In this document: positions 1-64,000 of the stretch, piece by piece
How the letters are laid out: each line of letters opens with the position of its first letter
Position numbering within the stretch: position 1 is the first letter of the stretch
Source: Candidatus Peribacteria bacterium
Lineage (GTDB): Bacteria > Patescibacteriota > Gracilibacteria > Peribacterales > Peribacteraceae
Length of the DNA: 64,000 bases
Assembly: GCA_016866875.1 (NCBI GenBank)
Contig: VGKY01000005.1
Coordinates: forward strand, 1 to 64,000
Direction of reading: 5' to 3'
Translations under genes and position numbers: made by a program
The notes under the pieces: model-generated
Told to the model about the DNA's origin: nothing
What the model saw: only the letters and a program-made list of their open reading frames with translations
Database searches by the model: none

Positions 1-80
1 GTACGCCGCAGGCGTACGAGTCATACGATAAGCGCCTGCGCTCTAGCCCAAAACGTTTTGCATCGGTACGCTGACATCAT

Positions 81-157
81 CGGGGCGTAGCTCAGTTGGC
101 TAGAGCGCCTGGTTTGGGACCAGGAGGCCGCGAGTTCGAGTCCCGCCGCCCCGACCA
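81..157 (+). tRNA. tRNA-Pro (anticodon TGG), CCA encoded
   Basis: Cloverleaf read by eye: acceptor CGGGGCG/CGCCCCG, D-arm GCTCAGTTGGCTAGAGC, anticodon loop TTTGGGA (TGG), T-loop TTCGAGT, 3' ACCA. Confidence 0.95.
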
Positions 158-166
158 TTCCCAACA

Positions 167-583
167 TTAGTCCGATTCCTTCTCCTGTTGTCTGCGAGCT
201 CTCTTTACGCTGCGAGCGGCGTCTTGAATGATGGATCGTCGTGAATGAGGATCTTGGAGCTTCGATGCGCTCTGCTGGCGCGTGAGGACGCTCCTTTTCT
301 TCGTCTTCAGGAGTGCCTCGCGCTTGCGATTGCTTGCTTCCATGCGCATCCAGAAGTTCTGATCCATGCGCTGCATGTCTGCATCTACGCGCTCTTGATG
401 CTCCACCTCTTTGCGCTTTGTCGAGAGGCAGCGTCGGTACAGAAAGAGATGCGATCCTCGGGTGGGCACTTCTGAGTAACCGAGTTCTGTAAGGCAATCG
501 CTAGAGGCCTCTGGACTGAGCGCAACAGCAACAAGGAGGGATGCAATGGTCAGCATAGAACGTAGTGTAAACCCTCGTAGCAC
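167..583 (-). CDS. hypothetical small secreted, basic protein
   Basis: 138 aa ORF with an N-terminal hydrophobic signal-like segment and a basic, charged C-terminus; no family recognised. Confidence 0.5.
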   Translation of the reverse strand: MLRGFTLRSMLTIASLLVAVALSPEASSDCLTELGYSEVPTRGSHLFLYRRCLSTKRKEVEHQERVDADMQRMDQNFWMRMEASNRKREALLKTKKRSVLTRQQSASKLQDPHSRRSIIQDAARSVKRARRQQEKESD

Positions 584-639
584 TCCCGCAAAGGGGAGAT
601 TTTCGTAGCAGCCTTCTGCAGCAATGCTATTCTCTGGAC

Positions 640-1071
640 ATGCGCAGATCAGCCCTCCTCGTCGCCCTTCTCGTCCTTACAGGATGCAGTGCATCATCGG
701 ACCCTCTACCGGGATCTGAGAGGGATTACCCCCAGGTTGATATCCCTGGATTCTCTGTCCCGGGCAAGTCCATCAATGTGCAGACAGAGGACGTCTTGCT
801 CTTTGACTACGCAACGGAGGATGCCACGTCTGCCGACCTCGTTCGCCTAGCAGATGATGGCCGCCGAATAGGGGGTATGGAGCTGCCGTGGTCGCGCGAG
901 TCTGCCGTGCATATCTTTGCTACAGGTCGTCAGATTGCGGTGTACGTCGGGTCGACCGTTGCCGTGCTCAATGCACTGCTTACTGAAGGTGGTGAGCAGA
1001 TCGTCGGCGATCCGCTCCCGAAGGGCGTGGAGCTCCCTGCGTCGTCTGCATCGTCGTCTTCGGCTTCCTGA
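640..1071 (+). CDS. putative lipoprotein
   Basis: MRRSALLVALLVLTGCSASS: type II signal peptide with lipobox LTGC; acidic mature region, Ser-rich C-terminus. Confidence 0.7.
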   Translation: MRRSALLVALLVLTGCSASSDPLPGSERDYPQVDIPGFSVPGKSINVQTEDVLLFDYATEDATSADLVRLADDGRRIGGMELPWSRESAVHIFATGRQIAVYVGSTVAVLNALLTEGGEQIVGDPLPKGVELPASSASSSSAS

Positions 1072-1113
1072 GGGCCTTTCTCCCGCGCAAATGCTTCCTG
1101 ACAGGGCTATACT

Positions 1114-3192
1114 TTGAGTGTGGAAAAGCTCGTACTCACGACACCACTCTCGGCAGTACTGCGCACGACGAAGGACCATCTCGCTGCGCTTTCGGAGATG
1201 GGCATACAGACTGTCGAGCAAATGGTCCTCTACCTCCCGCGCGCGCATGAGGACCTCTCGCAGATGCAGACCCTCATGACGGCTCCGCTCGATACTAAGG
1301 TCACCGTGCGCGGATCACTCTCCGCACTGAAGCTGGTGCGCCTCCGGAGCCACAAGGTTATGGTGCAGGCGCTCTTCACTGACCACGATGGAGCAGTTGC
1401 TCACGTTGTATGGTTCAATCAGCCCCACATCATGCGCATGGTGAAGGATGGGGATGAGGTCGTCCTCACGGGCAAGATCACGGAGTCGAGTTACAAGCTC
1501 ACGATGAGCAGTCCCCAGTTTGAGGTCGCAGGCAGGAGGCCTCTCGTGCACTCCGGCCGACTCGTGCCGATCTATCCGCAGCATGCCCTCATCAACACCA
1601 AGTGGCTTCGAGAGAAGATGGCGCTTCTCCAAAGTGCGATTGCTCTTTTGCCAGAGACACTTCCCTCTGATGTTCTTCACGATGAAAAGCTGCTGGATCG
1701 CGCTTCGACGATTCGCGCGTTGCACTTTCCAGAGAAAGCGCAAGACGTGCAGCGCGCTCTCGATCGCATGGCATTCGAGGAAATGTTTGCCCTTCAGCGT
1801 GATGCACTGGAGCGCAAAGCTGAGATGAAGCGCCATCGCAGCGATCGTATCCGCGTACCGATGGATGCACCGCTCATTCGCGCACTCTTTGCTTCTCTCA
1901 AGTACACCCCGACCAATAGCCAGAAGATCGCCATCTACGAGATCCTCAGAGATATGGAGAACGATGAGCCGATGTCGAGGCTCCTCGAAGGAGACGTGGG
2001 ATCAGGTAAAACCCTGGTGGCTACCGCAGTCATGGCCAACGTCATCCATCATGGCGGGCAGTGCGCGATGATGGTACCCACGGAAGTTCTCGCGAGGCAG
2101 CATAGTGACAGCATCGGCAGACTCCTCATCGGATTTTGGAACTATCTTCAAAAGAAATCTCCTGAGGATACGGATACCTCTGCTCTTTCCCAGACGCTCC
2201 TTCGTCCCCCTCGCATTGCGCTTCTGACGGGCTCGACGCCTTTGCGTGATGCAGAGGAGATTCGTCGTGGGCTTGCCTCAGGGACAGTCGATCTTGTCAT
2301 CGGCACCCATGCGCTCATCGAAGAGGCTGTGCAGTTTCACGATCTCCGCCTCGTCATCGTCGACGAGCAGCACCGCTTCGGCGTAGCGCAGCGCAAAGCG
2401 CTCGCGGAGAAGGGGAGTCCGCACTTCCTCGCGATGACCGCAACTCCCATCCCGCGCACCCTCGCCCTCACTGCGTACGGCCATCACGATCTCTCAGTCC
2501 TCCTCGAGAAGCCCGGCAATCGCAAGGAGATCGAGACCAAGGTCGTCTCTCCGGCAGATCGCACCGTTGTCGAGCGCTTCATTGATCACCAGATCACCGA
2601 GGGGCGGCAGGTGTTCGTCATTTGTCCGCTCATCACCCAGTCCTCTGCAGAGGGCATGGAGGAGGTGCGCTCTGTCGAGCGCGAAGCACAGCGTCTGAAG
2701 GAAGCATTTCCCCGAAGGATTATCTCTGCGCTGCATGGCCGCCTCACCTCTATAGAGAAGGAGCAGATCATGAAGGACTTTAAAGCTCTGAAGAGTCAGA
2801 TCCTCGTCTCCACATCCGTCATCGAGGTAGGCATCGATGTCCCGAATTCTACAATCATCTGCATCGAAGGTGCTGAGCGCTTCGGCCTTGCCCAGCTTCA
2901 CCAGTTCCGCGGTCGCGTGGGGAGATCCGATCATCAAAGCCACTGTTTTCTCTTCACCTCAACTCCCGAGCAGGCGCGCTCCCCCCGTCTCAAGGCCATG
3001 GAGGAGCACCGCAGCGGCTTTCTGCTTGCCGAGATCGATCTGAAGCTTCGAGGGCCGGGGGAGCTCTTTGGGCTGCGGCAAAGCGGGGTACCCGAGAGTG
3101 CCCTGGGAATGCTTCTCAACCCCGAAATCGTCGTCCGTGCGCGTAGGGCCGCAGAGAAATTTTTGGGGAAATGCGAAGCGAGTCGTACTTGA
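1114..3192 (+). CDS. recG: ATP-dependent DNA helicase RecG
   Basis: SF2 motifs LLEGDVGSGKT, IVDEQHRFG, ATPIPRTL, and the C-terminal QFRGRVGRSDHQSHCFLF; TTG start. Confidence 0.95.
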   Translation: MSVEKLVLTTPLSAVLRTTKDHLAALSEMGIQTVEQMVLYLPRAHEDLSQMQTLMTAPLDTKVTVRGSLSALKLVRLRSHKVMVQALFTDHDGAVAHVVWFNQPHIMRMVKDGDEVVLTGKITESSYKLTMSSPQFEVAGRRPLVHSGRLVPIYPQHALINTKWLREKMALLQSAIALLPETLPSDVLHDEKLLDRASTIRALHFPEKAQDVQRALDRMAFEEMFALQRDALERKAEMKRHRSDRIRVPMDAPLIRALFASLKYTPTNSQKIAIYEILRDMENDEPMSRLLEGDVGSGKTLVATAVMANVIHHGGQCAMMVPTEVLARQHSDSIGRLLIGFWNYLQKKSPEDTDTSALSQTLLRPPRIALLTGSTPLRDAEEIRRGLASGTVDLVIGTHALIEEAVQFHDLRLVIVDEQHRFGVAQRKALAEKGSPHFLAMTATPIPRTLALTAYGHHDLSVLLEKPGNRKEIETKVVSPADRTVVERFIDHQITEGRQVFVICPLITQSSAEGMEEVRSVEREAQRLKEAFPRRIISALHGRLTSIEKEQIMKDFKALKSQILVSTSVIEVGIDVPNSTIICIEGAERFGLAQLHQFRGRVGRSDHQSHCFLFTSTPEQARSPRLKAMEEHRSGFLLAEIDLKLRGPGELFGLRQSGVPESALGMLLNPEIVVRARRAAEKFLGKCEASRT

Positions 3193-3313
3193 CACTAGTT
3201 CTAGCAGAATTATGATCGCTTCGTGGTCAGCTACAGAAGCATGATGATGGCGATGATGATGCCCCCTCTGCGAGGTGGGTGTAGCTGCTGATCACGTCTG
3301 AACTTTGCTACCA

Positions 3314-3341
3314 ACCCTCGCACACTGCGGGGGTTTTCTTT
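3314..3341 (+). terminator. intrinsic terminator downstream of recG
   Basis: ACCCTCGCA-CAC-TGCGGGGGT (9 bp, one G-U) followed by TTTTCTTT. Confidence 0.7.
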
Positions 3342-3363
3342 ATACTTTCCCACTTCTTGTCCC

Positions 3364-4293
3364 ATGGCACTCTCATCCCTCTTTAGATCAAAACCTCAGG
3401 AGCCCAAGCGTAGCTATTACTTCTCAGATACCTACGGAGGTCCTTTGGATCCGACAGAGCGTCCGGATGCCGATGCCCTTATCTGCACGGATTTTCGTTC
3501 GCGCCCAACGTCACCGCTGCATCGGGAATTCGACACCTTCGGGCAGGAGCGCGTAACGCGTCACCTCTTGCGACTCATTGTTGAACACAGTGATCGCATC
3601 GATCGCTGCGCATATCTCTCGCGATCAGAGAAGAAGGCCAGTCGATCACTGGGTACCGGTGTACTCATCAACGCTGCTCCTCGTACAGACCATAGTAATG
3701 GCGCGGAATTTCACGTCGCGCAGCTGCGAAACAACCTGCGTGTCGTATGCACAGGTCTCGAGCCGCTAGCATCCGTTCGAGACAGTGTTGAATCCGTGAA
3801 GCGTATTCCCAATGAATCCAATGGGCTCTGGCCAGATGGCGAGCAGTTTCGTTCCAGCTATGCACCAGCACTCCTCAATCCTCAGAGGGAAAAGGATGTC
3901 GTACTCCATCCTGTCGACCTCAATGCGATTCCAACCGTGGATCCTGAAGCTTGGGAGGTCGCCTACATTGATCGCTTCGGAAACATCATTACGAGCACAC
4001 GCGATGTCACTCGCAAGCTGTTTGATCTTCAGGTTATGCAGACACATCAATCGGGTTTTCGACTTCATTTCGGTAAAACTGCGGTAGACGGACTCGTTCT
4101 TGGACAGACGCTCGGAAGTGCAGATCCTGGAAGCCTCGTCGTCTACGGCAATGGAAACATCGACTTCGTCCGAAAGTGGGATGCGCGGGACACCGCTCAG
4201 GACAAGATCGCTCGATCCGCCTACCATCAGTTTGGCAGACCAGTAGTTGGAACGCGGATTACTACAGAACCGATTAGCCGTTCCGGATCATAG
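3364..4293 (+). CDS. divergent SAM hydroxide adenosyltransferase (DUF62)-like protein
   Basis: ICTDF near the N-terminus, central GLWPDGEQF, then AYIDRFGNIIT and a C-terminal beta-rich region resembling DUF62; N-terminal half is poorly conserved. Confidence 0.5.
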   Translation: MALSSLFRSKPQEPKRSYYFSDTYGGPLDPTERPDADALICTDFRSRPTSPLHREFDTFGQERVTRHLLRLIVEHSDRIDRCAYLSRSEKKASRSLGTGVLINAAPRTDHSNGAEFHVAQLRNNLRVVCTGLEPLASVRDSVESVKRIPNESNGLWPDGEQFRSSYAPALLNPQREKDVVLHPVDLNAIPTVDPEAWEVAYIDRFGNIITSTRDVTRKLFDLQVMQTHQSGFRLHFGKTAVDGLVLGQTLGSADPGSLVVYGNGNIDFVRKWDARDTAQDKIARSAYHQFGRPVVGTRITTEPISRSGS

Positions 4294-4368
4294 CAGCGCT
4301 GATTGCCGTGAAATGCCGTTGTGTTTACAGAGGGTTTTGCTATGATCCTATAGCATTCCCATTTATCT

Positions 4369-5028
4369 ATGGCCGATCAACCCACCCCCCCTACACCACC
4401 ACGCCCCGGAGATCCTGTTCCTACAGGAGGACTCGATCCTTCACAGGTGTTTGCCTCACCCCCTCAGCCTCCAGCGCAGCAGGGAGCGCAAGGCGCTCAG
4501 GGAGCTCAGGCGAGTGGTCAGCAGGGTGGAGCAAATCCGCCACCTCCTCCGCAGGATATGGGGCCTCCGCCTCCGCCTGTAGGTGTCACGGCGACCAAGG
4601 AGATGGGCTACGATGACGAGGATCTCAAAATCCTCGGTCAGGTTGGCAACTATCGCTTCGGAAGCATTGCAACGGCACTCAACAACGACAAAGTTGTCGT
4701 TCCAGCGCATACGGAGACGAAGTTTGACGAGCAGAAGTTCTTGACGCTCCTTCGAGGGAGCATTTCGCTTACGAGAGACGAGAAGTGGAGGATCATCCAG
4801 GCGATTCCGAAGCTCTCACAGTTCCAGATCGACGAACTCCAGAAGATCCTCGAGGAGGAGAAGCGCAAGTTTTCAGAGCTCTCCCCCAAGCATCTCCTGC
4901 AATTGCAGCGGCTTGAGCAGAAGCACTGCGAGGATTGGAAGGATTTACAGGCTGTTGTGGTGCAACAGGGTGCCCGGCAGGAAGAACAGGCTCAGGCGGA
5001 TGCTATTCGCAAGCAGCTGGGGATCTAG
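4369..5028 (+). CDS. hypothetical protein with Pro/Gln-rich N-terminus and charged helical C-terminus
   Basis: 219 aa ORF, PTPPTPPRPG / PPPPPQDMGPPPPP, then an alpha-helical tail; no family recognised. Confidence 0.6.
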   Translation: MADQPTPPTPPRPGDPVPTGGLDPSQVFASPPQPPAQQGAQGAQGAQASGQQGGANPPPPPQDMGPPPPPVGVTATKEMGYDDEDLKILGQVGNYRFGSIATALNNDKVVVPAHTETKFDEQKFLTLLRGSISLTRDEKWRIIQAIPKLSQFQIDELQKILEEEKRKFSELSPKHLLQLQRLEQKHCEDWKDLQAVVVQQGARQEEQAQADAIRKQLGI

Positions 5029-5032
5029 AGGC

Positions 5033-5440
5033 CTATGCTACGTTTGTCCTGTACAAGAGGAAGAGTGCGAGACCGCATACACCAAGGAAACAACCTTTGA
5101 GGGGCCCCTTGCCCCATGTGTTGTGGGCGCTTTGGAGAATGAGGAAGAGGAAGGCTGCGAGGGTGAAGCTCAAGACAAGCGGCGAGAGCAGAAGGGCTTC
5201 GACGTAGGGAATGGCAAACGGTAGAGGGCGGCTACGCACGTACCATCCCAGTGCGTACACTACTGCGTAGTAGGCGAGGAGCCAACCGGCGTAGAGCCGC
5301 AGGGTTGCAGCGATCGGCAGGTAGACGCGCGGAGTGGACGGATCATCTAAGGACGGCTGATGCGCTGTATCGTCCCCACCAGGCGGCGCGGAAGCAGACT
5401 CGCCGGCATTGGCAAAGGTCACGTGTTCCATGGAGATCAA
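5033..5440 (-). CDS. hypothetical membrane protein (about 3 TM)
   Basis: 135 aa ORF with hydrophobic segments. Confidence 0.6.
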   Translation of the reverse strand: MISMEHVTFANAGESASAPPGGDDTAHQPSLDDPSTPRVYLPIAATLRLYAGWLLAYYAVVYALGWYVRSRPLPFAIPYVEALLLSPLVLSFTLAAFLFLILQSAHNTWGKGPLKGCFLGVCGLALFLLYRTNVA

Positions 5441-6384
5441 AGTGGACGCAGGTGATCGGTCATGTAGCGTACCGCTTCCTGCAGAAGCAGATCCGCCTCG
5501 ATGACGAAGTGCCTACCCTGTGTCCATGAGCGGTAGCCACGGACTTTACCGCCCTCTGTCCTCACTTCACGATCCTTTGCTATGGAACCCAAGTCACCGC
5601 CGACAAGATCAACGGTGATGAGTCCTGTACCCTTCGTAGAAAAATCCTCAGGGTGCACCTCCAGGTGCCACAGTGTCTCGCTCGTATTGCCAAACGAAAC
5701 GTACCACCAGTTCTTATGGATAGGGACGCAGAAGCCCATGTGCTCCGTGCAATAGAGCTGCGTCCATCGTGCAGCAGCTATATCCTCCTTGGCCATGCGC
5801 TGGAGTAGTGCCGTCTGATCTGGGGAAGCAGAGGACAATACCGATGACGTAGACTCCTGAGACGACGAGCTTAGCTGCGAAGATATCGTTGACGATGGTG
5901 CAGAGGAAACAGCCTGCAGAGAGCTCGACTGCTGCAGGCTCGATGACGTAAGCGAGGACGTAAGTGATGATACAGAGGATGCGAGACTCGCTTGTGCACT
6001 CGAGGTTGGTTCGACGAGGGGACTCAGAGCTGTGAGCTGCTCTACCCGCATGATAATGCCGCCTGCTTCTTCGGTGGGCCTCAGAGCCCCCGTTACTTCG
6101 ACATCGGCGCTCAGAAATGCATTGAGATCGATGAGCGTGCTTTCGAGGATTACCATGCGACCGTCGCCAAGAGCAAGGGCATGCGTGCCCTGCTGGTAGA
6201 TACTCATACCGAGAGGCTCAACTCTGCCGCGATAACTGACATTACGCGTCTCCTCAAAGACCTCGGGCACGCTACTACTACTGACACCTTGCGCTGGGGT
6301 TTCATCCGATGTGGGCTTTGCTACACCGCAAGCACTCAGTGCAGGGAACAAAAGAAAGCCGAGCGCGATTACTCTACGTTGCAC
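5437..6384 (-). CDS. putative lipoprotein with Ser-rich linker
   Basis: GTG start chosen so that VIALGFLLFPALSAC forms a lipobox signal; upstream extension would run into the terminator and the dsbA-like gene. Similar layout to the 40989..41816 protein. Confidence 0.65.
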   Translation of the reverse strand: MQRRVIALGFLLFPALSACGVAKPTSDETPAQGVSSSSVPEVFEETRNVSYRGRVEPLGMSIYQQGTHALALGDGRMVILESTLIDLNAFLSADVEVTGALRPTEEAGGIIMRVEQLTALSPLVEPTSSAQASLASSVSSLTSSLTSSSLQQSSSLQAVSSAPSSTISSQLSSSSQESTSSVLSSASPDQTALLQRMAKEDIAAARWTQLYCTEHMGFCVPIHKNWWYVSFGNTSETLWHLEVHPEDFSTKGTGLITVDLVGGDLGSIAKDREVRTEGGKVRGYRSWTQGRHFVIEADLLLQEAVRYMTDHLRPL

Positions 6385-6414
6385 GTACGTATCATAGCCG
6401 AGGGCACATACCAA

Positions 6415-6444
6415 AACAACGGCGGCGAGACTGCCGCCGTTGTT
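6415..6444 (-). terminator. strong intrinsic terminator after the DsbA-like gene
   Basis: Perfect 12 bp stem AACAACGGCGGC/GCCGCCGTTGTT, 6 nt loop, followed by TTGG on the minus strand. Confidence 0.75.
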
Positions 6445-6455
6445 GAGGAATCGCG

Positions 6456-7169
6456 TTATTTGAGCATTTCGTCGATGATTGTCTGGAAGGCTGAGAAGGG
6501 TTGGGCACCTGAAACGACCCTGCTGTCCTTCGTCTTGTTGTTCAAGATGATAGTGCCTGGCGTACCGTTCACGCCTGCAGCGGAACCCTCGATCATATCG
6601 CTGGCGACGCGTGATGCGAACTTGCCACTGTTTAGACACTCTGTGAACTTCGCTTCATTCAGGCCAATCGCCTCTGCGTAGGAGGCAAACTGTGCGGTAT
6701 CAGCTCCTTTCTCCATGATCATGTCGGTCATGGACCAGAACCCGTCATTTCCACCAACGTCCGCAGCACACTCAGCGGCCTCAGCGGCCTTCTGTGCGTT
6801 GGGGTGGAAGGGGAGCGGGTAGTGACGGTACACCCAGTTCAAGTCATCGGGGTTGGTGTCGATGGCCTGCTGCATGGTGGGGTGGTGTCTGGAGCTGAAC
6901 GGACACTCGAAGTCGGAGTACTCAATGAGCGAAAGCTTCGCCTTCGGATTGCCACGAATGTGATCTACCTCTGGGTCCACGGGCTTTACGTCACCAGCTG
7001 GTGGAGCTTCGGGGGCCGATGGGGCGCTGGGGACAGACGGAGGAGTCGGAGCTGCTGGCGATGGCATAGCGCCACTACCGGAGCCGAGCATGTAGCCGAC
7101 GATGACGCCAATAAGGCCCATACTGACGGCGAACCAGGGATTTTGCGATGAAGATTCTGATGGGGACAT
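6456..7169 (-). CDS. membrane-anchored DsbA-like thioredoxin-fold protein
   Basis: N-terminal TM, Pro/Ala linker, IEYSDFECPFSSRHHPTM...YRHYPLPFHPNAQKAAEAAECA, VNGTPGTII (cis-Pro region). Confidence 0.85.
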   Translation of the reverse strand: MSPSESSSQNPWFAVSMGLIGVIVGYMLGSGSGAMPSPAAPTPPSVPSAPSAPEAPPAGDVKPVDPEVDHIRGNPKAKLSLIEYSDFECPFSSRHHPTMQQAIDTNPDDLNWVYRHYPLPFHPNAQKAAEAAECAADVGGNDGFWSMTDMIMEKGADTAQFASYAEAIGLNEAKFTECLNSGKFASRVASDMIEGSAAGVNGTPGTIILNNKTKDSRVVSGAQPFSAFQTIIDEMLK

Positions 7170-7208
7170 GGGAGTTAGAAAAAAGAGATAAAGAGAAAAA
7201 GCTCTTTG

Positions 7209-7652
7209 CTATTCCAGGGCTATGACCGAAGCAATCATGCGTCTGCTGTAGGGATAGGGATCGTCTCTGTCTCTCGGTACTGGCGCTGACTGGTCTGCTA
7301 TCGCATCCTGCACAGAAGCGATCTTCGCAGACACGATGATGGCGTCGACAATGAGGGGGGTGGGGGCGTGCAGGGCCGTAGCGTGAAGGGTAGTGCAGGA
7401 GTCTCCCGAGCATGTGTGCTGATTCGATGCAGACGCCTGCTGCGTCTCGGCTGCGATCGCTGGGGTGCTCATCATGCACAGGGGCGACCGTACGTCGGGA
7501 GACATGTTGTACGCTCTAGTTTCTGCTCCGCTGAACTCTGCTGCGAGGATGGCTGTTGAGCTGAGCAACGTTCCTCCGCAGAGGGAAATGTGCGAACTCA
7601 CCACCAAAACACCGACGATCAATCGCTGCAGCATGCGTGCGTATTGTAGCAC
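7209..7652 (-). CDS. hypothetical secreted protein
   Basis: 147 aa ORF with hydrophobic N-terminus; no family recognised. Confidence 0.45.
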   Translation of the reverse strand: MLQYARMLQRLIVGVLVVSSHISLCGGTLLSSTAILAAEFSGAETRAYNMSPDVRSPLCMMSTPAIAAETQQASASNQHTCSGDSCTTLHATALHAPTPLIVDAIIVSAKIASVQDAIADQSAPVPRDRDDPYPYSRRMIASVIALE

Positions 7653-7673
7653 CCTCTGAGAAACTGCAAAGAC

Positions 7674-9044
7674 TCAGCGAGCGTCCGTTGGCGCTGTGTA
7701 CTTGTAGACCACGCTCCGAGGCAGCCCCTTGTACGTCGAGAGAATCGGAGAGCGCTCCGCAACTCCATCGGGCCGTCTGATCTCTCGCACCCAGCCGATT
7801 TCCCGCATTCGCAGCTTCTTGCCTGCGGCTCGGAAGTCCTCTGGCTCAGCCCCCGAGAAAAACGGTCCCTCCATGGAAACGGATCGCCCGTCATTCCTTC
7901 CATAGATGTACACGTGGGCGTCATCACCCTCACTCAGAGCCTGGATGAGCATCGGTGCGCCGGTGTCGTTGGTAAACTTCAGATCCTGTTGTCCGTAGTA
8001 CACGGTCGCATCGAGCCCCACCCCCCCTTTCTCGTAGTAGCTCACATACATGCTGTGGCTTCTGCGCGCTCCAATCGGGAGGCCTGCCTGCAGAATCGCC
8101 CTAAACACCGTTGTCGAGACCTGGCAAATTCCTCCGCCGGGCTCCATGATGAGCTCTCCCGCACTGATGACCTTCGCAAGCTTCCATCCGCGTCTCTCGC
8201 TTACAGGCCCGCCGAGCGTTGCGTTGAAGGAAAATTCCGCTCCTGCAGGTACAATGATATTGTGCACGTGATCGTGCAGGGCTTTGCGGACGTTGTAGAC
8301 ACGTCCCGCCGGAGATCCGGCGAAGTTGGAGTAGCCCTCGCCGATGAGGCTGAAGTCCTTCATGTCATACCCTGATGTGTTGCTGATGCCACCGGGTGTC
8401 GGAGTTGCCTGAATATGGACAATGGGATAGCCCTCCCCCAGAGCGGCAGCAATGGAGAGTGCGGCGCGTGCTCTGTCGACGACGTGGCCAGGTTTTGCAA
8501 CTCTGTCAGTGGTAGCTCTGAGGATGCCTTTGTCGTCGCGAACTTCCCGTAGCTCTGCGTCTACCGGTGCAGCAGGTTCTGGCATCTCTCCCCGGGCGAT
8601 CGTTTCGAGGATTTCCCCACTGTCGATCGCTGTCACCACGCGTCCACCGCTTGCACGGGTGCCTACCCATAGTGGGTAGTGCTGCGGGCTCACGTTCCAC
8701 GTGGTATGCAGTGAACCCTCGTCGTCGGAAATCTCTACGCTCAGGGTGCGGGTAAAGAGGGTACTGCGAAGCTCTACTGCCGAGACGACATCCTCCAAAG
8801 GTGCTGCCAGCCCTCGTGCGTGCAAGCGCTTACGCAAACGGAGAGCCACGCGGTTGCTTGGCAGGGAGAGATCGAGACTCTGCTCGGTGTGTGATTGTGT
8901 GAGAATCAGAGACGACCCGAGCATGAATGCCATCGGGTTGTTTCTTGAGGAAGTGTCATGGGTTGCTCGTCTCGAAAGCAGAATACATAACGTTATTCCA
9001 CATACTGCAAGTATACGTGCATGGCGCTTTTCTCGAGTATTCAT
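7674..9044 (-). CDS. VanW-family protein with N-terminal TM
   Basis: PAGAEFSFNATLGG, EPGGGICQVSTTVFRA, SYYEKGGVGLDATVYYGQQDLKFTND typical of VanW/YoaR-type proteins. Confidence 0.85.
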   Translation of the reverse strand: MNTREKRHARILAVCGITLCILLSRRATHDTSSRNNPMAFMLGSSLILTQSHTEQSLDLSLPSNRVALRLRKRLHARGLAAPLEDVVSAVELRSTLFTRTLSVEISDDEGSLHTTWNVSPQHYPLWVGTRASGGRVVTAIDSGEILETIARGEMPEPAAPVDAELREVRDDKGILRATTDRVAKPGHVVDRARAALSIAAALGEGYPIVHIQATPTPGGISNTSGYDMKDFSLIGEGYSNFAGSPAGRVYNVRKALHDHVHNIIVPAGAEFSFNATLGGPVSERRGWKLAKVISAGELIMEPGGGICQVSTTVFRAILQAGLPIGARRSHSMYVSYYEKGGVGLDATVYYGQQDLKFTNDTGAPMLIQALSEGDDAHVYIYGRNDGRSVSMEGPFFSGAEPEDFRAAGKKLRMREIGWVREIRRPDGVAERSPILSTYKGLPRSVVYKYTAPTDAR

Positions 9045-9122
9045 ATTGGTGTTATTGTTATTATACTATATTTTACAAAAATATCAAATACTCATTCCTC
9101 CCTCTTCTTAGGGGGGCGCTGA

Positions 9123-9437
9123 CTACTTCTTTTGCGAGCTCGATCCGATGGCGACGATCAGGAGAAGCGCTGACAGAAACACGGTCACATTGACGATAAA
9201 CATCGATGCAAAGTGTCGAGCGATCGTTATCTGATCTATCGCGATGAAGACATCGGCAAGCTTATCCATACTCACATTGCGGCCGGCAAGCTCCCGCACC
9301 TGCATGGGTCTACTGTGAATCTGCAGCTGCCCAACGAGGGTGAGGACGGCTATAAGGACAACGCTGCAGACGGCAATGATCGGTGCATACCGCTGGTTGG
9401 CCGCCGCTCCTGAAAGGTATTTCCAAAGCCCGCGCAT
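9123..9437 (-). CDS. hypothetical membrane protein (2 TM)
   Basis: 104 aa, two hydrophobic segments. Confidence 0.5.
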   Translation of the reverse strand: MRGLWKYLSGAAANQRYAPIIAVCSVVLIAVLTLVGQLQIHSRPMQVRELAGRNVSMDKLADVFIAIDQITIARHFASMFIVNVTVFLSALLLIVAIGSSSQKK

Positions 9438-9478
9438 GGCGCAAGGCTAATTGTCTGTCACTGCTAATGCAAGTCGGA

Positions 9479-9937
9479 CTAGCGCGTCGGGGTCTTAAGG
9501 ACATTGAGACGCTCCGCCTTTCGCACGATCAATCTCCTGCTTGGGCGGTTTGCCATGCGCTCAACGGGGCGAACAGAAGATGCTCGGTCGATGCCTTCGG
9601 AGACGCGGGGGAACACATCCCAGTCGTTGGTGCGTACAGCTCTGCGGTGCGCTGCTGTGAGCATACGACGCACTCTCCTATTTTGTGCTGCAAATACCGT
9701 AGGATTGAGAGGCTCAGACCAGAGATTCCTCCAGGAGCTATATTCCTGTGCCATGCGTTCCTGATAGCGCTTCTGCTCACCTGCAAAGGGGTACTGAGAA
9801 TCAGCAGACTGCGTCCACTCGAGGTCCGCACCGTGACGGATGATCGATGCCTCAGGTTCCATCGCTGGGGCAGAAACGGCGAATGCCGCTGGGGAGATCG
9901 TGAGAGCGAGGAGACTCGACGCAATGACCAGACGCAT
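9479..9937 (-). CDS. hypothetical secreted protein
   Basis: MRLVIASSLLALTISPAAFAVSA signal peptide; the longer ORF-track start would run into the tRNA-derived repeat. Confidence 0.6.
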   Translation of the reverse strand: MRLVIASSLLALTISPAAFAVSAPAMEPEASIIRHGADLEWTQSADSQYPFAGEQKRYQERMAQEYSSWRNLWSEPLNPTVFAAQNRRVRRMLTAAHRRAVRTNDWDVFPRVSEGIDRASSVRPVERMANRPSRRLIVRKAERLNVLKTPTR

Positions 9938-10011
9938 GGAGTTTTGGGGGAGGGTGGGGGCATAGCGTATCTCTCCCTGACAAATTGTAAAGTTCAATCG
10001 ACGGGTAATGG

Positions 10012-10172
10012 GGGAGCTGAAAGGAACCGACTTCGCTCTACGGGCTTCGCCGGGCAGGCTTAAACACTCGGCCTCCGCAATGCGAAAGGACGCTACGCGT
10101 CCTGGCGGCGATTTCTTTGATGATAGAGCGCTCGCATTCGCTATCAACGAATCGCTTGGTGGAGCTGAAGGA
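10012..10172 (-). repeat. tRNA-Ala-derived repeat, copy A (tRNA pieces interrupted by hairpins)
   Basis: Read on minus strand: acceptor 3' end TCCTTCAGCTCCACCA, spacer, hairpin GGACGCGTAGCGTCC, anticodon-to-T arm TTCGCATTGCGGAGGCCGAGTGTTTAAG, REP-like hairpin, then TTCCTTTCAGCTCCC. Confidence 0.8.
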
Positions 10173-10335
10173 GCAATTTCGGTTAATCGCTTTCCTTTCC
10201 ATCTCCAGTACTTGCTATCGTAATTTTCTAATACACGTAACCTTTTCTAATGTCGCTCATAGTACGTCCGCATATGATCAACTACGAATCATGGCACGTC
10301 ATCAACTTGAATCTTAAATATGAAACATGTCGTTC

Positions 10336-11667
10336 TTACGATTTTGACCAAACTTTTTCAAGCTCATCGAAATTTTTACGGAGTTCATCGAAAGGAACTG
10401 CAATGTTTATGCGGGCATAACCAGGCATCCCATGGATCCAATTTCCATTAACATCGTATGCATTCATTTCAATGCCCGCCTGTTCAAACAGACTTTGCAT
10501 GCGCAGTACGTCATTTTTGCTTTCAGCCAATCGAACGCAAATCACAGATGTTGCGTCTGGTACATGTGCCTGTAGCCCAACCCTCTTGAGAGCATCACAG
10601 GCATACTTAGCGTTCTGATTCAGGACAGTATTCAGTGCATCCATGTACTGCCCTCCATTTTCTTTCATGCAATCAATTGCTGTGATGGCCGCTTCATTTG
10701 AGGGCTTTTGTAGTTTGAGGCTAGTGCGGGTCTTTTCATCTGGAACTATTGCCACACTGCAGGGAAACGCCGACGTATTGAAAGCCTTGCCTGTGCCATA
10801 GACCATGGCTGCACTTTTTGCATATCCCTCTCGCTGAGCAATTGTGATCAGTGGAACATGAGACTGCTTGTTCTGTACCTGATCACTCCAGACTTCATCG
10901 GAAATTATTTTCACACCGTGGCGTTTGCAAATTGTCACAATTTGCTGGAGTTCAGTGGGAGAGAATACATACCCATTTGGATTATTTGGATGAGACAAGA
11001 GTAATGCTTTTACATCTCCTTTTTGCGCATCCATTTGGCGAATCATATCTTCAAATTTTGATACATCGAATTTCCATCCTTCATCATTCTCGATCATCGG
11101 AGTCGTGAACAAGGAGCCACATCTCATATGAAGGAATCGTGGATATGTAGGAGTGATAACACCGACGATTGCGTTACCCGAAGGATCGTAGGCATCCAGC
11201 AGTGACTGAATGGTGTCGCTCGCGCTTTCACACACAACAACGGAACTTGCAGGAATTTTATCAGGTGCAAACTCCATACCATGCCGCTCTTGCAGCCAAT
11301 GCTGAAAGGCTGAGCTCGTCGCACGTTCGGTACCTACTGATAGTCGATCTAGCTGCTCTCTCACGTTTCTCCCCCTTCCCGGTGGATCGTCAGCGATATA
11401 ATTGTAAAACCCGTCGGGACAGAAACTTCTCAGATGTATGTCTGCCGCAAATGGTGAAGGCATTAATCTATCGGCTGGAGCGGGCATGCATACGAATCCA
11501 TTATCATTTCTTTTTGCACCCACAAGGGTATTGAAGTACCGATGATTGTACCGAGCAGGATTTTCTGACTCAGCAGAATTGATTACTGGCTCTGTTTGCA
11601 AGAGAGCATCACCAGAATTTTCTGGAGTGTCTGTTTCCCCGATCGGCTTCTGCTCGTTGAGCATCAT
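10336..11667 (-). CDS. PLP-dependent aminotransferase class I/II (MalY/PatB-like)
   Basis: LLSHPNNPNGYVFSPTEL, IISDEVWSD, MVYGTGKAFNTSAFPCSVAIVPD (Schiff-base Lys region). Visibly more AT-rich than flanks. Confidence 0.8.
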   Translation of the reverse strand: MMLNEQKPIGETDTPENSGDALLQTEPVINSAESENPARYNHRYFNTLVGAKRNDNGFVCMPAPADRLMPSPFAADIHLRSFCPDGFYNYIADDPPGRGRNVREQLDRLSVGTERATSSAFQHWLQERHGMEFAPDKIPASSVVVCESASDTIQSLLDAYDPSGNAIVGVITPTYPRFLHMRCGSLFTTPMIENDEGWKFDVSKFEDMIRQMDAQKGDVKALLLSHPNNPNGYVFSPTELQQIVTICKRHGVKIISDEVWSDQVQNKQSHVPLITIAQREGYAKSAAMVYGTGKAFNTSAFPCSVAIVPDEKTRTSLKLQKPSNEAAITAIDCMKENGGQYMDALNTVLNQNAKYACDALKRVGLQAHVPDATSVICVRLAESKNDVLRMQSLFEQAGIEMNAYDVNGNWIHGMPGYARINIAVPFDELRKNFDELEKVWSKS

Positions 11668-11717
11668 AATATTATACCATATTAAGTCTCATTATGCTTG
11701 CGGCGGCTAATCGACCT

Positions 11718-11854
11718 AAAGGGACCCAACTTCGCCCTGGGCTACTCCGGGCAGGCTTAAACCCTCGGCCTCCGCAATGCGAAGGGACGCTTCGCGTCCT
11801 GGCGGCGATTTTTTGATGATAGAGCGCTCGCATTCGCTTCTTCCATTTGAGATT
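11718..11854 (-). repeat. tRNA-Ala-derived repeat, copy B
   Basis: 82 bp core (11756-11837) near-identical to copy A (about 4 differences); contains 28 nt identical to the anticodon-to-T arm of the intact tRNA-Ala next to it. Confidence 0.8.
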
Positions 11855-11930
11855 TGGTGGAGCTGAAGGGACTTAAACCCTCGGCCTCCGCAATGCGAAT
11901 GCGGCGCTCTATCAGCTGAGCTACAGCCCC
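11855..11930 (-). tRNA. tRNA-Ala (anticodon CGC), CCA encoded
   Basis: GGGGCTG...CAGCTCC acceptor with G3:U70, anticodon stem CCGCA/TGCGG, loop TTCGCAT (CGC), T-stem GAGGG/CCCTT, 3' ACCA. Confidence 0.9.
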
Positions 11931-12011
11931 ACGCTGTAAATATAGAGAATGAATGACAGGGGATCGAGCGCAACCTTTTCATTTTGCGCCTCGTGCAAGC
12001 ACTCGGCGGCC

Positions 12012-12031
12012 AGCTGAGCTACAGCCCCACT
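12012..12031 (-). pseudogene. tRNA-Ala 5' remnant
   Basis: TGGGGCTGTAGCTCAGCTGG on the minus strand matches the tRNA-Ala 5' end; what follows does not fold as a tRNA. Confidence 0.65.
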
Positions 12032-12095
12032 TTGTCATTATCAATAGTTCATTTTTAATTTTCAATGCGATTGCTCTGTAATAGAATAGATGCGT

Positions 12096-12171
12096 GGCCC
12101 GGTAGCTCAGTTGGTAGAGCACTCGCCTGAAGAGCGAGGTGTCACCAGTTCGATCCTGGTCTGGGCCACCA
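12096..12171 (+). tRNA. tRNA-Phe (anticodon GAA), CCA encoded
   Basis: Acceptor GGCCCGG/CTGGGCC, loop CTGAAGA, T-loop TTCGATC, 3' ACCA. Confidence 0.95.
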
Positions 12172-12172
12172 C

Positions 12173-13489
12173 TTAGAGGTACGTGTCTACTCTGTATGTC
12201 CCGATGTACACGCGCTTGGCGCCATCTCTGAGAGCGCGCTGGATTTCTTTGTGGAGGCCAATTTTCTGTAGGACATCGTTGAAGCGCTCCCTGCCTCCTT
12301 CTGCATGGAAATCCGTCATTGCGGTGAACTGCTGAAGGCGCTCGCCAGAGACATGCAGCTCATCGCCGCTGCGCTTCACGGTGTAGGCGTTCATGCGACG
12401 GGTATCGGATCCTGGTCGGAGAGTGGGAAGAACTTCAGTCTCCGGGGCTTCCTCGGTGAGCTCACTTTGCTTCTGCGATGCTCTCTGTGCAAAGACTACG
12501 CTGAGAAGTGAGCGCAGAAGTTTGTCGACGTCTTTGCCCGTAGCCGAAGAGATGCAGTGCTCCACGGGGACTGATGCGGCCTGCAACTCTGTAGTGATTG
12601 CTGCAAGATCATCCATCGTGAGATCGCACTTGCTGATTGCCACAATCTCCGGCTTGCCGGCGAGGGTGGGGGAGTAGGCCTGAAGCTCGTGGCGAATAGC
12701 GCGGTAGTCCTCCTGAAGAATCTGTACATCGATGGATCCATCCGGCTGGAGAGCTCGTGACAGATCGAGAAGGTGCAGCAGTACGCCACAGCGCTCGATG
12801 TGCCGGAGGAATGCATGACCGAGACCCTTCCCCTCACTTGCGCCCTCGATGAGCCCCGGGACGTCGCAGAGGACGATGCTGCGATCGTCGATGGTCGTCA
12901 CGCCGAGATTGGGCACGAGTGTTGTGAAGGCGTAGTCAGCGATCTTTGGGCGTGCGGCCGATACCGATGCGATGAAGGTGGACTTTCCGACGTTGGGAAA
13001 TCCGATGATCCCCACGTCGGCAACCAGCTTGAGCTCAAGGCGAAGAGCGAGCTTTTGGCCGGGTTCTCCCACTTCGGCGAAGTCGGGCGCCTGCCTTGTG
13101 GAGCTCACAAAGTGGGCATTGCCGTAGCCTCCACGTCCGCCACGCGCGGCAACCAGGCGATCCCCGTGGCGTCGTAGATCAGAGAGCAAAGCTTCCGGAG
13201 TGATGACCTGGGTTCCCGGCGGCACAAGCAACACAAGATCCTCTCCGTTCTTGCCACCACGATTATTGCCAGAGCCTGGCGAGCCGTTCTCTGCGCCAAA
13301 GCGTTTCCGTGCGACGAAGAAGCTCAGGGTATCCGTGTTGTCGTTGGCCTCGATGATCACACTGCCGCCGTCACCTCCATCGCCGCCATCGGGGCCGCCC
13401 ATGGGCTCGTACTTTTCACGGCGCCAGCTCACGCATCCGCGTCCGCCGGTACCTCCTTGCACAGTGATGGTGGCTTCATCGAGAAACAC
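12173..13489 (-). CDS. obg: GTPase Obg/CgtA
   Basis: MFLDEATITVQGGTGGRGCVSWRREKYEPMGGPDGGDGGDGGSV; G1 GFPNVGKST; DVPGLIEGASEGKGLGHAFLRH; C-terminal OCT-like domain. Confidence 0.95.
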   Translation of the reverse strand: MFLDEATITVQGGTGGRGCVSWRREKYEPMGGPDGGDGGDGGSVIIEANDNTDTLSFFVARKRFGAENGSPGSGNNRGGKNGEDLVLLVPPGTQVITPEALLSDLRRHGDRLVAARGGRGGYGNAHFVSSTRQAPDFAEVGEPGQKLALRLELKLVADVGIIGFPNVGKSTFIASVSAARPKIADYAFTTLVPNLGVTTIDDRSIVLCDVPGLIEGASEGKGLGHAFLRHIERCGVLLHLLDLSRALQPDGSIDVQILQEDYRAIRHELQAYSPTLAGKPEIVAISKCDLTMDDLAAITTELQAASVPVEHCISSATGKDVDKLLRSLLSVVFAQRASQKQSELTEEAPETEVLPTLRPGSDTRRMNAYTVKRSGDELHVSGERLQQFTAMTDFHAEGGRERFNDVLQKIGLHKEIQRALRDGAKRVYIGTYRVDTYL

Positions 13490-13560
13490 AATCGAATGGA
13501 GAATGAAGAATGTAGAATTTGCAATCGTAACTCAAGGCTACGGTCCTTGACGGAGGGGGA

Positions 13561-13587
13561 TTAGCACTCTAATATTGAGAGTGACAA
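13561..13587 (+). promoter_or_regulatory. CIRCE operator (HrcA site) upstream of dnaK
   Basis: TTAGCACTC-N9-GAGTGACAA; one mismatch to canonical TTAGCACTC-N9-GAGTGCTAA, about 64 bp before dnaK. Confidence 0.9.
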
Positions 13588-13650
13588 GTCGCTTGTCCGC
13601 CATCCTCATCATAATTCTCCATTCATAATTCTCAATTCACAATCCCCATT

Positions 13651-15540
13651 ATGTCCAAGATTATCGGTATCGACCTCGGAACGACAAACTCCTGCATGGC
13701 TGTCATCGAAGGCGGTGAGCCACAAGTGATTCCCAACAGCGAAGGCAACCGCACGACTCCATCGGTCGTCGCGTTCAAGGAGAGTGGAGAAGTCCTCGTC
13801 GGGGTTGCTGCGAAGCGCCAGGCCGTTACCAATCCCCGCAACACCATCTTCTCCGCCAAGCGTTTCATCGGCAGACGCTACAGCGAGACGAAGGACGAAA
13901 TGAAGAGGATTCCGTTTGAGGTCACCGAGGGCAAAGAGGGGAGAGCTGCGATTACGGTCCAAGGCAAAGATATGCCCCCGCAGGCCGTGAGCGCAAAGGT
14001 CCTCCAGAAGCTCAAGGCAGACGCTGAGGCGTACCTGGGCACAACCGTCGAAAAGGCAGTCATCACTGTCCCTGCGTATTTCGATGATTCGCAGCGCCAG
14101 GCGACGAAAGACGCAGGCCAGATTGCCGGGCTTGAGGTTGTGCGCATCATCAACGAGCCTACTGCTGCAGCACTCGCATACGGTCTCGACAAAGGGCATG
14201 AACAGAAAATCGTCGTCTTCGATCTCGGAGGAGGTACATTCGATGTTTCCATTCTCGAACTCGGCGATGGAGTCTTTGAAGTGGTAGCAACCAACGGCGA
14301 CACCCACCTTGGTGGCGATGACTTCGACCATGCAGTCATCGACTGGATCCTCCAGGAGTTCAAGCGCGAGAGCGGCGTAGACCTGGGAAAGGACCCGATC
14401 GCTCTGCAGCGCCTCAAGGAGGCTGCGGAGAAGGCCAAGATCGAGCTCAGCTCCCAGACGGAAACGGAGATCAGTCTTCCATTCATCACGGCAGACGCCT
14501 CTGGGCCCAAGCATCTGCAGATGAAGCTCAGTCGCGCAAAGCTCGAGTCCCTCGTCTCAGATCTCATCGATCGCACGGTGCAACCGTGTCTGAACGCTCT
14601 CAAGGACGCGAAGCTAAAAAAGGAGGAGATCGACCAGGTCGTCCTCGTCGGAGGGATGACCCGCATGCCTGCCGTAGTCGCCAAGGCGAAGGAACTCTTC
14701 GGGAAGGAGCCCCATAAGGGCGTGAATCCCGACGAGGTCGTCGCCATCGGTGCTGCGGTGCAAGCCGGAGTGCTCGGAGGGGACATCGACAAAGATATCG
14801 TCCTCGTCGACGTCACACCGCTCTCGCTTGGTCTAGAAACCCTCGGGGGCGTTGCAACCCGCGTCATCGATCGCAATACGAAGATTCCGACGAAGAAGAG
14901 TCAGGTCTTCTCTACTGCTGCCGACAATCAGCCATCCGTAGAGATTCACGTGGTACAGGGCGAACGGGAAATGGCCAGCGACAACAAGTCCCTTGGCCGC
15001 TTCATCCTCGATGGCATCGCACCTGCTCCGCGCGGACTGCCGCAAATCGAGGTCTCTTTTGACATCGACGCCAACGGCATCATGCACGTCACTGCGAAGG
15101 ATCTCGGCACGGGAAAGTCCCAGCACATCACTATCCAGGGTTCGACAGGCCTCTCCAAGGAAGAGATCGAGAAGATGCAGAAGGACGCCGAGCTCCATGC
15201 GGATGACGACAAGAAGAAGCGTGCGGCAGTCGATGCGCGCAATGCCGCGGACGCGCTGGTCTTCAATCTGGAGAAGCAGATGCGCGAGTACGACAGCAAG
15301 ATCCCCGACGAGCTCAAGAAGAAGGTTAACACGAAGATTGGCGACCTCAAGGATGTCCTGAAGAAGGAGAACGCGGATACGGAGGAGATCATAAAAGCGA
15401 CGGGGGCACTCGCTTCAGAATCCCAGGAGATCGGCAAGATCATCTATGCCGAGGCCCAGAAGAAGGGAAACGATGACAAGGCAAAGGCCGGCGACGCAAA
15501 AGCCGATGTCGTTGAGGGGGAAGTGGTCGATGACCAGTAA
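13651..15540 (+). CDS. dnaK: chaperone DnaK (Hsp70)
   Basis: [61 protein letters not shown]. Confidence 0.98.
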
Positions 15541-15543
15541 GCG

Positions 15544-16551
15544 TCATAACCCTTTGCTGATGTACGCTGCGAGCTCTATGAGGCGATTAGAGTACCCCCA
15601 CTCGTTGTCGTACCAGGAGAAGACCTTCACGAGGGTGCCATTCATGACCTGCGTTAGGGGAGCATCGATGATGGAACTCCGGCAATCCTGGACGAAATCG
15701 CTCAGCACGAGTGGGCGCGTTTCGTAGCCAAGAATGCCACGCATCGCGCCGTTTGCGGCATTCTCAAATGCGGCATTCACAGCCTCAGGCGTCGTGGCTT
15801 TCTTCACAAGTACCGTGAGATCCGTGATGCTTCCGGTGGGTGTTGGAACGCGGATAGCAACGCCACTGAGCTTTCCTGTAAGCTCCGGAATGACTTCGCC
15901 GATCGCTTTTGCCGCGCCCGTACTCGTTGGGACCATGTTCACTGCTGCGGCGCGTGCTCTGCGCAGATCTTTATGGGGCAGATCGAGGAGGTTTTGGTCG
16001 TTGGTGTAGCTGTGGATGGTAGTCATCATGCCATGTTCAATGCTAAACGCGTCATGAAGGACCTTCGCCATCGGTGCCAAGCAGTTCGTGGTGCAGGATG
16101 CATTACTGATCACATGGTGCTTCGTAGAGTCATAGATCTTCTCATTCACACCCATGCAGAGCGTGGCATCCGCCTTGTCCTTGCAGGGCGCTGAGACGAT
16201 CACTTTCTTCGCTCCCGCCTCGAGGTGCAATGCAGCATCATCGCGACTGGTGAAGCGGCCGGTGCACTCGAGCACCAGATCGACCTTGAGCTCCTTATAG
16301 GGAAGTGTTGAGGGGTCCTTACTCGCGGACGTGCGGATCTTTCCATGCTTTGTAGAGAGAACACCATCTTTGTAACACGCCGATCCGCAGTCGAAGTGAC
16401 CGTAGGTGGAGTCAAATTCGAAGAGATGCGCAAGGGTCTCCCCGTCGGTGAGATCATTGATGAGCACCACTTCAAGCTCTGGGTGCTGATCCAGGATGAT
16501 GCGGAGCGCTTGTCGTCCGATACGGCCGAAGCCGTTTATAGCGATATTCAT
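15544..16551 (-). CDS. gap: glyceraldehyde-3-phosphate dehydrogenase, NAD-type fingerprint
   Basis: MNIAINGFGRIGRQALR, INDLTD, SNASCTTNCLAP, WYDNEWGYSNR. Confidence 0.95.
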   Translation of the reverse strand: MNIAINGFGRIGRQALRIILDQHPELEVVLINDLTDGETLAHLFEFDSTYGHFDCGSACYKDGVLSTKHGKIRTSASKDPSTLPYKELKVDLVLECTGRFTSRDDAALHLEAGAKKVIVSAPCKDKADATLCMGVNEKIYDSTKHHVISNASCTTNCLAPMAKVLHDAFSIEHGMMTTIHSYTNDQNLLDLPHKDLRRARAAAVNMVPTSTGAAKAIGEVIPELTGKLSGVAIRVPTPTGSITDLTVLVKKATTPEAVNAAFENAANGAMRGILGYETRPLVLSDFVQDCRSSIIDAPLTQVMNGTLVKVFSWYDNEWGYSNRLIELAAYISKGL

Positions 16552-16645
16552 AGTGCAGGAATTATGAATGACGAATGGTGAATTAGGAATACTCCTCATG
16601 GTGAAGACTTGCAATTCATCATTCTTCATTGTCCATTCTTCATTC

Positions 16646-17473
16646 CTAATTCTTACGTGCGTACTCTCGCGCCATGAGCAGAGTATCTGCCTCCAGTAGA
16701 GGCGACTCACAAACGACCGTTCCTTCAATCTTCCTCCTCTTCAGTACTGCAAGGAAATCCTCCCATCGAGCGTCGCTCTCTTGCAATGGTATATGGTGTT
16801 TTTCGCCTTTTGGTCCGTAGGCAATGCCCGAATAGTGCATGTGAACGTACTTCAAGGATTTGGTTCCTAGGTACTTTTCATACAGATCAAACATGTCATT
16901 CCATTCCTCCGTCGTATTGATCTTGCCATTTGTTCGGGCATGCATGTGTGCGGGATCGACTGTGGGGTACAGGTCGAATTCCTTACTCAATTTCAATACT
17001 TCCTCGAGCGTTCCAAACTGCGTAGGCTTTCCCATCGTTTCGTACGCAAGATTCACATCGGGAAACAGCTTGGATTTCTGCTTCAGAATCTTCTCCGTCG
17101 CTCTGGAAACGTTGCCGTACGCGGTCTTTGGAGGCATTCCCAGGTAGAATGCCGGATGCACGCAGACAGAGCGGGCGCCAGCAAGCTGTGACATAGAGAG
17201 CGCTGTAACCACACGCTGTATGCTCGCGGCGAGTGTTATGGGATCAGGACTGTTGAGATTGACAAAGTACGGAGCATGCACCGTCAACGTGATGTCGAGT
17301 TTCCTTGCTGTGGAGCGAATCTCCTCCATCCGCTCAGGGCTCTTCGGAACACTCTGTACCCACTCGATTTCCATCGCAGTGATGCCCAATGCCTTCGCAC
17401 GATGGATTCCCTCGACGGTTCCTTTAGGCGGGGGAGTGGAGTGCGGGCAACCTGCGACGGCGAAACGGAGCAT
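16646..17473 (-). CDS. endonuclease IV-like TIM-barrel protein
   Basis: VHAPYFVNL, VCVHPAFYLG, AYETMGK, TVDPAHMHAR, EKHHIPL, VVCESP match Nfo-fold metal-ligand segments. Confidence 0.75.
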   Translation of the reverse strand: MLRFAVAGCPHSTPPPKGTVEGIHRAKALGITAMEIEWVQSVPKSPERMEEIRSTARKLDITLTVHAPYFVNLNSPDPITLAASIQRVVTALSMSQLAGARSVCVHPAFYLGMPPKTAYGNVSRATEKILKQKSKLFPDVNLAYETMGKPTQFGTLEEVLKLSKEFDLYPTVDPAHMHARTNGKINTTEEWNDMFDLYEKYLGTKSLKYVHMHYSGIAYGPKGEKHHIPLQESDARWEDFLAVLKRRKIEGTVVCESPLLEADTLLMAREYARKN

Positions 17474-17492
17474 GGTACTATTCTGAAGCCAG

Positions 17493-18848
17493 ATGCCTAT
17501 AGCTGTCGACATCATCGATCGCACCCTCCAGAGCAAGCGTGGGGAAAGTGCGCTACAAGTCTGTGAAATACTCCGGGAAGCCGGGTTTGAAGCCTGGTGG
17601 GTAGGAGGAGCGCCAAGAGATATGCTGCATCAGCAGATTCCTGCCGATATTGATATCGCAACGAGTGCCCTTCCAGAGGAGGTCATTGCGCTCATGCCCA
17701 CGTGTGACGAAATGGGAATGAAATTCGGCAGCATTGTGGTATCGCATCGCGGAGCAACTGTCGAGGTGACGACGTTTCGCGAGGATGACTTCGCATCCGA
17801 TGGCCGCCACCCAGAGAGCGTGCGCTTTGGGTCACGCGATAGGGATGCTGCCCGTCGTGACTTCACTGTGAATGCGATCTACTGGGATCCGTCCACTGGA
17901 ACTCTGTGGGACCCATACAAGGGGGAGCAGGATCTCTCGGAACGCCTGATCCGCTTTATCGGCAACCCGGAAACTCGTATCCGGCATGATGCTCTCCGAA
18001 TGCTGCGTGCTGTTCGTCTTCGGGCGCGGATCGACGGCCAGTACCACCCGGAGACGTACAAGGCGCTTCGCACCCTCGCACCGCTTGCGCGTACACTCTC
18101 CGGAACACGCATTGCAGAAGAACTACAGAAGATTCTTCTCGGGCCTAACCCCGAACGTGCTTTAGAGGATCTCTGGGAAACTGGAATCCTTGAGGCGACG
18201 ATCCCTGAGCTCGCAGACTGTAAAGGGATTGCGCAACCCGCGGACTACCACCATGAAGGCGATGTGTGGAGTCACACGCTGCAGTGCACATCTGCCTTCA
18301 CTGCAGATCACGGGACTGACGTGCGCTGGGCTGTGCTCTTCCATGATATCGGTAAGACGAAGACCTTTAGCATCTCCGATCGTATTCAGTTTAATGAGCA
18401 TGCAAAGATATCTGCCGAGATTATTCGCTCCGTGTTTCAGCGCCTACAGTTTCCCAAAGTGCGGATCGATAAGATCGCATGGATTGCCGATCACCATATG
18501 ATGATGGGGTCGTTTGCAACGATGAGTCCGGAGCGCAAAGCACATTGGTACTTCCATCCGTGGTTTATCGAGCTTCTCCAGGTCATGTGGCTGGACGTCG
18601 CAGGAACTTGCCCCGCCGATTTTACACTCTACGATGAGATTATTGCGGATTACAACCGCTTTCTCGACGAGCACCCGCGTCCGCCAAGGGCGCTCCTCTC
18701 GGGGGAGGAAATTATGCAAATCCTCGGAATAGGACCGGGGGAGAAGGTTGGTAAAGCTGTTCAATGCCTAAACGCTGCGCAAGTGCGCGGAGATATATCC
18801 ACGAAGAAAGAAGCGAAGGAATTTCTTCGAAGCATGGATCAATCGTGA
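17493..18848 (+). CDS. cca: CCA tRNA nucleotidyltransferase with HD domain
   Basis: WWVGGAPRDMLHQQIPADIDIAT, RRDFTVNAIYWD, then HEGDVWSHTLQ...LFHDIGKTKTF. Confidence 0.93.
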   Translation: MPIAVDIIDRTLQSKRGESALQVCEILREAGFEAWWVGGAPRDMLHQQIPADIDIATSALPEEVIALMPTCDEMGMKFGSIVVSHRGATVEVTTFREDDFASDGRHPESVRFGSRDRDAARRDFTVNAIYWDPSTGTLWDPYKGEQDLSERLIRFIGNPETRIRHDALRMLRAVRLRARIDGQYHPETYKALRTLAPLARTLSGTRIAEELQKILLGPNPERALEDLWETGILEATIPELADCKGIAQPADYHHEGDVWSHTLQCTSAFTADHGTDVRWAVLFHDIGKTKTFSISDRIQFNEHAKISAEIIRSVFQRLQFPKVRIDKIAWIADHHMMMGSFATMSPERKAHWYFHPWFIELLQVMWLDVAGTCPADFTLYDEIIADYNRFLDEHPRPPRALLSGEEIMQILGIGPGEKVGKAVQCLNAAQVRGDISTKKEAKEFLRSMDQS

Positions 18849-18852
18849 GATA

Positions 18853-19539
18853 GTGGGATCTGTGGTTATTTCGGAAATCTTCCACTCCATCCAAGGGGAA
18901 GGACCAACAGCCGGAAGGCCTGCAGTCTTTGTGCGGCTCGGGGTGTGCAATCTCTCCTGCAGCTTCTGTGATACGTCCTATACATGGAAGAAGGGCGAAG
19001 AGGATTACAGTGATGAAGCCAATGAGAGGGTAGTCACGCAGATCGTCGAGCTTCTGAAGGGTCATCCGTATACCAATACGGTCGTATGGACAGGCGGGGA
19101 ACCTATGCTTCAGCAGCGAGAAATCGTCGCTGTGATGGATTATTTGACCGCCGCACTTCCCAGACGACTACTCGAGCATGAGGTCGAAACGAACGCTACT
19201 GTAAGGGCTCAACCCGAATTCGATAAGCGTGTACTTCGCTACAACTGCTCACCCAAAACGGCGATATCTGGTTGTGGTCCCTATACGATACAGCTAAAAG
19301 ATGCATCGAAGTGCACGTACAAGTACGTTGTCGGTACGAAAGAGGATTGCGCAGAGGCCCTCAAGGAAATAGAACGACAAAAGATCCCCCGTGACCGCTG
19401 CTTCTTCATGGTGCTTGGAACAACTGCAAAAGAAATGCTGGAGCGTAGTCCTGCCATTGCTGAGGTCTGTAAGCGCGAGGGCATTGCACTCTGCATTCGT
19501 TTGCAAAGTATTCTATGGGACGCAAAGCGCGGAGTCTGA
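18853..19539 (+). CDS. queE: 7-carboxy-7-deazaguanine synthase QueE (radical SAM)
   Basis: FHSIQGEGPTAGRPAVFVRLGVCNLSCSFCDTSYTW with CX3CX2C; GGEPMLQ. Confidence 0.9.
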   Translation: MGSVVISEIFHSIQGEGPTAGRPAVFVRLGVCNLSCSFCDTSYTWKKGEEDYSDEANERVVTQIVELLKGHPYTNTVVWTGGEPMLQQREIVAVMDYLTAALPRRLLEHEVETNATVRAQPEFDKRVLRYNCSPKTAISGCGPYTIQLKDASKCTYKYVVGTKEDCAEALKEIERQKIPRDRCFFMVLGTTAKEMLERSPAIAEVCKREGIALCIRLQSILWDAKRGV

Positions 19540-19559
19540 GCTACGTCTATTCCCTAACT

Positions 19560-20291
19560 ATGCATTCTATCGATTCCATCCTCAGGCAATACACAGACGC
19601 ATCTCTCCTCCCGCAAAAGGGCAGTAGCGGCGTCATCATCCTTTCGGGTGGCATGGACTCGGTCACGCTACTCCATTTCCTGGTGAAGCATCTTGGGTGC
19701 TCTATGAGAGCAATTTCTTTTGATTACGGACAGAAGCACGCTAAGGAAATCGCCTGTGCCAAGGCGCAATGCGAGGAACTTGGGGTGAACCATCAGGTCA
19801 TTGCACTCCCATTTGTTGGCGATCTCTTCACAAGTGCACTACTCAGCAAGGGATCAGACATCCCCGAAGGGCACTACAAAGAGGACAACATGAAGCAAAC
19901 CGTGGTGCCGAACCGCAATATGATCATGAGTTCCATAGCTGTTGGCTATGGCCAGAGTACGGGTGCCTCCTTCCTCGCCCTCGGCGTTCATGCGGGCGAT
20001 CACACCATCTACCCGGATTGCCGTGAGAGTTTCATCGATGCCCTGAGGAAAGCCGTGGAGCTTTCCGACTGGAATCCATTTACCATCTACGCACCGTTTC
20101 AGCGCATGACGAAAGTGGAGATTCTGGAGATCGGCTTTCAGCTTTCTCCTCCCGTGGATTATGCAAAGACGTGGACCTGTTACAAAGGACGGGATCAAGC
20201 GTGCGGCAAATGCGGTTCGTGCCAGGAGAGGGCAGAAGCCTTCAAGTTTATCCATGTAAGCGACCCGCTTCTCGGTGGTAGGACGTGCTGA
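19560..20291 (+). CDS. queC: 7-cyano-7-deazaguanine synthase QueC
   Basis: VIILSGGMDSVTLLHFLV, FDYGQKHAKEI, VPNRNMIM, TWTCYKGRDQACGKCGSCQER. Confidence 0.95.
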   Translation: MHSIDSILRQYTDASLLPQKGSSGVIILSGGMDSVTLLHFLVKHLGCSMRAISFDYGQKHAKEIACAKAQCEELGVNHQVIALPFVGDLFTSALLSKGSDIPEGHYKEDNMKQTVVPNRNMIMSSIAVGYGQSTGASFLALGVHAGDHTIYPDCRESFIDALRKAVELSDWNPFTIYAPFQRMTKVEILEIGFQLSPPVDYAKTWTCYKGRDQACGKCGSCQERAEAFKFIHVSDPLLGGRTC

Positions 20292-20371
20292 AGAATGCTG
20301 AAACCCGATAGTGCTTTCTAGGCTCACGCTAAGGAGTCATTCGTCTCGCGTGGTGGGTTTCTCGCTGTGTA

Positions 20372-20457
20372 CCATCCTTCGACGAGCTCAGGATAAATGA
20401 GCGAACCATGAACCGTACTGGTTCATGGTGAGTCGCCTGCCTGCCCGCAGGCAGGCG
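20372..20457. repeat. tandem hairpin repeat element downstream of queC
   Basis: AACCATGAACC-GTACT-GGTTCATGGT stem (20404-20429) followed by perfect 11 bp CGCCTGCCTGC-CC-GCAGGCAGGCG stem (20434-20457). Confidence 0.75.
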
Positions 20458-20535
20458 CAGCCAGGAGGTTCTGCCTGAAAAGTCCACCTCCGCTCGCCTG
20501 CGGCGAGACTACGGTGGGCAGCCTCCAGCGGAGCT

Positions 20536-20612
20536 TGGTGGGCCGGGATGGATTTGAACCATCGACCACGGGCTTATAAGTCCCGCGCTCTAACCAACTG
20601 AGCTACCGGCCC
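20536..20612 (-). tRNA. tRNA-Ile (anticodon TAT), CCA encoded
   Basis: Acceptor GGGCCGG/CCGGCCC, D-loop GTTGGTTA, anticodon loop CTTATAA (TAT), T-stem GATGG/CCATC with TTCAAAT loop, ACCA; A31/G39 mismatch. Confidence 0.88.
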
Positions 20613-20835
20613 GAATAGTGAAATGGTAAGGATCAAGCGTGACGATAGAACTCTAGCGAAGTTGCAAACTGCCTGCCCGCCGAAGTCCGCATCAGGCGGA
20701 CGAAGGTGGGAGCTACCGGCCCGAGGAGAGAAGAGAAAGGATCAAGGCTGACAATAGAACTGTAGCGAAGTTGCAAACTGCCTGCCCGCCGAAGTTTTCC
20801 TGAACGAAGGCGGGAGCTACAGGCCCACGAAGGAA
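20613..20835 (-). repeat. tandem copies of tRNA-Ile leader plus 5' 13 nt, interrupted by REP-like hairpins
   Basis: GGGCCGGTAGCTC recurs at about 20708-20723 and as GGGCCTGTAGCTC near 20812-20826; shared block AGTTTGCAACTTCGCTAsAGTTCTATyGTCAssCTTGATCCTT. Confidence 0.8.
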
Positions 20836-20904
20836 ATGAAAAGAACGAATGCTTCGGAATACTTACATGCATTGTACTAAAGCGTGTAGATGCTGTCGCG
20901 TGTC

Positions 20905-20935
20905 AAAAAACCGGCAGTCACAAATGTGCTGCCGG
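20905..20935 (-). terminator. intrinsic terminator
   Basis: CCGGCAG-[CACA..TGTG]-CTGCCGG followed by TTTTTT on the minus strand. Confidence 0.75.
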
Positions 20936-20949
20936 ATTCGATCCGATTT

Positions 20950-21363
20950 TCACGGGCTAGCCAGGGAGACTTTCGGCCCAAATTGGGCCGTATCATCCAC
21001 GAAGACCATCAATCCACCTGGAATCTCGATAGCCTTTGTGCGGCCTCTCTGCTGCCAAAATTCGATCGCCGCTGCGGAGCATTGACGCTCTCTTAGCTGT
21101 TCAAACGACAGGACGGTCCCCATGAGGAACGTCCATGGCGAGTGATTTTCCGCATCCTGCGATGCAACGAGCATCGAAATGATTGATGCGATTTCGACTT
21201 TGTCGTAGAACCGGTAGGCAAATGCATCACGAGTGAGGCATCGTTCAAGGGCAGCCGATTCTGACTCACCACTTTTGAGACGAAAGTGGTGATTTAACTG
21301 TTCTTCTGGCTTGTTTGTAACGAACTGGACCTGAAGAACTCTCACGCGCCCGAATTGATTCAT
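20950..21363 (-). CDS. hypothetical protein
   Basis: 137 aa from ATG at 21363 with AAGGAG 7 nt upstream; no family recognised. Confidence 0.6.
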   Translation of the reverse strand: MNQFGRVRVLQVQFVTNKPEEQLNHHFRLKSGESESAALERCLTRDAFAYRFYDKVEIASIISMLVASQDAENHSPWTFLMGTVLSFEQLRERQCSAAAIEFWQQRGRTKAIEIPGGLMVFVDDTAQFGPKVSLASP

Positions 21364-21560
21364 AGCCATTCTCCTTAAGTGGAAGATTCTACTGAAGCCG
21401 GCCAATTCTGACTCCAGGGATGATCGCAGGGGCGTGCAATCGTGCCTGGAGTCATGCCCATGGATGAAAAGGATCATGGTTCTCTTGAGGAGAACCAATA
21501 TGATAATAAACCAAAATTCACCTTTGCAATAGCAGCAATGGCTGATAAATCGGACCGAAA

Positions 21561-22007
21561 CTATTTATCAGCAGTGATCTCCACCACAAGATCCGCCTTC
21601 GCTCCGGCGAGATCAACTGCTACGGAGAACGTACCAAGCGCCTTGATCGGAGTGGGGATATCGATTGCGGATTCCTTCGTCTCAATGTTCAACTGTTCGG
21701 CGAGTGCCTCTGCAATGAGCTTCTCGGTGATCGCTGCGTAGAGCTTTCCGGTCTTTGTGGCCTTCTTCGTGATGGAGATCTTTTTGCCCGAAAGCACAGA
21801 TGCTGCAGATGTAGCAGCAGCGCGTTCCTGAGCTTTCTCCTCTGCGCGGCGGCGAATTTGCTCGGCGTAGCGCTTGCGAACGGTCGGGGTAGCTACGAGA
21901 GCCTGGCGGTGTGGCAAGAGGCAGTTCAGGGCATAGCCGTCTCCAACGACGAGAACGTCGTTCTTCTTTCCGATGCCGGGGATGTCCTGAAGGAGAATAA
22001 CTTCCAT
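21561..22007 (-). CDS. rplI: 50S ribosomal protein L9
   Basis: MEVILLQDIPGIGKKNDVLVVGDGYALNCLLPHRQAL. Confidence 0.93.
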   Translation of the reverse strand: MEVILLQDIPGIGKKNDVLVVGDGYALNCLLPHRQALVATPTVRKRYAEQIRRRAEEKAQERAAATSAASVLSGKKISITKKATKTGKLYAAITEKLIAEALAEQLNIETKESAIDIPTPIKALGTFSVAVDLAGAKADLVVEITADK

Positions 22008-22016
22008 GAGTCAAGT

Positions 22017-22040
22017 AAAAAGCCGGAAGATTCTACCGGC
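22017..22040 (-). terminator. intrinsic terminator after the SBP gene
   Basis: GCCGG-TAGAATCTT-CCGGC then TTTTT on the minus strand. Confidence 0.55.
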
Positions 22041-22088
22041 CCGTTTGCGATCCGTCAACCCCACTTTACTCAAGTGGCAAATTGCCTG

Positions 22089-24362
22089 CTATTCGTCATT
22101 CGGCACAGGTTCAGGCTCTGGGGCGCCTCGCAGGATCCAGGGAACAAACGAAAGCCATGAGGTGTCTGGTTTGAGCGATCGTTTGCTACGGACATACCAC
22201 TGCTGAAGCCGAAGCAGACGGTCGGAGTGGAGGGAAAGGGAGCCCAGAGACACCCCAGAAACATCGGGGCTGACTGCGAACGTGTAGAACGGGGAGTATA
22301 GGAAGATCGCCGGAACATCGTGTGCGATTTCCGTGCGCAGAGACGCAAGAGCCTCGTCACGCTCACGATCGATCGTCGTTTCACGGATCACCTTGAGAAG
22401 GTGATCTGCACGCTGGGATGTGTACTGAGAAAGATTGTACGCGTCGAGCCGTAGGCTCGCGCTCCCTCCGACGAGGCGCTGCACACCTGAGCTGTGCCAG
22501 TAGGGATAGCTATCGAGATTGTCGAGGAGGGACTGCCCGAAGAGCAGGACATCATAATCGCGCTTGAGCATGCGCTGCTCGAACTCCGCGCTCGTTTCGG
22601 GGACTTCTACGGAGACGAGAACACCAAGTTCACGCCACTGCCTGCTGATTTCCTGCGCGACCTCCGCGTAGACTTGCGGGCTAGGACTGGTGAGCAACCT
22701 GATTGCCAAACGCTGGCCCTGGTCATTCACGCGAATGTCTCGCGGGTCTGAAGCTAATCTCCGGCGAAGCATACCTTGGTCAACAGTCAGGGAGGCGATC
22801 GCCAATTTCTCATCATCGGGAACATCGTCTGACTTCGACCGCAGAAAAGCATCCACAAGTCTCTGCTCCTCGATGGCTCGCCGATACTCAGCCGTGTGTG
22901 GAGTGCGCATGACGTACGCGGAATCCAGGACAGTTCCATTGCGCGTAAGTCGAACGACGTTCAACCCGACGACAAGAGATCCCGTTGTACCATCTGCGGT
23001 AAGTGTCCCCAGCCAAGCACCCGTAAGTGTCGGATGAGCCATAACCGGACGACCGTTGAGCGTATAACCGGTGCCAGAGACCGCGAAAGCACCTGTAATG
23101 CTCAGAACCGCTCCGGTGTCCATGAGCACAACGGGAGAAATTGTCAGAGGACCTGCCGTGTTGGCATCGCGCTGCTCGAGAAGTCGTTGTAGTCGGACTT
23201 TCTCAGGGAGGTTCCAGTCCGATGCAAACAGGGCGCCCTGCGCAGCTTTCGCATCAAATTGGTAGCGCCAGTCAGAGGTATCGATCTCCAGGAGCGGTGT
23301 ATCGACGATCTCCTGTTCGTTGATGTGCTCCACGACCTTGCGCTTGTTGGTACCAAGTTGAAGCCCGAGCCTGAGTTGCCGATCCTGGAGCATGGGCCGG
23401 TCGAGGTTGAAAAAAAGTGCGACGTACTGGGGGAGGGAGTAGCGATGTAGGACGAAGCTCTGCGGGACGATGGGATCACCTTGGGGATTGCGTGGCACGA
23501 CGCGGATGCCGTCGAGGTTGCGCACGTCGGTCAGCAGCGTTCCGTAGTCAGGAAAGATCCGAAGGATGATTCTCTGGAGGTAGAAGGGGGCGCTCCCGGG
23601 TTGCGGAAATCGCTCGAGGGTAACCTCAGAACTGCGCTCGGTCTGGACGAAACTGCGAAACGCGTAGGGGCCGGCTCCGATGGGTTTGAAGCCAAAGTCC
23701 GTCGTATCTCGCAGGAGGCGCACAGGCACGCCCTCAAAGAGGCGGGCAGGCAGCAGTCCGATCGTCAGGTTACTGGGAAAGAAACTATAGGATTGCTCCA
23801 GACGAAAGCGTACGGAGCGCGCATCGACCTTTTCAACGCTTACGCCTTCAAAGTTCTGTCGAAGGATCGGATTTGGGAAATCAGGATCCATGATCGTCCG
23901 ATAGGTAAACAGGACGTCATCGGGAGTCACCGGGTGCGGTGCATCTGGAGTGGAGTCGTGCCACAGGAGACCTTCGCGTAGCGTGAGGGTGTAGGTTTTC
24001 GCATCGGGACTGACGCGCAGGGTAGCGAGATCAGGCTCGATGGATTCGGTTTCGGGGTTGTAGCGCAGAAGCCCCGAGAACACGAGCGATACGATGTCGC
24101 GGTTGACGTCATTTTGTACGGTGAACCAAGGATTTAGGGGCTGAAACTCGCCTACGGATCCCTCGATGTAGGTTCCCCCTGTCCTTGGTGATAGTTCTGA
24201 GTGCGTATAGTAGAAGCGTCGTGCGAGGAGCAGGAAGCTTACGAGAAAGAGCACGACGAGCACGGCGACCACGAGTCGCTCATGTCTGCGGGCCAGCATG
24301 TAGGCTCTATAGAGGTACGACAAAGACCCAGACAGTATACGAACAGACCGCCACACTGTCAC
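22089..24362 (-). CDS. membrane-anchored family 5 extracellular solute-binding protein (OppA/DppA-like)
   Basis: N-terminal TM; GTYIEGSVGEFQPLNPWF, VSPDAKTYTLTLREGLLWHD, PVTPDDVLFTYRTIMDP, PIGAGPYAF. Confidence 0.88.
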   Translation of the reverse strand: MTVWRSVRILSGSLSYLYRAYMLARRHERLVVAVLVVLFLVSFLLLARRFYYTHSELSPRTGGTYIEGSVGEFQPLNPWFTVQNDVNRDIVSLVFSGLLRYNPETESIEPDLATLRVSPDAKTYTLTLREGLLWHDSTPDAPHPVTPDDVLFTYRTIMDPDFPNPILRQNFEGVSVEKVDARSVRFRLEQSYSFFPSNLTIGLLPARLFEGVPVRLLRDTTDFGFKPIGAGPYAFRSFVQTERSSEVTLERFPQPGSAPFYLQRIILRIFPDYGTLLTDVRNLDGIRVVPRNPQGDPIVPQSFVLHRYSLPQYVALFFNLDRPMLQDRQLRLGLQLGTNKRKVVEHINEQEIVDTPLLEIDTSDWRYQFDAKAAQGALFASDWNLPEKVRLQRLLEQRDANTAGPLTISPVVLMDTGAVLSITGAFAVSGTGYTLNGRPVMAHPTLTGAWLGTLTADGTTGSLVVGLNVVRLTRNGTVLDSAYVMRTPHTAEYRRAIEEQRLVDAFLRSKSDDVPDDEKLAIASLTVDQGMLRRRLASDPRDIRVNDQGQRLAIRLLTSPSPQVYAEVAQEISRQWRELGVLVSVEVPETSAEFEQRMLKRDYDVLLFGQSLLDNLDSYPYWHSSGVQRLVGGSASLRLDAYNLSQYTSQRADHLLKVIRETTIDRERDEALASLRTEIAHDVPAIFLYSPFYTFAVSPDVSGVSLGSLSLHSDRLLRLQQWYVRSKRSLKPDTSWLSFVPWILRGAPEPEPVPNDE

Positions 24363-24379
24363 CCGTTACCCCTGAGGAT

Positions 24380-24583
24380 TTAGAGGAACCAGCGAAGGAC
24401 AGCCAGACCGAAAAACAGTACGGAGAGCCAGACGCTCAGCTGATAGAGCATCTTTTCTGCACCGCGTCGCTGCACAAAAGTTGCACCAGAACCGCCAAAC
24501 GTCGACGAGAGACCGGATGCTCTGTGTTGCAGCAGTATGCTTACCGTAAGAAGAAGAGCGATAGTTACATGGATGATGACCAT
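24380..24583 (-). CDS. secG: preprotein translocase subunit SecG
   Basis: 67 aa: ALLLTVSILLQHRASGLSSTFGGSGATFVQRRGAEKMLYQLS. Confidence 0.85.
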   Translation of the reverse strand: MVIIHVTIALLLTVSILLQHRASGLSSTFGGSGATFVQRRGAEKMLYQLSVWLSVLFFGLAVLRWFL

Positions 24584-24733
24584 AGTGGATTCATACTACC
24601 AAGGCCCACCGCTCGTGCATAGGGGACAATCGTCATTTATGCGCCTAGAACCGTTGGGTGAATCTACTTTTTGCAGACGAACCATAGAAAAGGGCACATG
24701 CGTTCTCCGGTTGAGTTATACTCATAGTAATCC

Positions 24734-24810
24734 GGGCGCCTAGCTCAGCTGGTTAGAGCATCTCGTTTACACCGAGAGGGTCAGGGGTTCGAATCCCTTG
24801 GCGCCCACCA
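24734..24810 (+). tRNA. tRNA-Val (anticodon TAC), CCA encoded
   Basis: GGGCGCC...GGCGCCC acceptor, loop TTTACAC, T-loop TTCGAAT, ACCA. Confidence 0.95.
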
Positions 24811-24844
24811 TTGACACAGTGCTCAGACAGTTTGGTATATACAT

Positions 24845-25222
24845 ATGGCTCATGAGTCCCCTGAGCACAAGACATTGGCAAAAAACATAGCAAATGCGCT
24901 CAGGACCACAGCGGCAGGGGCTGTTTTATGGATGGTAGCTGGATGTACTCGAGATGAAGTGAAGAACATCGTACAGAATGATGATGCTCAAGGCGTGGTC
25001 GATGCTCGGCAGCCATTAGTGCCGGAGAAAATAGAGCAGGAAAGGAATATTCCTTCGGTCGCGAATCTAAGAACAATGGTTAGCCTTGCCGAGGAAGACT
25101 ACAGAGATCAGTGCAAATTAAGTGAGACAATACTTTCATATCACAAAATAGGTATTGAGGGAGAAGTCATTCCACGATCGAATATTCACGATCTAGCTAC
25201 GAATACGGAATCTTGCAGATAA
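24845..25222 (+). CDS. putative lipoprotein/hypothetical
   Basis: Hydrophobic segment ending VAGC (lipobox-like); AT-rich region. Confidence 0.5.
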   Translation: MAHESPEHKTLAKNIANALRTTAAGAVLWMVAGCTRDEVKNIVQNDDAQGVVDARQPLVPEKIEQERNIPSVANLRTMVSLAEEDYRDQCKLSETILSYHKIGIEGEVIPRSNIHDLATNTESCR

Positions 25223-25504
25223 TTCACCTGGTACAGAAGTACTATCAGTCACCACGAGAATATACGAAGCATTGACAAAACATTTGGAAGAAGCATTGCA
25301 GAAATAAATTCTATCTTGCCACGATAAAGCATGTTTTGTACTGATTGATCCCTTGAAAAACTGAGCTCATCCCAAACCCAAACAAAAGCATCCTTGAGCT
25401 AAGCAATCAGCAAATAGTTACTTCATTTATTGATTTGGGCATGTTTTACGAACTTGACATATGTGATTATATGACGTAGATTACATTTCCTTTCTTTATT
25501 CTCT

Positions 25505-26959
25505 ATGAAGACTCGTCGCTCAACCCTTGCCGTTCTCAGCGCTGCCACACTTCTGATCAGTAGCATGCACGTCATCGCTACAGGTGTAGAGGGTGCCTAT
25601 GCGTCAACATTTGCCTGCAATGATGGCGATGATAATGATCACGATGGGGGCATCGATTACCCGCTCGACGGTGGCTGTGAGTCGCCCAATGACCAAAATG
25701 AGGGACCGGGTATCTACGCGAACCGTGACCCTCGGTGGGACCTTGATCCAAGACCCGCACCGCTTCTTGTAACAGTAACGGACGGCAGGAGCTTTGCAGA
25801 GCCTGGTGATGTGCTGCACTACGACATCACTGTACAAAATCCTACCGATACGGATCGTGCGATCGCGCTTCGGGTAGCAGTGCCTGCTGAGCTTTCCCTC
25901 GAGGCAACCACGGGTAATCCTGTGGTGGATGTACGGTCACTCATCTGGCCGGAAGTTCTCGTTGCAGGAGGTCAGTCCGTTGCATATTCCTTCGCTGCAA
26001 GGATTGCTCCAGGAAGCCCAGATCTGCAAGCACTCCACGTCACTGCTTACGCTGACGAAGCGAAGGGCAGTGATACCACGAGTGTGTACCGCGGAGTGGT
26101 ACCTGCAGCGTTCTCCGTCAGTGCTACCGATGGCATCGCTGAGGCAGCTCCTGGCGACGACATTGACTATACGATTACGATCAAGAACGAGGACACCGGG
26201 CTTGCAACAGGAGTAGATGTGCACGTGTCCCTTCCGCAGTACACGGAATTCATCGGTGCTGACCAAGGGGGATCGTGGACCGGCAATGGAGTGTTTTGGA
26301 AGGGGCTGACGGTGAGCCCGAAGGGAGAGCGTGTTATCGGTCTTCGCCTCCGCGTGCGCAGCGATGCGCCCATTGGTGCGGTTATTCAGTTTGTTGCAGC
26401 AGCCAAGGGGCAACAGGGTGTAGACCGAACGAAGGTCTCCCAAACAAAGGAAGAGGCGCCGCGTGAAATCCGCAGCGAGCGCCTCGTGCTTCGTAAGAGC
26501 GCGAACCGTACGGATGTCCGCCCAGGAGAGCAGCTGATCTACACGGTGTACCTGCGCAACACGACCGACGCGGCTATACACAACGTCGTCGTGGAGGATC
26601 GCATGGACCGCAGATACATGCGCGTGGTCTCAGGAGATACGGGCTCCGTTGCAGGAGACCGCACAGTCTGGAACCTCGGCACGCTCGCACCTGGAGCATC
26701 GTGGCAGGCGCAGTACACTGTTGAGATCTCTGCTGATGCACCGCACGGAACGGAGCTGCAGAACGTGGTCAGTGTGAGTGGTGACGGTATGGAGGAAATC
26801 TCGCTCACACAACGTGTCTACATGAGCACTGTCAACGTCGTCGGTCGTATGCCTCCAACAGGAGCACCAATGGTCGACCTCGGCATGGGACTTGTAGCCG
26901 GACTCGCATCAGCACTGTCAACATTCGCAACACAGCGGATGCGCAGGATGGCGGCGTAA
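25505..26959 (+). CDS. DUF11-repeat surface protein with C-terminal MPPTG/TM/basic tail
   Basis: Signal peptide; CNDGDDNDHDGGIDYPLDGGCESPNDQNEG; repeats such as DVLHYDITVQNPTD, DDIDYTITIKNEDTG, EQLIYTVYLRNTTD; tail MPPTGAPMVDLGMGLVAGLASALS...RMRRM. Confidence 0.85.
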   Translation: MKTRRSTLAVLSAATLLISSMHVIATGVEGAYASTFACNDGDDNDHDGGIDYPLDGGCESPNDQNEGPGIYANRDPRWDLDPRPAPLLVTVTDGRSFAEPGDVLHYDITVQNPTDTDRAIALRVAVPAELSLEATTGNPVVDVRSLIWPEVLVAGGQSVAYSFAARIAPGSPDLQALHVTAYADEAKGSDTTSVYRGVVPAAFSVSATDGIAEAAPGDDIDYTITIKNEDTGLATGVDVHVSLPQYTEFIGADQGGSWTGNGVFWKGLTVSPKGERVIGLRLRVRSDAPIGAVIQFVAAAKGQQGVDRTKVSQTKEEAPREIRSERLVLRKSANRTDVRPGEQLIYTVYLRNTTDAAIHNVVVEDRMDRRYMRVVSGDTGSVAGDRTVWNLGTLAPGASWQAQYTVEISADAPHGTELQNVVSVSGDGMEEISLTQRVYMSTVNVVGRMPPTGAPMVDLGMGLVAGLASALSTFATQRMRRMAA

Positions 26960-26962
26960 GGC

Positions 26963-27280
26963 CTACTGCAGCGTTCTGAGGATATCATTCGCAATATCTA
27001 TGATCGTCGAGTAGTGGAGCTCAAAAGGAATATCGAGCAGACTCGCGATAATGGAGACGATGAAGTAGGCAATGAAGGAGACGAACAGTCCGATGATGGA
27101 GTAACGAATCGTGTGGACTGCCTTGCGGATCTTGTCTTCGTTCCCTGCAGAAAGGATGAAGGTGATACCTCCGAAGATGATGAAGACAAGACAGAGGATG
27201 GTGGCGAAGATCAAAGACAGTGCAACAAACGTCGCTACAACTTCAACAGGACTAGCATTTTCAAGAAGATCACGAAGCAT
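26963..27280 (-). CDS. pilin/TrbC-like small membrane protein
   Basis: FIIFGGITFILSAGNEDKIRKAVHTIRYSIIGLFV resembles the two-TM pilin-like proteins common in CPR. Confidence 0.65.
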   Translation of the reverse strand: MLRDLLENASPVEVVATFVALSLIFATILCLVFIIFGGITFILSAGNEDKIRKAVHTIRYSIIGLFVSFIAYFIVSIIASLLDIPFELHYSTIIDIANDILRTLQ

Positions 27281-27291
27281 GAGAAGGAGGG

Positions 27292-27552
27292 TTAGGAAAC
27301 GGGTTCGAGAATCTTCAGGTTCACACGCTGCTTTGCAGAACCACCGATGATCCGCAGGAGTGTACGTAGAGCCTTGACCGTTTGCCCCCCTTTGCCGATG
27401 AGCTTACCCATATCACGCTCGCTGACCTTCACGGTATGCAGCACGCCGAGATCATCAACCGTAGAGGTGATCTCCAGTTCATCGTGGTCCTCCACGATGC
27501 TCTCCAGTACGTACTGGAGAAATGCATAGCCCGGCTGCTGTGTGTCACTCAT
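27292..27552 (-). CDS. khpA: KH-domain RNA-binding protein KhpA
   Basis: VSERDMGKLIGKGGQTVKALRTLLRI. Confidence 0.88.
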   Translation of the reverse strand: MSDTQQPGYAFLQYVLESIVEDHDELEITSTVDDLGVLHTVKVSERDMGKLIGKGGQTVKALRTLLRIIGGSAKQRVNLKILEPVS

Positions 27553-27607
27553 GCAAAAACCATACTACACGGAACCAGACGTCTATCAATGCCATTGTGC
27601 ATGCTGC

Positions 27608-27967
27608 CTAGGCCTGCGGTGCCTCCGCCGGTGGCGGAGTTGCAGCTGCTGGCGCTGGGGTCGCGGGTGCGACCTCCTCTGCATTCTTAGATTTGCGCTT
27701 GGCATAACGCGTGATGTAGCGATCGAGGCCTTTCACACCGTTTTTCGAAAGGAGACGGGCAGCCGTATCGCTCGCCATTGCACCCTTGGAAACCCAGTAC
27801 TGGACGCGCTCGACATTCACTTCAACAACAGGCGGCTGAGCTGCCGGAAGATAGTGACCGAGGTACTCATGAACCCCACCCTTGACCGGATTGGACTTCT
27901 CAGCAACCGCAATGCGGTAGGTAGGTATATTCTCTCGGCCGGTGCGCTGGAGTCGGATGATGAGCAT
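27608..27967 (-). CDS. rpsP: 30S ribosomal protein S16 with Ala/Pro-rich tail
   Basis: MLIIRLQRTGRENIPTYRIAVAEKSNPVKGGVHEYLGHY. Confidence 0.93.
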   Translation of the reverse strand: MLIIRLQRTGRENIPTYRIAVAEKSNPVKGGVHEYLGHYLPAAQPPVVEVNVERVQYWVSKGAMASDTAARLLSKNGVKGLDRYITRYAKRKSKNAEEVAPATPAPAAATPPPAEAPQA

Positions 27968-28032
27968 GGCAAAGCGCATTGAGCGCTGATGGAGTCTACC
28001 AACTGGCTGCATCAACGCAAGCAAATCCATGC

Positions 28033-29085
28033 CTATCTTCCCGGATGTACCTCACGGAGTGCCTCAGAGACGCGAGCAGCAACCGCAGACCAACGAGGTC
28101 GGGAGTAGCGAACCGGGCGCTTCGGGGGAGATGCTATCGCTGCTGCAAGCGAAGAGACGTCACCGTGCACAAGGCAGGCACTTCCCGAGGCGGTTTCGGG
28201 AATTGCGGTGCTACGAGGCGCTATGACGGGGCAACCGCAGCTCAGAGCCTCGGCAATGGGAAGGCAGAACCCCTCGTGCATGGATGCCGTGACGAAACAT
28301 TGCGCACCAGAGTAGAGACACGGCAGGTCATCGTCATCCACCGGAGAAAGCACGCGCGCACGATCGTACGGTGCCGCCAGGCGCTTTCCATTGGGCGCCA
28401 CCAGGACGATTGCAAGATCTGCGACTCCCGATGCGTCCCATGCCTGCAGCAGGCGATCAACATGCTTATGTGGCTTTACTGAGCCGACGTAGAGAACGTA
28501 GGGCTGCGAAATACCGTACTTCGTAAGGACACGATGAACCTCTGCATCGGGAACGGGCGCGAACTCCCGCCCCACGCCTTCACCGATGACTCTCGCCTTC
28601 TGAAACGCGCTGTGGCCGTATGCACCGCCGATCTCCAATGCGGTATACGTACTGACGGGGAGTAGACACAGCGATGCACGAATGGTGTAGCCCATTTGCA
28701 TGCGGTACATCGCCCTGCGAAGGAGCGACGCAGATCCAGGGGATGCATGGAGGATGAGATCATGGATCACCGCGACAAACGGAACAGGACATCGCAGGGG
28801 GACATTGAAATGCATGGCGAGGAAGATGTCGCACGCTGAGGAAGCGATGATCTTGGGAAAGCGCAGGTGCTCAGCGAGGGAGTAGTGGGGAATGTCTGCT
28901 GTGACAATCCGAAAGGGGGAACCTCCACGAAGGGTACTGATCCACGACTCCGAAGCGCTCCGCACGAAAAGCACATACGTTACATGGTCACCCCGCGCAA
29001 TAAGCGCGCTCGTCAATTCACGCGTGAAGCGACCAAGACCCGTCTGTCCCCCTGCAAATCTGCAATCGATACCTATTGTTTTCAC
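28033..29085 (-). CDS. GT4-type glycosyltransferase
   Basis: GIDCRFAGGQTGLGRFTREL, VLYVGSVKPHKHVDRLLQA, EGFCLPIAEALSCGCPVIAPRSTAIPE. Confidence 0.85.
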   Translation of the reverse strand: MKTIGIDCRFAGGQTGLGRFTRELTSALIARGDHVTYVLFVRSASESWISTLRGGSPFRIVTADIPHYSLAEHLRFPKIIASSACDIFLAMHFNVPLRCPVPFVAVIHDLILHASPGSASLLRRAMYRMQMGYTIRASLCLLPVSTYTALEIGGAYGHSAFQKARVIGEGVGREFAPVPDAEVHRVLTKYGISQPYVLYVGSVKPHKHVDRLLQAWDASGVADLAIVLVAPNGKRLAAPYDRARVLSPVDDDDLPCLYSGAQCFVTASMHEGFCLPIAEALSCGCPVIAPRSTAIPETASGSACLVHGDVSSLAAAIASPPKRPVRYSRPRWSAVAARVSEALREVHPGR

Positions 29086-29120
29086 TTCGCCATTGTCCCA
29101 TTGTTCTGCGCGAGTCAGCA

Positions 29121-29909
29121 ATGCGTATCACCGATGCACTTTTACAGGCACAGATCCACCCCGTTGATGCGGAGGTGCTGCTTGCTTGGGTACTGCATTG
29201 CGATCGCGCATCCTTGCTCGCACACCCCGAGCGTCCTTTGCCGCTTCAAGCAGAGCGTCAGTGGCGTGAGGTCCAAGAGCGCAGGAGGAAAGGGGAGCCA
29301 GTGTCGTACATCATTGGCGAGAGGGAATTCTATGGCAGGATCTTTCGGGTCGATCGTCGCGTACACATTCCCCGTCCTGCAACGGAGAATCTCGTGGAAA
29401 TGACATTAGATTTCCTTCGGTCTCCAAAGCAGGGCGTACGCGAGCTGGAGCCGGGAATCGTCGGTATATCACGGGTACTTCGCACAGGTACTGAAATACA
29501 CTCGGTCGTCGACATCGGCACCGGATCCGGATGCATAGCTATCACCATCGCCCTCGAGCGACCAGATCTGCGGGTCATTGCCGTGGACATCAGTGAGGAT
29601 GCCCTCGATGTTGCACGGGAAAATGCACTACGGCTCGGGGCGCGCAATGTGCGTTTTTTGCAATCGGATCTTATGGCCGGCCTCTCTTCTCTTCAGGATC
29701 CGTACATTGTAGTCAGCAATCCTCCATATCTATCATCCGAAGATATCAACAAACATGGGGATTTACGCTTTGAGCCTCGCCTCGCTCTGGATGGAGGCGT
29801 TGCACGCACATCGGTCATCGATCGGCTTCTCTACCAAACGGCAAAAAATCATTGCCATGGCATCATTATCGAATGCATGGCAACTGAGCTTTCAGATACT
29901 CTTCACTGA
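29121..29909 (+). CDS. prmC: release factor glutamine methyltransferase PrmC
   Basis: VVDIGTGSGCIAITIALERPDLRVIAVDIS and VSNPPYLSSEDI. Confidence 0.9.
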   Translation: MRITDALLQAQIHPVDAEVLLAWVLHCDRASLLAHPERPLPLQAERQWREVQERRRKGEPVSYIIGEREFYGRIFRVDRRVHIPRPATENLVEMTLDFLRSPKQGVRELEPGIVGISRVLRTGTEIHSVVDIGTGSGCIAITIALERPDLRVIAVDISEDALDVARENALRLGARNVRFLQSDLMAGLSSLQDPYIVVSNPPYLSSEDINKHGDLRFEPRLALDGGVARTSVIDRLLYQTAKNHCHGIIIECMATELSDTLH

Positions 29910-30040
29910 TGTGGTCTGCTGTGTGAGATGGTAGGTAAAGTATTGGGCTCTACATAGAGAATAAGCAGCATTTTTGTTCAAAAAAGAAACAGCGGTCAAT
30001 GCATTGACGAAAAGGGGCAAACTCATACAATCCGGCGACA

Positions 30041-30325
30041 ATGACAAATCCTCATGAGGAATTTAATGTCGTAGTTACTGCAAAAGATGGACTGCATTTG
30101 GTGCCCGTGTCGCGCATCGTAAAACTTGCTCAAGAGACAAAGAGTGAAGGAATCGTTACCGTTCAAGGAAAGAACCCTGCGAACATCACAGATATTTTTG
30201 GTTTAATGCTTCTCGCTATTGCTGCCGAAACACCATTGAAAATTCAAGTGACTATCTCGGAGGATTCTGAAAGATTTCGGCAGGGATTCATTGCCTTATG
30301 TGAGGGCAGCGATGGCACACAATAA
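30041..30325 (+). CDS. HPr-like (PTS phosphocarrier fold) protein
   Basis: AKDGLHLVPVSRIVKLAQ and ANITDIFGLMLLAIAAETPLKIQVTI align to the HPr His15 and Ser46 regions. Confidence 0.7.
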   Translation: MTNPHEEFNVVVTAKDGLHLVPVSRIVKLAQETKSEGIVTVQGKNPANITDIFGLMLLAIAAETPLKIQVTISEDSERFRQGFIALCEGSDGTQ

Positions 30326-30345
30326 ATGCATCTGGTACAGTTCCA

Positions 30346-31584
30346 ATGCTCATGAAAGCAAACAGTGCCGCAGTCGGAGATTGCACCGCCGTCATCGGCA
30401 CCCAGTGGGGGGATGAAGGCAAGGGGAAGATCATCGACATGCTTGCAGCGGAATATGATGTGATCGCGCGTGCGTGTGGTGGCGCAAATGCTGGCCACAC
30501 CATCGTCGTTGCTGGGAAGAAGCATGTGTTCCGCCTGCTTCCGAGCGGATGTCTGCATGAGCACGCCCAGATCGTGCTGGGTTCGGGAATGGTGATTCAT
30601 CTCCCGACGCTCATCGAGGAGATCGATTTGCTACGCCAAGCCGGCATAGACATTGTTCCCCGTCTGAAGATTTCCCACGAAGCACACATCCTCTTTGATT
30701 TTCACAAGCTCCTCGATGGAGCCAATGAAGATCACCGCGCGAAGACTGGAAAGGGGATTGGCACAACGCGCCGTGGCATAGGGCCTGCATACTGCGATAA
30801 GGCAGCACGCATCGGCATACGCATGGAGAGAATTTCTGAAAATTTGGCAGAGGATCTTTCCGCGAGAAAGGATACTCTGCAGCGTGCATACGGTATCACA
30901 ATAGATGTTGATGCCGAGTGCAGATGCATTGAGGAAAGCGCAAAGATTGTTGCTTCCTCCGTGACAGATACGGTCGCGTTTCTCTCCGCAATGCGGTCAT
31001 CGAGAAAGCACATCCTCATCGAGGGGGCACAGGCAACCTTACTCGACATTGACCATGGTACATATCCGTATGTCACCAGTAGCTCTACGACCGTTGCCGG
31101 TGCGCTGCAGGGGCTAGGACTTCCGCCACAGTGCATCGGTGAAGTCATTGGTGTTGCCAAAGCGTACTGTACCCGCGTGGGGGCGGGGGATTTCCTTACG
31201 GAAGTCCAGGGCGAAACGGGCGAACGATTGCGGGAGCGGGGAGGAGAGTATGGCTCCGTCACCAAGCGACCGCGTCGATGTGGATGGCTGTTTCTTCCGG
31301 ATCTTCAGCGCAGCGCCATGATCAATGGATGTACGTGCCTCAACATCACCAAACTCGACGTACTCGATACGGAGGAAGTAATCCGCATCGGAGTAGGGGA
31401 GTCGCAGGGTAAAGCAGTGTACAAGGACTTTGCAGGCTGGATGTGCAGCACAGCGGGAGTTGCATCCTATGAGAGGCTTCCAAAAAATGCGCAGGTGCTC
31501 ATCGAATGTATTGAAATGGAAACCGGCGTTCCAATCAGATACATAGGCACAGGGCAAGGGAGGGGAGAGATGATCATACGTTGA
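30346..31584 (+). CDS. purA: adenylosuccinate synthetase
   Basis: VIGTQWGDEGKGKIIDMLA, GGANAGHTIV, GIGPAYCDK, EGAQATLLDIDHGTYPYVTSS. Confidence 0.95.
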   Translation: MLMKANSAAVGDCTAVIGTQWGDEGKGKIIDMLAAEYDVIARACGGANAGHTIVVAGKKHVFRLLPSGCLHEHAQIVLGSGMVIHLPTLIEEIDLLRQAGIDIVPRLKISHEAHILFDFHKLLDGANEDHRAKTGKGIGTTRRGIGPAYCDKAARIGIRMERISENLAEDLSARKDTLQRAYGITIDVDAECRCIEESAKIVASSVTDTVAFLSAMRSSRKHILIEGAQATLLDIDHGTYPYVTSSSTTVAGALQGLGLPPQCIGEVIGVAKAYCTRVGAGDFLTEVQGETGERLRERGGEYGSVTKRPRRCGWLFLPDLQRSAMINGCTCLNITKLDVLDTEEVIRIGVGESQGKAVYKDFAGWMCSTAGVASYERLPKNAQVLIECIEMETGVPIRYIGTGQGRGEMIIR

Positions 31585-31629
31585 TTGCTTTGGCTTGCAG
31601 ATGCTTAAAGGGGGCAGTATATATTCATC

Positions 31630-32196
31630 ATGCCGCTAACGAGGATACGTTGTAATGCGTTCGAGAAGACCGATTCTTCACCCCAGATGCAGGGGATTGG
31701 GCCGCGGGAGCTCCCCTCATTCGATCCTGAACACCGAGCCTTTGCAACGATCATGCAGCGCGCTGCGCATCAGAATTTTGCAGAGATTGATTTTCAACCG
31801 AAGAAATGGCCGCTGCCAGAAGGCAGAAATCTTGAAGCTGATAATTTTAACTTTTTGGACGAACCCTCTTATGCAGCTGACTTTCACGTGTGCTTCGTCG
31901 AATCACTCTTCGATATCGGGCCAGAAATCGCACACTTGGTTTACAACCGCCGTAGGAGTGCACTGATGGTGTTGATTGTTTCCGATAAGCCTGTAGTCAA
32001 TGAGTACACGGAGGATATACGACGCGGCCTAGGTGCCGTTGCTGCGTCGGATTTTCAACGAGCGGAGGGCAACATTGTTACCCCAGCAATGTACACAGGT
32101 GAAACGTACAATGCAGAGTCAGCTGGTAAAATTGCCTACTTTTATGTCCGCGATCGCGCAAATGCGCTTGAGCGCCTGGAGATGATCTTTCTGTGA
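31630..32196 (+). CDS. hypothetical protein
   Basis: 188 aa ORF; no family recognised. Confidence 0.55.
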   Translation: MPLTRIRCNAFEKTDSSPQMQGIGPRELPSFDPEHRAFATIMQRAAHQNFAEIDFQPKKWPLPEGRNLEADNFNFLDEPSYAADFHVCFVESLFDIGPEIAHLVYNRRRSALMVLIVSDKPVVNEYTEDIRRGLGAVAASDFQRAEGNIVTPAMYTGETYNAESAGKIAYFYVRDRANALERLEMIFL

Positions 32197-32198
32197 AT

Positions 32199-33074
32199 CT
32201 ACTCCCCCCACTTCAGCTTCCTGCGCAGTGTATGGAAAAAGGTATCCTGTGCTTTGCGCAGCAGCGAGATGGATGCTCCGGAGCCTAAGATTTCAATGGA
32301 GTCACCGCTTCGGAGAGGCTCGTAAACCTGTCCGTCGAGCGTGAGCACGACCTGAGCATTCTGAAACTTCACGTGCTTCATGGCGATCTGAACCGTTACG
32401 GGGTGCTCACTGGGGATCACCACCGGTTTCTGACTGAAGCTATGGGGATTGATGGGAGTGAGAATCGTGGCTGACAGAGTGGGGTGAACAATGGGTCCTC
32501 CCGCTGCGAGGGAATACGCCGTGCTTCCGGTAGGCGTGGCGATGATCAGTCCGTCGGAGTGAAATGTCGTGAGCGGCTCTCCGCGGACCGAGACCTCGAG
32601 ATCAACGAGACGAGCCATCGTGCCCTGTGCAATGACTGCTTCATTCAATGCGTAGCCTGCGAAGAACTGCTTTTCGTTTCGGCGTGCGCTGACATGAATC
32701 AAGCTGCGAGTCTCGACGACTCCGCCGCCGGCGATCATCCGAGGGAGCTCCGTAGCTGCCTCATGAAGCTCGAGCTCAGCGAGAAAACCAATAGTGCCAC
32801 GATTGATGCTCAGGATGGGAACGGCGAATTCCGTTAAAATCCGGATGCTTCTGAGAATTGTGCCGTCTCCACCGATGACAAGTAACAAGTCGATTTCGGA
32901 TTCCTTGCAAAAGACGGGAAGATTCTTCCAGGCCTGAACCTCGGTTTTTCTCTCAGCGTCGACGAGCACAGAAACTCCTGTTGATTGGAGAATGCTGAGG
33001 ATTTCTGCGATAGTATCCTCCTTTCGTTCGAGAGAGGATTTCACCGTCAGCCCAACGCGCTTATAGGTAGGCAC
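32199..33074 (-). CDS. nadK: NAD kinase
   Basis: LLLVIGGDGTILRSIRI, INRGTIGFLAEL, ATPTGSTAYSLAAGGPIVHP. Confidence 0.95.
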   Translation of the reverse strand: MPTYKRVGLTVKSSLERKEDTIAEILSILQSTGVSVLVDAERKTEVQAWKNLPVFCKESEIDLLLVIGGDGTILRSIRILTEFAVPILSINRGTIGFLAELELHEAATELPRMIAGGGVVETRSLIHVSARRNEKQFFAGYALNEAVIAQGTMARLVDLEVSVRGEPLTTFHSDGLIIATPTGSTAYSLAAGGPIVHPTLSATILTPINPHSFSQKPVVIPSEHPVTVQIAMKHVKFQNAQVVLTLDGQVYEPLRSGDSIEILGSGASISLLRKAQDTFFHTLRRKLKWGE

Positions 33075-33118
33075 AGCAGTAGTGTAGAGACCTTGAAGGG
33101 CAAGCAGAAGGTAATTGG

Positions 33119-34180
33119 CTACCTCTTTGCGACACTATCAATAGCGCGAAGGGCGATATCTACTGTGGATTTCCACGAAAAGCGTGAAGCCTGAACGGGG
33201 CCTTGTGTCCGGAGGCGATTTCTCAATCCATGGTCGCGAAGCAACAATGTGAGGCCTTGAGCTATAGCATCAATGCTTTCGGGGTCAACCAGAACACCAC
33301 GCGTACCGACCACCTCTTGAAGACTTCCGCGAGCAGAGGTGAGAACGGGGGTCCCGCGTTGCAGGGCATCAAGAACAGGCAATCCGAAGCCTTCGTACAG
33401 AGAAGGAAATGCAAGAACGGTGCATGTGCTCAGCAGTCGACTGTACTCACGATCCGGAACATACTTCCTCCACTCTACGCCGTCTGTACACGCTATGGCG
33501 CGCAGGATCTCTCGATCATGCCAACCACGCGCTCCGACGAGAACGAGGCGGTATTGAGAACGTAGATCTGGGGAAATACTCGCATATGCCTCGATGAGCC
33601 GAAGCTGATTTTTACGAGGGCACAGCGTAGCCGGACAGAGAATTGTTGTTCCATCCGGCACGCTGGGCTCAGGATGATCAGATGATGGTCCGGCATACAC
33701 TCGCGAGATGTTCTCACGAACCATTGCAGGAAAGAGCTCCGAGAGGTCTCGCTGCGTTGCAGCGCTTGTGACTAAAACGTGCGCCGCCTTTTTGATCGCC
33801 AAGGGAAGGGTGCAGTGCTCAAGAAGTTTTGCCTTCCAGGCATGGGGCTCTCTACGAAACGCAATGAGATCATGCACCACGGGTACGCAGCACGACGTAC
33901 GGGGGAGCAGAGCAGGAACGATAAAACTCGTTGGAGCCAGATAGACACAATGTGCATTGCGTACAGCTCTTGAAACCTGCAGGTGCCAACGGGCACCTCG
34001 TGCAAAACGACGAATACGTGCATGGTCTGTTTGCCATAGCTCTGGCAATGCATCCCCGTAAGCGATGCACACTGTCGCACTTCGCCGACGCAGGATCTCT
34101 GCGACGAAGAGGAGAGTCCACTGGGATTTTCCTGTGCGCTGTGACATGCATGCTGCTCTGCCATCTATCCATAGATCCAT
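33119..34180 (-). CDS. GT4-type glycosyltransferase
   Basis: VPVVHDLIAFRREPHAWKAKLLE, LCPRKNQLRLIEAYA, ALQRGTPVLTSARGSLQEVVG. Confidence 0.82.
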   Translation of the reverse strand: MDLWIDGRAACMSQRTGKSQWTLLFVAEILRRRSATVCIAYGDALPELWQTDHARIRRFARGARWHLQVSRAVRNAHCVYLAPTSFIVPALLPRTSCCVPVVHDLIAFRREPHAWKAKLLEHCTLPLAIKKAAHVLVTSAATQRDLSELFPAMVRENISRVYAGPSSDHPEPSVPDGTTILCPATLCPRKNQLRLIEAYASISPDLRSQYRLVLVGARGWHDREILRAIACTDGVEWRKYVPDREYSRLLSTCTVLAFPSLYEGFGLPVLDALQRGTPVLTSARGSLQEVVGTRGVLVDPESIDAIAQGLTLLLRDHGLRNRLRTQGPVQASRFSWKSTVDIALRAIDSVAKR

Positions 34181-34262
34181 GCAACGATTGTACGCCTGTG
34201 ACGTCATGTCGAGCCACGGATGCGCACTGTTGCTCTGGAGACCGAGATGCTAGGATGCGAGC

Positions 34263-34856
34263 ATGAAAGGATCCGCGCTTCGAAATATTTCCAGCTTGGA
34301 GCTTGAGGAACAGATCCTCAATGGCGGCTCGCTCATAGCGGTCATCGCGACATTTCTTCCGTGGATGGGCGGAGAATGGCTCGGCGGTGAGACGGTCACG
34401 TACTCCGGATTGGGGTTCTATACGGCATTCATCGGTGCATTTGCCCTTATCCTTCATCTCTTCGTTCTCTCCATCACCGCTGCTCCGCTTCTAGGGGGAT
34501 TTGTCGTCATCCGAAAGCGCCACCGCGATGTGGTTCGTCTCATCGCCACATCCCTCGCATCCCTCATGATGCTGGCTGCGTTGACGGTGCTTACAAGGGT
34601 AACATTTGAGTTCTCCCGCATGGAGATCCGCTTTGGAGTCTACGTGGCGATCGTGAGCAGCCTTGTAGCCACGCTGTACGCATTTCTTCGATACCAGGAG
34701 CACCGCAGGGGTTTGGTTCAAGAACTCTTTCACCATCCGGAAGACAATCGGGCGACTCCGGAGTGTCGCGAGCCCATCACACCAACACCACCCCCTCCAC
34801 CGCCCCCCCCTCCTTCTACTCCAGAGCAGCACAGAATCCACCATTCGTCGTACTGA
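34263..34856 (+). CDS. hypothetical membrane protein with poly-Pro tail
   Basis: About 4 TM segments, C-terminal PTPPPPPPPPPSTP. Confidence 0.65.
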   Translation: MKGSALRNISSLELEEQILNGGSLIAVIATFLPWMGGEWLGGETVTYSGLGFYTAFIGAFALILHLFVLSITAAPLLGGFVVIRKRHRDVVRLIATSLASLMMLAALTVLTRVTFEFSRMEIRFGVYVAIVSSLVATLYAFLRYQEHRRGLVQELFHHPEDNRATPECREPITPTPPPPPPPPPSTPEQHRIHHSSY

Positions 34857-34895
34857 TATCTATCTCGCAGCGCGCACCAATGCTATGGTAGAGGT

Positions 34896-35198
34896 ATGAA
34901 TAATACCTACCAGGATGACGACCTCGTGTACGTAGACCCGGACCACCGAGCGGTCATCGGTAAGGTGGAGTTTTTGAAGAGCGGTAACGCGAAGCCTTTG
35001 CAAATGCCCGAAGGTGAAGCGCCAGTGCAACGAGAGGGCGGGCGGTCCTTCAAGCCACGCAAGCGCTTCTATCCTTGGGGAACGTATAGATCGATGCGGA
35101 AACTCTACAAAATCGATGGGGGGCTACGAGAAGAGGAACGGCGCCTCTCGCTCGACGAGGCGATGCAGCGCTGCAGCACGGAGGTATTTTGGAACTAG
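34896..35198 (+). CDS. hypothetical protein
   Basis: 100 aa basic ORF; no family recognised. Confidence 0.45.
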   Translation: MNNTYQDDDLVYVDPDHRAVIGKVEFLKSGNAKPLQMPEGEAPVQREGGRSFKPRKRFYPWGTYRSMRKLYKIDGGLREEERRLSLDEAMQRCSTEVFWN

Positions 35199-36130
35199 CG
35201 GCCAATCTGCTTCGCCGCCTGCTCAACGTCCACCGCAGACCCCACGATGATCGGGCTGCGCTGGTCTGTGCGGACGATGCGCACGTCAAGGATCGACTGC
35301 GCGCCGTCAGAGGATGCACCGCCGGCTTGCTCGATGAGATATGCGAACGGACCGCATTCGAAGACCAGGCGCAGCTTTCCATCGGGATACTTTGCTCCGC
35401 CGACGTTGGTGAAGATCCCCTGGCCCTTCACGAGGATATGATGAATATCTGCGACCATGCAGCCGGAATACCTCAGCGTGTGCGATGAAAGCCATGTATC
35501 CAGAGCGGCCTTGTACCCCGGCCTGTCGTGAATCGCGGAGAGATTGCCGGGACTAAAGTTCTTGCCCTTATCGGCAACGCCAAGATGCTCGCGTAGCAAG
35601 ACGAACTCACCAACTTCGTTGAGTACAAAGGCATGCACCCCGTTGCCCGTAGAGTATACGAGGAGCGTGCGAGGCCCGTAGAGCACGTACGCTGCGGCAA
35701 TGAGCTCGCGCGGTGTACGGCCGATGATCACCGAGCCCCTGTAGATACCGAAAATCGATCCGATAGCAAAATTGGCGTCGACGAGCGAAGAGCCATCGAG
35801 GGGGTCAAACACCACACTGTACTCGGCGGATGGACGTACATCTACGACGTCATCGTGCTCCTCGGAGCAGAAGGAAGCCACGCTGCCATTCTCACGCAAG
35901 TAGTGCTCCACGATCTGGTCGCTCATCACATCGAGTTGAAGCTGCTGTTCTCCGAAGATATTCGTACCGCCCGAAAGGCCGCCCTCAGAAGCATGGATTT
36001 CGTGACGAATGTCGCGTGCGGCCCGGGAGAGATCGACGAGGAGGTGGCGAAGGGAATCGGGTACCCCTGCATGATGACGCAGATGCCAGTTGAGAGACGT
36101 ACGCCGAGGGATGGGTGCTGCGCTGACCAT
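35195..36130 (-). CDS. fbp: class I fructose-1,6-bisphosphatase
   Basis: GGTNIFGEQQLQLDVMSDQ, VVFDPLDGSSLVDANFAIGSIFGIYRG, GGAKYPDGKLRLVFECGPFAYLIEQAGG; start abuts the gap2 stop. Confidence 0.92.
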   Translation of the reverse strand: MVSAAPIPRRTSLNWHLRHHAGVPDSLRHLLVDLSRAARDIRHEIHASEGGLSGGTNIFGEQQLQLDVMSDQIVEHYLRENGSVASFCSEEHDDVVDVRPSAEYSVVFDPLDGSSLVDANFAIGSIFGIYRGSVIIGRTPRELIAAAYVLYGPRTLLVYSTGNGVHAFVLNEVGEFVLLREHLGVADKGKNFSPGNLSAIHDRPGYKAALDTWLSSHTLRYSGCMVADIHHILVKGQGIFTNVGGAKYPDGKLRLVFECGPFAYLIEQAGGASSDGAQSILDVRIVRTDQRSPIIVGSAVDVEQAAKQIGR

Positions 36131-36131
36131 T

Positions 36132-37145
36132 CTACGAAAGTAGCGAACATATGGCATGCGCAAGCTCCGTAACGCGCATACCGTACCCCCACTCATTGTC
36201 GTACCACGCAAGGATCTGCACGAGAGTCCCGTCGATAACGACGGTCGACTCGAGATCAATGGTGCTCGAGTGCGGATCGGAAATGTAGTCGGAGGAAACG
36301 AGCTGACCGTTTTCGACGGCGAGAATGTCCTTGAGATCGCCCTCCGCGGCGCGTCGCATAGCGTCATTCACTTCCTCTGCGCTCGTGACGCGCGCGACAT
36401 TGAGCGCAAGATATGCAGCAGAAACGTCAGGCACGGGAATGCGCAGTGCCATGCCGTCCATCTTTCCCTTCAGATGTGGGAAGAGCTTCGCGCATGACTT
36501 TACGGCACCCGTTGTCGAGGGAATGATATTGAGACTCGCCGCTCTGGCGATGCGAGCCTTTGAGCTATCGGAAGTGTTGTCGAGGAGATTTTGGGACGAT
36601 GTATACGCGTGCGTCGTACAGACGAGACCGCTCTGCATCGTCGCAAGGGCATCGAGGACTTTGATCACTGGCGCAATGCAGTTTGTCGTGCAGGACGCTG
36701 CGCTGACGATCGGAAGAGAGTCTCGCAGCGCGGCATCGTTTATGCCGCGGACGACCATGGGCAGATCATCCTTTGGTGGAGCCGTAACAAGCACGGATGC
36801 CGCCCCGGCATCGAGATGTCCTTGAGCCTTCTCTCTGCTGCGAAACTTTCCCGAAGCCTCCACCACGAGATCAACGCCGAGATCCTTCCACGGACACCGG
36901 CTGGGATCCTTTTCGCGGATGACCTGAACCGGGAATCCATTCACCAGCAGACGATCGTCCATTGCCTGCACATCCGCCTCAAACGTTCCGTGCAGGGTAT
37001 CGTATTTGAGCAGATATGCACGCATCGCCGCATCGCTGGAAGCGTTGATCGCCACGACCTCGATATCCTTCGCAAACCGCTGGAGAAGCTGGCGGTGCAC
37101 CACGCGACCGATCCGACCGTAACCGTTGATGGCAATACGTTTCAT
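36132..37145 (-). CDS. second glyceraldehyde-3-phosphate dehydrogenase, GapB-like
   Basis: MKRIAINGYGRIGRVVHRQ, INASSDAAMRAYLLKYDTLHG, SAASCTTNCIAPV, AWYDNEWGYGMRV. Confidence 0.93.
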   Translation of the reverse strand: MKRIAINGYGRIGRVVHRQLLQRFAKDIEVVAINASSDAAMRAYLLKYDTLHGTFEADVQAMDDRLLVNGFPVQVIREKDPSRCPWKDLGVDLVVEASGKFRSREKAQGHLDAGAASVLVTAPPKDDLPMVVRGINDAALRDSLPIVSAASCTTNCIAPVIKVLDALATMQSGLVCTTHAYTSSQNLLDNTSDSSKARIARAASLNIIPSTTGAVKSCAKLFPHLKGKMDGMALRIPVPDVSAAYLALNVARVTSAEEVNDAMRRAAEGDLKDILAVENGQLVSSDYISDPHSSTIDLESTVVIDGTLVQILAWYDNEWGYGMRVTELAHAICSLLS

Positions 37146-37202
37146 GCCTCCATTATGCAGAGGACAGTCGCGCGAGCCAAGGGCAATAGAGCAAGGCTAC
37201 GA

Positions 37203-38297
37203 TCAACCAAACACTCCGATGATGACGCCAAGCATTGCCATAAAGGCCCCGACGATCCACATGCGCATGGTGACCTTGCTCTCGCCCCAATCCAGCGCTT
37301 CGAAGTGGTGGTGAATGGGAGCGGCGAGAAATACCTTCCTGCCTCCGCGATAGCGCTTACTGACGAGCTGGATGATGACGGAGAGCATCTCGACGACGAA
37401 AATAAACCCCACGAGAGGCAGAACCAGCACTTGATCGATCATCATGGCAATCACCGCGAGAGTGCCCCCGAGCGCAAGGGAACCGGTGTCACCCATCATG
37501 AAGCGTGCAGGCGGGACATTGTGCCAGAGGAATGCCGCTACAGATCCCGTGCACACCGCACAGAAAGCAGAAAGGACGGAGAGCCCCTCAAGATACGCGA
37601 GTGCCCCAAAGGCGACAAAGGCGATGACTAGCAGGCCTGCAGCAAGACCGTCGAGGCCATCGGTGACATTCACGGCGTTTGCTGTGCCAATCAGAACGAA
37701 GATGAAAAGGGGGACGTACCACAATCCGACATCCACACTGCCAAGGTACGGGACGTGAATCGCATCGTAGCCGAGCTTCGCGTAGAACCAGAAAGCGCCG
37801 CACGTGCCGATGATCAGGAGAATGAGAACCTTCGGGAGCACATCTAATCCCCGCTTCTTTCCGACACCGGTAACATTGAGGTAGTCATCGAACGCGCCAA
37901 GCAGTCCCAGCGATACCATGGTGAAGAGCGGAAGATACACTTGTCCGCGCTGCAGCAGCGAATTGTCCACAATACCGAAGAGCGAGAGTATCCGCGAGAA
38001 CACGATCGTGAGGAGCACCGATCCCCAGATGAGAATTCCCCCCATCGTCGGCGTGCCGAACTTGTGCTGATGATAGGTCCTAAACACAGATGGATCTTTG
38101 CCATCAACGGTCTCTACGCGCAGCTGCTTGCCGATCCGATTGCGGACGAGGAATCGGACGAACGGCGGAGTGAGCGCCAATCCCGCGGCAAAGGAAAAGG
38201 CCGTATACAGCAGGGCATGCATCAACGGAATATCTGGGCGCGACATGACAAAATCCTGCATGGATGCCATAGTGCGCTGACTGTTACCGAGAATCAA
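37203..38297 (-). CDS. mraY: phospho-N-acetylmuramoyl-pentapeptide transferase MraY
   Basis: KFGTPTMGGILIWGSVL, NVTDGLDGLAAGLL, FMMGDTGSLALGGTLAVIA, APIHHHFE. Confidence 0.95.
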   Translation of the reverse strand: MILGNSQRTMASMQDFVMSRPDIPLMHALLYTAFSFAAGLALTPPFVRFLVRNRIGKQLRVETVDGKDPSVFRTYHQHKFGTPTMGGILIWGSVLLTIVFSRILSLFGIVDNSLLQRGQVYLPLFTMVSLGLLGAFDDYLNVTGVGKKRGLDVLPKVLILLIIGTCGAFWFYAKLGYDAIHVPYLGSVDVGLWYVPLFIFVLIGTANAVNVTDGLDGLAAGLLVIAFVAFGALAYLEGLSVLSAFCAVCTGSVAAFLWHNVPPARFMMGDTGSLALGGTLAVIAMMIDQVLVLPLVGFIFVVEMLSVIIQLVSKRYRGGRKVFLAAPIHHHFEALDWGESKVTMRMWIVGAFMAMLGVIIGVFG

Positions 38298-39664
38298 TCG
38301 GCTCCGGCTCCAGAATGCGCCTTATCGATGTCGTAAAACCGCATTTGCTCCTTCTTAAATAATAGCTCAATACGTCCCACGGGACCATTGCGGTGCTTGC
38401 GAATGTAGATATCCGTGATGCCCTGGCGATCACTGTCTTCCTCGTAGTAATCCTCTCGATACATCATGAGCACCACATCGGCATCCTGTTCGATACTGCC
38501 GGAATCACGGAGGTCGGAAAGTTGGGGAATGTTGCCCGGGCGGCTCTCCACGGCTCGCGACAGCTGCGAAAGCGCGACGATGGGAATGTGGAGCTCGCGC
38601 CCAAGTTGCTTGAGGGATCGCGATATCTCGGAGATCTCTTGCACGCGGTTGCCGGCATAGCTCGCGTTTCCGGTGCTCATGAGCTGGAGATAGTCGATGA
38701 TGAGCAGATCCAATCCGTGCTCCATCTGGAGCCGGCGGGCCTTGGCTCGCAACTCCGGAATGGATGACGCTACGGAATCGTCAATGAAGATGTTCGCCTT
38801 ATTGAGCTCATCCATGATGGGTCCCATGTTTTGGAAATCGCTGTCGTCGAGCTTTCCCCTCTGCAACTTCCAGGAATCCACACCGAGAAGGGAGGCGAAG
38901 AGGCGATCCACAAGCTGCTCCTTGCTCATTTCCAGCGAGAAAATACCGACGGCCTTGCGGTAGCGGATAGCGGCATTCTGCGCGATATTCAAAGCGAAGC
39001 TCGTTTTCCCCATGGAAGGGCGCGCAGCGATGACGATGAGATCGCTCGGCTGAAGCCCAGAGAGCTTCATATCGAGGGATTTGTAGCCACACGGTACGCC
39101 CTTCACGTGATCCTCATCCTTCGACTCGTGCAGCTCCGCAAATCGCTCGTACCGGGCCGTAAGTACATCGCGAATGTGGACGAACTTCTCCTTGAGGAAA
39201 GTGTTGCTGATACCAAAGACCGTCTTCTCGACATCTTCGAGCATTTCGGGAATTGCGCGCTGCTCCTCGTATCCCATCGCAGTGATTTTCTGCCCGGCGG
39301 TGATGATGCGGCGGTGAACGGCCTTGACCTTCACGATCTGCCCATACTGGTAGACGTGTGATGCTGTAGGAACTTCGGCGGAAAGCTGGGCAAGGTACGC
39401 AGAACCGCCGAGATCTTGAATCTTCGCATCGGACTTCAGACGCTCGCTCACCGTGACGAAGTCAATCGGCTGATGCTGCTGGTAGAGCCCATAGATGGCC
39501 TGGTAGATGGCTCTGAACGCAGGATCGTAGAAATCATCGGGAATCAGGAAGTCACTGACCTTGATGATCGCTTCAGGATCGAGGAGGAGAGCCCCGAGAA
39601 CCGTCTTCTCTGCATCCAGAGAATGGGGTTGAATGCCGATGCCAGGTGTCGCGATCGACGCCAT
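38294..39664 (-). CDS. dnaB: replicative DNA helicase DnaB
   Basis: IQPHSLDAEKTVLGALLLDPEAI, IAARPSMGKTSFALNIA, GIFSLEMSKEQLVDRL, LIIDYLQLM. Confidence 0.95.
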   Translation of the reverse strand: MASIATPGIGIQPHSLDAEKTVLGALLLDPEAIIKVSDFLIPDDFYDPAFRAIYQAIYGLYQQHQPIDFVTVSERLKSDAKIQDLGGSAYLAQLSAEVPTASHVYQYGQIVKVKAVHRRIITAGQKITAMGYEEQRAIPEMLEDVEKTVFGISNTFLKEKFVHIRDVLTARYERFAELHESKDEDHVKGVPCGYKSLDMKLSGLQPSDLIVIAARPSMGKTSFALNIAQNAAIRYRKAVGIFSLEMSKEQLVDRLFASLLGVDSWKLQRGKLDDSDFQNMGPIMDELNKANIFIDDSVASSIPELRAKARRLQMEHGLDLLIIDYLQLMSTGNASYAGNRVQEISEISRSLKQLGRELHIPIVALSQLSRAVESRPGNIPQLSDLRDSGSIEQDADVVLMMYREDYYEEDSDRQGITDIYIRKHRNGPVGRIELLFKKEQMRFYDIDKAHSGAGAD

Positions 39665-39772
39665 AGGCGGGCATTGTACGGCCGTGAGTGTGCATTGCAA
39701 TCATCTGCAGTTGCGCAATGCCAGGGCTATGACACCGTCTGTGGCACATGCGTGGACGCCGTGTGGATATCC

Positions 39773-40840
39773 CTACACCAGGACCTTGTCTCGGACGCTC
39801 TTCTCAATGGCGGCGGCAACACCTTTGTGCTCCTCCAGGAACGCTCTCGCGGGCTCCCGACCATTCCCGAGCGTGTCCTCGCCATAGCGGTAGTAATTGC
39901 CCGCCTTCTCGATGATCCCGTGGCGAACGCCGAGATCCAGTATGTCTCCCGTGCGACTGATCCCCTTTGCGTAAAGAATGTCGAACTCCGCCTGGCGAAA
40001 GGGGGGGGCGACTTTATTCTTCACAACTTTAACGCGCGTCCTGCTGCCAATGATGGTCTGTTCCTCGCCCGATGCGGCCTTTTCGAGGATCTTATCGATG
40101 CGACGCACATCGAGACGAATGGTAGCGTAGAACTTGAGAGCGTTACCCCCCGTCGTCGTCTCAGGATTGCCGAACATGACACCGATCTTCATGCGGATCT
40201 GGTTGATGAAGATGACGGAGCAGTTGGTTCGACTCACAATCGACGTCAGCTTTCTGAGCGCCTGACTCATGAGGCGCGCCTGCAGCCCCATGTGGCTGTC
40301 GCCCATCATTCCCTCGATTTCTGCGCGCGGAGTGAGGGCAGCCACGGAATCGATGACGACGACATCGATTGCCGTTGAACGAACGAGAGTCTCGGCGATT
40401 TCGAGAGCTTCCTCACCATCATTAGGTTGGGAGACGAGGAGATTATCGACATCGACGCCAATCTTGCGTGCGTAGGTGACGTCGAGAGCATGCTCGGCAT
40501 CGATGAACGCCGCTCTTCCTCCTGTCCGCTGTGCCTCGGCAATGGCATGGAGCGCGAGCGTGGTCTTTCCGGAAGACTCCGGACCGAAGATCTCGATGAT
40601 CCTCCCCTTGGGAATTCCTCCGCCCAGAGCCAGATCCAGCGACAGCGAGCCGCTGCTGAACTTCTCGATATTCACGGCTTTTTCGTCCCCCATGCGCATC
40701 ACGGCACCCTGGCCGTACTGCTTTTCTATCTGCGCCAGTGCGAGTTTTATGGCTTCCGATCGGGCATCGGATGGAGGAGTGGCGGCGGGAGAAGCCTTAC
40801 CGGACGCTTTGCTTGTAGAAGATTTGGATACTGTCGTCAT
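39773..40840 (-). CDS. recA: recombinase RecA
   Basis: [78 protein letters not shown]. Confidence 0.98.
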
Positions 40841-40890
40841 GGAACGGGGGGTAGGTGCACGCATGCTAGGGCAGAGAAGGGAAAAGTAAA

Positions 40891-40908
40891 GGTGTATAAA
40901 CGTACACC
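40891..40908. promoter_or_regulatory. operator-like palindrome 1 upstream of recA
   Basis: GGTGTA-TAAACG-TACACC. Confidence 0.65.
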
Positions 40909-40971
40909 CATATTTCTGGAATTATCGTATACATTCAAGAAATTGCCCTTGCAAAGTGTTTAGAGAAGTAT

Positions 40972-40989
40972 GGTGTATGATTGTACACC
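40972..40989. promoter_or_regulatory. operator-like palindrome 2 upstream of recA
   Basis: GGTGTA-TGATTG-TACACC. Confidence 0.65.
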
Positions 40990-41816
40990 TACTCCTTTGT
41001 AGACCGGCAAACGCCGATATTGAGCTCTAGGTCCGTGATCTCACAGAACTGACCGCTTGGACAAAGAATGCCGGCTATGCCTCCGCAAGGTGATCTATCA
41101 CGGAAAGCACTCGACGAGGTGGGGGACGGCTGACTCGCGGCTGAGGCCCGGGTGATGCGGATGCTACGGAGAAAAGCCAGCCACTCCGCGCGTGCGAGGT
41201 CCTGATCCGCTTCGCTTTTGGGGGTATAGGCAATTTCGATGTACCCCTTCTCCACAGGGACTGCGATGCGCTGCTCTCCGGAGATATCGTCAAAGAATCG
41301 AATGGCGGGAGCACCGCCCACCGTGAGAGCCACACCACTGGGTACAGGACGCTCACCGACCTGGGCAACGCTGACGATGGGCATAAGAGACCCCGCAGGA
41401 ATGAAGGCCAAGGACGCCTGCACGCGAGAGACCCCCCATCGCGAAGGTATGACTGCGCGGATCCCCATGGCCGTATCCTGCCAATCACGCGTAGCCTCCT
41501 CGGCAGAAGCCACGACGCTCACGACAAAAACCGGGAGGTCGGACGCGTCGATGTTTCGCTCATAAACGCCGCGCAGGACAGCCAATCTGCCCTGTACGTC
41601 ACGGAGCAAGACTGCTGAGCTCTCCAGATACGCCACATCACGACCAGACTGCTTGAGCAGATGCGTGCCGCGACGCGACGTAGAAATCGTTGCGGGCATC
41701 ACCGTTCCTGTAAGCGTCTGTACTCCCTCGGGGAGAGGGGGGAGAGGCTGCCGCTCCCCACATGCAGAGAGGAATACTGCAAGCAACGCCGCTGCAAACG
41801 GAAAATGTGAGTGCAT
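40989..41816 (-). CDS. putative lipoprotein
   Basis: MHSHFPFAAALLAVFLSACGE lipobox; middle region resembles the 5437..6384 lipoprotein. Confidence 0.75.
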   Translation of the reverse strand: MHSHFPFAAALLAVFLSACGERQPLPPLPEGVQTLTGTVMPATISTSRRGTHLLKQSGRDVAYLESSAVLLRDVQGRLAVLRGVYERNIDASDLPVFVVSVVASAEEATRDWQDTAMGIRAVIPSRWGVSRVQASLAFIPAGSLMPIVSVAQVGERPVPSGVALTVGGAPAIRFFDDISGEQRIAVPVEKGYIEIAYTPKSEADQDLARAEWLAFLRSIRITRASAASQPSPTSSSAFRDRSPCGGIAGILCPSGQFCEITDLELNIGVCRSTKE

Positions 41817-41831
41817 ACTGGAAGGAGTGAC

Positions 41832-42929
41832 CTAGGCCTTCCTTGCAGGGTCGAAGGCGTACACTGCGCGACCCACGCGCTTGAAGTACGGCATCTTCTG
41901 GAGATTGAGGGAAATCGTTCCCACTTTGACCGTGCGCTGCTTCGCTACTTCGGCAATGATGTCTCTCTTACTCATCGGACCCTTATCTCTCAGGATGCGC
42001 TCGATGACGTCAGCGACCGTCCCCGCCTCATACCCCCATTCGCGCAGGGCATAGAGTCCGCGGCCGACCAAAACAAACTGCGGATACCGGATGAGTTCAT
42101 TGTGCACTGCCTGAACGGTGACGTTTTTGTGGTCAAACTTCGTTTCGCGAATGCGGTTGGCAATCTCCATAAAGTGGAGGGGTTGGCCTGATTTCTTGAG
42201 GATGATCTCCACTTTGTCGCGGATGCTTCTCGGACGAACGAAGCGCCACTCGGTGAGTCCCCAACCCTCGGGGATCTGACGGAAGCGCTCGTCTACGGTG
42301 AGACAGCTTTCGATGAGCTCTACGCTTGGGACGCGACCCGAGAACAAGTTGAGACCCTGAACGCTTGCGACCATTTCTGCGAGCGCTGAACAAGTCTTGC
42401 GCTTCTTCAGCACCTTGACCATGGAGTTGACGATAGTGGATACATCCTCCATGGAGAGGGATTCCAGCCTCCAGAAGGGGGCAAACGTGCTACTGCGGCT
42501 GCCCTCATGCAGGTCGGTGTCGATGCTGAAGGAGAGGCGTAGGACCGCACCGTCGATCTCGGAGCTGCTTTCAACGCGCTGGAGGACGGCGGAGATCAGG
42601 GCGTCTTCCCTCTGCACGCCGCCGTGCTGTCGCAGGACGGATCGAGCGATCTCATTCACTTCGTCGAGTCTCGTCGTGCGCACAGTGCGACGGAGCTTGC
42701 TCAAGGCGATGCTCTCGATCTGGCGAATGCGCTCACGCGTAACATTAAACTGCTTGCCGATCTTCTCGAGGGTCTGCTTCTGGTGACCCTGAAGGGCAAA
42801 CCTGCGCCGGATCACCTGCGATTCCTTATCCGTAAGGACGAGGAAGAGATTACTGAGAATTTCTTGCAGATTGACGCTTAGAGGCGCCTGAAGGGTCTTC
42901 GTTGTTGGTGAGGTTGCTGAATCGGCCAT
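41832..42929 (-). CDS. sigma-70 region 4-like HTH fused to HARE-HTH-like winged-helix domains
   Basis: LTDKESQVIRRRFALQGHQKQTLEKIGKQFNVTRERIRQIESIALSKLRR then SGQPLHFMEIANRIRETKFDHKNVTVQAVHNELIRYPQFVLVGRGLYAL. Confidence 0.8.
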   Translation of the reverse strand: MADSATSPTTKTLQAPLSVNLQEILSNLFLVLTDKESQVIRRRFALQGHQKQTLEKIGKQFNVTRERIRQIESIALSKLRRTVRTTRLDEVNEIARSVLRQHGGVQREDALISAVLQRVESSSEIDGAVLRLSFSIDTDLHEGSRSSTFAPFWRLESLSMEDVSTIVNSMVKVLKKRKTCSALAEMVASVQGLNLFSGRVPSVELIESCLTVDERFRQIPEGWGLTEWRFVRPRSIRDKVEIILKKSGQPLHFMEIANRIRETKFDHKNVTVQAVHNELIRYPQFVLVGRGLYALREWGYEAGTVADVIERILRDKGPMSKRDIIAEVAKQRTVKVGTISLNLQKMPYFKRVGRAVYAFDPARKA

Positions 42930-43108
42930 AAGTCGGGGGAAAGAACAACCCTCGTTTTACCAAAAATTTGACAGATGCAAAAGATCAGATTCATGTTCGT
43001 GTAGACGGACTACATGATCATTGCGCTGTATAATTCAGTAAACCGAAGTTGCCTAATGAACGGCTAAAGGATGATATCCTATAGTATTTTTAACATATGT
43101 CAACATTT

Positions 43109-43510
43109 TCAGCGTTCTATGTATGTCATGAGAATACTGCATGCGGACGCCGCATCCTTGTCAGAAACGCTCCTGCGATCGGTAGTATACCTCTCATCTA
43201 TATACTCAAGAGAAACGCTATTTTCTATCAATTTATTACCAATCTGCTCAACGAAATTGGCCTGAGCACCTCGTTGTCCAGAGGGAAGCAATGGTATGCC
43301 GAGAACCACAATATCGGCATTGTATGAACGGACGATCGAAAGTATGCCCTCGAGACACTCCACTTCCGTGGCGTGCGTGAGAGTAGGTAGGGCAACGGCT
43401 ACCCCTGTACCTCGATGGTGCACCGCGCACCCCGTACGACGCGTACCCACGTCAAAAGCAAGAATCGTATGCGACGCATTGTACGGAAGTGCAGTATCAG
43501 AGTGCGACAC
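43109..43510 (-). CDS. ruvX: YqgF/RuvX family nuclease-like protein
   Basis: ILAFDVGTRRTGCAV, IVVLGIPLLPSGQRGAQ, EYIDERYTT. Confidence 0.85.
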   Translation of the reverse strand: MSHSDTALPYNASHTILAFDVGTRRTGCAVHHRGTGVAVALPTLTHATEVECLEGILSIVRSYNADIVVLGIPLLPSGQRGAQANFVEQIGNKLIENSVSLEYIDERYTTDRRSVSDKDAASACSILMTYIER

Positions 43511-43519
43511 GGGTAAACT

Positions 43520-43783
43520 CTACTGCACGGAAGCGAGCTTTGCGACGATAGACTTCTTCCTCGCGGCGTTCTTCCAGTGGATGAGATTGCGCTTTGCAGC
43601 CATATCGATGGCCTTGTAGGTCTGGGCTACCAATTTCACCATTTCCTCCCTGTTGCTGCCGGCCTTCGAGGCAAGGGCTACCTTGCGCATCAGCGTTTTC
43701 ATCGTCGTCTTTACAGGCAGACGGCGCTGCTTGCGTCTAGCTGCCTGACGCGCGGCCTTCATAGCGGAAGAGGTGATCGGCAT
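43520..43783 (-). CDS. rpsT: 30S ribosomal protein S20
   Basis: MPITSSAMKAARQAARRKQRRLPVKTTMKTLMRK...IDMAAKRNLIHWKNAARKKS. Confidence 0.9.
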   Translation of the reverse strand: MPITSSAMKAARQAARRKQRRLPVKTTMKTLMRKVALASKAGSNREEMVKLVAQTYKAIDMAAKRNLIHWKNAARKKSIVAKLASVQ

Positions 43784-43942
43784 AGCCCACAGAGGGTAGG
43801 GGAAGGCTCAGGAGAGTGCAAGTGTTCACGCGAATGTTTCCCGTTTACCTGCTCTTAGGCGCAGGGAGCACCTGCCAGATGAGCATCCCTTCCTCGGGGA
43901 ATGCATTGCGGAGTGAGCAATTCGCCCTACACTATCGCAGCT

Positions 43943-45715
43943 ATGTGTGGGATCTTCGGATACACGGGAAAGCGAGACGACGCCGGAAGCGTCGTCATCG
44001 ACGGATTGAAGAATCTCGAGTACCGGGGGTACGACTCATGGGGTGTTGCTTGCAGAGAAGAGAAGGGGATATTGGTCGCAAAAGATATCGGCAAGATCAG
44101 TGCTGTCGAGAGTAGGGAATTTGGCCATACGTGCTGCCTAGCACTCGCGCACACCCGTTGGGCAACGCACGGGGGAGTGACGCCGGCAAACGCCCATCCG
44201 CACCTCTCGAGAGACCGTACGATCGCTGTAGCGCACAACGGCATCATCGAAAACCATGAAGCTCTGAGGAAGGAGCTCATGCAAAAGGGATACGTGTTTC
44301 TGTCGCAAACGGATTCGGAGGTGATTCCGCACTGTATAGAAGAGGAGATGTGCGCCGGCTACCCCTTCGCAGAGGCGGTGCGCAGAGCATGCCTCCGCTT
44401 CCACGGCCGCTACGCCATCCTCGCTATGCACGAGCCGACCGGCATGCTCGTCGGCGCGCGCACGGGATCGCCGCTCATCGTGGGCGTAGGGGATGACGGG
44501 TACTACGTCGCATCGGATATCCCGGCCTTCCTGGAACACACCCGCACCGTGCAGTACATCGACGACGGGGAGACGGTGGAAACCGACGGCGCATCCATCG
44601 TCTTCCGCGACATCGCCACAGGGCAGGAGCGTCAAAAGCGCGAAGTGCGCATCACGTGGACAGTGGAGCAGGCGCAGAAGGGAGAGTTTCCGCATTTCAT
44701 GCTCAAGGAAATCATGGATCAGAAAGAGAGCATCGCGCGCGCCGTGAACCAAGACGAAGACGCGATCCGCCGTGTTGCTGAGGCCATCCGCAGTGCCAAG
44801 GGCACCTTCCTCGTCGGCTGCGGGACAGCACACAAGGCATGCATGGCCGCCGAGTACTTCTTCTCCGTCGTCTCCGAGCACCATGTCAATGTCTGCTCAG
44901 CAGGGGAGTTCAAGCTCTACCATCACTTCCTGGCACCCGAGAGCCTGCTCATCGTCGTCAGCCAGAGCGGTGAGACCGCAGACGTCCTCGAGGCGATGAA
45001 CATCGCAAAATCCAAAGGGTCGAAAGTTCTCGCGATTGTGAACGTCGAGGGATCGAGCATCAGCAGGGCCGCGGACTACACACTGCTCATCAACGCAGGG
45101 CCCGAGCGCGCGGTCGCAAGCACCAAGGGCCTCACGGGCCAGATGTCCGTGCTGCTGCTCATTGCGTACGCCCTGAAGCACGCACTCCACGAGGGAAAGA
45201 CCCTGCTTCTCGAAACAGGCGCGCTCATCAACGACATGCTCAACCCCCGCTACGTCGATCGCATCTCGGCGATCGCAAGCCGGATCAAATCGCACGAAGA
45301 TCTCTACATCATCGGCAAGAGTTGGCACTACCCGATGGCGCTCGAGAGTGCCATCAAGATCCAGGAAGTGAGCTACGTGCACGCTGAGGGATTTGCCGGA
45401 GGTGAGCTCAAGCACGGTCCCATCGCTCTGATCGAACAAGGCACACCGTGCATCGCCCTCGTCGGCAACGACGAAGTCACGGCAGACATCATCAATAACG
45501 CTACGGAGCTCAAAGCCCGTGGAGCACTCGTCATCGGGATTGCGCCCGAGCGTCATGCTATCTTCGACGAGTGGCTCAAGACGCCCGATGCTGCAGCTGC
45601 CCAGCCAATCGTCTCCATCATCCCCATGCAGATCCTCGCCTACGAGCTTGCGGTGCAGAGAGGAAAAGACCCCGATATGCCGAGAAACCTCGCGAAGAGT
45701 GTGACGGTGAAGTGA
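43943..45715 (+). CDS. glmS: glutamine-fructose-6-phosphate aminotransferase GlmS
   Basis: MCGIFGYTGKRDDAGSVVIDGLKNLEYRGYDSWGVA, HTRWATHGGVTPANAHPH, SQSGETADVLEAM, C-terminal KSVTVK. Confidence 0.96.
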   Translation: MCGIFGYTGKRDDAGSVVIDGLKNLEYRGYDSWGVACREEKGILVAKDIGKISAVESREFGHTCCLALAHTRWATHGGVTPANAHPHLSRDRTIAVAHNGIIENHEALRKELMQKGYVFLSQTDSEVIPHCIEEEMCAGYPFAEAVRRACLRFHGRYAILAMHEPTGMLVGARTGSPLIVGVGDDGYYVASDIPAFLEHTRTVQYIDDGETVETDGASIVFRDIATGQERQKREVRITWTVEQAQKGEFPHFMLKEIMDQKESIARAVNQDEDAIRRVAEAIRSAKGTFLVGCGTAHKACMAAEYFFSVVSEHHVNVCSAGEFKLYHHFLAPESLLIVVSQSGETADVLEAMNIAKSKGSKVLAIVNVEGSSISRAADYTLLINAGPERAVASTKGLTGQMSVLLLIAYALKHALHEGKTLLLETGALINDMLNPRYVDRISAIASRIKSHEDLYIIGKSWHYPMALESAIKIQEVSYVHAEGFAGGELKHGPIALIEQGTPCIALVGNDEVTADIINNATELKARGALVIGIAPERHAIFDEWLKTPDAAAAQPIVSIIPMQILAYELAVQRGKDPDMPRNLAKSVTVK

Positions 45716-45728
45716 TAGCATTCAGTCT

Positions 45729-48371
45729 CTACGCCTCATTCGGCGGTATCCCGTAGTACTTAAAGAGGAAAGCTGCGATTTCGCGGAAGACCGGAGCAGC
45801 TGTCTGCGCTCCGTAGATGTCCTTCGTCGGTCGATCGAACTTCACGAGGATGAGGAACTTGGGGTGGGGGATCGGTGCATAGCCTGCAAATGAAGCAATC
45901 GTGGAACCTGTACCCGTCTCGTACTTTCCTCCGGGGCCGGCTATCTGCGATGTACCGGTCTTCCCCGCCATCCGGTAGCCCTTCACCTTCGCCACTTTCG
46001 CAAAACCGAGGTTCATGGAGCTCACGAGCATCGCCGTGATCGTGTCGCTGCTCTCTGGAGTGATGACCTGATCGACCACACGAGGGAGAATCTTCTCCAC
46101 CTCACCGTCTCGCGCAATGATGCTGTCGATGATGGTCGGACGCATGAGCTTGCCGCCATTGGCGAGCGCCGTGTAGGCCGCGATCATCTGAAGTGGCGTC
46201 GAGGATATGCCCTGGCCGTAGGACGCTGTTGCAAGCAAGGCATTGCTCCATTTCCGCCACGGAGAGAGCTCGCCGGGAAGTTCATCCTCGAGTTCTATGC
46301 CTGTGACACTCCCAAATCCAAATCGCTCGAGAGAACGGTGGAAGAGCTTGCGACCGAGCTTCTGCGAGACCGTCGTCATGCAGGTATTGATGGAGAACTC
46401 GAGGCAATTGGTCATCGTCATCTTGCCGTAGTACCTGTTGAGAGCATTCTTGATGGTGTACTCATCGACCTTCACCGGGCCGGTATCATTGTAGATATCT
46501 CCCGGTGTGACCTCCCCCTGATCGATTGCGACGGCCATCGTCACCGGCTTCATGACGGATCCGGGCTCGTAGATCTCCTGGATCGTGCGGTTGAGGTAGG
46601 CTCCCACCCCGATGGCGTTTCGGTACTTCAACCAGATGTCGGGGCGATCCGTCGGGAAGATTTCGCGACGGTGGTGCTCGCCGATCGACTGGTAGTAACG
46701 GACGATATCCTTAAGATCATAGAGCTCCTCGAGGGCAGCGAGCTCTTTCTGCTTCTCCTCGGTGAACTGCGCTCGGCCTTCGGGGGTGAAGAGATCGTCG
46801 ATGTACGCACGTAAGATGAACGAGCGCGTATCGGGGTGATAGAGCTCCACGATGATCTGCTTGCGCTGGCCTTCGTTGATCAAAATCGGCTCGCGCTCGT
46901 ACACGTCACCGTAGTTGTTGCTATTAAAGAGGGGAGCGTTCGCCATCGCGATGATGCGCCCGGTGTAGGGATCCATGACGATCGCCTGCGCACTCTCCGC
47001 GTCGAAGCGCTCGATGGCGTCTGAAAGGAGCTGCTCAACCTTCTCCTGCACGTAGCGGTCGATGGTCAGGACGATCGTGGAGCCGTCCTTCGGATTGATG
47101 ATACGCTGGTCTGCGGTGAGGATTTGTCCACCCTGCAGGTCGCTGACGGTAGCGATGAGCCCCTCTTGGCCTCGGAGCGTCGGGTTAAACGTTCGCTCTA
47201 TGCCGTACTGGGCCTCGGCGTCGGAGTTGAGAAATCCCACAACGTGCGATGCAACGGCACCGTCAGGGTAGAATCGCCAATGCTGGGGGATGAGTGCAAT
47301 GCTACGGAGAGGGTCCTCGATCTGCTGTGCAGCCTCGCGATGGGGAGCGAGTCTGCGTCGCGCCCGCGTCTCGTCGAGAGACTGCAGGAGCCGTTCGCGT
47401 AGCGCGGAGGACACCTCCGGTGCAAGCTTGCCCATGACCGCAACGTAGCGCAGAGGACGGCTGCGCAGGTACGATCGCAAGAGCTCCTCATCGAGGTCGA
47501 GCGGCTCGGCGAGACGTCGGGCAATCGCAGGAACCTGGAGCTGCGCTACGCTCTCGGGATTGGCAAAGATGAGCTTGGCGTCCTCAGACACATCGACGCC
47601 GGTGATGTTGAGCGCACGCACCTGCTGCATCTGCACCTTCGTCGCCCCGTAGAGGAGGGGAACGAATGTAACGCGCTTTTCTTTGATCCTCGATTCGAGG
47701 GCCCTGGCAAACTGCCGGCGCATCTCCGTGATATCGAGCCGCTCTGCAGACGGTAGCAAACGTAACTCTTCTGGGACGGGCTCAAGGAGAGCTCCCGTGA
47801 GGAGCGAGCGGACGCGCTGGAGTGGGTCGAATGCGGCGCCGTAAAAGCGGAAGAGTTCCGACGGGCACGACCGCTGGCCGGCGCTGCACGATCGATGTAT
47901 CTCCTCAGTGAGCAAGATGTCCGCCAGGGTCTCTGCAACGAATGCAGGATCGTCCGTCACCACGGGGTCAACGTAGGCCATATCGAGCGTTGCATTCGTG
48001 GCGAGGATGCTCGTCTCGTCAGTCTTGGAGTTTCGCGCGAGGATCTCGCCACGCTTCGCGGGCAAACGAACACCGCCGAACTGCTGGGATTGCGCGATTT
48101 CGAGATAGTCTCGGCCTTTCACAATCTGCAGCTCTATGAGGCGTGCGACGATGACGAGCGCGAGAACGCCCAACGCGCAGTGAACAATGAACATTCTGCG
48201 TTCGAGGGAACGCTTGCGATGGGCCTCAAAAACAGCCGCGATGCGTGCGGGGGACACGGCAAACAGTGTAGAGGAAAATTGGTGAGGGACGAAGGAGCTT
48301 GTGAAAGGAGGTGTATGAGGTTTTTGACTAGAGCCAGGAAGCTTCATAAACCCTGCCCATCGGTCATGCAA
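45729..48371 (-). CDS. class B penicillin-binding protein (FtsI/PBP2-like)
   Basis: N-terminal TM, RGEILARN, IYEPGSVMKPVTMAVAID, SINTCMTTV, MAGKTGTSQIAGPGG. Confidence 0.92.
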   Translation of the reverse strand: MHDRWAGFMKLPGSSQKPHTPPFTSSFVPHQFSSTLFAVSPARIAAVFEAHRKRSLERRMFIVHCALGVLALVIVARLIELQIVKGRDYLEIAQSQQFGGVRLPAKRGEILARNSKTDETSILATNATLDMAYVDPVVTDDPAFVAETLADILLTEEIHRSCSAGQRSCPSELFRFYGAAFDPLQRVRSLLTGALLEPVPEELRLLPSAERLDITEMRRQFARALESRIKEKRVTFVPLLYGATKVQMQQVRALNITGVDVSEDAKLIFANPESVAQLQVPAIARRLAEPLDLDEELLRSYLRSRPLRYVAVMGKLAPEVSSALRERLLQSLDETRARRRLAPHREAAQQIEDPLRSIALIPQHWRFYPDGAVASHVVGFLNSDAEAQYGIERTFNPTLRGQEGLIATVSDLQGGQILTADQRIINPKDGSTIVLTIDRYVQEKVEQLLSDAIERFDAESAQAIVMDPYTGRIIAMANAPLFNSNNYGDVYEREPILINEGQRKQIIVELYHPDTRSFILRAYIDDLFTPEGRAQFTEEKQKELAALEELYDLKDIVRYYQSIGEHHRREIFPTDRPDIWLKYRNAIGVGAYLNRTIQEIYEPGSVMKPVTMAVAIDQGEVTPGDIYNDTGPVKVDEYTIKNALNRYYGKMTMTNCLEFSINTCMTTVSQKLGRKLFHRSLERFGFGSVTGIELEDELPGELSPWRKWSNALLATASYGQGISSTPLQMIAAYTALANGGKLMRPTIIDSIIARDGEVEKILPRVVDQVITPESSDTITAMLVSSMNLGFAKVAKVKGYRMAGKTGTSQIAGPGGKYETGTGSTIASFAGYAPIPHPKFLILVKFDRPTKDIYGAQTAAPVFREIAAFLFKYYGIPPNEA

Positions 48372-48402
48372 AAGCTGCCAATTTATGCTATACTATAGAG
48401 AA

Positions 48403-49530
48403 ATGCCCACACCGAGCTGGACCACCTTCGACGGGACAAGGCTGCTGCATGAGCTGGAGCGCTGGTGCGTGCACGAGGGGATCTCCGACATACATACGAG
48501 CCCGGAAAAGAAGAGCGTACGTCTTGAAGTTCGCTTGCATGGCATGCTCGAAAAACTGGCAGACATTTCGCACAACACCTACATCGATTTCGTGCGACGC
48601 GTGAAATTTCTCAGCAAACTCAAATTGAATCTCACGTCGGTCCCTCAAGACGGCCAGTACACCTTCGATGTGCAGGCAGATGAAGGAGCGGGGGAGTCTG
48701 CGCGCATAGTGAACGTGCGCGTCGCCAGCATCCCGTCTCGGTTTGGCGAGACGTTCACGCTCCGCCTTCTCGATCCAGTGCGCGGTATCGTTCCGCTCAC
48801 GGAGCTTGGATTCCCCGAAGAGATCCACAGCAAGCTCCAGGAACTCGTGCGTCTCCCCAACGGTCTGATCCTCGTCACCGGACCTACGGGATCAGGAAAA
48901 ACGACAACCATGTACTCCATGCTCAATTCGGTTGTTGGGACGCAGCGCAACATCATCACGCTCGAGGATCCCATCGAGTACGAACTCCCCGGCATCATCC
49001 AGAGTCAGGTAAACGTCGACCACGACTACACCTTTTCCTCGGGGCTCCGCTCTATCTTGCGCCACGATCCCAACATCATCCTCCTCGGCGAAATTCGCGA
49101 CCTGGAGACGGCACAAACCGCCGTAGACGCATCACTGACAGGGCACCTCGTTCTCGCTACCCTCCACACGAATTCCGCCGTGGAAGCCATTCCACGCCTG
49201 CTCTCGATGGGAGTCAGTCCCTATACATTCGCGCCTGCGCTGCGAGCGATCCTTGCGCAGCGGCTCGTGCGCACACTCAAGCCAGAATGCACGAAAGGCG
49301 ATGCAGTGTGCGACCCCTCACAGAATAGCTCCTATGGTGGCCGCATGGCCCTGCCCGAGCTCATCATCGGCAGCACCAGCATCCAGAATCTGATCCTCGC
49401 CGGTGAGAATACCGACGTCATCGTCGCACAGGCGAAGAAAGAGGGATTCAAGACGCTCACTGATTGGGGAAAGGTGCTGGTCGCATCGAAGCGTACGACG
49501 CAGGCCGAGGTCGACCGCGTCACGACGTAA
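48403..49530 (+). CDS. GspE/PilB/PilT-family secretion ATPase
   Basis: LILVTGPTGSGKTTTMYSML, NIITLEDPIEYELPGIIQSQVN, ILRHDPNIILLGEIRDLETAQTAVDASLTGHLVLATLHTNSA. Confidence 0.92.
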   Translation: MPTPSWTTFDGTRLLHELERWCVHEGISDIHTSPEKKSVRLEVRLHGMLEKLADISHNTYIDFVRRVKFLSKLKLNLTSVPQDGQYTFDVQADEGAGESARIVNVRVASIPSRFGETFTLRLLDPVRGIVPLTELGFPEEIHSKLQELVRLPNGLILVTGPTGSGKTTTMYSMLNSVVGTQRNIITLEDPIEYELPGIIQSQVNVDHDYTFSSGLRSILRHDPNIILLGEIRDLETAQTAVDASLTGHLVLATLHTNSAVEAIPRLLSMGVSPYTFAPALRAILAQRLVRTLKPECTKGDAVCDPSQNSSYGGRMALPELIIGSTSIQNLILAGENTDVIVAQAKKEGFKTLTDWGKVLVASKRTTQAEVDRVTT

Positions 49531-49643
49531 GGTTCACTTGGAATCTCGGTGTGCGAGGTTAGGCAGGCAACGGAGCGTTGCTTTGGCAAGGCAGATGCTC
49601 TTCCCGCAGAATGTGGACGAAGGTACCATCATCGACCATCCGT

Positions 49644-51344
49644 ATGTTGCGCAGACGGCACCGCACCGGCCCCTATGCACTGGCACAAACGCGCAATCCT
49701 GCGTTTACGGTCCTGTCGGTACTTGGAGCCGTTGCTTCGCTCGGGCTCGTCGTCTGGGCCCTGCGCGTTGTCCATGGGGCCCTCAATATCGGCAATACCA
49801 TCGAGCGGGTGGCGGTCATCCTCGTTCCCGACGAACGGGGGGTAGTCAGCGTGGCGTTTGCGGGGGAAGAGCCCCGTCTCTCCGATGCCGATCTCAAGCT
49901 CTATCCGGAGGATCGGGTCCTCACCGATAGAGGATCGCCGGCCACTCTCTCTTTCTTCGATGGAACAGATGTGCGCATCGATAAGGGCACGGCGGCATTC
50001 ATCGAGGAAAGCGCGCAGGGTGTGAAAAACTCAAAGCTACAGCTCTCCCTCGAACGGGGGACCGCCTGGATACACACCCCGACCATTGCGTCCTACTCTG
50101 GCGCTATTCGGCGGGAGGTGCACACAGATCGTTACACCATTGAGATTCCCAGCGATGCGGAAGTGCTGCTCTCCGAAGAGGTGGTGGATGTCTACCGAGC
50201 AGATGGCATGGGAGTGCGCATGCTGATCAAGGAGATCGACGAAGACATCATCGTTGGTGAAGGGCAACGCTACATACTGACGTCCGAGCCGGTGGCGAGC
50301 GACCCGTACGTGCACCGTATGCCGATAACAGGGACACCCGCGGGATTCGTCCTCGGTAACAGAGCACGCATGATGCCCGGCCATATGCCGCAGCCGCCAC
50401 CACCGGCCTCCGAAACATTGCTCTCCGTCACGTCGCCGGCGGCAGGCCAGATGGTTCGCACGGCAACCCTGCAGGTTGCAGGGACATACGGTGACGGAGT
50501 TGATGCGGTGCGCGTCAACGGCTACATGGCATCGCTCGACGTAGACCGTCAGACCTTCGTCATAGAAATCGCGCCGCCCGATGCTTCGGAACTTCTGCTC
50601 ACCGTGGAGGCGATCGGGAGCGATGGATCCGTTTTGGCCAAAGTCACGCGGTCCGTTACGCGAGATCGCACGCCCCCAGCACAACCGGAGATCCAGTCTC
50701 CCGCAGCAAACGGCACGACGTTCCGTACCAGCCGTGAGACAATCGAAATTCGAGGAACAGCACCTCGCGGCACAGTCGGCATCATCGTGAACGATTACCG
50801 CCTCCAGCTCTTCCGTGAAGGGGACGCGACGTGGAGCTACCTTGCGTCCACGCAACTGAGCAATTTCGCCTACGGTGAAAATGTTTACCGCGTCGTCGCG
50901 CTCAATGACGCGGGATACAGAAGCGATCCCGCCGTGCTCACGATTGTCCTCGGAGAAGGGGAGGAAGGCGTCGTATCAGCAGGGTCCTCTGCTGCAAGGG
51001 GCGGAGAGCCATCACCGTCCTCGCTAGCCAACAATGCGCCTCTCAACCCCGGATCGCTTGTGATCACCGCACCTACGGTAGGCTCGTCGCATACGGCAAC
51101 GCTCAGTGCAACGGGACTTGAACTGCTGATCGAGGGGACGGCCCCTTCCGGTACCGCCAGCGTCTGGATCAATAATTACCAGTTGCGTCTCTACCGGCCT
51201 GGAAAAACCTTCTTCAACTACATCGCAAGCACGGAGCTCAACACCCTCAAACGCGGAGAGAATCCGTACGAGATTATCGTACGCAACAACGAGGGGAAGA
51301 TCATCGATCGCACCGTGTACACCATCACCGTTACGCGGGAGTGA
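49644..51344 (+). CDS. FecR-like/Ig-like-repeat exported protein
   Basis: N-terminal TM, FecR-like core (LYPEDRVLTDRGSPATLSFFDGTDVRIDKGTAAFI), then Ig-like repeats including two related GTAPxGT modules. Confidence 0.75.
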   Translation: MLRRRHRTGPYALAQTRNPAFTVLSVLGAVASLGLVVWALRVVHGALNIGNTIERVAVILVPDERGVVSVAFAGEEPRLSDADLKLYPEDRVLTDRGSPATLSFFDGTDVRIDKGTAAFIEESAQGVKNSKLQLSLERGTAWIHTPTIASYSGAIRREVHTDRYTIEIPSDAEVLLSEEVVDVYRADGMGVRMLIKEIDEDIIVGEGQRYILTSEPVASDPYVHRMPITGTPAGFVLGNRARMMPGHMPQPPPPASETLLSVTSPAAGQMVRTATLQVAGTYGDGVDAVRVNGYMASLDVDRQTFVIEIAPPDASELLLTVEAIGSDGSVLAKVTRSVTRDRTPPAQPEIQSPAANGTTFRTSRETIEIRGTAPRGTVGIIVNDYRLQLFREGDATWSYLASTQLSNFAYGENVYRVVALNDAGYRSDPAVLTIVLGEGEEGVVSAGSSAARGGEPSPSSLANNAPLNPGSLVITAPTVGSSHTATLSATGLELLIEGTAPSGTASVWINNYQLRLYRPGKTFFNYIASTELNTLKRGENPYEIIVRNNEGKIIDRTVYTITVTRE

Positions 51345-52275
51345 GCGAGAGAGAAAGTGCAGTGGCAGCCTCGCGGAAGGCATGCGGCGGCGGAGCGACG
51401 ATCTGAGTCATCCTTGATGAGCATGGAGACCTGAACGCAAGCTTCCATGCATGGAGCATGAGCGTTTGAACGTGATGGTGTTCCGCAAGCTCTGTGCTCG
51501 CCCGAGAGTGGTAGGTCGGATCACCGAGAACTGGATGTCCGATGCTTACAAGGTGCACTCTGATTTGGTGCGTCCGCCCCGTATGCAGCTCGCACTCCAG
51601 CAGCGTAGCTGTTCCAAAAGCAGAGACCGCAAGTGTCCGATAGGTCGTCCGTGCATCGCGTCGGTCCCTACCCGCGTTCGTGACGGTCATCTTCTTGTAG
51701 TCCGAGGTGCTCCTGGCGATGGGCGCATCGATGACTGCTGCAGCAGGGGAGGGGACTCCGGCAACAAGAGCGAGATAGCGCTTGTCGACCGATCGGTCGG
51801 CAAATTGCTTCTGGAGCAGCGCATGGGCGTCAGCGTTTTTCGCAAGCAGAAGGCAACCCGTCGTATCGCGATCGAGGCGGTGCACGAGTACAGCACTCTG
51901 CGAGAAGGGGAGTGATCGTTCCTTGAGGAGGAACGCAGCCGCATGGAGGATCGTCGCCGCATCCTTGGGGACACCCGGAGCCGGATGCACGGAAACGCCC
52001 GCGGGCTTGTCGATGACGATGCACGCATCATCTTCATAGAGAATCGGAAGTTGCAGATCGATAGGGGAGAGGAGGGACTCTGAGAGGGGAGTCGAGGAGT
52101 GCGAAACGACAACCGTATCACCGGGTGCAAGTACGAGAGCACCCTTGCGGGCGATGCGACCGTTCACGGTCACCAGGCCCGAGCGCACGGCTTCCGTAGC
52201 CTTCATGCGGCTCACGAAAGCGCCTTTCTCCGCGAGAAACGTATCCAGCCGTCCTGAGGCATCCACAGTCCACAT
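51331..52275 (-). CDS. RluA/RluD-family pseudouridine synthase with S4 domain
   Basis: S4-like N-terminus, VLVHRLDRDTTGCLLLAK, ELHTGRTHQIRVHLVSIGHPVLGDPTY. Confidence 0.93.
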   Translation of the reverse strand: MWTVDASGRLDTFLAEKGAFVSRMKATEAVRSGLVTVNGRIARKGALVLAPGDTVVVSHSSTPLSESLLSPIDLQLPILYEDDACIVIDKPAGVSVHPAPGVPKDAATILHAAAFLLKERSLPFSQSAVLVHRLDRDTTGCLLLAKNADAHALLQKQFADRSVDKRYLALVAGVPSPAAAVIDAPIARSTSDYKKMTVTNAGRDRRDARTTYRTLAVSAFGTATLLECELHTGRTHQIRVHLVSIGHPVLGDPTYHSRASTELAEHHHVQTLMLHAWKLAFRSPCSSRMTQIVAPPPHAFREAATALSLSLTPA

Positions 52276-52294
52276 CGGGCAGATTCTACTGGAA

Positions 52295-52380
52295 ACCCAG
52301 CCAAAAACCTCCATACTGTACCTCGTGGCTGGGTCTTCTGACCATAGCCCGCCAACAGCCGCTCCTCTGGAGCGGCTTTT
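52295..52380 (+). promoter_or_regulatory. candidate tyrS leader: hairpin plus intrinsic terminator
   Basis: ACCCAGCC-N24-GGCTGGGT then AGCCGCTCC-TCT-GGAGCGGCTTTTG, 36 bp before tyrS. Confidence 0.5.
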
Positions 52381-52415
52381 GTCATAGTGTAAGCCTCTCA
52401 GCTACACTGCAGACG

Positions 52416-53576
52416 ATGAGTGCAACAGATCTCCTCACGCGCGGCGTTGAAGAAGTAGTTCCGCGAGACCTTGCAGAGCAGAAGCTGAAATCTGGAAAGA
52501 AGCTTCGGCTGTACCTCGGAATCGACCCGACGGGCAGCAAGCTGCATCTTGGTCACAGCGTCCCACTCCGTAAGCTTCAAGCATTTGCAGCCGCAGGACA
52601 TGAAGTGATCTTCCTCGTCGGAAGCTTCACCGCGATGATCGGGGACCCATCGGGGAGAGATGCCCTGAGAGAGCCACTCACCAAAGAGCAGGTCGTTAAG
52701 AACTTCGAGACGTACAAGGAACAAGCGGGAAAGGTGCTCGACTTTTCCACAGTGAAGATCGTCTACAACCACGAGTGGCTGGAGAAGCTTTCCATGAGTG
52801 AAATTCTGAAGCTCGGCAGTCAGTTCACCGTCCAGCAAATGATCAAGCGTGACATGTTTCAAACGCGCATAAAGGAGCAAGCAGATATTGCCGTTGCAGA
52901 ATTCCTCTACCCGATCATGGTGGGCTACGACTCCGTCATCCTCGATGTGGACTGCGAGCTCGGGGGATCTGACCAGCTCTTCAACATGCTCGCAGGGCGC
53001 ACACTGCAGCAGCGTCTCGGCAAGCGCGACAAGTTCGTCCTCACAACGAAGCTCATCGAAGGTACGGACGGCCGAAAAATGAGCAAGACGTACAACAACT
53101 GCATCTGGCTCGAGGACTCATCTACAGACATGTACGGAAAAATCATGCGCATCGAAGACAAGCTCATCACGACGTACATGGAGTGCTGCACAGGTATCCC
53201 CATGGAAGAAATCATCACGATAGAGAAGAAGATGAATCAGGAGGAAAACCCGATGCAGTTTAAAAAGCAGCTCGCGGAAGAGATCGTCCGTCTCTACCAC
53301 GGCGAAAAAGCTGCGAAGCAAGCTGCTGATGGATTTTCCAGCGTGTTTGCAAAAGGGGAGTTGCCGGAGGACATTCCCGAAATTGAAGCCCAAAAAGGGG
53401 AGTCGCTCCTCGACGTATTGCTGCGTGCAGGGGTGATCTCTTCAAAGTCCGATGGAAGACGATTGCTCGAACAAGGGGGGATTCACATGGGCGACAAGAG
53501 CATCTCCGACGGAAACTCCCCTGCTGCTCTGGGGGTATACAAAATTGGAAAGAGAAAGTTCTTGAAGATAGCTTAG
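52416..53576 (+). CDS. tyrS: tyrosyl-tRNA synthetase
   Basis: LYLGIDPTGSKLHLGHSVPLRKL, LVGSFTAMIGDPSGR, KMSKTYNN, C-terminal S4 domain. Confidence 0.96.
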   Translation: MSATDLLTRGVEEVVPRDLAEQKLKSGKKLRLYLGIDPTGSKLHLGHSVPLRKLQAFAAAGHEVIFLVGSFTAMIGDPSGRDALREPLTKEQVVKNFETYKEQAGKVLDFSTVKIVYNHEWLEKLSMSEILKLGSQFTVQQMIKRDMFQTRIKEQADIAVAEFLYPIMVGYDSVILDVDCELGGSDQLFNMLAGRTLQQRLGKRDKFVLTTKLIEGTDGRKMSKTYNNCIWLEDSSTDMYGKIMRIEDKLITTYMECCTGIPMEEIITIEKKMNQEENPMQFKKQLAEEIVRLYHGEKAAKQAADGFSSVFAKGELPEDIPEIEAQKGESLLDVLLRAGVISSKSDGRRLLEQGGIHMGDKSISDGNSPAALGVYKIGKRKFLKIA

Positions 53577-53597
53577 AGAAGCGCAAAATGACGAACT

Positions 53598-53927
53598 ATG
53601 GGTTATACGAGAGGCATGCTTGTCGGCTTTGCTGATCAAATCGAGGATGCATCCGTGCAACAGGCTTTTCAGCAACTCATACGAAAGGTTCCGTTTTATC
53701 GAGAGCGAGGTCTTCCGGTAGAACATTGCAATCACGCCCATATCGAGCAATTAGGCGTTCAACTACACATCGAGGATCTCACGGAGGAGTTCTTCCAGCG
53801 ATATCAGGAATTCGTTTCACATCAGGATCTAGATTCAATCGCGGAACCCATCACGCCGGAAAACATTGCAGAGTTCGCTCGATCGATAACGCCAGCAATC
53901 AGCGATGAGCAGCTGGAGTGCAACTAA
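53598..53927 (+). CDS. hypothetical protein
   Basis: 109 aa ORF; no family recognised. Confidence 0.5.
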   Translation: MGYTRGMLVGFADQIEDASVQQAFQQLIRKVPFYRERGLPVEHCNHAHIEQLGVQLHIEDLTEEFFQRYQEFVSHQDLDSIAEPITPENIAEFARSITPAISDEQLECN

Positions 53928-53929
53928 AC

Positions 53930-54076
53930 CTACATCCCCATCCAGTACGGCACACTCGCCGCAGCGCTCACGAGGAGGACGGAGAGGATGAAGGCGATGC
54001 TGGCGGAGCGAGTTTCTGGGACATGACACTGCAGGAGACGATGAAGGTGGTCGATTCTTATAAGAATTCTCAGCAT
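53930..54076 (-). CDS. possible 48 aa single-TM protein (not in supplied ORF track)
   Basis: My translation: MLRILIRIDHLHRLLQCHVPETRSASIAFILSVLLVSAAASVPYWMGM; its ATG overlaps the TGA of the preceding minus-strand ORF. Confidence 0.3.
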   Translation of the reverse strand: MLRILIRIDHLHRLLQCHVPETRSASIAFILSVLLVSAAASVPYWMGM

Positions 54077-54268
54077 CCTCCGATTCGCCTCAGAGTGACG
54101 CGGCAGCCCATGGAAAGAAGCTCTCCGGTGACCTTGCGCATAGCAGGGGAGTGCTCAGGGCCTCCAAGGGGAAGTCGCACGGCGACGGTGCCACCCTTGG
54201 GAAATGCGCGAACCCATGCAATGAGCGGTTCGAGGCCATCGGAAGAGGAACACTGAATCATGACATGC

Positions 54269-54324
54269 GCCCCGCACCTTTTCTCCGAAGGCGTGCTGCT
54301 GCATCCGGTGGAAAAGGTGCGGGG
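54269..54324. other. long perfect inverted repeat (RNA hairpin candidate)
   Basis: GCCCCGCACCTTTTC-N26-GAAAAGGTGCGGGGC, 15 bp perfect; extends by ATGC/GCAT with one bulged T. Confidence 0.75.
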
Positions 54325-54336
54325 CTGCATACCGAG

Positions 54337-54352
54337 AGTGTACGATCGTACA
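54337..54352. promoter_or_regulatory. operator-like palindrome 3
   Basis: GTGTACGATCGTACAC, perfect 16 bp palindrome, same GTGTA-N6-TACAC pattern as the two recA sites. Confidence 0.65.
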
Positions 54353-54420
54353 CCCATAAAATCAAGAGAACGATAGTATATTCCCTCGCCTTCACCTCCA
54401 CTTTTCCGTCTGATGCTATG

Positions 54421-54991
54421 ACTCCCCCTTCATCATCTCTGGAAATACCGCGAGAAGGAATCCTGCACTCGATTCTGATGATCCGGAACAAGAAGGTCCT
54501 GCTCGACAGTGATCTTGCTCAACTCTACAAAGTGCCGACATCGCGCTTAAACGAACAGGTGAAGCGCAACATGCACCGCTTTCCCATAGATTTTATGTTC
54601 AGGCCTACGCAAGAGGAATTCGAGGATTTGCTATCGCATAATGCGATATCAAAGAAGCGTGGCGGACGACGAAAGCTACCATACGTTTTTTACGGAGCAG
54701 GGGGTTGCCATGCTTTCCAGTATCCTGCGGAGCTTCCGGGCCGTTCAGGTAAACATTGCCATCATGCGTACATTTGTTGAGCATCGACGCATCATTGCCA
54801 CACGCAAAGACCTCGTGCACGAACCTGAAGAGATGGAACGAAGGTGCGATGAACATTTCCGAACTATATTCGACGTCATCCGGAGCCTTGTGTCCCATCC
54901 AACACCTCGTGCAAAGAATCGCATAGGATTGAAGGTACCGAAAAATCCGTGGTGTGCTACTTGCCGTGAAACTTCCGGTGTACGTCTTTGA
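54421..54991 (+). pseudogene. ORF6N-domain protein, frameshifted
   Basis: MTPPSSSLEIPREGILHSILMIRNKKVLLDSDLAQLYKVPTSRLNEQVKRNMHRFPIDFMFRPTQEEF...GGRRKLPYVF in frame 1, continued TEQGVAMLSSILRSFRAVQVNIAIMRTFVEHR in frame 2 after a T6 run at 54686-54691. Confidence 0.8.
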
Positions 54992-55886
54992 GCTGCGGAT
55001 TGGTGACGTGCGTATAGATCTGCGTCGTTCCGAGATCCTTATGGCCGAGCATTTCTTGAACCGAGCGCAGATCCGCACCATTGCGGAGTAAATCTGTCGC
55101 AAAGGAATGCCGGAGGGTGTGGGGCGAGGGATTGCTAACTACGCCAGCCTTGAGCGCGTACTTCTTCACGATGTTCCAGATGGAAACGCGGGAGAGGCGG
55201 AACTCCTCCCCTGGAGGCATCGCCGTTCCTGCACGCTCCAGAGCCCGGATGAACAGGGGAGTGAGGTGATCCACCCGCGTATCGAGGTACGCTTTGAGCG
55301 CCTCCACTGCCCTATCGGAGAGGAAAACGACCCGGATCTTCCCCCGCTTTCCGCGGACGGAAATCTCGCGCGTATCGAAATTGAGGTCTCGGCAGTTGAG
55401 GGACCGAAGCTCCGCGAGGCGCAGCCCAGTGGAGAAGAAGGTCTGGAGGATCGCAAGGTCGCGCTTTCCCTCCCGCGTAGAGGTATCCGGCGCACTGAGC
55501 AAACGCTCCAGTTCCTCGTGGAAGAGCACCTTCACCTTGCGTTGATCCTCCTTGAAGCGCGATACGCGATCAGGAGGATAGACGTCTTGTTCCTCCTCCT
55601 GGATGAGATACCGGAGGAAGGCGCGGAGGATCGTCAGATGGTGATTCTTCGTCCGGATGGTGAATTCCCGGCCCTGCCTGGTGCGATAGGCGTGCAGTGC
55701 GGACTTATAGATGCGTACGGACTGCTTATCCACCTGGGACGCGTCATCGATGTTCATGAGGGAGGGAAGCAGCGTCAGCGACTGCCGATAGGCATCAACC
55801 GTCAGCGGCGACTTGTTTTCCTCAGCTCGCAGGTACTCTAGGTACCGATGGATTGCCTGCGATAATGGAGTAGGAGGTGAAGTCAT
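54957..55886 (-). CDS. tyrosine recombinase XerC/XerD
   Basis: FFSTGLRLAELRSLNCRDL, SPHTLRHSFATDLLRNGADLRSVQEMLGHKDLGTTQIYTHV. Confidence 0.93.
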   Translation of the reverse strand: MTSPPTPLSQAIHRYLEYLRAEENKSPLTVDAYRQSLTLLPSLMNIDDASQVDKQSVRIYKSALHAYRTRQGREFTIRTKNHHLTILRAFLRYLIQEEEQDVYPPDRVSRFKEDQRKVKVLFHEELERLLSAPDTSTREGKRDLAILQTFFSTGLRLAELRSLNCRDLNFDTREISVRGKRGKIRVVFLSDRAVEALKAYLDTRVDHLTPLFIRALERAGTAMPPGEEFRLSRVSIWNIVKKYALKAGVVSNPSPHTLRHSFATDLLRNGADLRSVQEMLGHKDLGTTQIYTHVTNPQLKDVHRKFHGK

Positions 55887-56021
55887 GCGTGTAACGTGTG
55901 CAGGAATCTTGGCTTCCAGAGTGGGGAAGTGGTGTTTTCCACACTCTCTCCTACTTAACATAATGCATTTTATGCTAACTATTCAATTGACAATGCAACG
56001 CAGGTGATCCAATCACACTCT

Positions 56022-56624
56022 TCACGAGCGTTCTCGCAGCGGAGCTCTCGTGGCCACCATGAAGTACAGGAGTGCTGAGACTTCGCGAGTGACGCTGCGC
56101 AGAAGGAACGTGCCGCGCGGGAGATCACTGGCAGGGTAGGTGCTGAGGCTCCCCCACCCCTGGGCTGCTGCGAGGTACCGGATCCGCGCGAGGTGGTAGG
56201 CATCCGATACGGCAACAACCGATGTGCAGTCCTCGAGGAGTGGGCGCGCGTACACCAGGTTCTCCCACGTGGAGCGTGACTGGTCCTCGAGCACGATGCG
56301 CTCCGGGTCTACGCCTTCGCGAATTGCGACTCTGCGCATGATCTCCGCCTCGGATTGGTGGTGCAGATCCCCACGACCACCGCTGAGGATCAAGCGATGG
56401 ACTTTGCCCTCCCGCATCAGCTTCGCTGCCGTTATCGTGCGGCGGAGAATTCCCGGCCCCGGAACATCGTCCCAGTGAACGGCTGCGCCAAACACCAGCG
56501 CGCAATCCGCCGGAAGGGACGCAGCGGGAGAGAACGCGAGAACGACACGAGCCACAAGGGCTAGTGCCACCACAAGCGGGGTAAGGAGCACGAGGAGGGT
56601 CCCGGTGCGACAGCTGAGCATCAT
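56022..56624 (-). CDS. YdcF/ElyC-family (DUF218) protein
   Basis: CALVFGAAVHWDDVPGPGILRRTITAAKLMREGKVHRLILSGGRG, SRSTWENLVYAR, VVAVSDAYHLARIRYLA. Confidence 0.88.
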   Translation of the reverse strand: MMLSCRTGTLLVLLTPLVVALALVARVVLAFSPAASLPADCALVFGAAVHWDDVPGPGILRRTITAAKLMREGKVHRLILSGGRGDLHHQSEAEIMRRVAIREGVDPERIVLEDQSRSTWENLVYARPLLEDCTSVVAVSDAYHLARIRYLAAAQGWGSLSTYPASDLPRGTFLLRSVTREVSALLYFMVATRAPLRERS

Positions 56625-56625
56625 G

Positions 56626-58239
56626 TCAGCGGACGGTGGATGAACGCGTGAGGGCATCAATAGTGATGTGTGAAGGAATGCGTGGCAGAACGTCATTCCA
56701 GGGAGGCCAGAGGCGGATTTTGGCATTATCGACCTCGGGAAGGTTGCGCAGGATGCGCAGAGCATCAGGACGAGAAAGTCCCGTGACGTGCTCACGGACA
56801 CGCTTGCTGAAGCGAGCCCCTGCGGGCGAGAGTGGATCGAGGATGTACTGCTCGGTACCCGAGAGATCGACCGTGAGCTTCACCCAGGAGAGATCGTCCG
56901 CATAGTCGATGACGTGCGCGATCAGCCGGTCGAGTCCGATCGTATCGGGAAGCAACCGCTTCCCTTCGCTTACGTGCATCGCAAGTTCATCGCTCAACAT
57001 CCGTAAAATGCCCATGGCATCGTAAGCGTACGCCGTGTAGGTGAGTGCACCTTCCAATGGGATGGACGTAACGGCCTGCCCGAGGAACGCATCGGGCAAG
57101 ACGAAATCGTGGTACGCGCTCTCGGTGAGCTCCTCGTAGTACAGAATCTCCAAACTTCCGTCCACATGCCGAGAGTTGTAGAGCTCTCGCTCCTCATCCA
57201 CGAGCTGCTTGGCTGTTGCGAGGAGATCCTGCTCAAGCTGCTTGCGGGCGACGTCGATGTCCTTCTGGTGTAGAACTGTTCGAAACGACGTCCTACCTCC
57301 CTGCAATGCGGTCCTGTTCTCCGCGTACACGAGCTGACGCTCCTCAGAACTGAGCCCTGGGAAATCCCACCGCAACCCCGCAGGAAGGTTCCCTCGCTCG
57401 CCGATGACATCCCCGTACAGATCGAGATCTGCGGACTCCACACGGACCGTCAACTCCTCGCCTGGACCTACATTTATGGGATCGAGCAAATGAAAGACCA
57501 TACCGGCATTGTTGACGACGCGCGTCTTCGATCGTAAGGAATACACTTCCGCACTCCTATTCAACACCGTCACCTCGCCGCCTGCCTTTTCACCGACGAA
57601 GTCCTTGCTGATCTGATCGAATGTCAGATGACGGCGGATTTCGACGCGAATGGGCCTCAGCTCCATCATGCGGACGCGCGGAGGGACAGCGACGGAGCTC
57701 CCCGATTGCACCAACCACACGTTTGCGGTCTGACTCACGCTATCCTCGCGCGGCCAGACCACGATCGTCGCGGTCGGCAGGAGCCAGAAGAGTACGAAGA
57801 AGAAGAGACCGAAGCTGAGCGTGCACAGGATCCAGATGCGCAATCGAGGAACCGTAAGTAACCCCATGCCCTGCAATCGCGATCGAATGTGCTGACGCCA
57901 TACATGGGGCGAGTAGGAACGCAGGATCTCGGGGAGCATCGCATGTTGCTGCAGTAACATGCGCAGATCGGCAATACGGTCGATGACGCGCAATCCGCGT
58001 GAACGCAATCCACGCACGAGCTTACGATCGCGAACGGCAAAGCGCGCACGCGATCCGAGGGAAGAGCAAACGTCGAGAAACGGGTCACGCTGCTCCGGGT
58101 GCTCATTGAACGCCGACGCATACGGAGTCACTATAAGAAGCATCTCTCCCTCCGTGAACTCCGCTCTACGCATGTACGCAGACCAAGACTCCCCTTCCTG
58201 CGGTATGAGCACGACCAGTTCGGACATGGGAGGCAGCAT
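56626..58239 (-). CDS. single-TM protein with large exported domain (baseplate-J-like)
   Basis: Central TM ILCTLSFGLFFFVLFWLLPTATIVVWP, exported GEVTVLNRSAEVYSLRSKTRV region. Confidence 0.55.
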   Translation of the reverse strand: MLPPMSELVVLIPQEGESWSAYMRRAEFTEGEMLLIVTPYASAFNEHPEQRDPFLDVCSSLGSRARFAVRDRKLVRGLRSRGLRVIDRIADLRMLLQQHAMLPEILRSYSPHVWRQHIRSRLQGMGLLTVPRLRIWILCTLSFGLFFFVLFWLLPTATIVVWPREDSVSQTANVWLVQSGSSVAVPPRVRMMELRPIRVEIRRHLTFDQISKDFVGEKAGGEVTVLNRSAEVYSLRSKTRVVNNAGMVFHLLDPINVGPGEELTVRVESADLDLYGDVIGERGNLPAGLRWDFPGLSSEERQLVYAENRTALQGGRTSFRTVLHQKDIDVARKQLEQDLLATAKQLVDEERELYNSRHVDGSLEILYYEELTESAYHDFVLPDAFLGQAVTSIPLEGALTYTAYAYDAMGILRMLSDELAMHVSEGKRLLPDTIGLDRLIAHVIDYADDLSWVKLTVDLSGTEQYILDPLSPAGARFSKRVREHVTGLSRPDALRILRNLPEVDNAKIRLWPPWNDVLPRIPSHITIDALTRSSTVR

Positions 58240-58260
58240 ACCTGTACCGTTCCCGCGACA

Positions 58261-59472
58261 CTATTTCCTCTGTAGCGCCTTCAAAGCCGGCAACTCCCCT
58301 CCTCCGATGAATTCCAGCATCGCACCCCCTCCGGTGCTCACGTACGTGTAGGCGCTAAGCGGCAATCCGTAGCGGGTATGGAAGTCGATCGTGTCCCCTC
58401 CTCCGAGTACCGCAGTAGCTCCATTGCTGCATGCTTGCGATATGGATTGCGCGATGCGCTTAGTTGCCCGCGAGAAACGCTCCGTTTCATAGAGACCGAG
58501 CGGCCCGTTCCAGATGATCGTCTTTGCCTGTGCAATCCGAGCGACATATGCATCGGCTGTGGCAGAGCCTATGTCGAACATAGCAAGATCCTCAGCAATA
58601 GCATCGGTCGGCACTTCCTTCGCCGCTTCAGGATGCGCGGGATCGGGTGCTACGACGGCGTCCACAGGGACATGTATGCGCGCTGATCCACCAACGCCGG
58701 ACTGCCCCAAAAGCTCCCTGCACGTCGGAATGAACTCTGTTTCACACATACTCCTCCCGATGCCCCGTCCAGATGCGCTAATGAATGCATTGGCAATGCA
58801 TCCGCCGACAAGCACGTCATCCCCCTTGCGCATGAAGTGACGTATGACGGGGATCTTCGTCTCCATCTTCGCTCCACTGATCACGAGTGCCACGGGGTGC
58901 TCAGGATGTTTTGTCACAGCGGAGAGGTGACGCACCTCCTGCTCCAATTGCAAACCCATGAAGGAAGGGAGCAGCTGAGGAACGCCCACCATGCTCGCAT
59001 GCGCGCGGTGGCAATTAGTAAAGGCATCGTTCACATAGATATCCGCGAGCGACGCGAGCTTTCTTGCAAACTCCGGATCATTCCTCTTCTCGCGAGGATC
59101 GAAGCGCAGGTTCTCAAGGAGCAGCACCCCGCCGGGCTTCAACGCCGCTGCTCCACTATTGGCCACCTCACCGATGCAAGACTCCGCGAATGCGACGGAA
59201 ACATTAAGAAGTTGTTCCAATACTGGAACCAGCGGTTTCTGACTGAATGCGGGATCGGGTTTGTCTTTGGGGCGCCCCTGGTGAGCCATAATCACCAGAG
59301 AAGCTCCTCGCTTCAAAATCTCCTGCATTGTCGGCACAAGTGCCTCGATGCGCGAAATATCAACGACCTTTCCATCCTCCGTCGGCACATCGAATCCAGC
59401 GCGCAGAAGCACACGCTTTCCAGAAAGATCGGCATCCTTGAGGAGGGGGTATGGCAGCGGGGATTGGTTCAT
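58261..59472 (-). CDS. pgk: phosphoglycerate kinase
   Basis: GKRVLLRAGFDVPTEDGKVVD, SLVIMAHQGRPK, WNGPLGLYE, AVLGGGDTIDF, VSTGGGAMLEF. Confidence 0.96.
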   Translation of the reverse strand: MNQSPLPYPLLKDADLSGKRVLLRAGFDVPTEDGKVVDISRIEALVPTMQEILKRGASLVIMAHQGRPKDKPDPAFSQKPLVPVLEQLLNVSVAFAESCIGEVANSGAAALKPGGVLLLENLRFDPREKRNDPEFARKLASLADIYVNDAFTNCHRAHASMVGVPQLLPSFMGLQLEQEVRHLSAVTKHPEHPVALVISGAKMETKIPVIRHFMRKGDDVLVGGCIANAFISASGRGIGRSMCETEFIPTCRELLGQSGVGGSARIHVPVDAVVAPDPAHPEAAKEVPTDAIAEDLAMFDIGSATADAYVARIAQAKTIIWNGPLGLYETERFSRATKRIAQSISQACSNGATAVLGGGDTIDFHTRYGLPLSAYTYVSTGGGAMLEFIGGGELPALKALQRK

Positions 59473-59491
59473 AGGCCCAGCCTACCGCATA

Positions 59492-59863
59492 TCAGGCAAA
59501 CATCCAGATCCGCTTGCGATGCGCTGTATCGTCCTCTGCGAAAAACCCGATCAATACGCCGCCGTCGTTGAAGACGGTGTCCACGGCACCGGCATCGGAA
59601 GCCGAAGCATCTAGGCGGTCAAGGTACCGGATGATCGCACGCTGGAGGTCCGGAGCAACGATGTACCCGCGTCGATCGAAGTGCATCATCTCGCTTAAGC
59701 GTTCTGGGAGAGATGAGACCGTGCAGGGGTAGGCATCCATCGAACCATCAATGCCGAGGCCTCTGAGCGCTGCGTTCCAGTCCTTGAGCACTGCGCAACG
59801 GCGTGACAGCCGGCCGAGGACACCGAGGAGTATGCGATCGGAGGACGATCGGGGCTTGGTCAT
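59492..59863 (-). CDS. hypothetical protein
   Basis: 123 aa from ATG at 59863; no family recognised. Confidence 0.5.
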   Translation of the reverse strand: MTKPRSSSDRILLGVLGRLSRRCAVLKDWNAALRGLGIDGSMDAYPCTVSSLPERLSEMMHFDRRGYIVAPDLQRAIIRYLDRLDASASDAGAVDTVFNDGGVLIGFFAEDDTAHRKRIWMFA

Positions 59864-59870
59864 GGAGTAT

Positions 59871-59913
59871 GTATACCGTATATACGAAATACCCAATACG
59901 CGATACGGTATAC
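59871..59913. promoter_or_regulatory. inverted repeat with ATAC heptad array between divergent starts
   Basis: GTATACCGTAT-N21-ATACGGTATAC plus ATAC at 59882, 59889, 59896, 59903, 59910. Confidence 0.55.
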
Positions 59914-59916
59914 CAC

Positions 59917-60951
59917 ATGCAGCCTGCAATCCTCATTCCCCTGTGCGCGTTTGTGTTCGCAGTGCTGCTGCACCTTCTTGCCCTCCGAGCATTCCCCCGC
60001 CTGGGGCTTCTCGACTTTCCCGAGCGCTACGGACTGAAGCGACCGCGACTCCCCTACCCCACGGGCATCATCAGCGCTATGGCGTTCATTGTGCTTTTCC
60101 TGCTGCTAGAACCTCCGGATCGTGAAACGCTTGGTATCGTCGCCGCCATCGTGATGCTCACGTTTGTCAGCTTCATCGACGATCGACGACCACTCCCCTC
60201 CTCCCTGCGACTTTCCGTGCAGCTCTGCACTGCGCTTCTGATCTTTCTTACAGGAACGCGTATTTTTACGATCACGAATCCCTTCGGCGGAATTATTCCA
60301 CTCGACACATGGGTGATCCCTTCGGTGGTCCTCAAAAATCCATCGCTGAGTGGAGCGCTCTTCACCATGCTCTGGCTGGGCCTCACGATGAACGCGCTCA
60401 ACTGGTTTGACGGAATCCGTGGGCAAGTGAGCGTCGTTTCTCTCCTCGGGTTCCTCACGATCGGTGCGCTTTCTCTGAGTCCTCGTGTCGGTGACATGCA
60501 GCTATCCCTTTTGGCATTCACCCTCGCAGGGCTCGCTGCTGCAGGGCTGCTCTTTGATTTCCCTCCCGCAAAAGTCGTGATGGGAGATACGGGATCGATG
60601 TTCTTTGGGCTCATGCTCGGGGTACTCACCATCTACTCCGGCGGAAAAGTCGCAACGGGATTTCTCGTTCTCGGCGTCCCGCTCATCGATAGCGTCATCG
60701 TCGTCCTTCGGCGCATGCTCAAGGGCACATCACCCTTCCGCGGCAACGCGACAGACGAGCACCTGCACCATAGACTTTTACGCATCGGATGGAGTGAGCG
60801 GCAGATCATTGCCCTCACAGCAGTGCTCGGCGGCAGCTTTGGCGTTGCTGCGCTCTTCATGAGTACGGTCGACAAGTTTCTCGCCGCGCTCGCACTCCTC
60901 GGGATTATGCTGCTACTTTCGGTATATTCAGGAAGAAAGTTTCGTGCATAA
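59917..60951 (+). CDS. polyprenyl-phosphate sugar-1-phosphate transferase (WecA/TagO/MraY superfamily)
   Basis: LVSFIDDRRPLPSSLRLSVQ-type region, NALNWFDGIRGQ, AKVVMGDTGSMFFGLMLG, ATDEHLHHRLLRIGWS. Confidence 0.9.
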   Translation: MQPAILIPLCAFVFAVLLHLLALRAFPRLGLLDFPERYGLKRPRLPYPTGIISAMAFIVLFLLLEPPDRETLGIVAAIVMLTFVSFIDDRRPLPSSLRLSVQLCTALLIFLTGTRIFTITNPFGGIIPLDTWVIPSVVLKNPSLSGALFTMLWLGLTMNALNWFDGIRGQVSVVSLLGFLTIGALSLSPRVGDMQLSLLAFTLAGLAAAGLLFDFPPAKVVMGDTGSMFFGLMLGVLTIYSGGKVATGFLVLGVPLIDSVIVVLRRMLKGTSPFRGNATDEHLHHRLLRIGWSERQIIALTAVLGGSFGVAALFMSTVDKFLAALALLGIMLLLSVYSGRKFRA

Positions 60952-60986
60952 TTTTCCATTCTCAATTTCTCATTTTCCATTTGCCG

Positions 60987-61313
60987 ATGTCGCTCTACCA
61001 CCTTGTGATCTACGTTCCCCTCTCGCACGCGGATGCTGTGCGAAGAGCTCTAGCCGAAAGCGGGGCTGGAACCATCGGCAACTACGACGGCTGTTCGTTT
61101 AGCTCGCGCGGCACGGGAAGATTTCGCCCACTGAAAGGGGCAGATCCGCATGTAGGATCTGTGGGACAAATCGAAGAAGTGGAAGAGGAGCGGATCGAAG
61201 TCGTTGTAGAAGAGAAGTTCTTGCATGCTGTCCTCGCCGCAGTCAAAGCAGCGCACCCCTACGAGGAACCCGCGATGCATCTGTGGAAGATGGAGGATTA
61301 CAAAAATTGGTAA
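60987..61313 (+). CDS. stand-alone NIF3-insert/YqfO-like (PII-like fold) domain protein
   Basis: VPLSHADAVRRALAESGAGTIGNYDGCSFSSRGTGRFRPLKGADPHVGSVGQIEEVEEERIEVVV...AHPYEEPAMHLW. Confidence 0.8.
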   Translation: MSLYHLVIYVPLSHADAVRRALAESGAGTIGNYDGCSFSSRGTGRFRPLKGADPHVGSVGQIEEVEEERIEVVVEEKFLHAVLAAVKAAHPYEEPAMHLWKMEDYKNW

Positions 61314-61316
61314 TTT

Positions 61317-62783
61317 TCAATCGTCCTCAGAGGCCATCGGTTTGCTCGTGACCCCGTAGGGCTTCGCTTCGATGATCACCGTGCGCCTGCCGCGCGGAAG
61401 CATCTGCACCATTGCCGTACCGTTATCGAAATCAAACCGCGTGAGTTGCATTGGCTTAAACTCGGCCTCGCCGAAGGACGTGCGTAGGTAGATATCTGAA
61501 GAGAGATCCGGCGAACGTACCGGTTCACCCATGGCATCGAGAATGCGGATGCGGACACTTTCCCAAGTTCTCCCCGTAAACGCACCGTCATGCGTGATCT
61601 CGACAGTGTACGCTTCAGGAAGAGACAGCGACGAAGGAAACTCCGGTGATGCCGTCACCACTGTCGAGCGGCTGACGACGACTGAGTTGGAAGCACTAGA
61701 CGAAGCTGCAGCGTGCTCCGGGGCAAGTGCCGCTACACGATTGCGGAGTGCTCTGGAAGCTATGCGGCTCTGTCTGCGCTCTGCAAGGCGGCTGACCGTG
61801 CGCACGGCACTATCACGCGACGATGCACGAGACTGCGCGGAAGATGACTGGAGAGAAGGGAGATGCGACGGATCAGCGGAGGCGAGCGTTGTACGCGCGG
61901 GTGGGTAATTTGCCTGGACGTAGAGCATCGGATGCACGGTGTACTTTCGACCCTCCGACTGCTGAAGCCCGTGGTCTACGGCCGCGACAAACGAGAGACC
62001 TGCTGCATGTTGATCGCTGTAACTGAAAGGCCAGAAGGGATGCCATGGCGCATCGTCTCGGTCGATCTGGAAGTGCAGGTGGGGACCGGTGGCAAAGCCT
62101 GTCTTGCCGGAGTAGCCAATGAGCTCACCCTTCGAAACGACCATCCCTTCGCTCGCAATGGCGCTACTGAGGTGGCCGTAGACTGAGTGGAGCGTGGTCG
62201 TGCGCTGCGGACTCACGGGATCCGGTACGTTGGGATGGCGGATGACGACCATGATGCCCATGCCACCGCTATCGGTTAGCTGCACGCGCTCCACGATGCC
62301 GCTCGCGATCGAGCGCACCGGCGTGCCCACGGGTACGCGAATGTCGACGCCGACGTGACTGCCGGAGTTTTCTGCGCCCGTAGCATAGGAACCGAGATGC
62401 CCGATCGAGTACACGCCCTCCCCAGCCGTCGATGCGTTGTACTGAGGCAGAGGGATGAGCACGTCGCGGGGAACTTGCTGGAACGTGTGTTCCTTGGGAT
62501 TGCCGCCGTAGCGGGACCAGCGCTCAAAATCCGGCACCTGCGCAATGGGCGTGACTGTGCCTGTGTAGACGATGAGGCTATCATCGGTACGACCAAGCAC
62601 CGAAGCCCAAAACGTATGCCACCCGTACTGCCCCATCATATTGCCGGCAACGTAGGCGATCACCGAAAGAGCGGCGATCCAAAACGAAGTCCGCTGCGAC
62701 AGATAGTGGACAGCATGCGGTTCGATCGACGCATGGATTTTACGCGACGAGAAGCCGTGACGTTTGCGGTTGACTATAGTCAT
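61317..62783 (-). CDS. M23-family (LytM) metallopeptidase, membrane-anchored
   Basis: GSHVGVDIRVPVGTPVRSIASGIVE, VYGHLSS, GKTGFATGPHLHFQI. Confidence 0.92.
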   Translation of the reverse strand: MTIVNRKRHGFSSRKIHASIEPHAVHYLSQRTSFWIAALSVIAYVAGNMMGQYGWHTFWASVLGRTDDSLIVYTGTVTPIAQVPDFERWSRYGGNPKEHTFQQVPRDVLIPLPQYNASTAGEGVYSIGHLGSYATGAENSGSHVGVDIRVPVGTPVRSIASGIVERVQLTDSGGMGIMVVIRHPNVPDPVSPQRTTTLHSVYGHLSSAIASEGMVVSKGELIGYSGKTGFATGPHLHFQIDRDDAPWHPFWPFSYSDQHAAGLSFVAAVDHGLQQSEGRKYTVHPMLYVQANYPPARTTLASADPSHLPSLQSSSAQSRASSRDSAVRTVSRLAERRQSRIASRALRNRVAALAPEHAAASSSASNSVVVSRSTVVTASPEFPSSLSLPEAYTVEITHDGAFTGRTWESVRIRILDAMGEPVRSPDLSSDIYLRTSFGEAEFKPMQLTRFDFDNGTAMVQMLPRGRRTVIIEAKPYGVTSKPMASEDD

Positions 62784-62831
62784 TTGTGTTTTCTTTTAGT
62801 TACAGTGTATCACAATTTTCACTGATATTCA

Positions 62832-63875
62832 ATGCGCGAAACCCTGCAGATTTGGCTTCCTGATGAGCAAAGTACCGTGACTCTCGGCGAGCGGCTCTGC
62901 CGCACGCTCTACGCCTATCCACTCGATGTCTTGCTGTCGGGGCCCCTGGGCGCCGGGAAGACCTCACTCGCGCGCGGCATCGCCCGAGGCTTGGGGATCG
63001 GCGGGAACATCGCGAGTCCAACATACGCACTCGAGCAGTCGCACAAAGCACCGTGCGGCATTATCGCCGGAAATGATGACGTATCCGAGCTCCTGCACAT
63101 CGATCTCTACCGACTGGATCAGTCCCAGGCGCGCTCCCATCTGCTCCACAGCACTCGGCACTACAGCATCCGCTGCATCGAGTGGTGGGAGCGATCGGGC
63201 AGCCCCCCGGAAGGAAACGCTATCCTCATCACACTCGCAGAAGAAGAGCGCCATGGGAAGCGCGGGCGGCTTGCGAGCATCACCTTCAACGATGTACTAA
63301 TCCCCACACGCGACCAGATTGTCCGCTGGAGAGCAGAGGTGAAACTTCCCAATCACATCTGTAGGCACTGCGATGCCGTCGCGGATCTCTGCGACGCGCT
63401 CAGCCATGCGCTTCTTGCGCGCGGCACGCCGGTGCGCCTAAAACTTCTCAGAGCGGCCGGCGAAGTGCACGACCTCCTACGCTTCCTTGATTTTCGCGAC
63501 GGTGGCTACGCCGGCGGAGATGACGCACCTGATGATCAGAAACACTGGGAACATATTCGGTCAAAGTATCCCCGCATGAAGCATGAACCCGCATGCGCAG
63601 CATTTCTCCGGGAGCGAGGCTACGACGCACTTGGGACGATCGTCTCTGTGCACGGTCTGGTTCTCCCCTCCCCTGAACGAAGAACCATCGAACAGCAACT
63701 ACTGTTCTATGCAGATAAGCGCGTGATGGTCGACAAGCGAGTGACGCTGGAAGAACGCTTTGCGGATTTTGAGCGCCGCTACGGTGGCGGCGTGCGGACA
63801 CGAGACGCGGAGACCTGGTACCGAGAGGCAACAGATGTCGAGCAGAGACTCTTTCCCGGAGGCTGCCCCGTGTAG
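62832..63875 (+). CDS. tsaE: TsaE ATPase fused to an HD-family phosphohydrolase-like domain
   Basis: LLSGPLGAGKTSLARGIARGLG, IASPTYALEQ, LLHIDLYRLD, CIEWWE; then HICRHCDAVADLCDAL, AGEVHDLLRF, LLFYADKRVMVDKRVTLEERFADFERRYG. Confidence 0.85.
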   Translation: MRETLQIWLPDEQSTVTLGERLCRTLYAYPLDVLLSGPLGAGKTSLARGIARGLGIGGNIASPTYALEQSHKAPCGIIAGNDDVSELLHIDLYRLDQSQARSHLLHSTRHYSIRCIEWWERSGSPPEGNAILITLAEEERHGKRGRLASITFNDVLIPTRDQIVRWRAEVKLPNHICRHCDAVADLCDALSHALLARGTPVRLKLLRAAGEVHDLLRFLDFRDGGYAGGDDAPDDQKHWEHIRSKYPRMKHEPACAAFLRERGYDALGTIVSVHGLVLPSPERRTIEQQLLFYADKRVMVDKRVTLEERFADFERRYGGGVRTRDAETWYREATDVEQRLFPGGCPV

Positions 63876-64000
63876 TCCTTCGGTCGGCGACCGTCGAACG
63901 TGGTCGGACGCACCTTCATCAAGTAGATCAGATCCAGTCGACGAGCTCCTGAAGCAGGATGTCTACAACGTAAGCATGCGGTATGCTCATGAAGGAGGAG

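Follow-up and report, generated by a model that had tools for sequence, protein, structure and literature searches.

How a tRNA gene comes to stand among broken copies of itself, with a single foreign gene lodged in one of them, is the question raised by the tRNA-Ala(CGC) locus described here. The locus lies in the window, the 64,000-nt stretch of DNA analyzed in this study, which represents contig C5 of a 1.12 Mb, 36-contig Peribacteria-type genome (Patescibacteria; hereafter G000). Candidatus Peribacteria and Peregrinibacteria metagenome genomes are among its relatives, and the comparison set comprised its own family (74 genomes in 40 genera) and the class (353 genomes). An earlier note on this DNA likened the locus to an att-like duplication, or repeated insertion, at a tRNA gene with a one-gene cargo. 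That att-site reading is replaced here by the late insertion of a gene into a tandem of tRNA-derived repeats.

Tandem repeats and an inserted gene at tRNA-Ala(CGC)

Read in the direction of the tRNA, the locus consists of an upstream unit (U), the tRNA-Ala(CGC) gene, and two downstream repeats, R_B and R_A. Its features are as follows.

12096..12171, plus strand: tRNA-Phe(GAA), the divergent neighbor, used as a locus marker in relatives
12037..12065, minus strand: promoter-like TTGAAA-17-GATAAT directly 5' of the U unit (consensus match only, 10/12, the best in the region)
11959..12028, minus strand: U unit of tRNA-Ala(CGC) (sequence; orthologues in G003 and G004; profile match, E 3.4e-17)
12010-12028: U head, equal to tRNA nt 1-19
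11987-12008: U hairpin HP1, CGCC-GA-GTGC..GCAC-GA-GGCG
about 11971-11986: U A-rich linker
about 11961-11971: U tail GCGCTCGATCC, antisense to the D-stem of its own tRNA
11855..11930, minus strand: intact tRNA-Ala(CGC) (ARAGORN; Rfam RF00005, 64.8 bits)
11719..11854, minus strand: R_B, the first R unit, broken in the acceptor sequence (sequence, repeat comparison, junction analysis)
11818-11838: R_B inverted tRNA nt 20-36, then an A-rich linker
11785-11799: R_B hairpin GGACGC-TTC-GCGTCC
11756-11783: R_B tRNA 3' half from the anticodon loop
about 11725-11755: R_B palindromic T-loop insert
10172..11718, minus strand: inserted cargo, 1547 bp, with AAGG at both flanks (10168-10171, 11719-11722; junction analysis)
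10336..11667, minus strand: PLP-dependent fold-type I enzyme of 443 aa, PatB/MalY-like C-S lyase or aminotransferase
10156..10171, minus strand: stranded 3' end of R_B beyond the cargo, the tRNA acceptor end CCTTCAGCTCCACCAA; the same 16 nt at 11854-11869
10009..10155, minus strand: R_A, the second R unit (sequence, repeat comparison, junction analysis)
10122-10142: R_A inverted tRNA nt 20-36
10110-10121: R_A A-rich linker
10088-10102: R_A hairpin GGACGC-TAC-GCGTCC
10059-10086: R_A tRNA 3' half
about 10023-10058: R_A T-loop palindrome
10009-10025: R_A acceptor remnant
9479..9940, minus strand: conserved hypothetical ORF, whose homolog (43% identity over 129 aa) stands directly 3' of tRNA-Ala at the empty site of G003

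Much of what the earlier note described is borne out. Two direct repeats are present where it placed them, matching over 76 nt at 92% and a further 30 nt at 97%, and a search against the rest of the genome, which it had called for, returned these two copies and no third. Each holds the 28-nt anticodon-loop-to-T-loop segment of tRNA-Ala (10059-10086, 11756-11783) and the hairpin GGACGC..GCGTCC; copy A does return to acceptor sequence after its hairpin, and the intact tRNA-Ala(CGC) at 11855-11930 (minus strand) adjoins copy B, which is R_B. The earlier note missed a further part of both repeats, 19 nt that repeat tRNA nt 20-36 in inverted orientation with one base added (10122-10142, 11818-11838). 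In the tRNA direction, R thus runs from the inverted nt 20-36 through an A-rich linker and the hairpin to the tRNA 3' half, which starts exactly at the anticodon loop TTCGCAT and has a palindrome inserted in its T-loop. R_B and R_A form two tandem units of about 148 bp (period 148) 3' of the tRNA.

The cargo interrupts R_B inside the acceptor sequence, 17 nt before the end of the repeat: copy B ends at GGGTCCCTT, and the 16-nt tRNA 3' end CCTTCAGCTCCACCAA sits in front of copy A. Joining the flanks without the cargo, which carry the 4-bp AAGG on both sides, restores TCCCTTCAGCTCCACCA; the joined flanks read GGGTCCCTTCAGCTCCACCAA, the exact end of the intact tRNA-Ala(CGC), with a 4-bp overlap. 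The 16-nt piece at 10156-10171 thus supplies the end that R_B lacks, which places the cargo within R_B rather than between a pair of att sites; removing the cargo in silico leaves a tandem of two ~148-bp units. The proposal that the repeats came to bracket the aminotransferase through its own insertion therefore falls, since the 1,547-bp fragment broke a pre-existing R_B. The AAGG at the cargo ends represents either a 4-bp duplication or microhomology, and no terminal inverted or direct repeats of at least 14 nt occur at those ends. As the earlier note stated, there is no integrase within 10012-12031; given this, and the lack of inverted repeats at the ends, the cargo seems to have entered by illegitimate or short-duplication insertion of an ordinary kind. 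We infer that the cargo is a later, ordinary insertion and that the repeats are not its attachment sites.

The cargo is AT-rich, as the earlier note stated of its gene. Its GC content is 0.458, against 0.568 ± 0.024 (z −4.6), and the GC3 of its gene is 0.418, against 0.636 ± 0.063 (z −3.5), the lowest GC and GC3 of 39 ORFs; TATAAT lies immediately 5' of the ATG. The translation carries the motifs PNNPNG, SDEVW, and GTGKAFN and passes Pfam PF00155 (aminotransferase class I/II) at 75.4 bits against a gathering score of 19.7 (E 6e-21), with PDB matches to PatB (6qp3, 1e-23) and MalY (1d2f, 7e-22). Its score against TIGR04350 (PatB/MalY C-S lyase; 148.8 bits, E 2e-43) misses the curated cut-off of 340 bits, so that the enzyme, as judged from sequence, likely has the related fold and chemistry of PatB/MalY C-S lyases but is by this cut-off no member of that family. 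Searches of genome contigs and IMG/VR found no relatives of the protein, and phage records gave at best 24-26% identity. Among the other relatives searched, the gene is absent apart from one homolog at 30% identity, the only one in the family, within a 545-aa open frame of G011 (L035, G011:C44:49910-50929). The acquisition of the cargo is itself ordinary horizontal gene transfer.

The sister genome G003 offers the empty site that an att interpretation expects, with neither R nor cargo: tRNA-Ala is followed at once by the homolog of the ORF at 9479..9940. In G216, from another genus, an R-R tandem of 115-bp units stands at the same tRNA, free of the T-loop palindrome and of adjoining cargo; this array touches an N-gap (L088, 3902-4001, inside tRNA-Ala), where more R units or cargo may hide. 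R is known from G000 and G216 only; allowing up to two mismatches, its pattern also matched in five other family genomes, and the one match inspected (G006) was apparently coding sequence. On the upstream side, the earlier note had recorded a 5' tRNA remnant at 12012. A tRNA piece is indeed there, but it forms part of the longer unit 11959-12028, which has orthologues upstream of tRNA-Ala in G003 and G004; since the piece occupies the same place in these sisters without the insertion, it is not a product of insertion.

These data bear directly on the att interpretation, under which a tyrosine recombinase crossing over in the tRNA-Ala anticodon loop made the repeats as attL and attR and left the aminotransferase as element residue. 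Integrative elements do leave tRNA gene fragments (attR) behind (PMC9897764), and the locus resembles such scars in having partial tRNA copies next to an intact tRNA. The identity between R and the tRNA starts at the anticodon loop, where crossover classically occurs; the single cargo gene is foreign, R is patchily distributed, and the genome encodes Xer-type recombinases. However, the cargo lies within R_B, its limits are not those of attL and attR, R includes part of the tRNA in inverted orientation and has an insert within its T-loop, and cargo-free R tandems exist, as in G216. Unlike attR fragments, the units treated below include copies of the tRNA 5' end that lie upstream, carry hairpins together with an A-rich linker and a D-arm piece in inverted orientation, and recur without any element and in tandem. 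No R-specific match was found on viral contigs in IMG/VR, and the nearest PF00589 match is the Xer-like gene at 54957-55961. We therefore consider an att scar improbable. What survives of the original proposal is a lineage-specific, AT-rich cargo in duplicated tRNA-derived sequence on the 3' side of the tRNA; the repeats as att sites made by its integration do not survive. As to that Xer-like gene, its product is an XerC/XerD-like tyrosine recombinase scoring below the XerD equivalog cut-off, and two more PF00589 genes lie elsewhere in the genome.

The order tRNA-R-gene-R, with the gene in one orientation, would also suit an integron-like array in which tRNA-Ala serves as attI, R as an attC-like site, and the aminotransferase as a cassette. 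Like attC arrays, the locus has hairpin repeats flanking one gene beside a fixed site; R folds into a multi-hairpin, and the array in G216 is empty. Yet the junction falls in the acceptor sequence of R_B and not at the R core, the repeats are tRNA-derived, a single cargo is known, and no integron integrase lies near, the window recombinase scoring highest as XerC/D, with integron models below cut-off. We regard such an array as very improbable. Misassembly of a repetitive region is hardly credible: the sequence comes from a metagenome assembly and the N-gap of the G216 contig falls at the same repeat, but the junctions are unique and restore the tRNA end, R is common to two genera, and dozens of independent genomes have U units in the same position.

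U units upstream of tRNA genes

The U unit of tRNA-Ala(CGC) belongs to a widespread group, with 93 U units located upstream of 29 tRNA types. Each opens with nt 1 to about 19 of the tRNA that follows; next come a hairpin and an A-rich linker, and a short tail closes the unit some 40 nt ahead of the tRNA. Inspection of the 46 tRNAs of G000 revealed U-like units before many of them (Lys, Thr, Met, Arg, Pro, Ala(TGC), Val, Ile, and others). A match of the upstream region to the head of its own tRNA with a score of at least 12 occurred in 9 of these 46 regions, as compared with 1.0% for the heads of other tRNAs; in two closed relatives the corresponding counts were 4/43 (G032) and 5/47 (G034), against about 1%. 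Identity of the head could, however, reflect recent duplication or gene conversion instead of function. A sequence profile built from 19 U units matched 49 of the 74 family genomes and, outside the family, only two among the 353 of the class. At 26 of 30 loci fetched, an intact same-strand tRNA lay within ~50 nt of the end of U, usually at 28-37 nt; at the remaining loci a second U intervened (G200), the contig ended first, or the tRNA lay further off. Tandem U-U-tRNA arrays with a period of about 93-109 and near-identical spacers occur in several genera. In three such arrays (L248, L249, L252; Arg, Lys, and Ala), the spacers are near-identical and the leftmost copy in L248 and L252 is headless, starting at the linker or tail. 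Detectable U units accompany about 10-25% of tRNAs per genome; as most tRNAs lack one, the element is dispensable for a given tRNA.

Elsewhere in the window, a U-type unit with a palindromic insert precedes tRNA-Ile(TAT) at 20613-20722, its head GGGCCGGTAGCTC being followed by CCACC..GGCGGGCAGG, and the tail part GCGCTCTAGCCC of another precedes tRNA-Pro(TGG) at positions 1-80, with its head beyond the contig start. A scan of 84,980 species for the exact U head-core junction returned two Peribacteria/Peregrinibacteria matches and two in proteobacteria; the latter have no tRNA nearby and were taken as chance. The predicted start of the promoter-like TTGAAA-17-GATAAT site coincides with the U head, and promoter scores across the group are about the same for U heads and tRNAs, with no separation.

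The tail follows the sequence of the tRNA it precedes. Opposite tRNA nt 26, the tail carries the base complementary to its own tRNA in 63 of 76 units (83%), as compared with 36.5 (SD 3.7, maximum 51 in 5000 trials) when tails are shuffled among tRNAs. Antisense runs average 5.66 against the own tRNA, 4.69 (SD 0.09) when permuted, and 3.92 against tRNAs that have no U. As related sequences enter these tests as if they were independent, the numbers overstate independence, but changes within a tRNA type are unaffected by this. Within tRNA-Phe, nt 26 and the tail change together, from A/T in L022 to G/C in L032, and likewise within tRNA-Trp, from A/T in L246 to G/C in L238; a Pro tRNA with GAGT in place of GAGC has the tail ACTC in place of GCTC. 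Since the tail tracks its own tRNA at nt 26, and in one case at nt 25, it is antisense, and the same behavior ruled out the tail as a second 5' strand of the D-stem.

Secondary palindromes are a further feature of these copies. In several U copies of G000 and other genomes, palindromes of the CCTGCC..GGCAGG type sit at one and the same place in the D-arm, as GTAGC|CCTGCC..GGCAGG|TCAG or TAGCTC|CCACC..GGGCAGG|CAG; the T-loops of R_A, R_B, and the 3' tRNA remnants (Arg, Glu, and Lys) of G032 contain them too. Among these remnants are L082, downstream of tRNA-Arg(CCT) of G032, which shares its T-loop insert with R_A in the window, and L186, downstream of tRNA-Glu. The palindromes look like later insertions for which tRNA copies served as landing sites, and the palindrome-free R of G216 suggests that insertion postdates the R unit.

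REP sequences, MITEs, and Rickettsia palindromic elements are short palindromes inserted in RNA genes, and the secondary inserts here are of that kind. One could suppose that D-arm and T-loop sequences in tRNA copies are targets of REP/MITE-like mobile elements, which would have landed in the copies now broken, beside a retained intact gene. The recurrence of the palindromes at these positions and the presence of two Y1-transposase genes in G000 speak for this account. Many U units and all V units (described below) nevertheless lack such palindromes, G032 and G034 have no Y1 match despite their U units or 3' remnants, and the antisense tail and A-rich linker are left unexplained. U, V, and R moreover match the neighboring tRNA and its D-arm, and are not dispersed copies of one sequence. 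We consider this account unlikely as a full explanation.

A single class of chimeric repeats and its possible origin

Three further units, termed V, lie downstream of tRNAs (G198 Met, G034 Thr, and G034 Met) and combine both halves of the tRNA: a head, a hairpin, an A-rich linker, a second hairpin, and the 3' half as far as CCA. Both G034 copies have a partly decayed head. The G198 unit has a perfect acceptor stem and T-arm, and in its predicted fold (z −2.6) two hairpins replace the D and anticodon region. R corresponds to the 3' part of a V-type unit. U, R, and V are thus shown to be one class of tRNA-derived chimeric repeats of Peribacteria. In each, a hairpin and an A-rich linker accompany a sense fragment of the adjacent tRNA, which is the 5' end in U, the 3' half in R, and both in V, as well as a segment antisense to the D-arm/anticodon side of that tRNA. 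In another family (G049, L059), a copy of tRNA-Lys from D-loop to CCA lies ~160 nt past tRNA-Lys, with its anticodon arm swapped for the perfect hairpin CTCCGC-TTTA-GCGGAG.

RNAalifold detected no consensus structure in the (poor) U-unit alignment, and permutation and shuffling tests were used for this reason. The hairpin regions of 39 units on average fold better than shuffled sequence (mean z −1.27 ± 0.16) with many different stem sequences; single U units fold mostly close to shuffled. When U and tRNA are folded together, the acceptor 3' strand pairs with the U head at a mean probability of 0.80, against 0.14 with its own head, in a thermodynamic model that leaves out kinetics and processing, and the tail pairs with the D-arm in some predicted folds.

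The explanation that we favor, at a probability of about 0.5 for the whole, joins this class of repeats to cis action on the tRNA transcript, an origin by local duplication, and the late cargo insertion. Flanking units would act in cis on the tRNA transcript, with the antisense segment pairing with the D-arm and the sense fragment providing a second acceptor strand. Two folds would then be open to a U+tRNA or tRNA+R transcript, that of the normal tRNA and that of a V-like tRNA-like RNA with acceptor and T-arm intact and hairpins in place of the D/anticodon region; dedicated V copies would be fixed in the second fold. The units may have originated by local duplication with inversion at a tRNA gene, followed by tandem expansion and homogenization by recombination. 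More tentatively, U upstream and V and R downstream may be lineage-specific, cis-acting tRNA-mimic elements through which one tRNA gene yields a tRNA or a longer tRNA-like RNA, the element capturing the tRNA's own 5' or 3' half by pairing with the D-arm and acceptor.

The main rival is a mutational origin devoid of function, in which template switching at replicated tRNA genes leaves inverted D-arm pieces and perfect hairpins, tandem duplication spreads the products, and concerted evolution keeps their match to the tRNA. It is a serious possibility, if not the one we prefer. Template switching accounts very simply for the inverted pieces and hairpins of R, which has precisely the arrangement that one such event would leave (the tRNA through to its end, then nt 36-20 inverted, then nt 32-76 again), and it agrees with the tandem duplications with near-identical spacers, with perfect hairpins of varying sequence, and with the lack of a unit at most tRNAs. 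It fits less readily the recurrence, for 29 tRNA types in 49 genomes, of one order of head, hairpin, A-rich linker, and tail, with the tail near −40, or the tracking of the own tRNA's nt 26 by the tail in 83% of units. Near-absence outside the family would also be odd for a general mutational process.

Relation to known RNAs and biological meaning

Split and circularly permuted tRNA genes encode their halves apart, with extra pairing segments (PMC3978253, PMC4390854), and the present units resemble them in both respects. Here, by contrast, an intact tRNA is always present and the halves are not permuted; since U and V lack about nt 20-30, their halves could not be joined into a functional tRNA. 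Among RNAs that read or mimic tRNA are T-box leaders and the tRNA-like domain of tmRNA. V keeps the acceptor and T-arm as tmRNA does, but U, V, and R have no specifier or anticodon pairing, T-box motifs, or reading frame. In a search of Rfam 15 with the window U, R_A/R_B, the G216 R, and the U units of L067, L069, L077, and L078, only tRNAs reached the gathering score, all other hits being weak and attributable to chance; a resemblance of the R hairpin to a CRISPR repeat at a relaxed E-value was rejected as weak (E 0.015). Reverse-transcribed tRNA copies were rejected likewise, PF00078 being absent from G000, G032, and G034, all of which have units. As full explanations, integron cassettes, box C/D guides, T-boxes, boxA/nut-like tails, terminators, REP sequences, and reverse-transcribed copies are disfavored by the junction, the Rfam results, the reverse transcriptase search, and the specificity for the own tRNA. 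Literature searches for such tRNA-flanking elements found no description. The U/V/R class is real, recurrent, and undescribed in the sources searched.

In practical terms, "tRNA remnants" are not always att scars, and island callers that rely on partial tRNAs would mis-call loci of this kind. Few parts of a genome are as constrained as its tRNA genes. Flanking elements that, in 49 of the 74 genomes of one family, copy the end of their own tRNA and keep an antisense match to its D-stem point either to an unknown tRNA-directed mutational process or to an unknown layer of tRNA regulation, the latter in tiny, streamlined, episymbiont-like, uncultured bacteria. If the mimic reading is true, these elements would represent a new control of tRNA maturation or a source of tRNA-like regulatory RNAs.
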